Source: Amphiura filiformis
Lineage: Eukaryota; Echinodermata; Ophiuroidea; Amphilepidida; Amphiuridae
NCBI RefSeq assembly: GCF_039555335.1
Contig: NC_092628.1
Span: 101,454,647-101,518,646, forward strand
Length of the DNA: 64,000 nt
Direction: 5' to 3'
Below are positions 1-64,000 of this stretch, one piece after another. A program made the translations under genes and the position numbers. Position 1 is the first letter of the stretch, and each line of letters opens with the position of its first letter. Under the pieces are notes generated by a model that saw only the letters and a list, made by a program, of their open reading frames with translations, did not search any database and was not told the origin of the DNA.

Positions 1-1
1 G

Positions 2-217
2 TTTGGCACTGATCTCTTTGGCGGAGTCTTTCACAGGCTCGCGGAGGATGAGATTACCAGGCGGAAGGCGGCCAAGGAGGCTAGCCAGCCAAAGGCTTCG
101 GCTACATCCGCGTCCAAGCGGTTTCGAGCCAACGCAGGTCTACGGTCAGCCAACGCGACATTTAACCAGGCCTTGCCTCAAAAACTGTTGGTTGCCCAGC
201 AATTTCTGAATTGCTGA
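2..217 (+). pseudogene. Repeat-associated coding fragment, possibly retroelement gag-like (fossil)
   Basis: An open frame enters from the left edge and ends near 217. It is rich in Lys, Arg, Ala and Gln. Its last third (about 137-205) is closely similar to 15970-16046, so it belongs to a dispersed repeat and not to a unique host gene. The family is not recognised; a gag-like basic protein of a retroelement is one possibility because the related copy continues into an Arg/Gly-rich stretch. It is treated as a broken fossil. Confidence 0.35.
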
Positions 218-379
218 GTTGCTCATAAAAAGTTTCTTCATTGTTGATACAAGAAAGGAACCAACTATGACAGAGAAAACCTAAGAAATCTTCGTCAGAT
301 ATAGAACTTCATGATGATGAGGAGTCCGACTCCGATTTCAAAGTCGGTTAAAATATTCCCAAGACTGAGAAAAATAAAG

Positions 380-534
380 ATTTTGTAATGATAGACGATC
401 ATAGGCTAGCACTTTCTTCAAAACAGGATAAATTCGAAAAGCTTTGTGTTGGATAGTGACCGATACAAAGGTTTTCATAGTTTATCCTGTTTTGAAGAAA
501 GGGCTAGGCTATAATTAGACTATCATTACAAAAT
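380..534. repeat. Fold-back repeat with about 54-bp inverted arms
   Basis: Arms at 380-432 and 481-534 are near-perfect reverse complements. Both contain TTTCTTCAAAACAGGATAAA, and the spacer is about 48 bp. The shape suggests a small MITE or hairpin element. No target duplication is obvious. The flanks, 218-379 and 535-845, hold nothing I can name. Confidence 0.6.
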
Positions 535-845
535 TTGTTTTTATGAAAACCATTGTTTATACATTAGAGCAGTTTTGAACCGACATATTGTGTGGGGAAG
601 TTATTTTGTGGACTCTAAATCAGTATTTGACTATTTTGCAACGTTCAGAACTTCGGACCCCTTAGATTCTCACTGGAGCCCTTAAATTTGGGTTTTGCAG
701 GACCTAAAAGGTCCGGAAAAATCAACTGACTCCTTTACATTTTTGAGCTCCCGCTATCCCTGCTGGATCCATAGTCCAGAGGCAATTTGTTCTGTTCATC
801 ATACATAATCTCCGATCAATATAATGAACCTTGACTCTGACTACG

Positions 846-3690
846 CGGTCCCTATGTAGCCAAATTCTTAGAAGAATTTGAATGTTTTCTGTATGACATA
901 TCGCATCGTCCTGGAAAACCTTTAATTTTAGGAGATTTGAACATTCACGCTGATGATCCGTTAAAGTATGATGTTTCACGTTATCTTGCAATGCTTTCTC
1001 AACATGATTTCCATCAATTTGTGGACAGTCCTACTCACAAGTCGGGTCATATTATAGATCATGTGATCTGTCGCGTTGAAGACAACCTGTTGATTAGATG
1101 CAATGTATCCCCTAACAGACACGGTTCAGATCATCATATGATTGAATGTACCATTAATAAATCAAAACCAGTTCCAGAAAGAAGAGCGGTCACAAGAAGG
1201 GACTTTAAAGATCTTGACATCGACGTTTTCAAGACCGACTTGAATCATGAACTTCGCGAACTAGTAAAGCTTGAAGATCCTAATGAACAGGCCGTTGAGT
1301 ATAACATCAGAGTGCGCAAGGTTCTTGACAAACATTGTCCGGAAGAGACACAATTTCAAAGAACGATCAGATGTCCTAAATGGTTCGACGATAACATCAG
1401 ATCGGCCAGAAGGGAACGCCACAAACGTGAGCGCAAATGGCGGAAAACTCTCAGTGACTCTGATCGCGATGCATATCTTGAACAAAATAAAGTCGTAAAT
1501 AACATGATTATTCAATCTAAGAAAGATCATTTCAGAAATGTTTTAGCTGATGCTGATGCAAAAACAATGTATCGGACTGTAAATACACTTCTAAATACTG
1601 GTAGCTCAAATGGTGCTTTACCAACTTGTATCTCAAATGAAACACTCAGTAATAATTTTGCTAATTATTTTGAGGACAAAGTGTCAAAAATAAGGTCTGA
1701 GCTTGATGATCAATGTGTTACTGAAACTGTAAATATGTGTTCAAATGATGATGATGTTGTTGTTTCTTCCATGTCACAGACACCTACTGATAATGTGTGC
1801 AATAGTAATCATGTTAAGTCATCTACTGATAATATGTGCAATAATGTTCATGTGTTTGATATTTTTTCCCCTGTTCATGAAGCTGAGGTTCAAAAGATCA
1901 TATCCAAAATCCCCAACAAAACTAGTTCTCTCGATCCTCTTCCCACGTGGTTGTTGAAGGAATGTACTGACATCATTGCCCCTTTTGTTGTTTCACTAAT
2001 AAACAACTCTTTCAGTGCTGGGTCTTTTCCTTCCATCCTTCGCGATGCAGTTATTTCACCTCTCATCAAGAAATCCACCCTCAACCCGGATGTGTTAAAA
2101 CATTACCGTCCAGTGTCTAATCTTCCTACACTTGGTAAAATTATTGAATATCCTGCTGTTTCAAGGTTCAATGATCATCTTCAGTCCGAAAACCTTACTG
2201 AAGAATTCCAATCTGCTTACAAGCCAGGCCATAGTACTGAGACGGCCCTTTTGCGGGTTTAGAATGATATTGTTAATGAACTCGGTAGTGGTAGAATTGT
2301 ATTATTTGTTTTGTTAGATATGTCTGCAGCATTCGATACCATCGATCATAACATTCTTGTAAATAGATTTCAAAATGAATATGGTATCGAGGGTTGTGTT
2401 TTAAAGTGGTTTGATTCTTATCTCAGAGACCGTAGTAGTAAAGTTTGTGTCTCAGGTAGTTACTCTTCTGTACATAAGCTTAAATATGGCGTTCCACAAG
2501 GATCTGTCGCAGGTCCACCGATTTTCACCTCTTACTCTAAGCCTGTTACCAGCATTTTTAAGCGCTTCAGTGTTGCATATCATATCTATGCTGACGACAC
2601 CCAGCTGTATGTGAGCTATGATCCTAAGGTGTCCGGTGATAGGGAAGCTGCGCAAGCTCGCTTAACAAATTGCATTGCTGAGGTTAAAGCGTGGATGTTG
2701 AAAAACAAACTTAGGCTGAACGATTCTAAGACAGAATTCTTTATTATTTCGTCTCAAAAACAAAGAAATTCCATTCAGTGCGTTGACCTGAAGATTGGTG
2801 AATCTGCGATAGCTCCTGTGCCTTCTGTTAAGAACTTAGGTGTCATATTTGATCCCTGTCTCAAAATGGACTTACAGGTGTCTTCACTTTGTCGTACTGT
2901 TAATTTTCATTTGCGCAATATCTCACGTATTCGTCGTTTTATAGATCAAAATACATGTGCACATGCAGTACGATCTCTTGTTCTCTCTCGGCTGGATTAT
3001 GGCAACTCTTTGTTAGGTGGCATATCAGCTTTCAATGCACAGCGGCTGCAAAGGCTTCAAAATCGTGCGGCACGCTTGATTTACTGTGTTGATAGGCGCA
3101 CGAGCACTTCGCCGTTATTGCGCGAACTTCACTGGTTGCCAGTCCAGCAGAGAATAGACTTCAAGCTCCTAATGCATGTGTACAACTGTGTGTATAAATT
3201 AGCACCCATGTATCTCCAAGACCTTCTTCGTAGTTATAAGCCTGGTCGAGCTGGCCTTAGATCATCTAAAGATACTTTGCGCCTTGAAGTTCCATCTACT
3301 AAACGCGTAATTAGCGATAGCGCTTTCTGTGTTCTTGGACCCAAGCTTTGGAATCAGCTTCCCATTAATATCCGTCAGGCTCCCAGCGTAAAAGTATTCA
3401 AAATGTTATTAAAAACTCATCTTTTCCCCAAAGAGTAGCTATCTTTGCATATAATGTTTTTAAATATTGTCGCTTTGGTGTAATAATGATTGTAATTTAT
3501 CGGTAATATTGAATTGATGCTTTTATTTATGTGTAATTTTACTATATCATTTTTGCATTGTATTTTATATTTTTCAGTATATTCTTTCGTGTTTTTAAAT
3601 TGTGTATTTTAGCATTTATCTTGTAAAGCGCCTCGATCTATTGAAGAGGCGCTATATAAATGTGCAAATAATAATAATAATAATAATGAT
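846..3690 (+). mobile_element. L2-like LINE (non-LTR retrotransposon), 5'-truncated, nearly intact
   Basis: The element runs from the late endonuclease domain through reverse transcriptase to a 3' tail. Endonuclease motifs are LILGDLNIH near 930 and a SDHH block near 1125. RT motifs follow: FRPVSNLP-like block near 2105, DMSAAFDTIDHNIL near 2315, GVPQGSVAGP near 2490 and YADDTQLY near 2590. The C-terminal LHWLPVQQR block near 3130 is typical of L2-type LINEs. The 3' UTR carries a small inverted repeat (GCGCCTC / GAGGCGC) and ends in an (AAT)n tail at about 3668-3690, the usual L2 arrangement. The 5' end is truncated, as is normal for LINE copies. Only one internal stop interrupts the frame, so the copy is young. 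Confidence 0.9.
937..3438 (+). CDS. LINE ORF2: APE endonuclease C-terminal part plus reverse transcriptase
   Basis: The frame is open from 937 to 2259 and again from 2263 to 3438. A single TAG at 2260-2262 replaces a codon where relatives usually have a sense residue; there is no frameshift. The first part holds the end of the AP-like endonuclease and the linker to RT, with a Ser/Asp-rich stretch. The second part holds RT motifs 3 to 7, including the catalytic YADD at about residues 92-95 of the second part, followed by the C-terminal domain. The product would nick target DNA and prime cDNA synthesis. The missing N-terminal endonuclease catalytic residues make this copy non-autonomous. Confidence 0.85.
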
Positions 3691-3834
3691 ATCGCCTCCC
3701 GGGAGTCTGCTTATCAAAATACATCAGATGTCTATACATAACGATAAGAAATACGTTATAAAGATAATACTGTTATGCACGTTTCAGTTGCAATATGATA
3801 GAATTTCAATGTGTAACATAGTGCAGTCATGCTG

Positions 3835-4523
3835 CACAGCAAACATGATTCGACCTCTGCAGTACTTAAACCTGATTAATAGGAAATTACTCCAGCAAAA
3901 TCAATCGATAAAGTCTAGTCTATCCACCACATTGAATGATGGACTGCACGTATGCCCAAATATGGCACTTGCCAATCAATAATCATCTATTTGAAATCCC
4001 CTGACTCGCTGCACTGACCAAAGTTATGGACAGACGTGGGAGCTGTTTTTCCTGTTATCTGTCATTTACATATCGGGGAAGTACGAACATTTGCAGATGC
4101 CCTACCTACTCAGTTTTTAGCCTACATATATACATTATTATCCTTGATTGACAGCAAGTACAACAAATATCCGTCAATTGGTTTAGCCCGGGGGTTTAGC
4201 TTTAATGCCCTTCGGAAGAGAGCGGTCTACTAGTGAGTGATAGTCACTAAAAGTTACATTCGATTTACACAGGGAATTTTACAGGCATGCCGTGCCCTTC
4301 CTTACTGAAATACCAAAGTGCGAATATTTCCAAATATCTAAATTAGCTAAAATTTAGGACATGTTACAAAACTATATTTTCTAGAATTTCAGAGAGTAGG
4401 CCTACAACAAATATTTCCCGGTTATTTTTACACAGTGACGTTAACTAGGCAATGGCCTATTATACTTCTAACATACACTGTTTGTAGAGGTCACACATCG
4501 ATGGTGCGAGTACTGTGTATTGT
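3835..4523. repeat. Dispersed repeat R1, copy a (left part, split by PLE 1)
   Basis: About 690 bp, starting near GCACAGCAAACATGATTCGA. It recurs at 16243-16605 (partial), 16862-17560, and inverted at 39985-40695. The remaining 3' end of this copy lies at 7391-7426, beyond the Penelope insertion. R1 ends with GAACAGTAACTGCAG, 12 bp short of the LDLR-A exon on both duplicated blocks. No long ORF or clear terminal inverted repeat was seen, so the class is unknown. The short gap 3691-3834 holds nothing recognised. Confidence 0.75.
4513..4523. repeat. Target-site duplication of PLE 1 (left)
   Basis: CTGTGTATTGT occurs here and again at 7391-7401. Removing 4524-7390 plus one copy restores the R1 sequence as seen uninterrupted at 17520-17560, so the boundaries of the Penelope insertion are well defined. 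Confidence 0.75.
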
Positions 4524-4559
4524 TGGTATTTGCAATTTCATACTAGTCCAAATATTTCC

Positions 4560-4605
4560 ACTTACTTGCAGACGTTTCGGAAACTCACAGTTTCCTTTAT
4601 CGATG
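4560..4605 (-). ncRNA. Degenerate hammerhead-ribozyme-like fold at the PLE 1 3' end
   Basis: On the minus strand, a seven-base-pair stem GGAAACT / AGTTTCC with a three-base loop is followed directly by GAAAC. This matches stem II plus the GAA core of a hammerhead. The upstream core, normally CTGATGA, reads TCGATAAA, so C3, U4 and G8 are altered and activity is unlikely. The same sequence stands inverted at about 7268-7312. Hammerheads are known in Penelope-like elements; this one is a decayed match. Confidence 0.45.
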
Positions 4606-5829
4606 CTATTGTTGCAGTGACGATCTGTGTACAGCAGATGATTTTTGCTGCTTAGCAACCGAGTTGCCAGTTGATTTCTCAGCTATCAGATCGTCAAAGA
4701 CGTGACTCAAGTTGTATTGCTCCTCGTCTCGGTTCATGGTTTTTCCCCGCTTTCTGATGGTGATTGCCTCCTTAATCCATCTCTTATATCTATCACTCTC
4801 TTTGCCAACGATTCTAGCCTCCTCCCAATTGATGACGTGGTTGTTGTCTACTACGTGGTCGGTGATGGCTGATTTATGAACTACCGATTGGGATGCCTTT
4901 CTAGTGGCTCTGGTTTTTATATTGTCACCAATTTTTTCCGCCTCAGTTTTATACTCTTCCAAGCGTTTACCAAACTTTCTTCCTGTCTCACCAATGTATG
5001 ACAAGTCACAATTTTTACATGGGATTGAATATATCACGTCCGTGGAATGATGGGGATCTCGCTTGTCCTTGGGCTGAACCAGGAGATTCCGCAGCGTACA
5101 ATTGGGTTTCATGGCGGTTGAGATATTGTAAGATTTAAAGACTCTCGAGATGCGCTCTGAAACATCTTCCACGTACGGTATAACAACTAAGCCTTTAGAC
5201 TTGGTGGAATCATCTTTCTTTGGTCTATCTTTCTTAGGTTTAGGCTTAGCCATCTGGTCTTTCACTTTTTCAATACTCCATTCTGGGTAACCACAATTTT
5301 GGAGAGCCCCTTTGATATGAGTTTCCTCCTCTACCTTGTCTTGCTCTTCCGTGACTATTTTGTTCTTTCTGTCAAGGAGTGTACGCACGACGCCAAGTTT
5401 CTGGTGGAGGGGGTGGTGTGACCTAAAGTTCAAGTATTGGTCGGTGTGTGTTGCCTTCCGATAAACCATTAACTTAACTGACCCATCATCACGGCGAACA
5501 ATCAATGTGTCCAAAAATGGGATCTTACCATCTGCTTCCTTCTCAAAGGTGAATTTGATGGAGTCAGTGTCGTCAGCTTGATTCAGGTGGTCAGTGAGAT
5601 TATTAACTTCGTCCTTGCACACAATTTCTAAGATATCATCCACATATCTCTTCCATAGCTTAGGTTTACATTCCAAAGGAGCAGTGGCGATGGCAATGTC
5701 TTCCAGGTGTTCCATAAAAATATTGGCGGCCAAAGGTGAAACTGGGCTGCCCATTGCTGCGCCGAAAAGCTGCCTGTAAATCTTCCCACGGAACGTAAAA
5801 TAAGTGGTAGAGAGGATGAAATCAAGCAA
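4606..5829 (-). CDS. Penelope RT C-terminal half and GIY-YIG endonuclease
   Basis: The 407-residue frame has RT motif MGSPVSP at residues 26-32 and the catalytic YVDD at 62-65. FLDT lies near 105, and HTDQYLNF, a Penelope hallmark, near 128. A Lys-rich linker (about 195-212) leads to the GIY-YIG nuclease. There the CKNC pair (271-274) precedes SYIGETGRK (277-285). The C-terminus carries TMNRDEEQYNLSHVFDDLI, the usual Penelope tail. The frame runs to within a few bases of the hammerhead-like fold. Upstream RT sequence continues on the minus strand at about 5822-6110 in another frame, so this copy is not intact. Confidence 0.85.
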   Translation of the reverse strand: MLDFILSTTYFTFRGKIYRQLFGAAMGSPVSPLAANIFMEHLEDIAIATAPLECKPKLWKRYVDDILEIVCKDEVNNLTDHLNQADDTDSIKFTFEKEADGKIPFLDTLIVRRDDGSVKLMVYRKATHTDQYLNFRSHHPLHQKLGVVRTLLDRKNKIVTEEQDKVEEETHIKGALQNCGYPEWSIEKVKDQMAKPKPKKDRPKKDDSTKSKGLVVIPYVEDVSERISRVFKSYNISTAMKPNCTLRNLLVQPKDKRDPHHSTDVIYSIPCKNCDLSYIGETGRKFGKRLEEYKTEAEKIGDNIKTRATRKASQSVVHKSAITDHVVDNNHVINWEEARIVGKESDRYKRWIKEAITIRKRGKTMNRDEEQYNLSHVFDDLIAEKSTGNSVAKQQKSSAVHRSSLQQ

Positions 5830-6110
5830 TCACTACATCTTCTGTTGTTAAGTTGAAGCCGTGAGATTTATTATACTCTTTCAACCAACCCTCCTTCTGT
5901 AGCCTTTCTTTAACAATGTCCAGAACTTTATTGATGGGCGTGCACGTAAACAAGGAAACCACATCATGGGAGTTTAGTATGTCCCCTTCCTCTATCACTA
6001 CATCCACTAACTCCTCCGCTAAAGACTTTGAGTTTAACACATGGTGAGTGGAATTTCCTCTTGTTATGGTCACTAAAATGACCCAGGCCAAAATCACTTG
6101 CTTCGGGTTC
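5822..6110 (-). pseudogene. Penelope RT fragment upstream of the main frame
   Basis: The minus-strand translation includes LAEELVDVVIEEGDILNSHD and VVSLFTCTPINKVLDIV, the Penelope RT motif A region with its usual VSLFT(S/C)xP block. It ends where the longer frame begins, so it is the same RT in a shifted frame. The N-terminal finger region of RT is missing beyond about 6110. Confidence 0.7.
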
Positions 6111-6137
6111 ACGCAACACCAAACACACAAACACACT

Positions 6138-7213
6138 GTTTCTTACATAGAACAACTTATGATTATTTATTAATTAATGCAGTATGGCTGTCAATTAAAT
6201 CCTTATACAATATTACAACAATTATCAACATTAATACAAAGAATATATTTAGCTATAATTACTTAACCAAGCCTGGAGATCTTGATTGGCTGACTTTCTG
6301 ATGATATTCCGTTGATGGTCTCAGTTCTTGATCCAAGATCCGGCAATGTCCGCGCCCGGTGTCCGCGATCCTATCTATCCAAGGTAAATCTCAGTCCAAA
6401 GTCCTGATGACTATATCTTCACTATCCTAGCTGCTATGCTAGTGTTCTCCAAATGGTCTTCTATGTTGACCGTAAGCTCCTCTCTCGGAGATCTCTTGAG
6501 CAAGCTTTCTGCTCCACTTGACAAGACTATGTCAGACCAGCAATATACCACAGTTTGATGATGGAGATATTTCAGTCTGCCGCTTCTTTGAGTCGACAGC
6601 AAAATCAAGCACTATTGGCTCAACTAACGCCTTTGGCGTATTTAATTCTCTCCAGCACAATAACCGCGAACCGAAGTTTGAAGACTTCAATTATGGTAAC
6701 TTTGTACCAATACTGGCTAACATAAATTTCACAGAGTTATCTCTTACAACTCAGTCTCCTCTCTCTCCTTGCTGCCAATCATTCAATCCTCAGGCTTTTT
6801 ATACTATTTCTTATGATTCTAGATTAATCTAATTACATCACTTCCCAAAATAGTGCATGAAATCACCACAAGCCAATCAGACTCATTACTCTGTACACAG
6901 TTCTAAAAATAGCACATTACCTCAACACAAGCCAATCACAATCCTTTACCTGTGTACAGTGCTGCACTGTGATTTCTTGGCATCGTGCCAGCAGCACTTA
7001 CTGCTGTGGTAATCATGTTCTATTTGATTCCATTATGATCCAGAACTTTCTCCATATTACTAAATATGCATTTTTTGATCACTTTTAATCATTTAACCTT
7101 CTAGAATATTCCATGTATAAACAAATGGAGATAAATCTCACAACAAGTGAAAATTAATGTTTGATGACAAAATACAAAACTTTTAATGAATATTATCATA
7201 ATTTGGGGCATGT
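6138..7213 (-). mobile_element. Possible solo LTR (fossil)
   Basis: On the minus strand the unit begins TGTTACATG and ends TGTAAGAAACA, giving TG...CA ends. About 400 bases in lies a TATA-like AGTATAAAAAGCC followed by a pyrimidine/purine-rich stretch, which resembles an LTR promoter. It sits inside the Penelope insertion. I see no matching target duplication and no internal coding region, so this is tentative. Confidence 0.35.
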
Positions 7214-7341
7214 AACACTCTGCTGTACACAGATCGTCACTGCAACAATCATGACAATAGCATCGATAAAGGAAACTGTGAGTTTCCGAAACGTCTGCAA
7301 GTAAGTGGAAATATTTGGACTAGTTGTATGAAATTGCAAAT
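7213..7341 (+). repeat. Inverted terminal segment of PLE 1
   Basis: This is the reverse complement of 4525-4642, from the ACACAGATCGTCACTGCAAC block to the CAAATACCA block. It differs by small changes, including an extra segment near 7250. It contains the same hammerhead-like GGAAACT/AGTTTCC stem, and the right target duplication follows at 7391. Confidence 0.8.
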
Positions 7342-7438
7342 ACCAGTTTACTATGAACAGTCCTGATGAACATCTTCAAGAAAGAAAAAACTGTGTATTG
7401 TGTATAGGAAAATGAACAGTAACTGCAGTATGACTTAC

Positions 7439-7576
7439 CTCTCGGACAATTTTGCTCATCTGAGTAGTCGCCACAATCATTTTGTCCATCACATCGATGA
7501 TATTCGAATATGCAGCGTCCACTGGGACAACGAAATTCCCATAATTCCAAGCAAACCCTTTCTCCTGAATCTTGAT
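7439..7576 (-). CDS. LDLR class A exon 2 of a secreted/membrane protein gene
   Basis: Reading on the minus strand, the acceptor CTTACAG precedes position 7576 and the donor GAGAG|GTAAGT follows 7439. The exon is 138 bp and phase 1-1. Its translation has all six LDLR-A cysteines: [36 protein letters not shown]. It keeps the calcium-binding pattern of D in CDG, D in NDC and the DYSDE acidic motif. LDLR-A modules bind ligands extracellularly and fold around calcium. The exon joins the preceding LDLR-A exon (17574-17708) in frame through a split GAT codon. Following exons would lie at lower coordinates; none was identified in 1-7438. Confidence 0.85.
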
Positions 7577-8539
7577 CTGTAAGATTGGTGAGATTTATGA
7601 CAATTACATGTATTATCGATACAACAGATGCTTATTGATGTTCAAAGATTCACCCTAACACTCCCCAATTCTACAAAAAACTGTTACCGCTGAAGAAGAT
7701 GGATTTAGCGAGTAACGGGCAGGTTCTTTCAGAGGAGCAAGTACCGATGAAAAACACACACAGAGAGTATCAATTATGAAGTTAATAGATATTTATTCGG
7801 CAGGTGTTGATTTTCTTTGCTGAACACAAATGTTCTTGATGATAAATAAAAACAGCAAGTCTTGATTCAGATGATGGTGAGAGAGAGAGAGAGAGAGAGA
7901 AGAACACGTCTTCTTCGTCTGGTGGTCACAAATCAAAGACACTGGGATCTCCCTGATTTTTCAGACCAGGGTGATCCCCTGGTCAACTTTCAACCAATCA
8001 CGATAGGGTAGAGATCCCAGGGCCTAATTGCGGCCACCAACGTTAGTTTCATAATCCCAATTAAGACAATTGTGGGATTATAGATTTTGATCCCTTCACA
8101 ATAAGGATGAGAGATAAATCTCAGAATTGGTGATATTATTGGATTGCCTTTTTAGGATTCATCTATATGATACCTGAATAATAATAGAGGAGGGGATGAA
8201 GGTACCGATAAACGGTGGACAAACACTTAAGAAAATGGCCTGATTATGATAATATATATTTTGGGGGTAAACAGAATGATTATCTCCCAGGTCTCTCTTT
8301 TCCAGATCTTTCCCTATTAATTGATGGTTATTATTAATTATCCTAAAGTTAATATCTTTTCTCTATCCGTCCATTCTGATCTCATACATTTACTACAAAG
8401 CGTCTGCAAGACCAAACATCCAACGTGATCATAGAAAGACATGTGATTTTGATACTTCATTCGCCCAATTTCAATCAATATTAACAATACAGCAGTATTT
8501 CTCAAGACAAAACCTTTGCAGTATAAAGTTCTATTGATC

Positions 8540-8819
8540 TTGGAATAGATTCATCAGGATTGTAAATTGTCATAAAGTTCAATAATTATGTAGACAAATC
8601 CAATTTTCTACTCACGGTTAGACAGTTTCGTCAACCAGGTCGGTTGACCCGCTGTTAAGAAGAACTGTGCACCCGAGGAATGAGAGATTTCGCGGGAGTG
8701 TAGGTGGATCATCGCATTACTGAAGAAGTCAACCGACCTGGTTGACGAAACTGTCTAACCGTGAGTAGAAAATTGGATTTGTCTACATAATTATTAAACT
8801 TTATAAAGTTCTATTGATT
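8540..8819. mobile_element. Fold-back insertion with 76-bp inverted arms
   Basis: Arms at about 8572-8648 and 8728-8804 are nearly perfect reverse complements with a 79-bp loop. The duplicated block at 18540-18600 lacks this DNA. The word TATAAAGTTCTATTGAT occurs at 8522-8538 and 8803-8819 but only once in the other block, so it is either a 17-bp target duplication or a repeat created at insertion. No coding capacity is seen. A MITE or fold-back transposon is likely. Confidence 0.7.
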
Positions 8820-9033
8820 TAAATGCAGCGCGAAGATACAATCTTGAGAATGTCCTTTCAAAATAGTGATTATTTTGGGTGATATGAACATGTGTGCCTT
8901 ACGTAAAGACCGAGTATACACCAAATATGCTAACATGTTGCAAACAAACAACTTATTCATACCCCAACTAGAATCACCCCTACCACAAAGTCTGCTCTTG
9001 ATCACATTATATGTAATTATGATAATGTGATCA

Positions 9034-9719
9034 CCCAGCAAACACATAACGTTTTCGACATCATTCGCAAAAGGTTATAAAAGGTTGTCAGAAAACGTTT
9101 AAATGTCGGGTTATATAAAGGGTATAATAAGAGTATAAAACGTTTTCATAACCTTAAAAACATTTTTGATAATCTACTGCTCAGCAAACAAAAATGTTTT
9201 ACAGAAAACGTTTAAATGTCGGGTTATATAAAGGGTATAAAAACGTTTTAATAACATTCCAAAAACATTCTTGAAAACTTGATACAAAACATTCTAAACA
9301 GAATGTTATTTTTAGTTGAAAAATATTTTGCGAAAAATGTTTGCCCAAAATATTTTCAATAACGTTTTAAAAACGTTTTCATGACCTTTGTACAACCCGA
9401 CATTTAAATGTTATTAAAAAATAAAAAAAAAAACATTTTAAGAACATTTCTGTGTTTGCTGAATTCAAACATTTTAACATAATGTTTTTAAGTATTGACA
9501 CAATATTTGGCATGAATGTTTGTAAAAATAGTTTACAATAACATTTTTGAAAACATTTAAAATATTGTTGTAGTGTGTTTTCATACAAAACATTTTAAAA
9601 CGTTATCATGACCTTTATATAACCCGACATTTTAATGTTATTAAAACGTTTTTACCTAAACCAAATGCCAAAATATAACTTTTTTAAAACGTTTTTAAAA
9701 CGTTTTTGTGTTTGCTGGG
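9034..9719. mobile_element. MITE with CCCAGCAAACACA termini
   Basis: The termini are CCCAGCAAACACATAACG and, inverted, CGTTTTTGTGTTTGCTGGG. The 686-bp interior repeats words such as AACGTTTTAATAACATT and AACCCGACATTTAAATG on both strands, so it folds on itself. Fragments of the same family lie at 26766-26846, 30172-30330 and 31886-32352. There is no transposase ORF. The superfamily cannot be assigned because no clear target duplication is visible. Confidence 0.8.
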
Positions 9720-10252
9720 CAGTCAATATGGGGTGGTAACAACTGGGTTAAGTGATCACTTTTTCACGTACTGTACAAGGAAGTCACCCAAAGCAACATT
9801 CAACGAGCATAAGTACAAGGAACTTATACGATGTCCTCATTCACAAACTGATACTATCTGTCCGAATTTTGAGCCATACAAGTTTACGTGGTGAACTACC
9901 CGGAGCTCGTGAGTGGGTGGTGGTGGGGGGTTGTCATGAGGGGCTGCATGCCGGGTCGGATGCCGGGGTGGGGGCACAAGCCGTTTTCGGCAATTTTCAT
10001 AAGGATTTTATACATTTTAAAATTGATTGGGGGCACTTCGTCAAGTTACGACCTGGAAAATAAATTTTGAATTTATAGCCTTGAATGACCAACAATAACA
10101 ACAATATCAAAAAGCAATTATTTGCAAATCAAATTTGGGAAGAATATTCAACAAGACAGACTTAACAGGCCTACAAATTTCTGAATTATATAAAGTGAAA
10201 AACAATCAATCACGATTCACTGCAGTCAGCGAATCAATCAAATAAAACTAAA
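9720..10252. other. No recognised gene
   Basis: AT-rich unique-looking DNA with one GC-rich patch (about 9895-9985) of GGGTGGTGGTGGGGGG type. The short ORFs here show no family motif. Confidence 0.5.
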
Positions 10253-10492
10253 ACGAAAGGAGCAAGAAAAAATTTAAGAAATACGGTAGTGAAAAAGAGA
10301 AAGAAAGAGCGAGAAAGAAAAAGAACGAAAAAGAAAGAAAGAAATGAAAATAAAAGAGAAAGAAAAGAGGAAAGAAAGGAAGTAAAAATGAGAAAAGAGA
10401 AAAAAAATCAGCCTTACGGGGACTCGAACCCATAAAAATGGTTCATAACAGATTCCTAGTCCAACGCTCTATCCACTCGGCCATACATCAAC
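10253..10492 (-). mobile_element. tRNA-derived SINE with pyrimidine-rich tail
   Basis: On the minus strand the head (10492-10410) has an A box TGGCCGAGTGGATAGAGCG and a B box GGGTTCGAGTCCC. A long variable arm and the CTAGGAA loop resemble a serine/leucine-type tRNA. It is followed by about 155 bases of TTTC-rich tail. The acceptor stem does not close, so this is a SINE or tRNA pseudogene and not a working tRNA. Confidence 0.7.
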
Positions 10493-11778
10493 TTACGCAA
10501 TTGAATACATGAATACAAAAGCCACCTAAGTCCATAGGAAGTGATTTTGAGAGAAAAACCTGTGTATCATTTTAATTCCTTCAGTTAGATTTACCTGGTC
10601 AATATGGTAAGTTTTACGTGCAAATGAGTGGATTAACCTGTATTAGGTATGACGATTAGCATTTCAGGGACTTCGTGGGGTTCATTTTAAATTTTGGACT
10701 TAGGTGGTTTTTTGAATCATATACAAAGGCAACAATGTTAGAATGAGATTACCACTAGTAAGATAATACAAAATAAAGCACACAGGTATGTATAATGTTG
10801 ATAAGCATTCTGCCATGTAATATAAACCACACACTTTCCTTTATTAAACCCATTTTTGTTCAAAAGTCACTCTCCAGCAATGAATGTGTTACAAGTGGAC
10901 TTTTATAAATACTGGATTTCAATCAATGTGTTACAAGACTCAAATCATGGAATTGGGTGATTCTTTCATACATGCTATTTTTCACATGCTTAATAGGCAC
11001 AGAGAATGAATTTGAGTTGTTCTTTCATACATATGACAGGCCTATGTATAGCAACAATTTCCCATGCTTAACTCAATTTGGCCGAAGTATGGACTTAGGT
11101 GGCTTTTGTATTCATATATTCAATTGCTTGTTCTCGAAGCGGATATATAACTATAATTGGATGCAATTACGTGATTACAATCGCGTCCGCACAATGGCTC
11201 TTAGAATAAACACGCATGTCGGAGCTGAAATTTTGAACGAACTGATGGAGGAAAAACCTCGTTTTTGCAATACTAGCTTCAATTTGGAGTGAAAATCAAA
11301 TGGGATTTCAATTGGCAGAATGTTGAGAAATAATGTAGGTATTCAGATGTCTAAATTAACGTCCCGTATTCAAGATATCGATAATTTTACAAAACAGTTT
11401 TTTCTCAGGCAAGATTCTCGAAAATGTTCCCCAAAAACGGACTTTTAAAATTTAATTGGTACAGTATTTGGTTCTTCCCCATGGCAACATTATTTTTTTA
11501 ATCGATTTGTAGTGCAATACAAAAAAGAAGAAAACAATCACTCGGCGTGGTTTTATACGGGGCGCATATTTGAAAAAAAGTCATGGAACGTGTTTTTCAT
11601 CTTGTGAACATGGTGCGTAAAACGGCTTTAAACGAAGGATTTTCAAATTTATTCTAAAATTTTGTATAAACACACCAACATTTCACTTGCTGCAATATTT
11701 AATTACTGAGAAAACTCTGTTTTAAAGAACAACTTTATACGTCTTTTATACGTTTTTTATACGTCTCTTTGTGTAACC
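10493..11778. other. No recognised gene
   Basis: AT-rich DNA. The phrase ACTTAGGTGGCTTTTGTATTCAT at about 11094-11116 recurs in inverted form near 10505-10530, and a further related piece is at 10688. The region may therefore be one or two decayed fold-back elements flanking the SINE. No coding motif was found. Confidence 0.4.
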
Positions 11779-12210
11779 TTAAAGAATTACAGCAAGGAAT
11801 CTTTTATTGATAAGTTGTCTGAAACTGACTGGTCTGAAATATTGTTATGTAACGATGTTGATAGAGCTTGGTCCATGTTTTGTAACATATTCTTGAACAC
11901 TCTTGACTCTGTTGCTCCTCTAAGGGAAGTTCGGATTAAACAACGCTCTGAACCATGGATGACAAGTGAGATTATTGATAACATCAGAGAAAGAGACTGT
12001 TTGCTTGCAAAATTTAATAAAAACAAACATATGTCTGAGTATTATAAAGAGTACTGTAAGTTACGTACTAAAGTCCAAAGAGAGATACGATCTGCTAAAC
12101 AACAGTACATGTTGCATAAGATTGAGGCAAATAAAAATGATTTTAAAAAGCTCTGGAAAAATCTCAAAGAGCTTGGGTACCAAAACAAAACAAAAGACTC
12201 TACCAATATA
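11779..12210 (+). mobile_element. CR1/Jockey-type LINE fragment, left half (split by PLE 2)
   Basis: The frame reads from KNYSKESFIDKLSETDW through APLREVRIKQRSEPWMT to DFKKLWKNLKELGYQNKTK. This is the linker between endonuclease and RT in APE-type LINEs. It stops at the Penelope insertion and resumes at 15786 with NKEVANHFNKFFTGIAAKL. The fragment lacks both the endonuclease and most of RT. Confidence 0.8.
12198..12210. repeat. Target-site duplication of PLE 2 (left)
   Basis: CTCTACCAATATA is present here and at 15786-15798, flanking the Penelope insertion exactly. Joining the flanks restores a continuous LINE sequence. Confidence 0.85.
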
Positions 12211-12283
12211 TCACTGTGTATGCTCATACGTAATGGTAGATAATCAAGTTAGATTTAAACTGTCATTCAACACAACATAATAT

Positions 12284-12338
12284 TATATTGAGATAGTTAC
12301 CTCAATATTTCGATGTGTACAACACACATCCTCATCAG
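12284..12338 (-). ncRNA. Hammerhead ribozyme fold, inverted PLE 2 end
   Basis: The minus-strand copy of the 15711-15765 motif has the same CTGATGA core, the same 7-bp stem II, GAA, and the same 8-bp stem III closing on U-A. The sequence after the cleavage position differs slightly from the plus copy. Confidence 0.7.
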
Positions 12339-12725
12339 GAGGACTCCAATGATGAACTGATGGAGTTGAATGTCCTGCTCTCGACCTTTGATGTCCTTTC
12401 TATTGATCGGATTAGGGCATTATATAATGAAGGGAGCTCAAGTCCTTGATCACGGTTGAGTGCTGGAGTGTGTTTTCTGATTTGAAGGGCCTCCCGCACC
12501 AGGCGGGGGTATTCTCTGTCTTCACGATTCAAAACCTTGACATTATCCCAATCAATTTGGTGATGAGTATCTGTACTGTGTTCAGACACGGCAGATGGTG
12601 TCCTGTGGGAGCTCTCGACCTTTGATGTCCTTTCTATTGATCGGATTAGGGCATTATATAATGAAGGGAGCTCAAGTCCTTGATCACGGTTGAGTGCTGG
12701 ACTGTGTTTTCTGATTTGAAGGGTT
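12335..12725 (-). pseudogene. Inverted GIY-YIG C-terminal segment of PLE 2, internally duplicated
   Basis: The minus-strand translation reads SEHSTDTHHQIDWDNVKVLN and ends TPALNRDQGLELPSLYNALI, nearly identical to the plus-strand endonuclease C-terminus at about 15460-15714. The last 115 bases occur twice in direct orientation, at about 12375-12487 and 12608-12722, so a tandem duplication arose within this inverted piece. Confidence 0.8.
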
Positions 12726-12901
12726 GTGTTGTTTTGTGTTGTTTTGGATAGAGAACAGTATGATCAAAAACTTAGCACATTATTGAGTGATACAAAAACC
12801 TACCATAAGCAGTTAGCAACCTGGACAACCGATTCTTTTGTTATGCAAGGCTCACTCAGTCATTTAATGAGGCAATACAAACGATCGAATTTGGTGTTGA
12901 A

Positions 12902-13915
12902 ATGAGCTAAATTTTGAGTTACACCTTTTCAATGTAAAATTTATTTTCTCGGCCAAATGAAAAGCAATCATTTTCATTTTTTCAGTAAATGTCAGGAAAA
13001 ATTGTAGTGCTTGATACTGTATTTTTTTTTCAAATTCTAGTGTTAAACTTAGGCGTGAAATTTAGTCATTTAGTGTAAGATTTTCGATTTTAATAGGCTT
13101 AAACTCTGCCCGCGAGCCTTTTTTGGATCAACCTTTTAGCTTTTCAAAGTAAGATAGTTCGCTAATGAAGGATTTTTCCCAACTTTCTAACGCACATCAC
13201 CGTGAGCGATATATCATAGTTTTGTCAGAATTTCCGTTTTGATTTCACCATCTTTCACTGTCGGCTGAAAAATTTCAAAATCAACCCGTGAAATCTAAGG
13301 CTAGTACTAGCATTGTGGATCGATATCCCTGGGTTTAATAGGAATACCGGCATGGCTATAGTGTTGCCAGAACTTCAATATAGCAAAGAAATTCCCAAAC
13401 CTATCGCGCCCCTACTGATCATGTTTAACCAGAACACCCAATTGGGGATTTAATCGCTGGTCGGGCAATTTGCTTTCAATGAAACATTGACCTGGATAAC
13501 AACAAAGGAAATATCGACTATTTCTGCTGGTTGCTCTCGAGAGTTTGACATTTTCGGAGCATGAATGGAAAAAGGGTAAAACAAAAACGGAAATTCTGAC
13601 AAAACTATAACATATAGACCCACACGATGTGCTTTACAGAGGTGGGAAATATCTTTCTTTAGCAAACTATATTAGTTTGAGACGCTAAAACATGAATTCC
13701 GTAAAAAGCTCGCAGGCAAATTCAAGGCCTATAAAAATCAAAATATCACACTAAAAGACACAATTTGATGCTTAATTTTAACACCAGGATTTTTTAAAAA
13801 TGTATATCCAAGCACCAAGTTTTTAACTGACATTACTGAAGAAAAAAAATTATTGCTTTATATTTGACCGAGAAAATTAATTTCATAGCAAAAAGGTGTA
13901 TCTCTGAATTGTGCT
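12902..13915. mobile_element. Long fold-back element inside PLE 2
   Basis: Diverged inverted arms of about 340 bp lie at about 12905-13250 and 13555-13910. Shared words include TACACCTTTT, TTTTCTCGG and TAGTTTTGTCAGAATTTCCG. The unit separates the RT N-terminal remnant from the main RT. No coding region is seen. Confidence 0.6.
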
Positions 13916-15308
13916 GATTTTTACATGTATCGACCGACTTTTAGCGCGACTAAGCATTTCTAAAGAATTGGTTGTCCAGGCGGCTGACTGTAAGCTCAAT
14001 AAAGACCCTGCCAAATCTCATCAAGCCAAACTCATTAAGTTACTGAAAGACTTTAAGAAATCCGGCAACCTTAGTGAAAAGCAATATAACAAGCTTTACC
14101 CTACCGCATGTTGTGTGCCCCAATTCTATGGACTTCCAAAAATACACAAGAAGGGAGCCTCATTGCGGCCAATCGTTTCTAGCATTAATTCGGTACACTA
14201 CGAATCTGGCAAGTTACTAGCAAATATTTTGTCTGCAGTAGTAGGGAAATCAGATCATCACATCAAAAATAGTGAAGACTTTGTTACTCGCATTAAGGAT
14301 CTTCGTATTGAATCAGACGAAATCCTTGTATCCTATGATGTGTCCTCTTTGTTTACGTGCATTCCGGTTAACAACGCTATCTAAGTAGTTTCAGATTTAT
14401 TTATTTATTTATTAGATCTTATTTTCCTGGGGAAACCCTATCAGTGTGAACACTGTTTTTCATGGGTGCCCAGGGGTCAAACAAAATACGTCAAAATGGA
14501 TTCTTCCTGGAAAAGTAAAACAGGTCTTTCCGCTGATCAGGTAATTGAGCTATTACAACTCTATCTCAGTAGCGCCTATTTTGTAGCCCAAGGAGAGTTT
14601 TTATCAACAATGGGAGGGTTGAGGGGCTATGAAGGGCTCTGCGAGCCCAGTTATCGCAAACCTGTTCATGGAGTATTTTGAAACTAAATGCTTGAAAACT
14701 CCACTATTAAACCTAAGATCTGGTTACGATATGTGGATGACACATTTGTGATACTACGTAAAGCAGAGACAGAATCTTTCTTCCAATTCATCAACGACCA
14801 AAACCCACATATCAGATTCACGTGTGAGCCAGAAGCAAACAGACATCTTGCCTTTCTTGATACAAAAATCACTAGGAAAGAAAGCGGTTCACTGGACGTC
14901 ACAATTTACCGGAAACCTACACACACCGACCAATATCTTCACTTCAACATTCATCATCCGATCTCTCATAAACTTAGTGTCATAAGAACTCTCACTCACA
15001 GAGCTAATACCGCTGTCACCGATCCCGAAGAAAGGGAAAAGGAGATTGAACATATCAAGGGTGCGCTTGGAAATTGTGGGTACCGCCAGTGGGCTTTTGA
15101 CCTTTCCACCAGTCGAAATAAACCCCCCACTCAAAATTCCAACCCTCCGGAACCAACATCTGACATCCCTCAACCAAGCAACAAGACTTTCATCACACTA
15201 CCCTTTCTGGATGGCATCTCGCAAAAACTTCAGCGTATATTCAAAACCTACGGGGTAGCCACCAGCTTTAAACCCCACACGACTTTTCGCAAAATCCTTG
15301 TCACCTAA
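13911..15308 (+). pseudogene. PLE 2 reverse transcriptase
   Basis: Penelope RT blocks are QFYGLPKIHKKGASLRPIVS near 14120, VSYDVSSLFTCIPVNNAI near 14330, and YVDDTFVIL near 14731. FLDTKITRKESGSLDVTIYR follows near 14855, then THTDQYLHFNIHHPISHKL near 14918. The region between motif A and YVDD is disturbed: a SINE-like insertion sits at 14392-14480 and the MGSP motif is not readable. It is followed directly by the endonuclease frame. Confidence 0.8.
14392..14480 (-). mobile_element. Short SINE-like insertion in PLE 2 RT
   Basis: On the minus strand it contains a CAGTGTTCACACTGATAGGG block, which has an internal dyad, and ends in an (AAAT)n tail. It splits the RT sequence. The AAAT tail suggests retroposition by a LINE. 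Confidence 0.5.
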
Positions 15309-15714
15309 GGACCCAGTTCCAATTGAAAAACGCTGTGGCTGCATATACCAGATTAACTGCACCGAATGCACAAAATCTTACATCGGACAGTCTGGAAGAC
15401 AACTGGGACAGAGACTTAAAGAACATAAGTCCACTGCTCCCAGCAGGACACCATCTGCCGTGTCTGAACACAGTACAGATACTCATCACCAAATTGACTG
15501 GGATAATGTCAAGGTTTTGAATCGTGAAGACAGAGAATACCCCCGCCTGGTGCGGGAGGCCCTTCAAATCAGAAAACAAACTCCAGCACTCAACCGTGAT
15601 CAAGGACTTGAGCTCCCTTCATTATATAATGCCCTAATCCGATCAATAGAAAGGACATCAAAGGTCGAGAGCAGGACATTCAACTCCATCAGTGCATCAT
15701 TGGAGTCCTCCTGA
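15298..15714 (+). CDS. PLE 2 GIY-YIG endonuclease domain
   Basis: The 138-residue frame begins with a cysteine cluster, CGCIYQINCTEC (residues 13-24), followed by KSYIGQSGRQLGQRLKEH, the GIY-YIG core in Penelope form with the expected arginine. VSEHSTDTHHQIDW supplies a conserved His region. The C-terminal block TPALNRDQGLELPSLYNALI is typical. It would nick target DNA to prime reverse transcription. The stop codon TGA at 15712-15714 lies inside the CTGATGA core of the hammerhead fold, so coding sequence and ribozyme overlap by a few bases. Confidence 0.85.
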   Translation: MSPKDPVPIEKRCGCIYQINCTECTKSYIGQSGRQLGQRLKEHKSTAPSRTPSAVSEHSTDTHHQIDWDNVKVLNREDREYPRLVREALQIRKQTPALNRDQGLELPSLYNALIRSIERTSKVESRTFNSISASLESS

Positions 15715-15765
15715 TGAGGATGTGTGTTGTACACATCGAAATATTGAGGTAACTATCTCAATATA
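15711..15765 (+). ncRNA. Hammerhead ribozyme fold at the PLE 2 3' end
   Basis: The conserved core CTGATGA is at 15711-15717. Stem II is GATGTGT (15719-15725) paired with ACACATC (15731-15737), with a five-base loop and one unpaired G at 15718. GAA is at 15738-15740. Stem III pairs 15741-15748 with 15757-15764, eight perfect base pairs around an eight-base loop. The U16.1 position is T15764 and H17 is A15765, so cleavage would follow A15765. Stem I pairing is not evident, which is the weak point. Hammerheads are established parts of Penelope terminal regions. Confidence 0.8.
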
Positions 15766-15785
15766 TGTTGTGTTGAATGAGTTTG

Positions 15786-15990
15786 CTCTACCAATATAGT
15801 TTTAGATATTGATGGAAAAAAAGTGTTTTGAGAACAAAGAAGTTGCTAATCATTTCAACAAATTCTTTACTGGAATTGCTGCCAAACTTGTTGGTGAGCT
15901 ACCTGAGCCATGTGGTCTTTATGACGTTAACTCCAACAGGCTCCAAAGCTATTACAGTCATATCAGGAATGGTAGGTCTACGATCAGCCA
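15786..15990 (+). mobile_element. CR1/Jockey-type LINE fragment, right half
   Basis: Begins with the second copy of the target duplication. Translation gives CFENKEVANHFNKFFTGIAA, the conserved block just before RT. It ends abruptly near 15990, where it is joined to the repeat-associated coding fragment. Confidence 0.75.
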
Positions 15991-16242
15991 TCCAGATATT
16001 TAACCAGGCCTTGCCTCAGAAACAGTTGGTTGCGCAGCAATTTCAGCAGCAGCAGTCCCCTCCCCTCGTCCAGCCGCTGTTTCCACCATTGTCACCAAGC
16101 CTCCTCTGGTTCCGCACGAAGATCGAGCAGGAGTCGGCAGGCGGTGGAACAGGCGCAGCCGTAGGGGTGGGCGAGGCAGGGGTGACGATGGCGGTCGCGA
16201 CGACCCATCCGCTTTTGGCAGATGTGGTCGGGGGAAACATAA
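15970..16242 (+). pseudogene. Repeat-associated coding fragment, Arg/Gly-rich (fossil)
   Basis: Homologous to the fragment at the left edge of the window. After a Gln/Pro-rich stretch, the DNA reads into an Arg/Gly/Asp-rich segment ending GRCGRGKH. The last 105 bases (16135-16240) are repeated at 16766-16868, each time directly followed by repeat R1. A gag-like retroelement protein is possible but not shown. Broken. Confidence 0.4.
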
Positions 16243-16605
16243 TTTGACCTCTGCAGTACTTAAACCTGGTTAATAGGAAATTACTCCAGCAAAATCAATC
16301 GATAAAGTCTAGTCTATCCTCCACATTTAAAAATGGTATACTGCACTTATGCCCAAATATGGCACTTCCCAATCAATAATCACCCATTTGAAATCCCCTG
16401 ACTCGCTGCACTGACCAAAGTTATGGACAGACATGACAGATGTGAGAGCTATTTTTGCTGTTATCTGTCATTTACATATCAGGGAAGTACGAACATTTGC
16501 AGATGCCCCACCTACTCAGTTTTTAGCCTACATAATATACATTGTCCTTGATTGACAGCAAGTACAAAAAATATCCGTCAAGTGGTTTAGCCCCGGGGGT
16601 CACTC
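16243..16605. repeat. Repeat R1, copy b (partial)
   Basis: Matches the first 360 bases of copies a and c, then breaks off near the word TCAAGTGGTTTAGCCC. A unique 160-bp piece follows before the next Arg/Gly-rich fragment at 16766. Confidence 0.8.
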
Positions 16606-16861
16606 GAATATGAAAGTGACGTACCTGTGCCCACCAGCGTACGAAACTAGGGGTCTATCGGTGTAGAAAAATTCAGAAAAAAGGGGGTCATTCGGTGTTG
16701 GCAATGTCAAAAATGGGGTGATTTTGTATGGGAGCGCCCAAAATTTCACATCATTGACAATCAAGGCAGGCGGTGGAACAGGCGCAGCCGTAGGGGTGGG
16801 CGAGGAAGGGGTGACGATGGCGGTCGCGACGACCCATCCGCTTTTGGCAGATGTGGTCGGG

Positions 16862-18603
16862 GGAAACATGATTCGACCTGTACTTAAACCTGGTTAATAG
16901 GAAATTACTCCAGCAAAATCAATCGATAAAGTCTAGTCTATCCTCCACATGGAATGATGGACTGCACTTATGCCCAAATATGGCACTTCCCAATCAATAA
17001 TCACCCATTTGAAATCCCCTGACTCGCTGCACTGACCAAAGTTATGGACAGACATGACAGATGTGGGAGCTGTTTTTGCTGTTATCTGTCATTTACATAT
17101 CAGGGAAGTACGAACATTTGCAGATGCCCCACCTACTCAGTTTTTAGCCTACATGTATACATTATCCTTGATTGACAGCAAGTACAAAAAATATCCGTCA
17201 AGTGGTTTAGCTCGGGGGTTTAGCTTTAATGCCCTTCGGAAGAGAGCGGTCTACAAGTGAGTGATAGTCACTAAAAGTTACATTCGATTTACACAGGGAA
17301 TTTTGCAGGCATGCCGTGCCCTTCCTTACTAAAACACCAAAGTGCGAATATTTCTAAATATCTAAATTAGCTAAAAATTTAGGACATGTTACAAAACTAT
17401 ATTTTCTAGAATTTCAGAGAGTACAACAAATATTTGCCGGTTATTTTCACACAGTGACGATGCAATGGCCTATTAAACCTCTAACATACACTGTTTGTAG
17501 AGGTCACAGGTCAATGGTGCGAGCACTGTGTATTGTATATAGGAAAATGAACAGTAACTGCAGTATGACTTACCTCTCGGACAATTGTGTTCATCTGAGT
17601 AGTCGCCACAATCATTTTCTCCATCACATTGTTGCTGTCCTGGTATGCAACGTCCACTGTAACAACGAAATTCCGATAATTCCGAGCAAACCCTTTCTCC
17701 TTCTTGAACTGTAAGATTGGTGAGATTTATGACAATTACACGTATTATCGATACAACAGATGCTTATTGATGTTCAAAGATTAACCCTAACACTCCTCAA
17801 TTCTACAAAATATTGTTACCGCTGAAGAAGATGGATTTAGCGAGTAACGGGCAGGTTCTTTCAGAGGAGCAAGTACCGATGAAAAACACACACAGAGAGT
17901 ACTAATTATGAAGTTAATAGATATTTATTCGGCCGGTGTTGATTTTCTTTGCTGAACACAAATGTTCTTGATGATAAATAAAAACAGTAAGTCTTGATTC
18001 AGATGATGGTGAGAGAGAGAGAGAAGAACACGTTCTTCTTCGTCTGGTGGTCACAAATCAAAGACACTGGGATCTCCCTGATTTTTCAGACCAGGGTGTG
18101 TCAGGCTATCTCCTGATCAACTTTCAACCAATCACGATAGGGTAGAGATCCCAGGGCCCCAACGTTAGTTTCATAATCCCAATTAAGATAATTTTGGGAT
18201 TATAGATTTTGATCCCTTCACAATAAGGACGAGAGATAAATCTCAGAATTGGCGATATTATTGGATTGCCTTTTTAGGATTCATCTATATGATACCTGAA
18301 TAATAATAGAGGAGGGGATGAAGGTGCCGATAAACGGTGGACAAACACTTGCGAAAATGGCCTGATTATGATAATATATTTTTTGGGGTAAACAGAATGA
18401 TTATCTCCCAGGTCTCTGTTTTCCAGATCTTTCCCTATTAATTGATGGTTATTATTAATTATCCTTAAGACAATATCTTTTCTCTATCCGTCCATTCTGA
18501 TCTCCTACATTACCACTCGCCCAATTTTATTCAATATTCACAGCAGTATTTCTCAAGACAAAACCTTTGCAGTATAAAGTTCTATTGATTTAAATGCAGC
18601 GCG
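16862..18603. repeat. Right copy of the duplicated LDLR-A block, including R1 copy c
   Basis: R1 occupies about 16862-17560, the LDLR-A exon 17574-17708, and intron sequence to 18603. It is the uninterrupted counterpart of 3835-8828 and serves as an empty-site reference for the insertions in the left block. The GA tract at 18010-18024 is shorter than its counterpart. Confidence 0.85.
17574..17708 (-). CDS. LDLR class A exon 1 of a secreted/membrane protein gene
   Basis: The acceptor CTTACAG lies just above 17708 and the donor GAGAG|GTAAGT just below 17574 on the minus strand. The exon is 135 bp and phase 1-1, and the domain has the six cysteines: [36 protein letters not shown]. The acidic calcium-site pattern is complete. 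It receives one base from the signal-peptide exon and passes one base to the next LDLR-A exon, so all junctions keep frame. It is a paralogue of the exon at 7439-7576, with most changes in the variable loop between Cys3 and Cys4. Confidence 0.85.
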
Positions 18604-18868
18604 AATGTACCGGTGTAGTTTACATGCCACAATGATTGTGTCTATCTAATAAACAGAATTGTAGACTCGAGTCGTATGACTTGGACTCGAGTCCAACTCG
18701 AGTCCAAGTCCAATTACACTTGATATACCAGACTTCTTTACTTTTAAGCTATTAGGATAATTCAAAAGTTTCCATGGCAATGGCCATTTATACACATTTA
18801 TTTTTAAAGCTAAATTCCCAGTAAAATGGAGCAAATGTTTCAGTAAAATTGACAAAAAATTTACTTAC
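18604..18868. other. Intron 1, with a palindromic CTCGAG cluster
   Basis: Three ACTCGAGTCC-type palindromes occur within 18663-18712. No exon is seen between the signal exon and the first LDLR-A exon. Confidence 0.5.
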
Positions 18869-18962
18869 GCCACGGTATGTAGCGGTCTTCTTCCCATAAT
18901 TCAGCTGAATGTACAATAACGACAGAAAAAAGGACCACGTAAGCAATGATCAACCCCCTCAT
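18869..18962 (-). CDS. Signal-peptide exon of the LDLR-A gene
   Basis: The minus-strand ATG at 18962 opens MRGLIIAYVVLFSVVIVHSA, a good signal peptide with a positive n-region, a hydrophobic core and likely cleavage after HSA. ELWEEDRYIPW follows. The donor GTGGC|GTAAGTAA ends the exon in phase 1, matching the 2-base start of the LDLR-A exon. An acceptor (TCTTCAG) just above 18988 suggests a 5' UTR intron. The frame is also open upstream to about 19058, but the signal peptide and Kozak-like context favour this ATG. The mature protein is secreted or membrane-bound; the full architecture cannot be known from this window. Confidence 0.75.
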
Positions 18963-19033
18963 GTTGCGTGTTTTGTAACAAAGCGGACCTGAAGACAGGA
19001 AAGAAACAAAAACATTAATAGTCTTGCTACTTT

Positions 19034-19252
19034 TATAGACGAATCCAATTTCACTCATTCCTACACCTCAATGGCAGCCAAAGCTGGGTCCCCGTCGGCT
19101 CCATCTCACCTAAAATGTGAAATGATGCGGCCTTGGAGGGTAGAATCTAGCATCGAATTTTAAGCGGATTTAATCCACCCAATGCTGCTGCGGGGACCCA
19201 GTAATGGCCGACCAAATCCTGACCATGACTTGCCTCTTTGGATTTGTCTATA
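19034..19252. mobile_element. Short TA-flanked MITE (TAGACGAATCCAA family)
   Basis: The ends are TATAGACGAATCCAA and TTGGATTTGTCTATA. TA duplications and terminal inverted repeats fit the Tc1/mariner class. The 219-bp interior matches the longer member at 37567-38266 in opposite orientation. Confidence 0.75.
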
Positions 19253-19299
19253 ATTGGGTACTGGCAAACGGCAAACGTGGCAAACGGGGTGCACCGTCA

Positions 19300-19610
19300 G
19301 TCCGACACGCCGATAATCAGACACGCCTCTAGTCCAACTACACAAATTCCCTATAGGCCTAATTAGGGGTGCGTCAATCCGAAAATAAAAAACACTGCGC
19401 TATTTCGAAAAAAAAGCATGCGCTAGTCCGAAAATGAAAACCAATGCAACAGTCCGACATGCCGCTAGACCGACTACACAAATTCCCTAAACTTAGAGGT
19501 GCGTCAGTCCGAAAATTAAAAACACTGCGCTAGTCCGAAAAAAGCATAGTAATGCTAGTCCGAAATTGAAAACTACTGCAACAGTCCGACACGCCGCTAG
19601 TGGGACTAAC
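19300..19610. repeat. Two-copy tandem repeat of about 140 bp
   Basis: The phrases ACTACACAAATTCCCTA, GGTGCGTCA, TCCGAAAAT and GCAACAGTCCGACA recur in the same order in 19308-19455 and 19456-19605. No coding content. Confidence 0.65.
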
Positions 19611-20823
19611 GGAGGTTTAACAAGGGTTAAAAAAATGAAAATGCTTCGATCTTGATTACTCGTCTGATGACATGGATTAAGAAAATATATAGTTTGCGCT
19701 ATCTACGACCTATCGTTATTGAGTTACCTACAAAGAGCTAAAAAATGGTAACACATTGTATGTGTAACTGAGTAGAACCATAAAAAGAATAGTTTTGCCT
19801 ACTGTGTTCACTAGACGTTCGCTTTTCGTATCTCTTTCCTTGTTGGAAAGGTATAACGTTGAGGAGATAGGAACATGTACCTAAGATCCGGGACCTCCTC
19901 TGCCATATTTGGCTGAGTAACGTTACATGAACACGGTCTTTTGTGCCTATGTAAATTAGTCATTGTGTAAAGCTGTGTTTATACCCATGGGTTACTCATC
20001 ATCAGACTGAATCATTGTCGCTAACTACACAAGTTATGTGTACAATTTTAGAGAACGTTGACCGACAGAGGGTGTCAATATAGGCCAGGAGGGTGAAAGT
20101 GCATAGGAACAATGCCGGAAACTACGTCACGATATTGTTCGACCTAGGCTACATATTTTTTAACGCATGCGTGTTCGTAAATACAGCTTTAGTCTCCACC
20201 ACCTTCGCAACACGGTACGTGGAGTGTCTGGAATCATACTGACGGCGGAGGAGAATACTAGCTGGTCAGACAGTTTAATTTTATGAAGCATATAATACAT
20301 GAACAATCACCGTCATTTGATCGATTTACTACAGAATATATTGTATATTCAAAATATAATTTTAATATTGTAAATCTGTTAACTTATATATTAATTTTGT
20401 GTACTAAAGTATAAGGACACATGATTAAAATCATGTCGAAGACAAAATGGCCGCTAATCCGCCTATTGTCTAGACCTAGGATACATATTTCAAAAGAGGG
20501 CAGCAGACTAGGATGCTTATCCCTTCCTCTTTATCCCCGTATAGGCCTACGTGTCGCTTTTGAAAAACAGCGAATCATGCGCATGCTCAGCAGGCAAATA
20601 CGACGGCGATTTAGTACACTGATCATGCGTGCAAAAGCGATTGAGTATAAATGCATCTTTAGAAATGACCGGCGATTGTGTGTTCTCAAGTGGGTTTTAT
20701 CATGTTAATTAGTGACCTGACACACATTTGTATTAGTTCAATCAAGTATTGAAATGCTGTCTTTTTTTGTACTGGATCGTTAAAGCATATCCAACAATTT
20801 TTTCAATGTAAGTGCCTCTGGCC
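19611..20823. other. No recognised gene
   Basis: Unique-looking DNA. The 95-codon ORF at 20421-20708 is basic and has no family motif, so I do not call it a gene. Confidence 0.5.
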
Positions 20824-21278
20824 TTAAGGGATCTGGAATGAGCGTTTTGAGCGTTTCGACAGTATTTTTTTGTGGGACATGAGAGCGCATCAAACATATC
20901 GAATTGCATTCTGAATACGAAAAATGTCTTTCTGATATCAGATAATTTTCATTTTTTGAAATTCACGATATAATACAAATTTTATGACAAATTATTAAAA
21001 TTGATATTTTTTCACATTTTTTTTATATATAACAGTGCTCGAAGAAAATTATATAAATCTAATGACATATTCTTAAAGTGTATGTAGTTGGGAGGAAAAG
21101 CCGACGATCAATTTTAAAATTTTGACCTTTCATATTGAAGATATGGATTTTTTCCCAAAAAGACTTTATTGTTTTTTTGGTGTTTTGGGAAAAAAATCGA
21201 TATCTTCAATACGAAAGGTCAAAATTTTCAATTGATCGTCGGCTTTTCATCCCACCTACATACACTTAAAAGTATAAA
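20824..21278. mobile_element. TTAA fold-back element R2, copy 1 (truncated)
   Basis: Starts TTAAGGGATCTGGAATGAGC. It contains a strong internal hairpin: arms of about 85 bp at 21085-21172 and 21185-21275 share GACGATCAATT and GAAGATATGG blocks. The right terminal arm seen in copy 2 is missing. TTAA ends suggest the piggyBac or Kolobok class, non-autonomous. Confidence 0.7.
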
Positions 21279-21849
21279 TCATACGAGTTTTACCATTGGT
21301 TTTGTTAACAATCTTTAATACTATAAAATTGCAATCTTTAAACTACAATCTTTAATCACAAGTAGTAGAAATTTTTGAATCAATATTACAATACTATAAG
21401 AAGAAAAAGATACATTTTTAAGGGCACTTACTTGTTAGTAGCAGCACTGCAAAATTCAGATCTGGAAAAATGGTTGCAAGAAAATCGGTAGATGTGTCAT
21501 ATATAGAAGTCCCTATTATTTAAATGAGGTTATACAAATGTTATAAGGTTTATAATACAGATATTAGAGATCCTTGAGAGGGCACTCTATGACTCTATTC
21601 TATCTTTCAATGAAAAATGTTTAGGAATGGAATTAGCAACGATTTCAAAAGTAATTTCTTTCGAGGTCGTCGCTGATTCCTTCCCTGTGCTTTTTTCATT
21701 GAAAAATTTGAAGATAAAAAAATATTCCAGAAGTTTCAGGTATTCTTTATCACCACACCACTCCACGCCATACATAAATTCTCCCAGTCACATTTCCCCA
21801 ATATAAAATTTTTAAAAAGTACAATTTTAATTTTAATTCTTTTAAAGTT
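21279..21849. other. No recognised gene
   Basis: AT-rich DNA with no supported coding or repeat assignment. Confidence 0.45.
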
Positions 21850-21944
21850 TGGCAGAGGCGGGGTTTGAACTCACGGCTCACCGCTTTGGCTAGTATCACG
21901 TATACCATACGTCCAGCGCCTTAGACCGCTCGACCACGAAGAAC
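21850..21944 (-). mobile_element. tRNA-Leu-like SINE head
   Basis: The minus strand has an A box GTGGTCGAGCGGTCTAAGGC and a B box GAGTTCAAACCCC with a long variable arm, as in leucine tRNA. The 5' end does not pair with the 3' CTGCCA end. An AT-rich tail follows. It is a SINE or tRNA pseudogene. Confidence 0.65.
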
Positions 21945-23390
21945 TTGATAGTGTCATCGTGAAAATGTATAGCTATAATATTAATAAATTGCAACTTCAT
22001 TACTGCATCATATTTTGGAATTTTATCTGCTTAAAACATTAATGTGTATTATAATAAAGCTACCATTATTTATATTGTTGAATTCTCAAGCGCATAGAGA
22101 CAATTAATACGAGGGTCCTATGAATAGGCCTACATACACAATACATAAAATCGATTTTGATATCGGCCATGTGCTCTGCTGTGCATGTGGTTTCCCGCAG
22201 TGGCGGAAGTTGTATTACGAAGTGCATCCGAACTCCATTTTGAAGCAAATGATTTTGACAAGGCATTGGATTGTTCCAGTTTGCATCCTAAATCCACATT
22301 AGACCCTAATTTTATTTACAAAATCAAAAGATTAGATTATCAGAACAACAAAACGGTAGTCTTTTGTCGGGTCTAATGTGAAAATTACATTAAAAAATGC
22401 AGTTTTTACAGAATTAATTTTCACTTAATTCCAAAAAAATGGCGTATATAAGATTGAAATAAATTCTCTACCTTCTATACTAGATCAATTGTGACGCAAG
22501 TTGTTATCAAAAATTGTTGTGATAGATGTACAGTTAATATTCATATATTCCATTACCTATCTGATGGTACAGTTTTTACACAGAAAATATTTATTTGAAA
22601 AACCTGCCACTCGGCTTTTTCCGGAAAGGTCACAGGGTCGCCGTGACCTGTGCAATAATTACAATTAAAATTTTTCTTATTCTAACAGGAAGCGTTTCTA
22701 GAATATATTATGGCGAAATCTGGTGTACTTTATCACCAACTTCTTATCATTTACCATCCGTGACGGTCGTTTGACCTTTTCAGTTTCTGTATCCGTATCC
22801 GTTTTAGTAAGTCATTGTTATTCTGAAGTGGTAGCCTCCCAGGTGTGACCAAACTTTTATTCTAGCCTTTTGTTAGTTACTAATAATTTGAAGTTTTCGT
22901 TTTGGTAACTTATGTTAATTTTTGACATTAAACCTTTAGATGAGAGGTTGGGTGCTAATCTAGACAAAAGAAGAGTTTTATGGTCCTAAATTCGCGGTAA
23001 ATTGTACGGCGTCAATTGACTTGTGTTCGGTGTTTATGAACTTTAAACGCCTAGGCGTAAGTGGCTCGTAAAAATAGTCTTGCATTGAAATATATACTAA
23101 CCATGTTGCCAAGTTATAAGCAAAAGTCTTTCATATTGGCGATGAAACGAGCGTCCGAAATAGCCAAATATCTCCCAATGACGCGGGTACAAGTGGCGAT
23201 TTGGTAATCATTTTTTATATTGAAATGCAATACAAAAGAATAACATTGGAGCAAAGATAATTTATTCTATTCATTCGTAACAATGGCAAGCTAATCTGAT
23301 AATTGGTTGGGCCTATATACAAGACTCGGGTTTATTTTAAATGCTTATTTTTGCAGACCAAATTTTCAGTCATGGATCATATTGATAAAT
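21945..23390. other. No recognised gene
   Basis: AT-rich intergenic DNA. Short ORFs show no motif. Confidence 0.45.
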
Positions 23391-23572
23391 TTCGCAAGGG
23401 AGGTGGAGGGAGAGAGGGGATACTTGAGACTGAACAAGTGAGAGTGGGAGGGGTGAGAAAGAAAGAGAGGAGAGGGAGAGACGAACAGACTAGAAAGAGA
23501 AGAACTCGAGATGAGAGAGAAGGGAGACTGATCATTCGGAGGTGGGGAGGAGGAAGCAACATAGGGAGATAG
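23391..23572 (+). repeat. Purine-rich tract
   Basis: Nearly uninterrupted G/A on the plus strand. Apparent Glu/Arg/Gly and Ser/Pro/Leu reading frames on the two strands are products of composition. Confidence 0.7.
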
Positions 23573-23786
23573 ACATTGATACGAGGGAAGGAAGGGCGAC
23601 ACTGCGGCCTTGCACAGGTGTATTGGGGTGCGACATGCTCATAAGCGAACCTTTGGTGATTTAAGGGCTTATTTTCAACGTTTTTACAGAAAAAAGTGGA
23701 CCTTTTCATACGGATTGGCATTTTGTCATAATAATGTGCGGATCAATTTGACAGCTTCAAAGACGAGAGGGCGCTAGACCATTAAA

Positions 23787-23810
23787 AACACCGGTGTTAA
23801 CACCGGTGTT
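23787..23810. other. Perfect 24-bp palindrome
   Basis: Two ACACCGGTGT palindromes are arranged around a central GTTAAC, and the whole is its own reverse complement. It lies 24 bp left of R2 copy 2. Confidence 0.8.
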
Positions 23811-23833
23811 CCATAATCTTGTCTCTCCAGCCT

Positions 23834-25712
23834 TTAAGGGATGGGGTATGAACGTTTGGACAGCATTTATTGTGGGACATTAGAGCACGTCAGACATATC
23901 GAGTTGCATTCTGAATACGAAGAATGTCCTTCTGATATCAAATAATTTTCATTTTTGAAATTCGCAATGTAATACACATTTTATGGCAAATGATTAAAAA
24001 TTGATATTTTTGATATTTAACAGTACTCGAAGTAAACTTTATAAATCTGATGATTTATACTTAAAGTGTATGTAGGTGGGATGAAGAGTTGACGATCAAT
24101 TGAAAATTTTCACCTTTCGTATTGAAGATATGGATTTTTTCCCAAAACACTAAAAAAATTAGGTCTTTTTGAAAAAAAAAATCCATATCTTCAATATGAA
24201 AGGTCAAATTTTTCAATTGATCGTCGGCTTTTCCTCCCAGCTACATACACTTTAAGAATATACGAGGGTTGGTCAATAATATCCCGCAACCATTATTTAT
24301 CTCCACTCATGCATGACTTAGATGACTGTTACTTACGATCAATAAAGTTTGTAACTTTGTCTTTCAAAACACACAACAATTAGTATCAGAGTACTTTTAA
24401 TTACGTAATCTCATTTGCATAAAGTCATTGCCATATGTACACTGACAATAGTCAACATTGGCGGGGAATTTGAATTGTAGTTGAGGAACGTGTAATAAAA
24501 AGAAGCAGAAGTGAGGACCAAAGCAATCTACAAGCCTTATTTTTGGTATGAGGTAATCTGAGTATATTTAATTGATAATTGTGAAAGAAGAAATGTATCC
24601 GTCAACAGATCATGAAAGAGACTGTCTTTGAACTTTACCAAAAAAATCGGGAGAAAAAAGCCCACACGGTAGAAGAAATGATCCAAATTATCTCCCAAAT
24701 AAAACAAAAACAAATATGATTATTGGTATGGTATGAGAGATCATAGTCAGGACAATAGAATTTGTTGCAAAAAAAACAGAAATATGCGCATGCGTTGATG
24801 GTACGCATGATTGAAAGTACCAAAATGTATGAAAAAAGTAAAATTCATCAAAAAAGCGCTAAAAATATGACTAATACAAGGTTTGCGGAACAGTAGCTGG
24901 GTAAGTGAATTGCTATACCAAGTCTTATGCTAGAATTAGACATACCTTTCGAAATTCAAATTTCTTATTCAATCCAGAGCCTCTCTATGGTGTGCTACTT
25001 TGATTACAAAAACATGACCTTTTGAAAACAAGGGTTCATTAAGGAAGAAATGTTTGTGATTTTGTCCATTTGTTAAATTTTGTCATCGATTAATCCTTCT
25101 ATCTCTTATTATGTAAAGAACAATGGGTGATAAAGCCTACTCAAAATTGGAGATATTCAACACGACCTCTTTTCTTTAATAAAAATGGTATAGATCTAAA
25201 AAGAGTACAGCATCATTTCTATGTTATCGGTCTAAAAAGTTGCAAAAACCGCGCCAGATTCCATACTTTTATTCTCGAGATATTTGGAATTATGTAACAA
25301 TACCTCAATTTGGCGCGAGATTTTCTTGACTATTTTTCACCATAAATCAGGCAGTGCCCATACACTATTGTGTTTATGCTAATGTCATTACGTAATCAAG
25401 TATTCAGTATCGCTAATACATATTTGTTTTGAAAGACAAAAGTACAAACTTGTATTTAGCGTAAGTAACAGTCATCCAAGTCATGCATGAGCGGAGATAC
25501 ACCATAGTTGCGGGAACTTCTTGACCAGCCCTCGTATCATTTGATTGATAAAATTTACTTCGTGGACTGCTATATATCAAAAATGTGAAAAATATCATAT
25601 TTTAATAATGTGTCATAAAATTTTCGTATTCAGAATGCAATTCGATATATGTCTGATGTGCTCTCATGTCCCACAAAAAATACTGTCGAAACGCTCATTC
25701 CAGATCCCTTAA
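23834..25712. mobile_element. TTAA fold-back element R2, copy 2, split by a mariner
   Basis: Bounded by TTAA at 23834-23837 and 25709-25712. The terminal inverted repeats extend inward to TGTGGGACATGAGAGC-type words on both sides. The inner hairpin (about 24060-24262) is present. The right third follows the mariner. A further fragment of this family is at 42592-42690. Confidence 0.8.
24263..25534. mobile_element. Mariner-like element, decayed
   Basis: Inverted ends CGAGGGTTGGTCAA and TTGACCAGCCCTCG are flanked by TA on each side (24261-24262, 25535-25536). About 120 bp of the subterminal sequence is also inverted (GACTTAGATGACTGTTAC and its complement). The length of 1.27 kb fits a full mariner, but no transposase frame or D,D(34)D triad could be read. 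It may be an old copy or a non-autonomous one. Confidence 0.75.
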
Positions 25713-26765
25713 TGAAGTCATATTAAAGTAAACTTACTTAATCCCCTGCGTTTTCGTATCTGAACAATAGACTTACGGAAACTGAAAAGATAAAACGACC
25801 CCATGTTTAAACACAGAGCATTTATAAAACTTTTAAAGAGATTTATGATGAGAGACTTGCTTTCAAAAATGCAAATGAAAAGCTTCATAAAAACTTTTTG
25901 AAAGTAAAAATTAATAAATGATATCTCTATGAATATTCTCAATCACCCAGGTAGTTGATAGAATAGATTATAAATCTTTTCAACTGAACTTCCTGTTTTA
26001 TGTTGACTACAGTATCAGGTCATATCTGTGACACTTCATCAGGCCTAGCGAAGGTCTATGATTGAATTGGCTTCATGGTGGTAAGGGTGACGTCACGCTG
26101 GAGTCGCCGATGAATTTTCCTGATGCTTGGTTCGTAACTCTGTGACAAGTTGAGGCGTATGGCGCCCTCAGAGGTACATTGTATTACAAACTTAGTCTAT
26201 CTGAGTCAGTATTGCGAAATTTACGTGAAACGCGATACGGGAACGCCACCCTCACGCTACATTAGTCGAAAACTAGTTAGTATGCCCTCTAGAGGGTGAA
26301 ATCCATTGTGAATTGGTCAGCCGTGGAATTCCCGTAAGGCGGTTACGTTGCGGTTGGTAGCAAAATATGACGTTCCAAAAAACGTATTACAAAATGCAGA
26401 AAAATGTTATGTTTGCGTGTTATGAAGCGAGTTAAAGTATCCAAATAGAACAAGTAGAGTCCGACAAGTAATAAAATCCATTTTGGGGGTAACAATTTGA
26501 CCTAGTTTAGACAAGAAGAAGTGCATAATTTCGATTTTTTCGACACTAATTCTAACGGCAGATTTCCTATTCATTTTTGTGTGGAGAATGCCGTCCAAAA
26601 ATCATCTTGCGAAGAGGCGTTTTAGGCAAGATCGTGTCGTCTTACGACATAATGCGGTATGAATTGTCTGTTTTGGACGGGGCACAGCAGTTCGTGCAAC
26701 GTCATCTTTCGCCTTTGCTATTTCGTTATGTTAAGCAGCTGCCAAAGTGTTTTGCTTATGGATAC
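25713..26765. other. Intergenic DNA with a possible Penelope 3' end
   Basis: On the minus strand, CTGATGAAGTG near 26022-26040 followed by a weak GTCA/TGAC stem resembles a decayed hammerhead end. There is no readable endonuclease frame beside it. The rest is unassigned. Confidence 0.3.
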
Positions 26766-26846
26766 TATTCAGCAAACACCAAAATGTTTTTAAAACATGA
26801 TAAACCATGTGTTTTTGGTTTTAGTTAAAACATTTTGATAACATTG
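26766..26846. repeat. MITE fragment (CAGCAAACAC family)
   Basis: TCAGCAAACACCAAAATG and the following AAAACATT words match the termini of the 9034-9719 element. The LINE begins right after it. Confidence 0.55.
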
Positions 26847-29800
26847 TGGGTCTAGTCGATTCCTACAATGACGGTCTTCGTCAAGTTCTGGACCGACATG
26901 CCCCATTGCAAACTCGTAGTGTAAGAGACCGACCATCTGCCCCCTGGTTGACTGCTGAAGTCAGAGATGCCCGGCGTAGTAGAAGACGTGCTGAACGACT
27001 GTGGCGCAAGACAAAATTAACTGTTCATAAGGAAATGTATATAAATATGAGGAACGAAGCTACACAACATGTTATAGCTGCAAAAAGACAATTTTACACT
27101 GCTAAAATTGACTCTGACCCCTTTTCTACCAAGCAGCTTTTTAGTGTATCCAACCAGCTTCTCGGAAAATCAAGAACTTCTGCATTACCAACTAACATTC
27201 CTCCGAACGAACTTCAAGAACGTTTTTGTCAATTCTTTTCTAATAAGATCATCAATCTACGGGAGGAACTAGATTCTCGGCACTCTCTTCCACCATCATT
27301 TAGCGTGTATGAAGGTCCGGTTTTCGATCAATTTACTCTTGTCTCTGAAGACGAAATCTCCGATTTGATAAAGAGTATGCCCACAAAAGGTTGTATCTTA
27401 GACCCGCTGCCGACCGACCTTGTGAAACAGTGGCCGCACCCAGCGTGTCTTAGTTGAGGGTCAGTCTTCAACCACTTCAAGTGTTACCTCTGGTGTACCA
27501 CAGGGCACAGTCCTGGGCCCTCTGCTGTTTCTGGTCTTTATCAATGACCTCCCTTCGATGGCTTCATCTACTACCAGAATGTTTGCAGATGATTGCCTTA
27601 TGTATCGCACCATTCATGATACTTCTGATGCTGCAGCCTTGCAAGCAGACTTGGACAACTTACAGCAGTGGGAACAGGACTGGCTGATGGATTTCAACCC
27701 AAGTAAATGTGAAGTCATCACCATCTCCAACAAGAGAAACTGCATCTCATTTCCATATACCATTCACAATGAAACTCTCAAGAAAACAGACTGTGCCAAA
27801 TATCTTGGCGTACACATTACCAGCAACCTGTCTTGGAGCACCCATGTAGATAAAATCTGCAAGAAAGCCAACAGCACTCAAGCATTTCTTCAGCGAAACA
27901 TCAGAAGCTGCCCACAAAAGATCAAAGCCAGATGTTATACTACACTTGTCAGGCCATTGCTTGAATTCTCCTCAGCTGCATGGGCTCCTCATCATAAATC
28001 CGACATCAATAACCTGGAGTTTCAGAGGCGTGCAGCCCGTTTTGTGATGAGGGACTATCACCGCACGAGCAGTGTATTAAACATGCTCAGTCAGCTTAAC
28101 TGGCCAACTCTCCAGCAACGCAGAGACACGTCCAAGCTTGTGATGTTGTACAAGAGCTATTATGGTCTTGTTGACATACCACCACGCCACCTTGTGCTGC
28201 TGTCATCACGTACAAGAGGTCACAACCTAAGATTTGTGATCCCTCGAGCCTCCATCTTGGTGTACCAACATGCATTCTTCCCCAGTACCATCCGGATGTG
28301 GAATGCTCTTCCAGCTTCCTTGGTCACAGCTCCATCCTGTGAGGCATTCAGAGGAGGCCTGACCAACATCATCCCTTCAGCATCATTGGAGTTTTCCTGC
28401 ACCTTTTTTTTTTCTGCACCGCGCTTGCTCCATGGATGTGATAATACTCGGCCACCGAGGGATACATCTCACCACAAAGAAGAAGAAGAAGAAGAAGAAG
28501 AAGTGTGCCGATGATCTTGTTCCCCTGTTAACTTGCATTATTAATGAGTCCCTTGCATCCGGTATTGTTCCTGATCAATTCAAGCAGGCCATTATTGTTC
28601 CTATTTTAAAGAAAAATGGGCTTGATTGTAATGATCTTAAGAATTTTAGACCAGTTTCGAACTTACCATTCATCTCAAAAATTCTCGAAAAGGTAGTTCT
28701 TTGTCAACTACAGCAACACCTATGTGAGAATAACTTGTTGGAAATTAACCAATCTGCGTATAGGAAGGGCCACAGCTTGGAGACCGCAGTACTGAGTGTC
28801 GTGAACAATTTGCTATCCAATTCTGATGAGAAGTTAATCTCTCTCACTTCACTCCTAGACCTCAGCGCTGCGTTTGATACGCTGGACCATTCAATCCTCC
28901 TTAGGCGCCTTGAATGTAGTTTTGGTATCAGAGACACTGTACTTAACTCAGTCTATGTTTCTCAACGTTTGCAATCTGTGATTGTTAATGGATCGATTTC
29001 CAATCCACACCCTCTTTTGTACGGGGTCCCTCAAGGCTCCGTACTCGGTCCAGTTTTATTTACATTATATTCTCAACCACTTTCCGACGTCATCATCCAG
29101 CACAACTGCTCTTTTCATAAGTACGCGGATGACACCGAAATATCACAATGTGGCATGCCTCAGGACTTTGTGTCAACTAAGCTGTCCATTCAAGAGTGTA
29201 TTAAAGCTGTTTTGTGTTGGATGGATAGTAATAAGCTCATGCTCAATACAGATAAGACGGAGGTTATCACCGTTGGTACGGCTTCTCGTGTTAGCCAGAT
29301 TGAAGATAATACTATACAAATTTTGGACTCTGATATCACCTTTCAAAAATCTGTTAAGTACCTCGGTGTGCGTTTAGATCAAACTTTGTCTATGTCTGAA
29401 CATATCAGCGATATTTGCCGTTCCTCATTTCTATCTCTGAGACGTATTGGCTGCATTCGACCTTACTTGTCTGATAAAGCAACATCATGTCTGGTTAATT
29501 CAATAATTCTGTCGCGGCTTGATTTCTGCAATTCCATCTTGACAGGTATCACTGCTGATCAACTTAACCGTCTTCAAAATTGTGCGGCCCGTCTTATTGT
29601 CAAAAAAAGAAAGCATGAGCATATTACACCAATCCTCATCGAGCTTCACTGGCTGCCCGTCGAATTGCGCATCCAATTTAAACTTGCCGTTCTGGCTTTC
29701 CGTCACTTCGATGGCACTTTACCACCATACCTGTCATCTGCGCTTTGTACTTATCAAACTTCCCGCTCCCTTCGATCATCCTCTGAAAAATTACTCAAAA

Positions 29801-30068
29801 CTCCTCGGGTTAACCTTAAATCAACGCTCATTTCATTTTGCTGCTCCAACTGTTTGGAACTCGCTTCCAAACAACCTTCGTAACATCCCCACACTTTCTC
29901 AATTTAAACGTCAGCTTAAAACCCATCTCTTTCGTCAAGCTTTTCCAGATTCACAGAATTAATTGCTTCTTTGTTTGTTTGTCTTTTTCATGTGTTTGCG
30001 CGCTCTGAGTTCCACGGAAGATTTTGAGCCTTAAAAGAACCATTCATTATTTTTTATTATTATTATTA
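26846..30068 (+). mobile_element. L2-like LINE, 5'-truncated, carrying a nested LINE
   Basis: Linker and RT N-terminal sequence run to 27430. The body resumes at 28504 and ends with an (ATT)n tail near 30068. RT blocks include FRPVSNLPFISKILEKVV near 28645, DLSAAFDTLDHSILL near 28860, GVPQGSVLGPVLFTLYSQPL near 29025 and KYADDTEIS near 29120. ELHWLPVELRIQFK near 29640 is the L2 C-terminal mark. The frame changes near 29720. A deletion has removed part of the block after FGIRDTVLN. Confidence 0.85.
27431..28503 (+). mobile_element. Second LINE (CR1/Jockey type) inserted in the first
   Basis: The copy is 5'-truncated and 1.07 kb. Its RT is open from the left junction: RTQRVLVEG, SGVPQGTVLGPLLFLVFIND, MFADDCLMYR, KYLGVHITSNLSWSTHVDKI and YTTLVRPLLEFSSAAWAPHH. 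The 3' end is a (GAA)n tail at 28479-28503. At the junctions, AAACAG|TG and TG|TGCCGAT rejoin into an unbroken host LINE frame (Lys-Gln-Cys-Ala-Asp). A direct AGTG at both ends may be a 4-bp target duplication. Confidence 0.85.
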
Positions 30069-30171
30069 TATCAATGTCTGTTTATATAAAAATCATGAAA
30101 ACTCTTTTTTTTAAATGTGTTATACTGATAAACAACATTTAAAACCAAAATTCTAAATGCTATAGTAAAAT

Positions 30172-30330
30172 ATCATTCAGCAAACATTTTGTGTACTGAA
30201 GTCTATTGTCTTAAAATGTTTTGCAGCAAGTTTTGAACAAAATGTTTTTTAAATGTTATTAAAACCTTTTATACCTTTGACCCTCACATACCCTTTAACC
30301 CGATATTTAACGTTTTCTGTAATATAATAC
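30172..30330. repeat. MITE fragment (CAGCAAACAC family)
   Basis: TTCAGCAAACATTTTGTG and AAATGTTATTAAAACC words match the 9034-9719 family. The interior is shortened. Confidence 0.5.
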
Positions 30331-30477
30331 TAGGAACGACGAGCGTTAAGACCGACACAAACTGGCTGTGTAAGAGAATAGTTTGGATGTGAACGGCTCT
30401 ATGACGTTCTACCGCATAATGCCGTAATCTGTAACCCGTATGGCGTTTGCAGTGAACGCCTCTTCGCAATCTCGCTA

Positions 30478-30655
30478 GTGCCTCGTTTCTACGGCCTACA
30501 AAAATTTCATAAACAGAATGTACCATTGAAACCAATTGTCAGTTATTGTATATCATCAATGACTTATAATCTCGCTAGGCACCTGGCTGGTATTATTGGC
30601 CCCTTAGTTGGCAAAACTTGTCATCATGTAGTCAATTCAAGCTTAGTGAATCCAA
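30478..30655 (+). pseudogene. Penelope RT fragment (PLE 4)
   Basis: The translation PRFYGLQKFHKQNVPLKPIV followed by LARHLAGIIGPLVGKTCHHV matches the Penelope RT finger region. Nothing else of the element is present. Confidence 0.75.
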
Positions 30656-31862
30656 ATTGGCACAGAGATTAGGAAGTCTATTCCATGAAGTGGCAGCTCT
30701 ATAATGAAATGTTCTCTGCCCAGAAAATAATTTCCACCTTGGAACAACCAATTTGTTATGAGATTGACTTCGAGTGTTCTTAGAATGTTTAGAGGAGGTG
30801 AAAGTAAATTGAGATGACGAATAATGTGGAGCAACCTTCTTTAGATATTATGTTCTAAAGTCTGCAGAAAGTAAAATACGGGCAAGTCTATTCTGTAGAA
30901 TCTGAAGCTCATTTTTGTGACAAGAACTAAAATTTGACCAAACAGAGCTGCAGTAGTAAAAGTGAGGAAAGACAAGGGCTTGGGCAAGTGTTTTAACTGA
31001 TCTAAAAGGAGAATATGTTTAGTTTAGAGAGTGGGCACAAAAACGTGGTAAGTATGTGATAAACTCTGGGGTAACTGTTATGCACGTTTTTGATTCTCTA
31101 CAAATAACACCAATACGTTTTGATACATTTGAAGAAAGATAACTAACATGCTCATCCCAAGTAAGATGTGGATCAAATGTAACTCCTAAATACTTATACT
31201 TTTTCAATGCTCACACTTTCATAAATGAGGGATATGTTTTTATAATTAATTAAAGCTTGCCTTGTTCCAAACAACATCAACTTAGTTTTCTTAGTATTTA
31301 GAGTTAAGGTTATTAATTATTTTAAACTGTTGTGATTTGGTAGTTCACAGCATCTTACGAATGGTAGTGAGCTTTGGCAAAAATTGCATTGCTCAATTCA
31401 TAGCGAGCATGTAGAAGAATTAAAATATCACAGATATACTTTTATATGTGCTGCGGTTCTTGAGTTACGTTGTGAAGAGGGCTGCAACAACAACACTTTT
31501 GTAAAACGCACATAACTAATTAACAACAATAAATTAAGCAAGTTTGCAGAGTATACGATTTGTAGAATGAACTTTTGCAAAACATCAAGGTGTTAATTTT
31601 CAATAATATATTGATCTAGATAATGAAAATCGATTTTAGGTTGCTTCGACCAACAATACCTCGTCTACCCTTAAATGATTAGACTGAAACCAGTCAGCAA
31701 TTTTCGTTAAATTTGCATTAAGATTATTTTCCAGAACAGTGGAGTCAGATGAGCTTATACTAAAAGAGTAGTATCATCTGCATACATCACACGCTTACGG
31801 CCTCTGGTAATGAATTCGCAAATATTATAAATAATAAGGGTCCCAATATTGAGCTCTGTTAT
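30656..31862 (-). mobile_element. CR1/Jockey-type LINE RT remnant with a TTAA insertion
   Basis: Minus-strand fragments include LGPLLFIIFANSLPEAVSV, then a degraded YADD region, then KIADWFQSNHL|TLNTKKTKLMLFGTRQ. YKYLGVTFDPHLTWDEHVSY and LQILQNRLARILLSAD follow. The 5' end and endonuclease are absent and the frame is broken several times. The insertion at 31308-31670 splits NHL from TLN. Confidence 0.75.
31308..31670. mobile_element. TTAA-flanked insertion
   Basis: TTAA at 31304-31307 and 31671-31674 flank 363 bp. Removing it with one TTAA restores the LINE frame QSNHLTLNTKKTK. The ends begin AAGGTTATT and AAGGGTAGACG (inverted), a weak terminal repeat. No ORF. Confidence 0.75.
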
Positions 31863-31885
31863 CTCCTAGAGAAGGAAGTTTATCT

Positions 31886-32352
31886 ACTTTTATAACCTTT
31901 TGCGAATGATGTCGAAAACGTTTTGTGTTTTTACTGGGAACCAACCTAATGCATATCAGGGTGGTACACAAGAAGGGACACTTTACAATAACGTTTTTAA
32001 AATGTTTTCACGACCTTTATATAACCCGACATTTAAATGTTATTAAAACGTTTTGTAAAAAACATTTTAAGAACATTTCTGTGTTTGCTGGGTGCAAATA
32101 TTTTAACATAATGTTATTTTAAAAGTGTTGACAAAATATTTGGCCAAAAATGTTTGCAAAAATAGTTTACAATGACATTTCGAAAACATTTTAAAAATAT
32201 TGTTGTAGTGTGTTTTCATACAAAACGTTTAAAACGATTCCATGACATTTATATAACCCGACATTTTAATGTTATTAAAACGTTTTTACCTAAACCAAAA
32301 CCCAAAATATAACTTATTTAAAACGTTTTAAAAACGTTTTTGTGTTTGTTAG
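31886..32352. repeat. Rearranged MITE copy (CAGCAAACAC family)
   Basis: 31886-31938 is the inverted left end of the 9034-9719 element. 31979-32352 matches its right half in forward orientation. Confidence 0.7.
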
Positions 32353-32354
32353 GT

Positions 32355-32660
32355 TATGGATATGCGTGTTTGAATAGCTTCTGTTATAACTAAATTTACT
32401 TGCATTCAACTTGTAAGTTAAGCCATAGTCATCTGCCATTGTTGCTGCTTCATGCAAAGTCTTATCTCTGCTAGCGCTTTCATCCAAGTGGGGTTTTAAT
32501 GTCAGCGTACACATTGAATTATTCTATTAAAATCATTGCCTAAGTTGGACGAAATCATCTTCGACTTCTTATGAACCAACCAGTTGTCAAACATTTGTTC
32601 TTTTACTCTAGCAAATTCTAACGGCGATTGAGAAGTCTTTTTTACATATTTTGCATCAAT
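32355..32660 (-). mobile_element. Gypsy-type gag fragment (fossil)
   Basis: The minus-strand translation contains SPLEFARVKEQMFDNWLVHK and, after it, LHEAATMADDYGLTYKL. These resemble the retroelement gag region that ends in an EAA-LADxY-LTHK-like motif. It is short, broken and without flanking LTRs or polymerase, so it is an old fossil. Confidence 0.55.
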
Positions 32661-33228
32661 TTGGCATTTTAATAGTACACATAGATCGATCTGTGTGAAA
32701 ATGATATGAACAAAGTTATACTCAGTATAGAGAGTACATAAACAGGGTAACAATATGTGAAAGTTTCATGTGAATCCGACATTCTGTCCTAAAGATATTG
32801 ACGAAAATGTAATTTCAGATCGATTTATTTACATCTGATTGTAGTTAAAATGTGATATTTTTGATTAAAAAACTATGAGAAATATCCTTAAATAGCATGA
32901 CCGTTGCCATGGAAACGAAATAGAACAAGCGGGATACATATTTGGCAACATAGCAGAAAATATTCTCCAGACTCCTCTAAAGATGTGTCTACTTGAAGCA
33001 TCTGTCCTACGAGATCGCTGAATAGAAATTTTGGCTGCATGGCTTCTCTACTGTAGAGTCTTCGACAGAGTAAGTAATAAGTCCAATAGAGTCATTATAT
33101 TTTTATACATATCATATTTCATATTACATATTTATTATACATAATTATACAGTTCTTTATAAAATACATTATTTGACAAGCACCTCAATACGCTGAAACA
33201 TTAAAAACCAAATATACAATAACATTAA
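32661..33228. other. No recognised gene
   Basis: AT-rich DNA without motif or repeat assignment. Confidence 0.4.
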
Positions 33229-33571
33229 AGGTGGTACTACACCCCCTGATAGATTTTGTGACTAATTTTGCATTTTTCTCAAAAAATTACTACACACTAG
33301 TAACAAAAGTTATGTATATTATAGATGCAAGGAATTCCATTACTTCAGTGATTCAAGACAAGTGGTTCATTATTATATGTTAAGAAATGAGGTACATTCT
33401 AGCGGTCCCTTTTTTCTTAACGTATCGCTTGTCTTGAGTCACTCAAATTCCAGTGCAGTAACTGGATTCCTTGCCCCTATAATATACATAACAGTGGTTA
33501 CCATTGTGTTATTATATTTTGAGAAAAATGCAAATATAGTCACAAATTTATCAAGAGGTGTAGTACCACCT
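33229..33571. mobile_element. MITE with AGGTGGTACTACACC termini
   Basis: The ends are AGGTGGTACTACACC and GGTGTAGTACCACCT. Subterminal TTTGTGACTA / TAGTCACAAA words and a central inverted pair around TTGTCTTGA continue the fold. 343 bp, no ORF. Confidence 0.8.
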
Positions 33572-34091
33572 CAAGCAATGCAACTCCTACTATACGCGAG
33601 TTGATGATTTGTACATCAAAAGTGTTAATTGGGTATTCCATTTGAAATCTTGACATCCCCTGCAAGCGGAAGATTTAATACTCAGCGTTTTGGAGAAAAA
33701 ATTTCGAGATATTTTTTTTCTCAATATCAAGAGCTAGCTTAAGAATCACTGAACCAATACTATGCTTGTTTGTACTGATTTTAATGCATTTTTCATGCTG
33801 ATTCCAAATATGGTCATGAACATTTTCAATTCTGAAATATTTGAAGTTTATTAAAAAAACTTACCCTGTAAAAAATAACGCCTGAGATATGTTTAGTTTA
33901 TAGAGTGTGCACAAAAAAGTATGTGATAAACTCTGAGGTAACTGTGATGCACGTTTTTTTATTCCCTTGTCAAAACCGCTGGAGCAATGCAACTCAACTT
34001 TTGGAGACAGATTGTTTTAAATGTTAGGCTTCAGCAGTCCTGAGCCTCAGTAGGATAGAAAACAGAATATGAACAAATCTGACCACCCGCC
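33572..34091. other. Unassigned DNA with a short copy of LINE-remnant sequence
   Basis: 33893-33966 repeats about 74 bp of 31014-31095 (GATATGTTTAGTTTA, TATGTGATAAACTCTG, ATGCACGTTTTT). The rest is unassigned. Confidence 0.5.
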
Positions 34092-34581
34092 TTTAAAGGG
34101 ACAATTTCAAAATTGCTCAAATCTTGTTGAAAACAAATCCAATATATATGGCTATAAGGAAAAACGCTCCGATTTTCTTTAAAATGATCTCAAAATGTTC
34201 CTTTTGCAAACACAATTCAAATACAAAATACACAGTTTGCATCATCTAGGATGTTTTGTTACATAAGTAACATTGCGAAATTGGTGAAAGTCAATCGAGT
34301 TGGGATGTATCTCTTTAACAATGTTTAAACCTGTTACCTAGGTAACGAAACAGCCAAGATATGGTTTTTCGAATATGAAAAAAAAATTACATTTTAAAGA
34401 AAATTGGCACATTTGTATGAAATTGATCCCAGTAAAGTCCAAAATATGACATTTGACCTTTTTGCTGATAATGTTAGAATGGTACGTTGCAGATAGGTCA
34501 AACTATACATTTTCAGAATACTTTCCAACAAAATTTGAGCGATTTTTATATTCCTCGTGTTTTGGGTAGTGTCCCTTTAAA
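34092..34581. mobile_element. MITE with TTTAAAGGGACA termini
   Basis: TTTAAAGGGACA at the left and TGTCCCTTTAAA at the right bound 490 bp. Subterminal TTGCTCAAAT / ATTTGAGCGA words are also inverted. No ORF. Confidence 0.75.
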
Positions 34582-34661
34582 TTCAAAATTTACCATATTT
34601 TACACGCAGTAGATTTAAACTCAGCACTCTGAAATGGACATGATACACCTCACATATCTTT

Positions 34662-34802
34662 TATAATGAAGGACAGAGATAAAAAGACGTCGGGGCAAAG
34701 GCGCACCGTGATTGGTTGCCGACCTGCGCAGTACGACATTTTCTGTCTAGTTGTCAGAATTTCAGACGCGAACTAGTCTTTTTATCTCCGTCTTACATTA
34801 TA
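34662..34802. mobile_element. Small MITE, 141 bp
   Basis: TATAATGAAGGACAGAGATA and its near reverse complement ending TCTTACATTATA form about 27-bp terminal inverted repeats. Confidence 0.7.
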
Positions 34803-35762
34803 GTGCATTTTGTGTATTATGGTTCCCTTATTACGTCACATATGGGTCCGCGAAAGGAGCTTTTATAAACATAGAGACCAATAGATTACGTAACGTATTG
34901 TTCCTTTGATGCCGATTAGATTTGCCGACAAGCTATTCATCAAATGGTACCTTTTGTTCAGGACAAAAGGGTTCCGTCATTAAATCGGTAACTGACCTGA
35001 CGCTTTACCAGGCAGGCTTCTGTCAATAAGTGATCAAAAGAAAGTCACCTGAGAGCGCCCACTTGAGCCAGTGGTACCTTTTGATCTCATACAGCCCAGG
35101 GGTGTGATTAAGTCGACGTCGCAATCACAAAAAACACACACTTTAGCCGTCGATGTACAGTTATTGCTGATCGATGTCTATCTGTGTCACTTTCGATCAT
35201 TTAAATATTTCGCAGTATTTTGTTATCCTGGTTATTATAGGCCTATTCAATAAAGTCAAATGTTTGTTGTTGTTTTTTTAATTTCACGAATTTGCATTTT
35301 AAAAGCGAGGGAGTGAATGAGGGAGGGATAAAAGAGGGGAAGCGGCTGGGAGGTCGAAAGTGCAGGCCTTTAGAAAGAATACTAAGTGCAGAGAAAGGAA
35401 AAGAAAGGATTGAATAAACAAAGGTAATAATTATCATAGAAACTAATCACATACGTAACAGCACTAGGCAGCCATTCAATGATGCCAAAGCCATTGTGCG
35501 TTGCGTAATTAAAACGCCCAGTCAGGTATATTTCACACTTTCCAAACACAAGTCTCCAAATTTTGAAAACTGAACGTTGAATGTACACTCTCATGAATAT
35601 TGATTGGCAACATTTTCCAATATGCCTGTGCTCTAATCGGACACAATAGATGAATAGACGCTGTAGTCCGTTGGGTTCGAGTATAAATAATTACTCTATT
35701 TCACTGAGTACAATAATAAGTGCATTAAACATGTTGAAGTCAGGGTTCACATCTTTAGGGAT
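34803..35762. other. 3' flank of the CD20-like gene
   Basis: No gene seen. AATAAA-like words on the minus strand below 35763 could serve polyadenylation, but none can be chosen with confidence. Confidence 0.4.
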
Positions 35763-38700
35763 TCACTTCACATTCAAGCCCATGTAAGGGTGTTCATAGC
35801 CTGAGTTCTCTGGCGGTGGCGCACTCGCGCCCGCTAGGTGAGATTCTTCATAAGCTGTAGAAGTAAAAACAAAACGTTTCCGTCGATAAATATTTTTCAA
35901 ATACTTTCAAAATGTTGTTTTTGATAACATATTTACAAATATAATGTGTAATAATTTTGCTATTCAATTAATACTTAAATTTGATGATCTTTATCTAAAG
36001 AGTTCCTTTCCTTTTCAACGGCATGAGGATTTGGTCACGCTTGCTGGTCTTGGTATGTCGTGCTCACGGGTCATGTACGTATTTATAAATACGTATTTAT
36101 AAATATAGTCGAAGGTAACTATCATCCATGACCTTGTGAGGATTTATTCTTCAATTTTGTTTATTTCTACAAACATGGTTACAGCTAGCTAGCATGCTAA
36201 GCTTTGCAGCTTGACTTGAGCATTTTGCTTGAGCCTGGTTCCCCATCTGGACGCTTTAATATGTTCGTGTCCAGTCGAATCGACCGGTTAACAATTAGTA
36301 AGTTTTTAGCAGATTCGCAGTCGGACAAGTGTGGAACTTCAAAGTTTTCGTCAGGAGTAGCTCTGACTTCTTCAGGATAAAGTACCTAAGAATGAGACAC
36401 GTAGGGTGCCCCTTGCCTTCTGATGGCTATGAAAAGAGCCGTTCACTGATAACTTTCCCTTGTCAACTGGGAACGAACAGACCTCGCCTATCTGCTTATG
36501 TAAAAGTTTTGGTGGTGGCCCTGAAAAGAGCCGTTCACTGAAGACCGCCCCTTGTCAACAAAGAACAAGCATATAATTACCTATCTGCTGATAAAAAGTC
36601 TATCCACAATCCGCCTGGGTAACATAATTATAAAGATAATAGCATCAAACAGAATCGAAGCTTACCTGGTGGAGGACCCTGATAATGTGTTGGAGGTGCA
36701 TAGAATTCATTGGGCGTTTGTTGTTGAACACCCTGCGGTGTAGAGCCCTGTTGGTTTGGTTGGTACTGAATCTAGAATGAGCAGATAATCAGATCAAGCG
36801 ACTTAAACAGTCATTCAACACACGTAAAAATGAAATGAGATTTCGACACACGTCCTCAGGAGAACTCTAGAGACATCCCTTTGTTTGCTGAAACGTATGA
36901 ATATTCATTTGAATATTGAAGGCCTACTTTTTTTTTTGCGAGTATTTAGATGAACTAAAATTAAGTGAGATTGACCTACAATCATGGGACAGGAGCAATA
37001 AAAATTGATTTGTAGTAGGTCTACCCCCATACCCACCCAACAGCAACTATAGCTGTAGGCGGTTAGCAAGTGACGTTAGCGTGCTGTGTAATTTTATTGA
37101 AAGAGTAGCATTTTTGGTGAAAACACTTTTTTCTCCATAGTGAACTTGACCCCAAGTTTTTCACGCGACACTTAGGACACCCAATGGTCATCATTGGTCA
37201 TAGTGACCAACTTTGATATAAAATTGGATCGGTTGAGCCCATATTTATTGGTCGAGCTATGAGTTGTAAAATATACGTCTCGTCCAATATTTTACAACTC
37301 ATAGCGAGACCAATAAATATTGGGCGTAAAGCATCCAATTTTATCATTATTCTGTTTTGGATCCAATATTATCACAACTTGGATCCATCAAAACATAATA
37401 ATGGTCAAAATTGGCCGACGCATGCCTACGATGGTTTATTATATGATTGAACTTTATCGGCTGAGGTAATCAAAGTAGCATTTTCAGGTTTTATGGTGAA
37501 TAGATGTCTATGAAATTCGTTACTCTATTTAGTATGTGGGTCCATATCTTAACCCTAACAGGACGGTATAGACGAATCCAACGAGCCAAGTCATGGTCAG
37601 GATTTCGACGGCCATCTTTGGGTAGCCGCTAGCACCAACCTGGTGTTTTGAGCGCCCCATTGTGCAAATAAAAGCCGCCTAAGGACGAGGAGGTTAATAG
37701 AATAATATAGGCTATACAATAGAGATAATTCCGCAGGTAATCCCGTCGCATCTATTCATTATTATGTTTTGATGAGTCCAAGTGTGTAAAAATATTGGAT
37801 CCAAAACATAATAATGATAAAATTGGATGCTTTACGCCCAATATTTATTGGTCTTGCTGTGAGTTTTAAAATATTGGACTCGACTACGTCTCGTCCAATA
37901 TTTTAAAACCCATAGCTCGACCAATAAATATGGGCTCAATCGATCCAATTTTATATCATACATAGTCCTTTTGTTCGCAAGTACATCCATGGTGTAGTTA
38001 ATCCGATTATTATGTCACTTCAACAGCGAATAGACCATAGAAGCTGTGTGTTTGGCGAATGGAACTATAGGGCCTATTGTGTTGTAAACTTTAATCCTTT
38101 TGTCTACCTGTGTTTTCGCGGAAGGTGTAAAACGGGTGATGGAATGCAGTTTAAAATTTCCGCCAAGGCCGAATCATTTCACATTTTGGGTGCATTGTAG
38201 CCGACGGTTACCCAACTAAAGGCTGTTAGTCAGGTGTAGGAATGCGTGGATTTGGATTCGTCTATACTACAAAATACTACTTGATATATGCGCTGTTCGT
38301 GCATGCATCCCACGTGGTGTGATGACGCAATCGCCCTAAGTGATATAGGCACGGTTTCGCTGGCCAGCGAAGCCCAAGACCCGTGGCAAAGTGTCGCCGA
38401 CCCAGTGCCTGGCATGCGAGGGGTCTCGGGTTCGAATCCCACCCAGAGCAAACAACTTCTTTCCTTCTTTTCTCTCTTTATTCCTTCCTTCTTTCCCTTC
38501 CCGTCGCCAAAAAGCCCCTAGGCGGTTAGGGTTAAGAATGCTTACCACTATTGTCTGCGGTTGATTTGTGACCTGAGTGTTTGTGACCGGTGTGATTCCA
38601 CAGCAAGCACAGCAATTAGCACAGCAAGCACAGACTCCACAGCATCCAAAACAGGAACCCACGATTGTAACTATCACTTGTACTGCTGCGACTACTGCGC

Positions 38701-41700
38701 CTATGGTATGTGCTATTCCACGACTATTCAACTAAAATTTACAAATAAAAATATCATCAATAACTGAAATATCAAAATTAAAAGTTGCTAAAATTTTGTT
38801 TAAACCAATTCCAAAAGATTCCTCTGGTAATCATGTGACTTTAATTTGATTATTTATCTTTTTGCTGGGAAGCCTATTTCCTGAAGAAAGAGAGTGATTG
38901 GTGAATGAAGCATCATTTTTAGAGATCGTCATTTGTGCAAGGAGTTTTGGAGAAAGCAGCACCATTTCTGCGCGAGGATTTTATACACATATAAATGCAT
39001 GTGTAAAGTGGACTTTGCTGAACAGTGACCTTTCGCAGGGCAATTGAGCAAGGATATACATCAGTCGTTCAGAACATTAATGGAACTTTGAACGAACAGA
39101 ACATTGTCATTATCAACAAGAATATAAGTAAACATTGTATATAGAATTAAATTATAATTTGTTGATGCATGCATGTATGTTTATATTATGCCAGTATATT
39201 ATTCAATCATATTTTACTTTTAATTAAATACCAGATATTGTTAACTTAATCAAACAGTGTATTGTGTGAATTTGGGAAAAGGGTGATTTTTGCCTTCAGT
39301 CATTACGTCTCGTAACAAAATTGTGGGCTCGTTCGGGAAATACACTGTAAAAAGAAAAGTTGACATTAATTTACTGAGACTTAAAAGTTACGTTTCGTAA
39401 CAATAAGGATTCAGAAAATATATAGTTTGACATATCTATGACTATTTATTCCACCTTTGCATCATATTTCACCAGTTTAGCTTAAATAATACTGCTTTCA
39501 CTATATTTCCAAGAATTTTTTCCAAACCCATTCCCCCATGTCAAAAACAAATATCTACGCCACTGGAATATTGGTCTGACTCCTGCCCAGCGGAGTAGCC
39601 ATGATGAGCGCGGGGGGGCACTGCCACCAACCCCGCCCGCCCAACCCATTCCCACCCCACTAGGTACGCCACTGCTCCTGTCAGATGGAGCATACTACCC
39701 ACTCCGCCGATATACTTGAACATATTTTTGTATACGGTCCTTACCTTATCACAATTGCCGTAAAAGTAATTGGTGTAGTGTTCCGGGTAGCTTTCATCCT
39801 CGCATTCTCTATCGCCGTTATGATCAGCACCGATTGCATCAAATACAAGGTTCACCATACCCACCAGAATATTAACGAGACAGAACACCAGGTAACTTAT
39901 GATCTAGGAGGTTAATGATACATTAAGAAATTTAAAAGTAACCGAGACACAATATGCATCGAACATCGCATTAGATTATTACATGCTGCAGTTACTGTTC
40001 ATTTTCCTATACACAATACACAGTGCTCTCACCATTGATGTGTGACCTCTACAAACAGTGTATGTTAGAGGTATATAGGGCATCGCCTAGTTAACGTCAC
40101 TGTATGAAAAAATAACCGGCCAATGTTTGTTGTACTCTATGAAATTCTAGAAAATATAGTTTTGTAACATGTCCTAAATTTTTAGCTAATTTAGATGTTT
40201 GGAAATATTTGCACTTTGGTGTTTTAGAAAGGAAGGGCACGGCATAGCTTGCAAAATTACCTGTGTAAATCGAATGCAACTTTTAGTGACTATCACTCAC
40301 TTGTGGGCCGCTCTCTTCCGAAGGGCATTAAAGCTAAACCACTTGACGGTTAGTTTTTGTACTTGCAGTCAATCAAGAATAATGTATACATTACATGTAG
40401 GCTAAAAACTGAGTACGTGGGCCATCTGCAAATGTTCGTACCTCCCTGATATGTAAATGACAGATAACAGCAAAAACAACTCCCATATCTGTCCATAACT
40501 TTGGTCAGTGGAGCGAGTCAGAGGATTTCAAGTGGGTGATTATTGATTGGCAAGTGCCATATTTGGGCATAAGTGCAGTCCACCATTCAATGTGGAGGAT
40601 GGGCTAGACTTTATCGATTGATTTTGCTGGAGTGATTTCCTGTTAACCAGGTTTAAGTACTGCAAAGGTCGAATCATGTTTGCTGTGCAGCCTAACTGCA
40701 CTATCTACAATAATGGTGAAAACCCCATTAACCAAAATAATCAAACGTTTATAAATAAAACAATGCCAGTCATTGATTCTTTTATATTCATAGTATTTAC
40801 CTGGGATAATAATTTTGTTAATTAATTTCGTCCCAATTATTAATATAGGGCAACTTCACTGCGTTGGTCTCGGCCCGGGCATCCGCAATAGGGCGGTTTT
40901 GTATACTCACTACTCCTTGATTATTTCGTTTCGCAGAAATACCCAAGACTCCTGTAACGCCATAAAACTGAAATAATAGAACAAATAAGACACTTCAAAA
41001 TACTAAAATTTTAAAGGAAATTTTCCGTTCTCTACATATACATACAAAGCCTTGATGTCGGACATAATTAGGGAAGTGTAGTATTTATAATTCATACATG
41101 CAGGATTCTGATTATAATTTAGACCAAATATCCCAGGATAAATAAACAAAATGGTTCAATAAACTCGATCAAATTTGTAATTTTGAATCTTTTTTATTTA
41201 ATATTTTCTGAATACAAAGCGAAAATAAACTATCAGGACTAGTGGGCCCATCAGCTATAGGCCTACACGTAACCAATTAAGTGAACAAACAGACACCGGC
41301 AAAGACAGAACGAATGACAGACAGGGCCTAACTTACGCAAATGCCTGCCCATATTCCAACAGCTACTCTGTAGTCTGTGCCGAAGGCCAAAGCGAAGCTC
41401 GTTGCAGTGATTTCTACTGCTGCAATCAATAAATGTAGAATGCCTAAAACTCTCAAACCACGCCAGTTAAACGTTTTCCTGCAGATTAATATCAAATTGA
41501 TCATTTTGACACTTGATCATTCATCGCTTACTCTATAGGCCTATTCGCTCCGCTCACTCACTCAGTCAGTCACCATCTAACCCAGAGGATGAAGCAAGCC
41601 CCATCATGCACTGTAAAAGTGTTATCACTATAGTTTCAACTGCCACTTTACTTTTCAAATCCCATTGAACTCTGTGCAAAAGATGTTGTTTTAGAATTGC

Positions 41701-42531
41701 CCGTGTGTCATTATTACTAAAGTGATGTATGTATGAAGGATAATTCACACCTTCTGTTGATAACATAATGTGAAATCGACCAACTTTTTGAAGATGTTTT
41801 TATTGTATATCTGTCCAAATTCAAATTTAACCATGCACGTATGTATGCAGTGGGCGGGCAGTAGTGGTGTCATGTTCACTCACACAGATGTGACTTGCTG
41901 GGAAGTGCTTAAATCATCCTCTGCATCTAACCTTAGCACATTCACCCTTCCGTTTACTCACCCCTCCCTTCCTCGCTCGCTCACTCACTCACTCATTCTA
42001 TATACGTGACACAAAACTTACAGCCGGGAACACGACATACAGTTTACTTCTTACCGACAAACTGTGGAATATAATGGTGGATTTCTGTCATCTGGTCATC
42101 AATACTGCCGCCCTCATGGTTCGGCACATGGTATCCCCGTTTGGAAGGTCATCAGATAGCTGAGGGTATGCTAATACAAGTAGCTCCAATGTAGACTTGT
42201 TGTTCTGATGTCCTCTTATGGTTGAAAAAAAAGTAAAAACAAAAACAGGTCCCCGATATTGCCAAGAGATGGGCAATCAATTTTTGGCACGCCATTTGAA
42301 AATTTTACTTGGGGGATCATAATTAATGCACAGCCCCTATCTGCCCACCCGTCAAAATAATCAGTCAATCACTTACCTTTGTGCCTGTTGCTGCCCGCCA
42401 ACCTGCTGTATAGGTAATACAATTTGTTGTTGCTGCCCGCCAGGCGGCTGTGGGGGTATTATAATTTGTTGTACCTGCCCACCAGACTGCTGCGGTGGAA
42501 TCTGTACTACAATTGGGTTTGATGTCGTCAT
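35763..42531 (-). CDS. CD20/MS4A-like four-transmembrane protein, seven coding exons, complete
   Basis: Coding exons on the minus strand: 42377-42531, 41337-41478, 40911-40967, 39745-39903, 38546-38731, 36666-36771 and 35763-35854. Every junction has GT-AG sites and the phases agree, giving 298 residues from ATG at 42531 to TGA at 35763. The N-terminus (1-51) is Gln/Pro/Gly-rich. Likely TM helices are 60-85, 89-111, 117-141 and 177-200. TM1-TM2 carries GLRVLGILHLL and VGIWAGICFYGVTGVLGI, the pattern of CD20-like proteins. The TM3-TM4 loop has C151 and C169. Ten cysteines within 198-215 follow TM4 and may be palmitoylated. The tail is Gln/Pro-rich with PPPAY at 266-270, a WW-domain ligand. Family calls rest on motifs; another tetraspan family is possible. 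Confidence 0.8.
36430..36565. repeat. Imperfect tandem pair in the last intron
   Basis: GAAAAGAGCCGTTCACTGA plus a CCTTGTCAAC block occurs at about 36430 and again at about 36521, 90 bp apart. Confidence 0.6.
37203..37400. repeat. Fold-back repeat, inverted relative to 37763-37968
   Basis: Carries CCCATATTTATTGGTCGAGC and AAATTGGATCG words, with its own internal palindrome around CGTCTCGTCCAATATTTTAC. The reverse complement of the whole occurs inside the neighbouring MITE. It lies in intron 5 to 6 of the CD20-like gene. Confidence 0.75.
37567..38266. mobile_element. TA-flanked MITE (TAGACGAATCCAA family) with inserted fold-back
   Basis: The ends TATAGACGAATCCAA and TTGGATTCGTCTATA are perfect inverted repeats with TA duplication. 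The outer parts match 19034-19252. The middle holds a second fold-back unit at 37763-37968 absent from the short copy. Confidence 0.8.
38382..38520 (+). mobile_element. tRNA-derived SINE with pyrimidine tail
   Basis: The B box GGTTCGAATCCC is at 38429-38440. The upstream GTGGCAAAGTG region is a diverged A box. The tail is TTCTTTCC-rich. It ends about 25 bp from the donor of coding exon 5 (38546), inside the intron. Confidence 0.65.
39985..40695 (-). repeat. Repeat R1, copy d (inverted), in a CD20-like gene intron
   Basis: The complete 700-bp R1 unit in reverse orientation, from the CTGCAGTTACTGTTC end to the TCGAATCATGTTTGCTGTGC end. It is between coding exons 3 and 4. It shows R1 is a mobile or dispersed unit and not part of the LDLR-A gene. 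Confidence 0.8.
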
Positions 42532-42558
42532 TTTATTCCGGTATGAAAAGCGAAATAT

Positions 42559-42989
42559 CTGAAAGAAAATGAACTTATCACATTAAATACATTCCTCGTA
42601 TTCAGAAGGCAATTCGATGGGTCTAATGTGCTCTCATGTCCCACAAAAAATACTGTGCAAACGTTGTTATCCGCTCTCTAAAGCATGTACGCCTAGCCTT
42701 AACCTTGACACAGAGCTGAAATCACAAAGAAAACCAAGCTACTGGTTCTACCTTCAGTCTGCCTTCTGAGTAAAACAGCTACCTTTAGAAAAGAGAAAAT
42801 GCCAGTGCTCCGGGTCTTAATTGCAAACCTTTCCTATAGTGTGGAAGAAATGACCTAGAACAACATGGCTACTACATGAATTAATTTGTGGTATCTGGAG
42901 CACAACTGCAAGAACAAAAGTATTCAAAATAACCCTTCCTGATTCAGATTCATGTGGCAACCTCGGAATGGATATTCTCGCTCAAAGAA
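42559..42989. other. 5' flank of the CD20-like gene
   Basis: A splice acceptor (TTTCTTTCAG on the minus strand) ends just above 42558, so the coding start lies in the second exon and an upstream non-coding exon exists. 42592-42690 is a fragment of TTAA element R2. No core promoter was identified. Confidence 0.5.
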
Positions 42990-43175
42990 CTATGTATTGT
43001 GTTTGTATTTTAGGATAACTATGTGTTAGTCCTGGCCTGAAACAGGTATTAACTAACACATTAATGTACAAACATTGTATGAGTTTGTATTTTTGGGACA
43101 ACTATGTGTTAGTCCCGGCCTGAAACAGGTATTAACTAACGCATTCGTGTACAAACATATATTGTATGTGTTTTA
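42990..43175. repeat. 83-bp satellite, two units left of PLE 3
   Basis: Two copies of the unit that also fills 44996-46990 (TGTGTTAGTCCTGGCCTGAA, AACTAACACATT, ACAAACATTGTATG). Confidence 0.85.
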
Positions 43176-43411
43176 GCATGAAAGTTCATCTGTTTTGGTA
43201 AACTTCATAATTGAAAATTTAAATTATGATCTCAACACAAAATTAAGACGTACCTCAAATTTTCGGTCACAACTTTGACCTTCGTCTGGAGACTGGCAAC
43301 CCAAGTTTGGGCATGGGATCAGTGACCTTTTGGACACTTGACTCCAAAACCTGGTCGTACACTCTTGGTAAATTGTATCGGCCCCCGTCGCGGGTTGAGA
43401 GATGGTTGGTT

Positions 43412-44398
43412 TCATTTCATTTTTGCTTTCTTAGCTTTGTCAAAGGACCAGTTCGGATAACCGCACTTCTTTAATGCACTGTTAATGTGCGATTTCTCCT
43501 CCGCTATGTCCTCTTGCTCCGATATGATTCTGTCCGCTCTGTGGTGAAGAGTCTGGATTACACCCAGTTTATGTTGGACAGGATGATTTGAATCAAAGTT
43601 CAAGTATTGATCCGTGTGGGTCGGTTTCCTATTGATTTTTATTTTTAGCGTACCGTCCTCTTGGATGACTGTGTGAGTGTCAAGGAATGCGAGTGACCGA
43701 TTTTCCTCGCCTTCTGTCGTAAACTTGATGTCCGGATCGATTGAGTTCAAGTGATTCGTAAATTCCGCGTATTGTTGCTTTAACTTTGTATGAGTATCGT
43801 CCACATAACAGAACCGCCACAAAGGGGGGGGGGTGGCTGATCTTATAGCTTCCTGTTCTAATTGTTCCATATATAAGTTGCAGACGATCGGGGATACAGG
43901 TGACCCCATGGCCGTGCCATGGATTTGCTGATAGTAATTTCCATTATAAACAAAGTAAGTACAATTCAAACACACTTCAAGAAGTTTTATCACATGCGCA
44001 GCAGACAGGCGGGTGCGATCACAAAGTGCGTTATCCTGTTCCAGACGAGCTTGAATAATCCTTAATGCTTTATCAACGGGTACAGAGGTAAAAAGAGCAG
44101 TAACATCATATGATCTTAATTCTTCGTCCTCCTCTACAGTTTCGTTCGTAATTCGCTCGGCGAAAATCTGGGAATTGGCAACGTGATGTACTGTATTACC
44201 AGGGACTAAAATGTCAGCAACCAATTTAGCACTACTGTATGTGATTGACCCGACGCTGCTCACAATGGGTCTAAGTGGAGTGTCTTTCTTATGAATTTTG
44301 GGCAACCCGTAAAATTTGGGCGGAGTTTCGGTGGTGGGGTACAACTGTCTATACTCAACTCTGTTAATACCACCCTCTTTCTCGATTTCAAGAAGCAC
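43412..44398 (-). CDS. PLE 3 reverse transcriptase
   Basis: The 328-residue frame contains KFYGLPKIHKKDTPLRPIVS (31-50), YDVTALFTSVPVDKALRII, AMGSPVSPIVCNLYMEQLE and the catalytic CYVDDTH. FLDTHTVIQEDGTLKIKI, then THTDQYLNFDSNHPVQHKLG, and GYPNWSFDKAKK at the end complete it. Minus-strand sequence up to about 44600 adds the N-terminal block ILPADKGRLVVILN in a neighbouring frame. The frame leads straight into the endonuclease tail (residues like ATGADTIYQ), so the nuclease core is deleted. Confidence 0.85.
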   Translation of the reverse strand: MLLEIEKEGGINRVEYRQLYPTTETPPKFYGLPKIHKKDTPLRPIVSSVGSITYSSAKLVADILVPGNTVHHVANSQIFAERITNETVEEDEELRSYDVTALFTSVPVDKALRIIQARLEQDNALCDRTRLSAAHVIKLLEVCLNCTYFVYNGNYYQQIHGTAMGSPVSPIVCNLYMEQLEQEAIRSATPPPLWRFCYVDDTHTKLKQQYAEFTNHLNSIDPDIKFTTEGEENRSLAFLDTHTVIQEDGTLKIKINRKPTHTDQYLNFDSNHPVQHKLGVIQTLHHRADRIISEQEDIAEEKSHINSALKKCGYPNWSFDKAKKAKMK

Positions 44399-44639
44399 AG
44401 ATGTTAATTGTTTCTTGTACTTACTGGTTGGACCCTTTTACCTAAGTTTTTGTAGGTATTAGTGTCACTAAGAAGTTTCTCACACTTGCGATTGTATTCC
44501 TCACTATTCAAGATGACCACTAATCTTCCCTTATCGGCTGGTAATATTTGGATTGACTTATCTTTCTGAAGCTGTTGCAAAGCTTCCCTCTCCTCTTTAG
44601 AAAGGTTAGAATCAATCTTATCACAGTTAGGGCGACTGA

Positions 44640-44850
44640 CAAGGTTGACTACATTGGTGAGACTGAAAGATCATTGAAAACCAGATTCTCAGAACAACCG
44701 TCGTCCGAGTACCACCTCGTCGGAAGTCTCCCAGCACATCCACATTGAATCCCCCGGCCACCAAGTTGATTTGGATGAGGTCAAAATCCTTGACCGGGAC
44801 GTTAGATACTTTGAAAGTGGTGTGATGGAGTCAATTTAAGCTAATTTACA
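44640..44850 (+). pseudogene. PLE 3 GIY-YIG endonuclease on the opposite strand
   Basis: The translation VDYIGETERSLKTRFSEH, then HIHIESPGHQVDLDEVKILD, then NQPSLNRDGSRYKLPRVYD gives a GIY-YIG core and the usual Penelope C-terminal block. It lacks an upstream RT and faces away from the RT at 43412-44398. Confidence 0.8.
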
Positions 44851-44995
44851 TCAGAGTCAACCAACCATCTCTCAACCGCGACGGGAGCCGATACAAGTTA
44901 CCAAGAGTGTACGACCGGGTTTTGGGGCCAAGTGTCCAAAAGGTCACTGATCCCAAACTTGGGTTGCCAGTCTCCAGATGAAGGCCAAAGTTTAA

Positions 44996-46990
44996 ATTTC
45001 CAATTATTGTTTGTGTTTGTATTTTGGGACAACTATGTTCTAGCCCGAAACTAATGAATTAATATACATGCATGCAAGCACTGTATTATCTTTAACAAAC
45101 GGTTTAAAATAGGTTCCGATGGAGGAGTCCGTGTTGAGTGTTCTACCAATGACTATTTTTGGGACAACTATGTTTTATCCCTGGCCTGACACGCTTATTA
45201 ACTAACACATTAACGTAAAAACATTGTATGTGTTTGTATTTTGAGGACAACTATGTCATTGTATGTGTTAGTCCTCCTACATGTAGCCTGAAACGGTTAT
45301 TAACTAACACATTCATGTACAAACATTGTATGAGTTTGTATTTTTGGGACAACTATGTGTTAGTCCTGGCCTGAAACAGGTATTAACTAACACATTCATG
45401 TACAAACATTGTATGTGTTTGTATTTTTAGGACAACTATGTGTTAGTCCTGGCCTGAAACAGGCATTAACTAACACATTCATGTACAAACATTGTGTGAG
45501 TTTGTATTAGTCCTGGCCTGTAACAGGTATTAACTAACACATTAATGTACAAACATTGTATGTGTTTGTATTTTGGGACAACTATGTTCTAGCCTGAAAC
45601 TAAAAAAATAATATACATGCATGCAAGCACTGTATTATCTTTAACAAACGGGTTTAAATAGGTTATGATGGAGGAGACCTTGCTGTGTGTTCTACCAATG
45701 ACAATTTTGGGACAACTATGTTTAAGTCCGGGCCTGACACGCTTATTAACTAACACATAACGTACAAACATTGTATGTGTTTGTATTTTTGGGACAACTA
45801 TGTCATTGTATGTGTTAGTCCTGGCCTGTACAAACAGTGTATGTGTTTGTTTTTTTGGGACAACTATGTGTTAGTCCTGGCCTGAAACGGTTATTAACTA
45901 ACACATTCATGTACAAACATTGTATGTGTTTGTATTTTGGGGACAACTATGTGTTAGTCCTGGCCTGAAACAGGTATTAACTAACACATTCATGTACAAA
46001 CATTGTATGTGTTTGTATTTTTGGGACAACTATGTGTTAGTCCTGGCCTGTAACAGGTATTAACTAACACATTCATGTACAAACATTGTATGTGTTTGTA
46101 TTTTTAGGACAACTATGTGTTAGTCCTAGCCTGTAACAGGTATTAACTAACACATTAATGTACAAACATTGTATGAGTTTGTATTAGTCCTGGCCTGTAA
46201 CAGGTATTAACTAACACATTCATGTACAAACATTGTATGTGTTTGTATTTTTGGGACAACTATGTGTTAGTCCTAGCCTGAAACAGGTATTAACTAACAC
46301 ATTAATGTACAAACATTGTATGTGTTTGTATTTTTAGGACAACTATGTGTTAGTCCTAGCCTGTAACAGGTGTTAACTAACATATTCATGTACAAACATT
46401 GTATGTGTTTGTATTTTGGAACTATGTTCTAGCCTGAAACTAATCAATTAATATACATGCATGCAAGCAGCTGCAAGCACTGTATTATCTTTAACAAACG
46501 GTTTAAAATAGGTTATGATGGAGGAGACCGTGCTGAGTGTTCTACTAATGACTATTTTTGGGACAACTATGTTTTATCCCTGGCCTGACACGCTTATTAA
46601 CTAACACATTAATGTACATACATTGTATGTGTTTGTATTTTTGGGACAACTATGAGTTAGTCCTGGCCTGAAACAGGTATTAAGTAACACATTCATGTAC
46701 AAACATTGTATGTGTTTGTATTTTGGGACAACTATGTTCTAGCCTGAAACGATTATTAACTAATAAATTAATATACATGCATGCAAGCACTGTATTCTAT
46801 TTAACAAACTGTTTAAAATGGGCTCCGATGGAGGAGACCGTGCTGAGTGTTCTATGACTATTTTTGGGACAGCTATAATTATGTTTTAGTCCTGGCCTCA
46901 CACGCTTATTAGCTAACATATTAATGTACAAGCACTGTACATGTGTTTGTATTTACAACTATGTGTTAGTCCTAGCCTTAAACGGTTATC
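44996..46990. repeat. 83-bp satellite array with longer interspersed units
   Basis: The basic unit is about 83 bp. Within it ATGTGTTAGT pairs with ACTAACACAT, enclosing CCTG...CAGG, so each unit can form a hairpin. A longer unit type with ATACATGCATGCAAGCACTG and GATGGAGGAGACCGTGCTGA occurs near 45050, 45615, 46455 and 46760. No coding potential. Confidence 0.85.
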
Positions 46991-47772
46991 AACTATTTTG
47001 TATAAATTAAATTAATATTTGAAAATGAATGTAAATGAACATTGGTAAAGAAAAGGTATTGTAAATATATAACTAAAATTTTTGTCATGAATTTGCGGAA
47101 AAGATGGTCTTGAATCATGACGCACTTGTGGAACGGTATTAAAGATTGAAATGTGCATGTTGAACTGTGGGGTCCGTCAAAAATGTTTATCAATTTTATT
47201 TTTGACAGCGAAGGATGCAAAGAACAGAAAAGAAAGAATATACCGGCAAAATAAGGTTGACACCGCACCATTCAGTATTACGTACGGTATTTCTACATGT
47301 AAATCATGTACATGTAAATCAAAACTGTCTACTGTAGATAGCTTGGCCTGTGCGTGATAAATATAGTGCGGGCATTACTATCACTCAGTGACAAAAATCA
47401 CGTCGTAATAATTTATGTCTTTCATTATATTTTTCATTATTAGTAATATTGCTAATATTATACTAGGAAAATACAAAAGAAAAGAAAACAACAAACCCGT
47501 TCACTCACCTACATGCTACACAACACAGTAAAATGGCTTCGTTTCGTCATGTTTTTTTCTAGAAATTACTGGTTCGCAACTTTCATGAATGAATGATTCT
47601 ATTATAGTATAGTATATTTCCTGTTTTTCCTGGTGATATTTATACATCTGAGGTCAAATGTCAGTCATCTGACCTTGAAGTGTATGGTTGTAACCACATG
47701 CATTGACTAAAATGGCAATGCACACACAAGATGCTACTTATACTATGCCATAGTCGAAGTTTTGATAAATAT
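46991..47772. other. Spacer with a single 39-bp-satellite-like monomer
   Basis: CTGTCTACTGTAGATAGCTT at about 47326-47345, followed by GGCCTGTGCGTGATAAATA, resembles one monomer of the 49420-55095 array. It stands alone 2.1 kb outside that array. Confidence 0.6.
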
Positions 47773-48510
47773 ATAGGCCTACTATTAAAAAGGAACTTGC
47801 CGATAATCGATACTTTGAAGAGGAACTGATCGATACTTTATTATCAAAATATTGGGGGATTTATTCCTCACTCCGCGGGATTTATGCCTATGTAAAGAAA
47901 GAAGAAGGAAGGCCAGGCCAGGAGGGAAGGAAGGACGGAAGGAAAGAAAGAAATAAATAAAGAAAGAAAGAAAGAAAGGAAAGAGGGCAAGAAACAACGG
48001 GAGAGGGCATGAAACAACGGGAAAGCAAGAAAGAAAAAGGGAGAGAGAAACGAAAAGAAAGAAAGGGAAAGACAAAGAAAAAAATAGACAGACAGAAAGA
48101 GAGATCGAAAGGGAGAGAGAGAAGAGAGAGAGGGAGAGTGAGAGAAAGAAAGAAACAAAAGAGAAAATGGAACGAAATAACGGGAAAGCAAAAGAGGGAA
48201 AGAAAGAGAGAGAGAGAGACAAACTGAAAGAAAAAAGGGAAAGACAATGAAAAAATAAGTAAAAAGGGTGTTTGGTACAAAAATTACGCAAAAGAATTTA
48301 TGCTAAGGAAATCGTTTACAATGTAGAGGCAACAAATGGTACCACATCACTAACCGCCACAGAATGCTAACCGCGTAATAATTGAACTGTTAAAAGCGAT
48401 ATACCAATTGCCATGATTACCATTTCCATCGTTTATACTAACCGCTCCCATTTACTAACCGCTCCCGTTTACTCACTAGCGGGTCCCGCGCGAAGCGGGC
48501 GAGTACTATA
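47773..48510 (+). mobile_element. Helitron-like element, left copy
   Basis: Begins near ACTATTAAAAAGGAACTTGC and ends with CCCGCGCGAAGCGGG plus a short AT tail. It shares its 5' part, its CTTT/GAAA tract and its 3' hairpin region with the element at 58933-61189, in opposite orientation. Its termini are more diverged than those of the right copy. No Rep/helicase. Confidence 0.7.
47890..48245 (+). repeat. GAAA-rich simple repeat inside the Helitron
   Basis: Long, imperfect (GAAA)n and GGGAAAG stretches. Overlapping Phe/Leu/Ser-rich frames on the minus strand are compositional. Confidence 0.85.
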
Positions 48511-49419
48511 TTTGCTTAAAAACTAAGTGTTATGCGTTTTTTATTTTGTTTTTGGTTTTTTTAAGAATATGAGCTATGCGATATTTTTATTTTTATTTTT
48601 TTACAGTCAAGGCACAATATTTATGTAGGCCTACCTTTTGATATTCAAATACATAAACATATAGTAATGTATATACACAATGAATAGTTTTGTTTGTCTC
48701 TTTTACAATCATGGCGAAATGTGTACAAAAAACAACAACCAAACTGCAAAAAACACACAAAATTGGAATGCTATACGACACTGAAAAAAATGAACATAGG
48801 GGCAAAATAAAAAATTACGGCCAACGCGTAGCGCTAAGCGCTAAATTGGATTTCACATATGCGCGCGGGTGTCTGAGACATTCTTTTTTTTCTTCGCCTA
48901 AATACTGAGCAATTCTGATTTTGAAATCTACCAGTTTATTGATCGCGACCAAAGGGGAACAGTGACTAAAAAGATCAGATGTAAAAATCTATCAATTGCA
49001 CACAAATTAATACAAATAAGAGTTTTATGCTTAAATATAATAGCCAGAGTATGCAAAATGGGCAAGTGGACTATGGAGAAGTCTATACGCCGCTGCAAAA
49101 GTGTGGATCTGGTTGCCTTCTGTACAAAGGTATAGGAAGAGTTGTTGAAAACGTTTTAAAACATGTTGTGTGTTTTCAATTTTCCCGTCTGTGTCTATTT
49201 CTGATGTGGGATTCATGATGGGGAAGAGTCTGGGGAAGCTTGGGGAATGATTTGGTCACATCGTTGTAGTGAAGCTTACTGTGAGGAAATTTTCTGGAAG
49301 ACTACATATACAAATTTATCGAAGATCACATTGTAGCTTTGATGTTTAGATCTCTTCTTTGTATAACAGTCATCTCTGCTATCCAGATTTGATGTCATTT
49401 CTATATCTCATCCTCTGCT
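48511..49419. other. No recognised gene
   Basis: A 19-base word AAAAAAAGAATGTCTCAGA (inverted, about 48873-48892) recurs inside the satellite at 50243-50261. Otherwise unassigned. Confidence 0.45.
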
Positions 49420-52400
49420 CTCTATCGCATACCGGTAGCTTGTCATGGTTAGATATTCTGCTATCTACCGTAGATAGCTTGACATGTTTAAATATTCTAT
49501 ACTATCTACCGTAGATAGCTTGACATGTTTAAATATTCTACTATCTACCGTAGATAGCTTGTCATGGTTAGATATTCTGCTATCTACCGTAGATAGCTTG
49601 ACATGTTTAAATATTCTATACTATCTACCGTAGATAGCTTGACATGTTTAAATATTCTATACTATCTACCGTAGATAGCTTGACATGTATAAATATTCTG
49701 CTATTTGCCGTATATAGCTTTCATGTTTAAATAGGGGAGACCGGGGAGTGTTCGCCCCAGGGGCAGGTTCGCCCACCCCTTGTTTCTCAGCACTACTCTC
49801 TACCGATACCGTAGATAGCTTGTCATGATTAAATATTCTGATGATCTACCGTAGATAGCTTGTAATGTTTAAATATTCTGCTATCTTCCGTAGATAGCTT
49901 GTCATGTTTAAATATTCTACTATCTACCGTAGATAGCTTGTCATGTTTTAATATTCTACTATCTACCGTAGATAGCTTGTCATGTTTAAATATTCTGCTA
50001 TCTACCGTAGATAGCTTGTCATGTTTAAATATTCTACTATCTACCGTAGATAGCTTGTCATATTTAAATATTCTACTATCTACCGTAGATAGCTTGCCAT
50101 GTTTAAATATTCTACTATCTACCGTAGATAGCTTGCCATGTTTAAATATTCTACTATCTACCGTAGATAGCTTGCCATGTTTAAATATTCTACTATCTAC
50201 CGTAGATAGCTTGCCATGTTTAAATATTCTACTACCTACCGTAAAAAAAGAATGTCTCAGATAGCTTGTCATTTTTTAAATACTCTACTATCTACCGTAG
50301 ATAGCTTGGCATGTTTAAATATTCTATAATCTACCGTAGATAGATTGCCATGTACCAGTATTCTGCTATCTACCGTAGATGGCTTGGTATGTTTAAATAT
50401 TCTGCTATCTACCGTAGATAGCTTGTCTTGTTTAAATATTCTACTATCTACCGTAGATGGCTTGGTATGTTTAAATATTCTGCTATCTACCGTAGATAGC
50501 TTGTCTTGTTTAAATATTCTACTATCTACCGTAGATAGCTTGGCATGTTTTAATATTCTACTATCTACCGTAGATAGCTTGGCATGTTTAAATATTCTAT
50601 AATCTACCGTAGATAGATTGTCATGTACCAGTATTCTGCTATCTACCGTAGATAGCTTGGTATGTTTAAATATTCTGCTATCTACCGTAGATAGCTTGTC
50701 TTGTTTAAATATTCTACTATCTACCGTAGATAGTTTGCCATGTTTAAATATTCTACTATCTACCGTAGATAGCTTGTCATGTTTAAATATTCTACTATCT
50801 ACCGTAAATAGCTTGCCACGTTTAAATATTCTGCTATCTACCGTAGATAGCTTGCCATGTTTAAATATTCTGCTATCTTCCGTAAATAGCTTGTCATGTT
50901 TAAATATTCTGCTATCTACCGTAGATAGCTTGGCATGTTTTAATATTCTACTATCTACCGTAGATAGCTTGGCATGTTTTAATATTCTACTATCTACCGT
51001 AAATAGCTTGTCATGTTTAAATATTCTATTATCTACCGTAGATAGCTTGTAATGTTTAAATATTCTACTATCTACCGTAGATAGCTTGGCATGTTTTAAT
51101 ATTCTACTATCTACCGTAGATAGCTTGATTCGTTTAAATATTCTGCTATCTACCGTAGATAGCTTGTCATGTTTAAATATTCTGCTATCTTCCGTACATA
51201 GCTTGTAATGTTTAAATATTCTGCTATCTACCGTAGATAGCTTGGCATGTTTTAATATTCTACTATCTACCGTAGATAGCTTGCCATGTTTAAATATTCT
51301 ACTATCTACCGTAGATAGCTTGCCATGTTTTAATATTCTGCTATCTACCGTAGGTAGCTTGTCATGTTTAAATATTCTACTATCTACCGTAGATAGCTTG
51401 TCATGTTTAAATATTCTGCTATTTACCGTATATAGCTTTCATGTTTAAATATTCTACTATCTACCGTAGATAGCTTGTCATGTTTAAATATTCTGCTATC
51501 TACCGTAGATAGCTTGGCATGTTTAAATATTCTGCTATCTTCCGTAAATAGCTTGTCATGTTTAAATATTCTGCTATCTACCGTAGATAGCTTGGCATGT
51601 TTTAATATTCTACTATCTACCGTAGATAGCTTGGCATGTTTTAATATTCTACTATCTACCGTAAATAGCTTGTCATGTTTAAATATTCTATTATCTACCG
51701 TAGATAGCTTGTAATGTTTAAATATTCTACTATCTACCGTAGATAGCTTGTCATGTTTTAATATTCTACTATCTACCGTAGATAGCTTGCCATGTTTTAA
51801 TATTCTGTTATTTACCGTAGATAGCTTGTCATGTTTAAATATTCTATTATCTACCGTAGATAGCTTGTAATGTTTAAATATTCTGCTATCTTCCGTAGAT
51901 AGCTTGTCATGTTTAAATATTCTACTATCTACCGTAGATAGCTTGTCATGTTTAAATATTCTATTATCTACCGTAGATAGCTTGTAATGTTTAAATATTC
52001 TATTATCTACCGTAGATAGCTTGTAATGTTTAAATATTCTACTATCTACCGTAGATAGCTTGTCATGTTTTAATATTCTGCTATCTACCGTAGATAGCTT
52101 GTCATGTTTAAATATTCTGCTATCTACCGTAGATAGCTTGTCATGTTTAAATATTCTGCTATCTACCGTAGATAGCTTGTCATGATTAAATAATCTACTA
52201 TCTACCGTAGATAGCTTGTCATGTTTAAATATTCTGCTATCTACCGTAGATAGCTTGTAATGTTTTAATATTCTGCTATCTACCGTAGATAGCTTGGCAT
52301 GTTTAGATATTCTACTATCTACCGTAGATAGCTTGTCATGTTTAAATATTCTGCTATCTACCGTATATAGCTTGTCATGTTTAAATATTCTGCTATCTTC

Positions 52401-55095
52401 CGTAGATAGCTTGTAATGTTTTAATATTCTGCTATCTACCGTAGATAGCTTGTCATGTTTAAATATTCTACTATCTACCGTAGATAGCTTGTCATGTTTA
52501 AATATTCTGCTATCTTCCGTAGATAGCTTGTAATGTTTTAATATTCTGCTATCTACCGTAGATAGCTTGTCATGTTTAAATATTCTACTATCTACCGTAG
52601 ATAGCTTGCCATGTTTTAATATTCTACTATCTACCGTAGATAGCTTGTCATGTTTAAATATTCTGCTATCTTCCGTAGATAGCTTGTCATGTTTAAATAT
52701 TCTGCTATCTACCGTAGATAGCTTGTCATGTTTAAATATTCTACTATCTACCGTAGATAGCTTGTCATGTTTAAATATTCTGCTATCTTCCGTAGATAGC
52801 TTGTCATGTTTAAATATTCTGCTATCTACCGTAGATAGCTTGTCATCATTTAAATAATCTACTATCTACCGTAGATAGCTTGTCATGTTTAAATATTCTG
52901 CTATCTTCCGTAGATAGCTTGTAATGTTTAAATATTCTGATATCTACCGTATTTAGCTTGTCATGTTTAAATATTCTGCTATCTACCGTAGATAGCTTGT
53001 CATGTTTAAATATTCTACTATCTACCGTAGATGGCTTGGTATGTTTAAATATTCTGCTATCTACCGTAGATAGCTTGTCATGTTTAAATATTCTACTATC
53101 TACCGTAGATAGCTTGTCATGTTTAAATATTCTGCTATCTACCGTAGATAGCTTGTCATGTTTAAATATTCTACTATCTACCGTAGATAGCTTGTCATGT
53201 TTTAATATTCTACTATCTACCGTAGATAGCTTGTCATGTTTAAATATTCTGCTATCTACCGTAGATAGCTTGTCATGTTTTAATATTCTGCTATCTACCG
53301 TAGATAGCTTGTCATGTTTAAATATTCTGCTATCTACCGTAGATAGCTTGTCATGTTTAAATATTCTACTATCTACCGTAGATAGCTTGTCATGTTTAAA
53401 TATTCTGCTATCTACCGTAGATAGCTTGTCATGTTTAAATATTCTACTATCTACCGTAGATAGCTTGTCATGTTTTAATATTCTACTATCTACCGTAGAT
53501 AGCTTGTCATGTTTAAATATTCTGCTATCTACCGTAGATAGCTTGTAATGTTTTAATATTCTGCTATCTACCGTAGATAGCTTGTCATGTTTAAAATATA
53601 TTCTGCTATCTACCGTAGATAGCTTGTCATGTTTAAATATTCTGCTATCTACCGTAGATAGCTTGTCATGTTTAAATATTCTGCTATCTACCGTAGATAG
53701 CTTGCCATGTTTTAATATTCTGCTATCTACCGTAGATAGCTTGTCATGTTTAAATATTCTACTATCTACCGTAGATAGCTTGTCATGTTTAAATATTCTG
53801 CTATCTACCGTAGATAGCTTGTCATGGTTAGATATTCTACTATCTTCCGTAGATAGCTTGTCATGTTTAAATATTCTACTATCTACCGTAGATAGCTTGT
53901 CATGGTTAGATATTCTACTATCTTCCGTAGATAGCTTGTCATGTTTTAATATTCTACTATCTACCGTAGATAGCTTGTCATGTTTAAATATTCTGCTATC
54001 TACCGTAGATAGCTTGCCACGTTTAAATATTCTATCTACCGTAGATAGATTGTCATGTACCTGTATTCTGCTATCTACCGTAGATAGCTTGTCATGTTTT
54101 AATATTCTACTATCTACCGTAGATAGCTTGGCATGTTTTAATATTCTACTATCTACCGTAGATGGCTTGGTATGTTGAAATATTCTGCTATCTACCGTAG
54201 ATAGCTTGTCATGTTTAAATATTCTACTATCTACCGTAGATAGCTTGTCATGTTTAAATATTCTGCTATCTTCCGTAGATAGCTTGTAATGTTTAAATAT
54301 TCTGATATCTACCGTATTTAGCTTGTCATGTTTAAATATTCTGCTATCTACCGTAGATAGCTTGTCATGTTGAAATATTCTGCTATCTACCGTAGATAGC
54401 TTGTCATGTTTAAATATTCTGCTATCTACCGTAGATAGCTTGTCATGTTTTAATATTCTACTATCTACCGTAGATGGCTTGGTATGTTGAAATATTCTGC
54501 TATCTACCGTAGATAGCTTGTCATGTTTAAATATTCTACTATCTACCGTAGATAGCTTGTCATGTTTAAATATTCTGCTATCTTCCGTAGATAGCTTGTC
54601 ATGTTTAAATATTCTGCTATCTACCGTAGATAGCTTGTCATGTTTAAATAATCTACTATCTACCGTAGATAGCTTGTCATGTTTAAATATTCTGCTATCT
54701 TCCGTAGATAGCTTGTAATGTTTAAATATTCTGATATCTACCGTATTTAGCTTGTCATGTTTAAATATTCTGCTATCTACCGTAGATAGCTTGTCATGAT
54801 TAAATAATCTACTATCTACCGTAGATAGCTTGTCATGTTTAAATATTCTGCTATCTACCGTAGATAGCTTGTCATGTTTAAATAATCTACAGTAGATAGC
54901 TTGTCATGTTTAAATATTCTGCTATCTACCGTAGATAGCTTGTATTGTTTAAATATTCTGCTATCTACCGTAGATAGCTTGTCATGTTTAAATATTCTAC
55001 TATCTACCGTAGATAGCTTGTCTTGTTTAAATATTCTACTGTCTACCGTATAGATAGCGTAATGTTTAAATATTCTGCTATCTACCATAGATAGG
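49420..55095. repeat. 39-bp satellite array, about 143 monomers
   Basis: The monomer is CTATCTACCGTAGATAG plus CTTGTCATGTTTAAATATTC(T)(A/G), 39 bp. CTATCTAC and GTAGATAG form an 8-bp dyad around one C. Variants at the TGTCATG segment (TGCCATG, TGGCATG, TGTAATG, TGTCTTG) and at the last base form longer-period patterns. Because 39 is a multiple of three, frames stay open on both strands and produce 13-residue repeats. A foreign 70-bp GC-rich piece interrupts the array at about 49732-49803. Confidence 0.95.
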
Positions 55096-55882
55096 GAGCA
55101 AATAAGAAAACTATTTGAAAATCTCTAAAATTCAGTGAGGGTGGGGTCTGTAGGCCTATGACATGTTATTTATTTTTAACTTGGCCTTACGGTTTTAAAT
55201 TTGGGCTCCTAAAATCTTGCATATTGTGTAGGCCTAAAGGGGGGAAGATTTTTGGTACGTCGAAAGGGGTGGGGGTGGGGCAAAGATTTTTTTTGGCATG
55301 GCCCCGGGGCATGACCGAAGGGGGAAGCCTACACATGATTGCACAGCCCCACTCTGGCACAACCCCTTACAATTTGGTCATGGCAAGGAATTTGCATAAT
55401 TATAAATATAAACTGAAATGGCAAAGTGACAAATTTGGGCTTTGTGGATGGTAGTATTGGCCTAATTATTTTTGGCAATGTATTTTTTAATTAATACAAC
55501 AAAATCTATAAAAATGATAAACGAAAAACTATCTTGGGCTAAGTCATTGGCTATTATAGATCCGAGCCGGGACAATCAGTCCAATCACAGCGTCCATAAC
55601 TTTATTACACAACTTTATCACAATGTGCGCGATTTTCGCCAATCTGTACCGCAATCTGCTCTACTGAGCTGACAAGCGGTGAATTTTATCATGAAGCAAT
55701 TCCTGGAGAGGGCAATCCCTCATTTGCATGTGACGCTTTCTTATTTAAATTAGCCATTGTGTCATTGCTTAATATTCATATGTTATGGGGAGCAACTTAC
55801 ACCACCAGGTTGGGCAAGTCATGAATAATTTAGCGTTGTGAAGCCAAATAAACTTATTATTTCCCAGGCTTGAAAAAAAATT
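55096..55882. other. No recognised gene
   Basis: Includes a G-rich stretch at 55235-55325. The ORFs here lack motifs. Confidence 0.45.
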
Positions 55883-55963
55883 ACAGGCAGAGGTGGGAAT
55901 CGATCTCGGTACCTCCCGGTTAAAAAGCACAGTGCAAGACCGCTAAGCCAGCTAAATATCTGT
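55883..55963 (-). mobile_element. tRNA-like SINE head
   Basis: The minus strand shows TAGCTGGCTTAGCGGTCTTG (A-box-like) and GAGATCGATTCCCACC (B-box-like), followed by a short T-rich tail. Diverged; not a functional tRNA. Confidence 0.5.
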
Positions 55964-56210
55964 TGTGAGACGTGTAACATTAAATCAGTAATAAAAGACG
56001 TAGATTCTTATTTTGGGCTCAAATTGTAGAAAAGGGGAAATATTTGTCTCTGCTCTAATGAAAATAAAAATTGAGATCTTCAAAACAAAATGTTACGGCC
56101 CTATTGGAAAAAAAAAGATTGATATCAAAATAACTTTAAATTCATTTCACGAGGCGGCATTGTCACAGACGAACACTGTATAGGCTAAAAACTAGGTCCT
56201 CACCACTAGA

Positions 56211-56400
56211 CGACGTCGTAGCACAGTGGTAGAGCATCAGACTGGTGATGCAAAGGTTGTTGGTTCGAGTCCTCCTGTCAGCAATGTTTGTTTTTGTGAA
56301 TGCAATGCTACGATACCATTTGTTCAAATTTTTCTTATTTATTTATTTCTTTATTTATTTCTTTATTTATTTCTTTATTTATTTCTTTGTTTATTTATGT
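56211..56400 (+). mobile_element. tRNA-Thr-like SINE with TTTA/CTTT tail
   Basis: A box TAGCACAGTGGTAGAGC at 56219-56235 and B box GGTTCGAGTCC at 56262-56272 are canonical, with a CTGGTGA anticodon-loop-like segment. The 3' side of the anticodon stem does not pair. A (TTTATTTC)n tail ends near 56400. Confidence 0.7.
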
Positions 56401-56666
56401 AAATAATTATGCTTGTATTTATTTTGTTTAATCACTCACTCACACTCTTTAGAAAAAAGGGCTGTTGGTCGATCAGTTCATTTATTCATTGTTTGATGGT
56501 TTGATATGATATGTCTATTGATTGAAATTGAATATCATATAATTTATTCATATTCATTGTTTGTGAATTGATTGATTAATTAACTGATTGATTGATTTGT
56601 TGAGCCGGTGCAAGTGAGTGCGTGAAATGTTAGAGGTGAGTTACTTGAACAAGCCTTAATAATTAT

Positions 56667-56668
56667 AA

Positions 56669-56747
<79 letters not shown>

Positions 56748-56765
56748 ATGAATAAATAAATAAAT
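56667..56765. repeat. (AAAT)n microsatellite
   Basis: About 24 near-perfect TAAA units. Confidence 0.95.
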
Positions 56766-57611
56766 CGCTTTCCCCCTCTCAGCCTGCAAAAAATATTGTG
56801 ACCACCCCCCTGTTGCACATTCAAATTATTGGGATCCCAAATAATGATTAAATACATCAGATTTGTAGATGTATGCCTACAGTAAAAAAACCTTTTTTTT
56901 TTAAAACTAAACCGATATTTTACTCATTATTGACCATGGTAGGCGAAACCGTCAATAGTGATTAAAGAATTTTTGTTCAAAATAAAATTTCCATATCATA
57001 AGCGTTTCCGGACCTTTACTATTATCCTCCCCCCTCCCCCCAGGGGGGGGGGGTACTCACGTATAAGGTTTTCCACGAAAAAAGACATGGGTCTCCCTTT
57101 TAGATTTTCCGTGCTATGTGTGAAAAACATGCCGGAAAACATGTTGCTTTTACTATTTTCAAGCTCAAATCCTTAGATATGGGTCCTTACTTTCCTGACA
57201 ATCCTTAGATATGGGTAGGGGCCTACCTATTTTCGGTAAAATCGTGACCCTTAGAAATGGTTATGGGTTCGGAAGCTCGGGCCGCACATCTCCGTCGAAA
57301 AATAATCCAAGTACCCGCCCCCTGGTTATCCTAAGCCTTTTAAAGCGTTTTAAGGCCAAAATCGCACCCCTCACCCCAATTTTACCCTCCCCAGGACTCA
57401 TAATTATTCACAGCCCCTGATAATCTCCTAAATTATTCATTATTGTTTTTTCGATGGACCTAAGCTCCTGTAATATGCATGCACATATTGAATACAGCAA
57501 GCTACATTCAAATTATACATGCACGATGCAAGTGCTATTCCAGAAACGCTGCACATCAGTGACATCACTTAATTAATATTACTACCGGTAGTGAATAGCA
57601 AGCTTCGAAGG
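56766..57611. other. No recognised gene
   Basis: Contains a poly-C/poly-G patch at 57027-57052. No motif-bearing frame. Confidence 0.45.
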
Positions 57612-58098
57612 TTGAAAGTGCGCCCGCTTTACTACCTGAGAGCAATCCGGTAGTGGCGTTTCAATTTATTACGTGTTGGGAAATCCACAAGATCAAATAG
57701 AACGGTAGTGATGATTATTTACTTATTTTTAAAAACAAACTTCTTAGGCCAGTTATAAACTACGTTCACGGCCGACAACTATAGTTTGAATGATATTTAT
57801 TATCACACGAGGAAATAAAAACAAACGAATATGGCGCCTCACGTGCTTCAGGTCAGGTCAGTGGTCAAAGGTTTTTTATCGCTAAATCGCTGGCTGAATA
57901 TCGTATCAAATTCAAGTGATACACTACCGTCGTATTATTGACACCAATTCCTAATTTCGACATTACTATTGCGAAAGGTTATTCCATTATCAAATTAGTA
58001 GACTTTCTGTAAAAAACAAATCACTGGTGCCTGATGGGAAATACTAGTGCGCCATCACCGGATTGCTCCCTGCTCTGCTAGCTGGCGCACTTTCACGC
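57612..58098. mobile_element. MITE-like element with about 50-bp inverted ends
   Basis: GTTGAAAGTGCGCC...GAGCAATCCGGTAGTGGCG at the left matches the reverse complement of the right end (GTGAAAGTGCGCC...GAGCAATCCGGTGATGGCG) at roughly four bases in five. 487 bp, no ORF. Confidence 0.65.
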
Positions 58099-58932
58099 TT
58101 GGTACTCGCACAGACTCGCATTGAACAGGCAGAGTTCGCAAAACTAACGGCGTCGTTATTTGCCAACCCTAAAAGGGATCGAAATTAATTATTCATAACC
58201 GATCGATAACTGGCCTCATTTTCTAAATAGCAAACCAGCGGGATTTGTCATAGGTTTGCGTTGATAATAGAACAACCGTGAAGTTAGTGTCACCCCCTTG
58301 ATTTTATTTTGTTTACATTGCGGAAGAGCATGCTGTTCGTGCATCTGCAAATAAAAGCTCATAAAAGTGGGAGTGACAGCATTGAGAGTCATGAAATGAT
58401 TTCAAGTGCAGGTCAATTTATAACGGAAACGTGTGCATTTACCAAAACGACAGTGACCAATTGTCGGACTGTTAATTTGTCGCAGTGAACAGTCATCATA
58501 TCATATCAAATAATGCAGTAAACTTTAGGTAAGCTTAAACTTTAACTTAGTTAAAGGTCATGTTTGTACTATACTTGTCATGTTCAACTTAAAGATCCAT
58601 GTTTTTGTATCAAATCTAGTTGACAACCAGTTAAATCTCCAAAACAATGCTATTTACTGTCACACAGTCACAGAATGTGTATGTGTACATATACAGAGTG
58701 TGTATGATATATACAGGTGGTTTTCTCACATACAGACACTGTACTCTGGACTTCTGGTGCTATCCAGGTGAAATTTGTGTGTGTGTGTGCTTCGCGGAGA
58801 GCAGACGTGTCATCTAGTTGCTGCTCAAAATTGGCTTGAATCCACCATCTTATTCAGCCATCCGCTTTCCATTTGTCATCCATGTGGTAAAATAACATCC
58901 TTACCACATAGTAGTGTGCTTTTTGTTATATA
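58099..58932. other. No recognised gene
   Basis: A GT microsatellite (58777-58790) is present. The 63-codon ORF at 58580 has no motif. Confidence 0.45.
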
Positions 58933-61189
<2,257 letters not shown>

Positions 61190-61372
61190 TAATTTCATCT
61201 GGGTCAGGTATTTTCCATCATTTTGTAACTTGTTATTGTTTTGATATCAATCCAAGATGGCGTCTCCATTTATCATCATGCAGTGCTAACGCAATAGCGT
61301 AACGCCGGGTGTGGTGGCAAGTAGGGCTGGGATGTGTGATGGTGACCTTATTTTTATCATCCATGATGCATC

Positions 61373-62155
61373 ATGAAGGTCTTCATTTTTCATATATCTC
61401 TGTTGGTGATCTTCACATTCATGTGTAAAAGAGAATCGAGCTACATAAGCTTAAAACCCAGTATAAATTCTGTAAACATACATGTTAATGTTGTATCAAA
61501 TACTCATACTAGTACAGTGCATTATGTTTCTAATGAGTATTCACTGAGTCATAGTAATATATCAATATGCTCTTACATGTATTACTGTTGTTATGATTGT
61601 TATAGATGTCTTTCACCATTCAATATGCATGAACATGTCAATATTTCTGATACATTTGCAAACATGACATTTGTTTTCAAGTTTTACTTATATCCTGCTG
61701 ACATCAAATTGTTACTTGGTAAGATAAGGTCGAAGTCAGACCATATTAGTCTCCGCAAGTTGGTTCTCACCTATTGCATGATCCTTGTCATGCAAGCTGG
61801 CGATATAGAGACTAATCCCGGTCCCGATTTCCCCTGCCAAATTTGCAATGAAGAATGTGACTGGTCATGCTATGCTGTTGGATGCGACATGTGTGACGCA
61901 TGGTTTCACGCCAAGTGCCTAAATATGAGTACTCGGACATATGCAGCTCTGGAGGACAGTGATGTCTCCTGGATATGTACGTGCGGCTTGCCTAACTTTG
62001 CAAGTTCATTGTTTACCTCTTGGTCGACTGTAACAGAAAATAGTTACAGAGTGCTATCTTCGCTAAGTAGTGAGGATGACATTAGATCCCCCTTAGCTGC
62101 ATCGTCACCTATTCATATTCCAACTAGGCATCACGCAAGACACAGGTTTTCATAA
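61373..62155 (+). CDS. LINE N-terminal product: signal-like leader, 2A-like motif, PHD finger
   Basis: 260 residues. Residues 1-18 (MKVFIFHISLLVIFTFMC) look like a signal peptide. LRKLVLTYCMILVMQAGDIE leads to the 2A-like core GDIETNPGP at 143-151 (DNA 61799-61825), which fits D(V/I)ExNPGP. Known 2A motifs make ribosomes skip the Gly-Pro bond. A PHD-type zinc finger follows: C155, C158, C171, C174, H179, C182, then WICTC with C202 and C204. The last pair is spaced one residue closer than usual. GLPNFASSLF after it is common in CR1-like ORFs. The frame ends just before the endonuclease, which continues one frame over. Confidence 0.8.
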   Translation: MKVFIFHISLLVIFTFMCKRESSYISLKPSINSVNIHVNVVSNTHTSTVHYVSNEYSLSHSNISICSYMYYCCYDCYRCLSPFNMHEHVNISDTFANMTFVFKFYLYPADIKLLLGKIRSKSDHISLRKLVLTYCMILVMQAGDIETNPGPDFPCQICNEECDWSCYAVGCDMCDAWFHAKCLNMSTRTYAALEDSDVSWICTCGLPNFASSLFTSWSTVTENSYRVLSSLSSEDDIRSPLAASSPIHIPTRHHARHRFS

Positions 62156-62231
62156 GCGTACAAGATGGTCTGACAAGCCTACTACCACTGGTAGTGGCTG
62201 TCCCTCCCCTAAGAACAAACCAGTCAAAGTC

Positions 62232-63236
62232 ATGGTCATAAACTTCCAGAGCATCTGTAACAAAGTTGCCGAGCTGGCATTCTGTCTGGACGTAAATAGC
62301 CCTGATATTTTAATCGGAACAGAGTCTTGGCTGTCGGATGACATAAGTAGTAGTGAAATTTTTCCATCAAATTATTCCGTCATCCGAAAAGATAGGCCCC
62401 TTGATGACCATGGTAAGCGTTACGGTGGAGTCTTTATCTGTATGAAAAACGACATCATCATGTCACATCGTGCAGACTTGGACAGTGAGTGCGAAATACT
62501 ATGGGCACAATTAGAGCTTGTCGGCTCCAAAAAAATCCTTTTAGGTGCCTTTTATAGACCCCCTGAATCGGGAAGTGATATACTAGAACAACTACAGGTG
62601 TCTCTTTCCAAATTAGAGAATAACAAAGACCACAATATATGGTTGGCTGGTGATTTCAACCTCTCTCACATTGATTGGGAGGAACAGTCAACCACCCAGG
62701 GTTGTCCAAAACCTGGGTTATGTAGGCAATTATTGGAATTAACCAATGATTTTGGCCTAGACCAGGTAGTCCGTGAACCAACTCGTGGTCAAAATATTTT
62801 GGATTTATTTTTCGTGTCAAATACTAGCCTGGTCGGAAACGTGAGGGTTATTCCTGGGATGAGTGACCACAATGGAATTCCAGTGGTTACAATAAATACC
62901 CGCCCAAAAGTTAACAAATCTAAACCCAGGAAGGTATTTTCATACCACAAAGCAGATTGGTCAGCCGTAAGGTCAGATCTCGCTGAGATTAGTAGTGATT
63001 TTCTAGATCTCTGTTCAGAGATGGTCACAGTTGATGAGATGTGGGATGATTTCTGTACCAGGGTCAAGGGTACTATGGAACGGAACATCCCTTCAAAGAT
63101 CGTAAGCCCTCACAAGAAACCTCCGTGGTTCAGTCGAAATGTCTCACGGTTGTATAGGAAGAAAAAGAAAGCCTTTAGCAAGGCAAAGCACTCAAACAGT
63201 ACTGAAGACTGGGAGATCTTTCGATCACTTAAGTAA
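62232..63236 (+). CDS. LINE AP-type endonuclease domain
   Basis: Open frame of 334 residues, extending upstream to about 62145 without stop. APE catalytic landmarks are N4 (INFQSICNK), E31 (GTESW), Y109 (GAFYRPPE), D142 and N144 (AGDFNLSHIDW), and S212-D213-H214 (MSDHNG). THR-like VREPTRGQNILDLFF (181-195) is the usual CR1 block. The tail KKPPWFSRNVSRLYRKKKKA is the linker before RT. It nicks target DNA for target-primed reverse transcription. All visible catalytic residues are present. Confidence 0.85.
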   Translation: MVINFQSICNKVAELAFCLDVNSPDILIGTESWLSDDISSSEIFPSNYSVIRKDRPLDDHGKRYGGVFICMKNDIIMSHRADLDSECEILWAQLELVGSKKILLGAFYRPPESGSDILEQLQVSLSKLENNKDHNIWLAGDFNLSHIDWEEQSTTQGCPKPGLCRQLLELTNDFGLDQVVREPTRGQNILDLFFVSNTSLVGNVRVIPGMSDHNGIPVVTINTRPKVNKSKPRKVFSYHKADWSAVRSDLAEISSDFLDLCSEMVTVDEMWDDFCTRVKGTMERNIPSKIVSPHKKPPWFSRNVSRLYRKKKKAFSKAKHSNSTEDWEIFRSLK

Positions 63237-63240
63237 ACAG

Positions 63241-64000
63241 CTAAATAGAGAGTCTACTTGAAATTACCGTCAATATGTTAGAGACACATGTATGGTATCA
63301 ATGAAGAAGTTCTACTCCTTCATTAAGAGTCTTAAGCATGACTCTTTCGGCATTCCATCACTTAAAATCGATGGGAGACTAGTTTCTGAAAATATTAAGA
63401 AGGCTGACATCCTGAACCATCAATTTGAGTCAGTGTTCTGTAAGGAGAGACTTGATAATCTTCCACACATACCAGGTTCAAAATTTCCATGCATGCCAAA
63501 CATACATATATCCATCAATGGTATTGAAGAGCTACTGACAGACCTTGACCCGAACAAAGCAACTGGACCTGACGGCGTGCCTGCACGCATTCTAAAGATG
63601 GGGGCAAAGGAGATTGCGCCAGCCCTGGCGACCATCTTTAGAAAATCACTCGAGACTGGCAATTTGCCTGAAGATTGGAAGAATGCGAATGTAACTCCAA
63701 TCTTCAAAAAGGAGATCGCATACAGCCTTGCAACTATAGACCGGTTTCCTTACTTCTATATGTTGCAAGGTGATGGAACTATGTCATTCATTGAATGTCA
63801 TGAAACATCTTGACAAGTATGGCATATTGACCGACCATCAACATGGCTTTACGAAATCGATCGTGTGAATCTCAATTAATACTGACAACAAATGACTTAC
63901 GCCAAATCCCTCGACAAGGCGACAGACAGGCGTCATCATAATGGACTTCAGCAAGGCCTTTGATGTAGTACCACATCAGAGGCTCATGCTGAAACTTGCC
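63241..64000 (+). pseudogene. LINE reverse transcriptase, N-terminal part, broken
   Basis: Translation of 63292-63710 gives KKFYSFIKSLKHDSFGIPSL, ADILNHQFESVF, DPNKATGPDGVPARILK and LPEDWKNANVTPIFKK, the RT motifs 0-2. After about 63710 the frame shifts; DFSKAFDVVPHQ appears at the right edge. Catalytic YADD would lie outside the window. Confidence 0.8.

Follow-up and report, generated by a model that had tools for sequence, protein, structure and literature searches.

The last few kilobases of the DNA analysed here, a 64,000-nucleotide stretch from the brittle star Amphiura filiformis that we refer to as the window, encode the peptide GDIETNPGP within a long open frame. The question raised by this locus is what kind of gene carries the peptide, and whether such a gene would release the residues on either side of it as separate products. 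The reading that we favour, with a probability of about 0.8, is a degenerate non-LTR retrotransposon (LINE) resembling the CR1/L2 lineage, whose 5' frame holds a 2A (StopGo) peptide immediately followed by a PHD finger, with ribosome skipping operating in an intact relative. The exact 2A core, the stop-free frame upstream, the PHD-like finger and the adjoining LINE-type endonuclease together favour a 2A-bearing LINE, from which we infer the CR1/L2 lineage. The features are collected in Table 1.

Table 1. Features of the LINE-like element at the 3' end of the window.
Feature	Coordinates	Strand	Basis and remarks
Open frame, 260 codons	61373-62155, including TAA at 62153	+	Carries the 2A-like peptide and the PHD-like finger; ORF1 or 5' part of a single ORF
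Hydrophobic N-terminus (residues 1-18), resembling a signal or anchor	61373-61426	+	Hydropathy
Stop-free stretch from leader to 2A, residues 19-126	61427-61750	+	
2A-like peptide, residues 127-151, ending GDIETNPGP	61751-61825	+	Exact motif; predicted skip Gly150/Pro151
PHD-like zinc finger (residues 155-204) ending in a C-x-C pair	61835-61984	+	Pfam PHD and PDB PHD matches
Endonuclease frame (stop to stop), first ATG 62232	62097-63236	+	PF14529; frame differs from PHD frame
Remains of putative RT part	63237-64000	+	TGA at 63259; frame 1 stays open as far as 63811, then pieces in frames 0 and 2

The 2A-like peptide and the PHD-like finger

GDIETNPGP is encoded at 61799-61825 of the forward strand, as residues 143-151 of the frame starting at 61373, and contains the octapeptide D(V/I)ExNPGP in the form DIETNPGP (61802-61825). 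The proposal that it fits the 2A consensus, made from the sequence-only reading, was borne out by its exact core and by its rarity. A six-frame scan of the window found NPGP once only, within this peptide, and a first-order Markov model of the window gives chance expectations of 0.35 for NPGP, 2.8e-4 for DxExNPGP and 1.4e-6 for GD(V/I)ExNPGP; DxExNPGP was present in none of 60 simulated windows. The motif is real and, as 2A-like signals in LINEs were known before, it is an ordinary find.

How well the peptide would work can be judged from its neighbouring residues. The hexapeptide directly 5' of DIETNPGP, LVMQAG, has Val at p7 and Gln at p9, and with the D at p12 it appears to fit the L-rich class of PMC12846837, in which a hexapeptide ending in (A/S/C)G goes with D at that position. 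We also compared the peptide with SpNLR2A6, a sea-urchin 2A whose recoding is estimated at ~80% (PMC4981915), decoding the latter from the primer printed in that paper: 12 of 26 residues are equal, as are 5 of the 18 outside the octapeptide. SpNLR2A6 has Leu at p7 and Arg at p9, where the substitutions L13V (p7) and R11A (p9) lowered recoding substantially (PMC4981915); in F2A, activity fell to 34% with L7A and to 82% with L9A (PMC12846837). By analogy with the reduced recoding in SpNLR2A6, the Val and Gln at these positions would be a warning for 2A activity here. Skipping by this peptide is to be expected, perhaps incompletely.

The first cysteine of the PHD-like finger follows NPGP at the fourth position. 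The Pfam PHD model aligns to residues 155-203 with an E-value of 6.3e-5 and 23.4 bits, just under the cut-off of 24, and C1_2 gives a weak match (E 0.018), below its own cut-off. Searching the PDB with phmmer returned the PHD fingers of Pygopus, MLL and BPTF at E-values of 1.6e-4 to 2e-4, and a loose PHD pattern run over the six frames of the window had this finger as its single match. The last ligand pair is formed by Cys202 and Cys204. In PHD fingers the last pair is usually C-x2-C; since the spacing here is one residue shorter, the finger may be damaged in this copy.

The leader and the codons before the motif

The frame opens with the leader MKVFIFHISLLVIFTFMC, whose best 15-residue hydropathy is 2.53 on the Kyte-Doolittle scale; of the 191 frames in the window that start with ATG and encode 40 aa or more, two have a similarly hydrophobic N-terminus. 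A second hydrophobic tract, residues 124-145, overlaps the 2A peptide. KRE comes directly after the hydrophobic stretch of the leader, and no good signal-peptidase site was found after it by eye, using the (-3,-1) rule. Given these two observations, the leader may be a signal, an anchor or a product of chance, either of the latter two being as likely as the first.

The leader ATG at 61373 is flanked by A at both -3 and +4, and the interval from 61200 to 61373 contains six out-of-frame ATGs. An ATG at 61257 (A at -3, G at +4), inside AAGATGGCG at 61254-61289, begins an upstream frame of 10 codons located 116 bases 5' of the leader ATG; the same segment resembles a YY1 site. Seven in-frame Met codons precede GDIETNPGP, the inner ones being Met17, 69, 85, 98, 136 and 140, so the start codon of the 61373 frame is not certain.

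Upstream of GDIETNPGP the frame is free of stops for 142 codons, a result not reproduced in any of 20,000 Markov simulations of those 426 bases. Codon statistics show no clear coding bias in this stretch, and at most a weak one. Its RNY value is 0.28, compared with a simulated 0.246 (sd 0.039), and was matched or exceeded in 397 of 2000 simulations; its codon-usage score is 0.048 in the true frame, 0.028 and 0.032 in the other forward frames, and 0.094 in one reverse frame. G+C by codon position is low, 0.30-0.36, compared with 0.42-0.54 in the 2A and PHD part. Residues 19-126 matched no Pfam family and no credible PDB relative. The PDB search with the pre-2A stretch returned 12 sequences at E-values from 0.062 up to 1, 11 of them named Toxin B, which we dismissed as chance. 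AlphaFold, given the 260-aa sequence alone, was uninformative (mean pLDDT 30.3).

The leader ends near residue 18, which leaves a gap of about 125 residues before GDIETNPGP. This bears on the suggestion, made from the sequence alone, that the 2A-bearing leader could act as a signal: the hydrophobic start stands, but its link to the 2A is weakened by that distance, given that in sea-urchin NLR proteins the signal is the 2A itself. Beginning at residue 143, GDIETNPGP would be an N-terminal signal of that type only if translation started at Met136 or Met140.

Downstream frames, relatives and known systems

In the endonuclease frame, PF14529 (Exo_endo_phos_2) matches residues 151-261 with an E-value of 2.3e-13, and PF03372 matches below its cut-off (E 5.8e-4); the segment 62217-63233 had no match in the PDB at E 0.01. 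The PF14529 match represents the AP-like endonuclease expected of an APE-type non-LTR retrotransposon. A host NLR-type gene, considered as an alternative source of the motif, was rejected because this LINE endonuclease adjoins it. The initial description of a LINE with hydrophobic residues before the 2A and a PHD-like finger after it agrees with the hydropathy, the Pfam PHD and PDB matches and PF14529.

Downstream of 63234 there is a change of frame, a nonsense TGA at 63259 and then RT-like pieces alternating between frames 1, 0 and 2, before the element is truncated by the window end at 64000. The pieces in 63237-64000 were named RT by eye, and Pfam had no match in 63262-63810. With the PHD frame ending at the stop at 62153, the endonuclease in another frame and these further breaks, the PHD-endonuclease-RT product that had been predicted cannot be made from this copy. 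The PHD and endonuclease frames may represent two overlapping ORFs or parts of a single ORF that has been disrupted here.

The search for other copies within the window used positions 1-61000 as target. We found no DNA match by blastn with 61200-64000, and tblastn with three frames gave nothing beyond a weak match of the RT-side frame (63262-63810) to 1912-2073, in an RT-bearing ORF (E 8.9e-6, 31% over 54 aa). In external collections no relative was found with the PHD part as protein query (viral_contigs), with the endonuclease frame as protein query or a DNA pattern of 2A plus CxxC (viral_contigs and genome_contigs), or with two RT-motif DNA patterns (viral_contigs); neither phages, searched as protein, nor plasmids, searched as DNA, matched the element. 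As these collections are mostly prokaryotic or viral rather than animal genomes, the missing relatives say little. Two pattern matches were dismissed as chance, namely, one in Clostridium symbiosum (L001), out of frame with a 448-aa ORF, and one in an IMG/VR contig (L002), inside an 828-aa ORF on the minus strand; both ORFs look unrelated by eye.

The window holds other repetitive DNA. Another LINE-like element lies at 841-3438, with weak endonuclease matches in 841-2259 and RVT_1 in 2263-3435 (E 9.1e-19), and it contains neither the PHD pattern nor NPGP. Overlapping RT-bearing frames at 26825-29962 (RVT_1 E 2.6e-32 in 28363-29880) look by eye like one LINE inside another. Frames resembling Penelope-type elements by eye occur at 4606-5829 (-), 13908-15714 (+) and 43412-44437 (-); Pfam gave weak RVT_1 and GIY-YIG matches in 4609-5829, RVT_1 just below cut-off in 43415-44437 and no match on two pieces of 13908-15714. 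Tandem arrays with 83- and 64-bp units, which also repeat at the longer periods 147, 230 and 313 bp, span 45286-46750, and an array of about 135 copies of a 39-bp unit (91% matches) spans 49807-55094, where long frames stay open because 39 is a multiple of 3. The window scan found no tRNA and no Rfam family at gathering score.

Odon et al. 2013 reportedly tied 2As to CR1, L2, Rex1 and Crack elements and to single-ORF forms. Those APE-type non-LTR retrotransposons are likewise reported to have D(V/I)ExNPGP in frame and upstream of the endonuclease-RT part, whereas here the endonuclease is in another frame, the copy is broken and 2A skipping is putative. PHD domains occur in many CR1 and L2 lineage subgroups, some apparently with a single ORF and an N-terminal PHD (PMC4120745); the finger described here likewise lies at the 5' end of the coding region, but unlike those PHDs it falls just below the Pfam cut-off and ends in C-x-C. 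According to PMC4981915, 2A-like sequences are present in the non-LTR elements of a variety of species, trypanosomes among them, and the N-terminal 2As of sea-urchin NLR proteins can serve both as signals and as skipping elements. Our peptide resembles the latter in being L-rich and ending in GD(V/I)ETNPGP. However, the sea-urchin 2A of 26 aa is itself the N-terminal signal (PMC4981915), whereas here a separate hydrophobic start lies well upstream in a LINE gene. That non-LTR elements carry 2As is also stated briefly in PMC11512398, and in PMC5009743 we found nothing further on LINE 2As. Among the matches listed in our literature search, no published account has a LINE 2A directly before a PHD finger; the core LINE-2A papers, which are the most relevant ones, lie outside the scope of that search, and we therefore claim no novelty for the arrangement.

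Alternative readings and implications

In an intact relative, the ribosome would free at NPG/P an N-terminal product, which in this copy would have 150 residues, a hydrophobic start and an end in NPG. The second product would begin with Pro and the PHD finger, with the endonuclease-RT either continuing that frame or forming a second ORF. Having no hydrophobic start, the PHD part could enter the nucleus; there it may recognise chromatin marks and assist targeting. The skipping, the fate of the leader and the role of the PHD finger in the element are what we infer.

Alternatively, the 2A could be real and the long leader frame not a product of the family at all, with translation starting at one of the six inner Met codons and MKVFIF... 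being 5' untranslated sequence left open by chance; from Met136 or Met140, only 16 or 12 residues would run through the final Pro of GDIETNPGP, and the 2A would then be N-terminal, as in sea-urchin NLR proteins. The seven in-frame Met codons, the low G+C and weak codon bias of the pre-2A stretch and the out-of-frame ATGs in 61200-61373 are in line with such a start, but the in-frame run of 142 codons without a stop before the motif, unmatched in simulation, argues against it, and we consider it rather unlikely. Distinctly unlikely, in our view, is a leader that works as a signal or signal-anchor, with incomplete skipping dividing a PHD-bearing protein between the ER and the cytosol or nucleus. 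Such dual targeting has been demonstrated for the 2A signal of a sea-urchin NLR peptide (PMC4981915), and a hydrophobic start of a type found in so few frames of the window would suit it. Yet leader and 2A are separate here, which makes this reading weak, the leader has no good cleavage site by eye, and routing through the ER would hardly suit a PHD/endonuclease protein. A motif that arose by chance, or survives as a functionless relic, is very improbable: the copy is broken downstream, but against this stand the expectation for GD(V/I)ExNPGP, the position of the motif, which shares its frame with an open stretch and immediately precedes a PHD-like finger, and the 2As already published in LINEs (PMC4981915).

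The degenerate 2A-bearing LINE, which we prefer, is a further example of a 2A in such an element, here beside a PHD-like finger. Being one damaged copy, it leaves undecided what ribosome skipping is for in LINEs. A bolder proposal, which we hold to be a long shot, is that in this LINE family skipping frees a membrane-inserted N-terminal protein, unrelated to any known ORF1 type, from a nuclear PHD-endonuclease-RT encoded in one frame; if true, a single element would supply a membrane part and a chromatin-reading part out of one frame. If intact copies with a conserved leader exist, they would provide a test of why LINEs skip, namely, of whether they do so to shed an N-terminal segment before the part that reads chromatin and cuts DNA.
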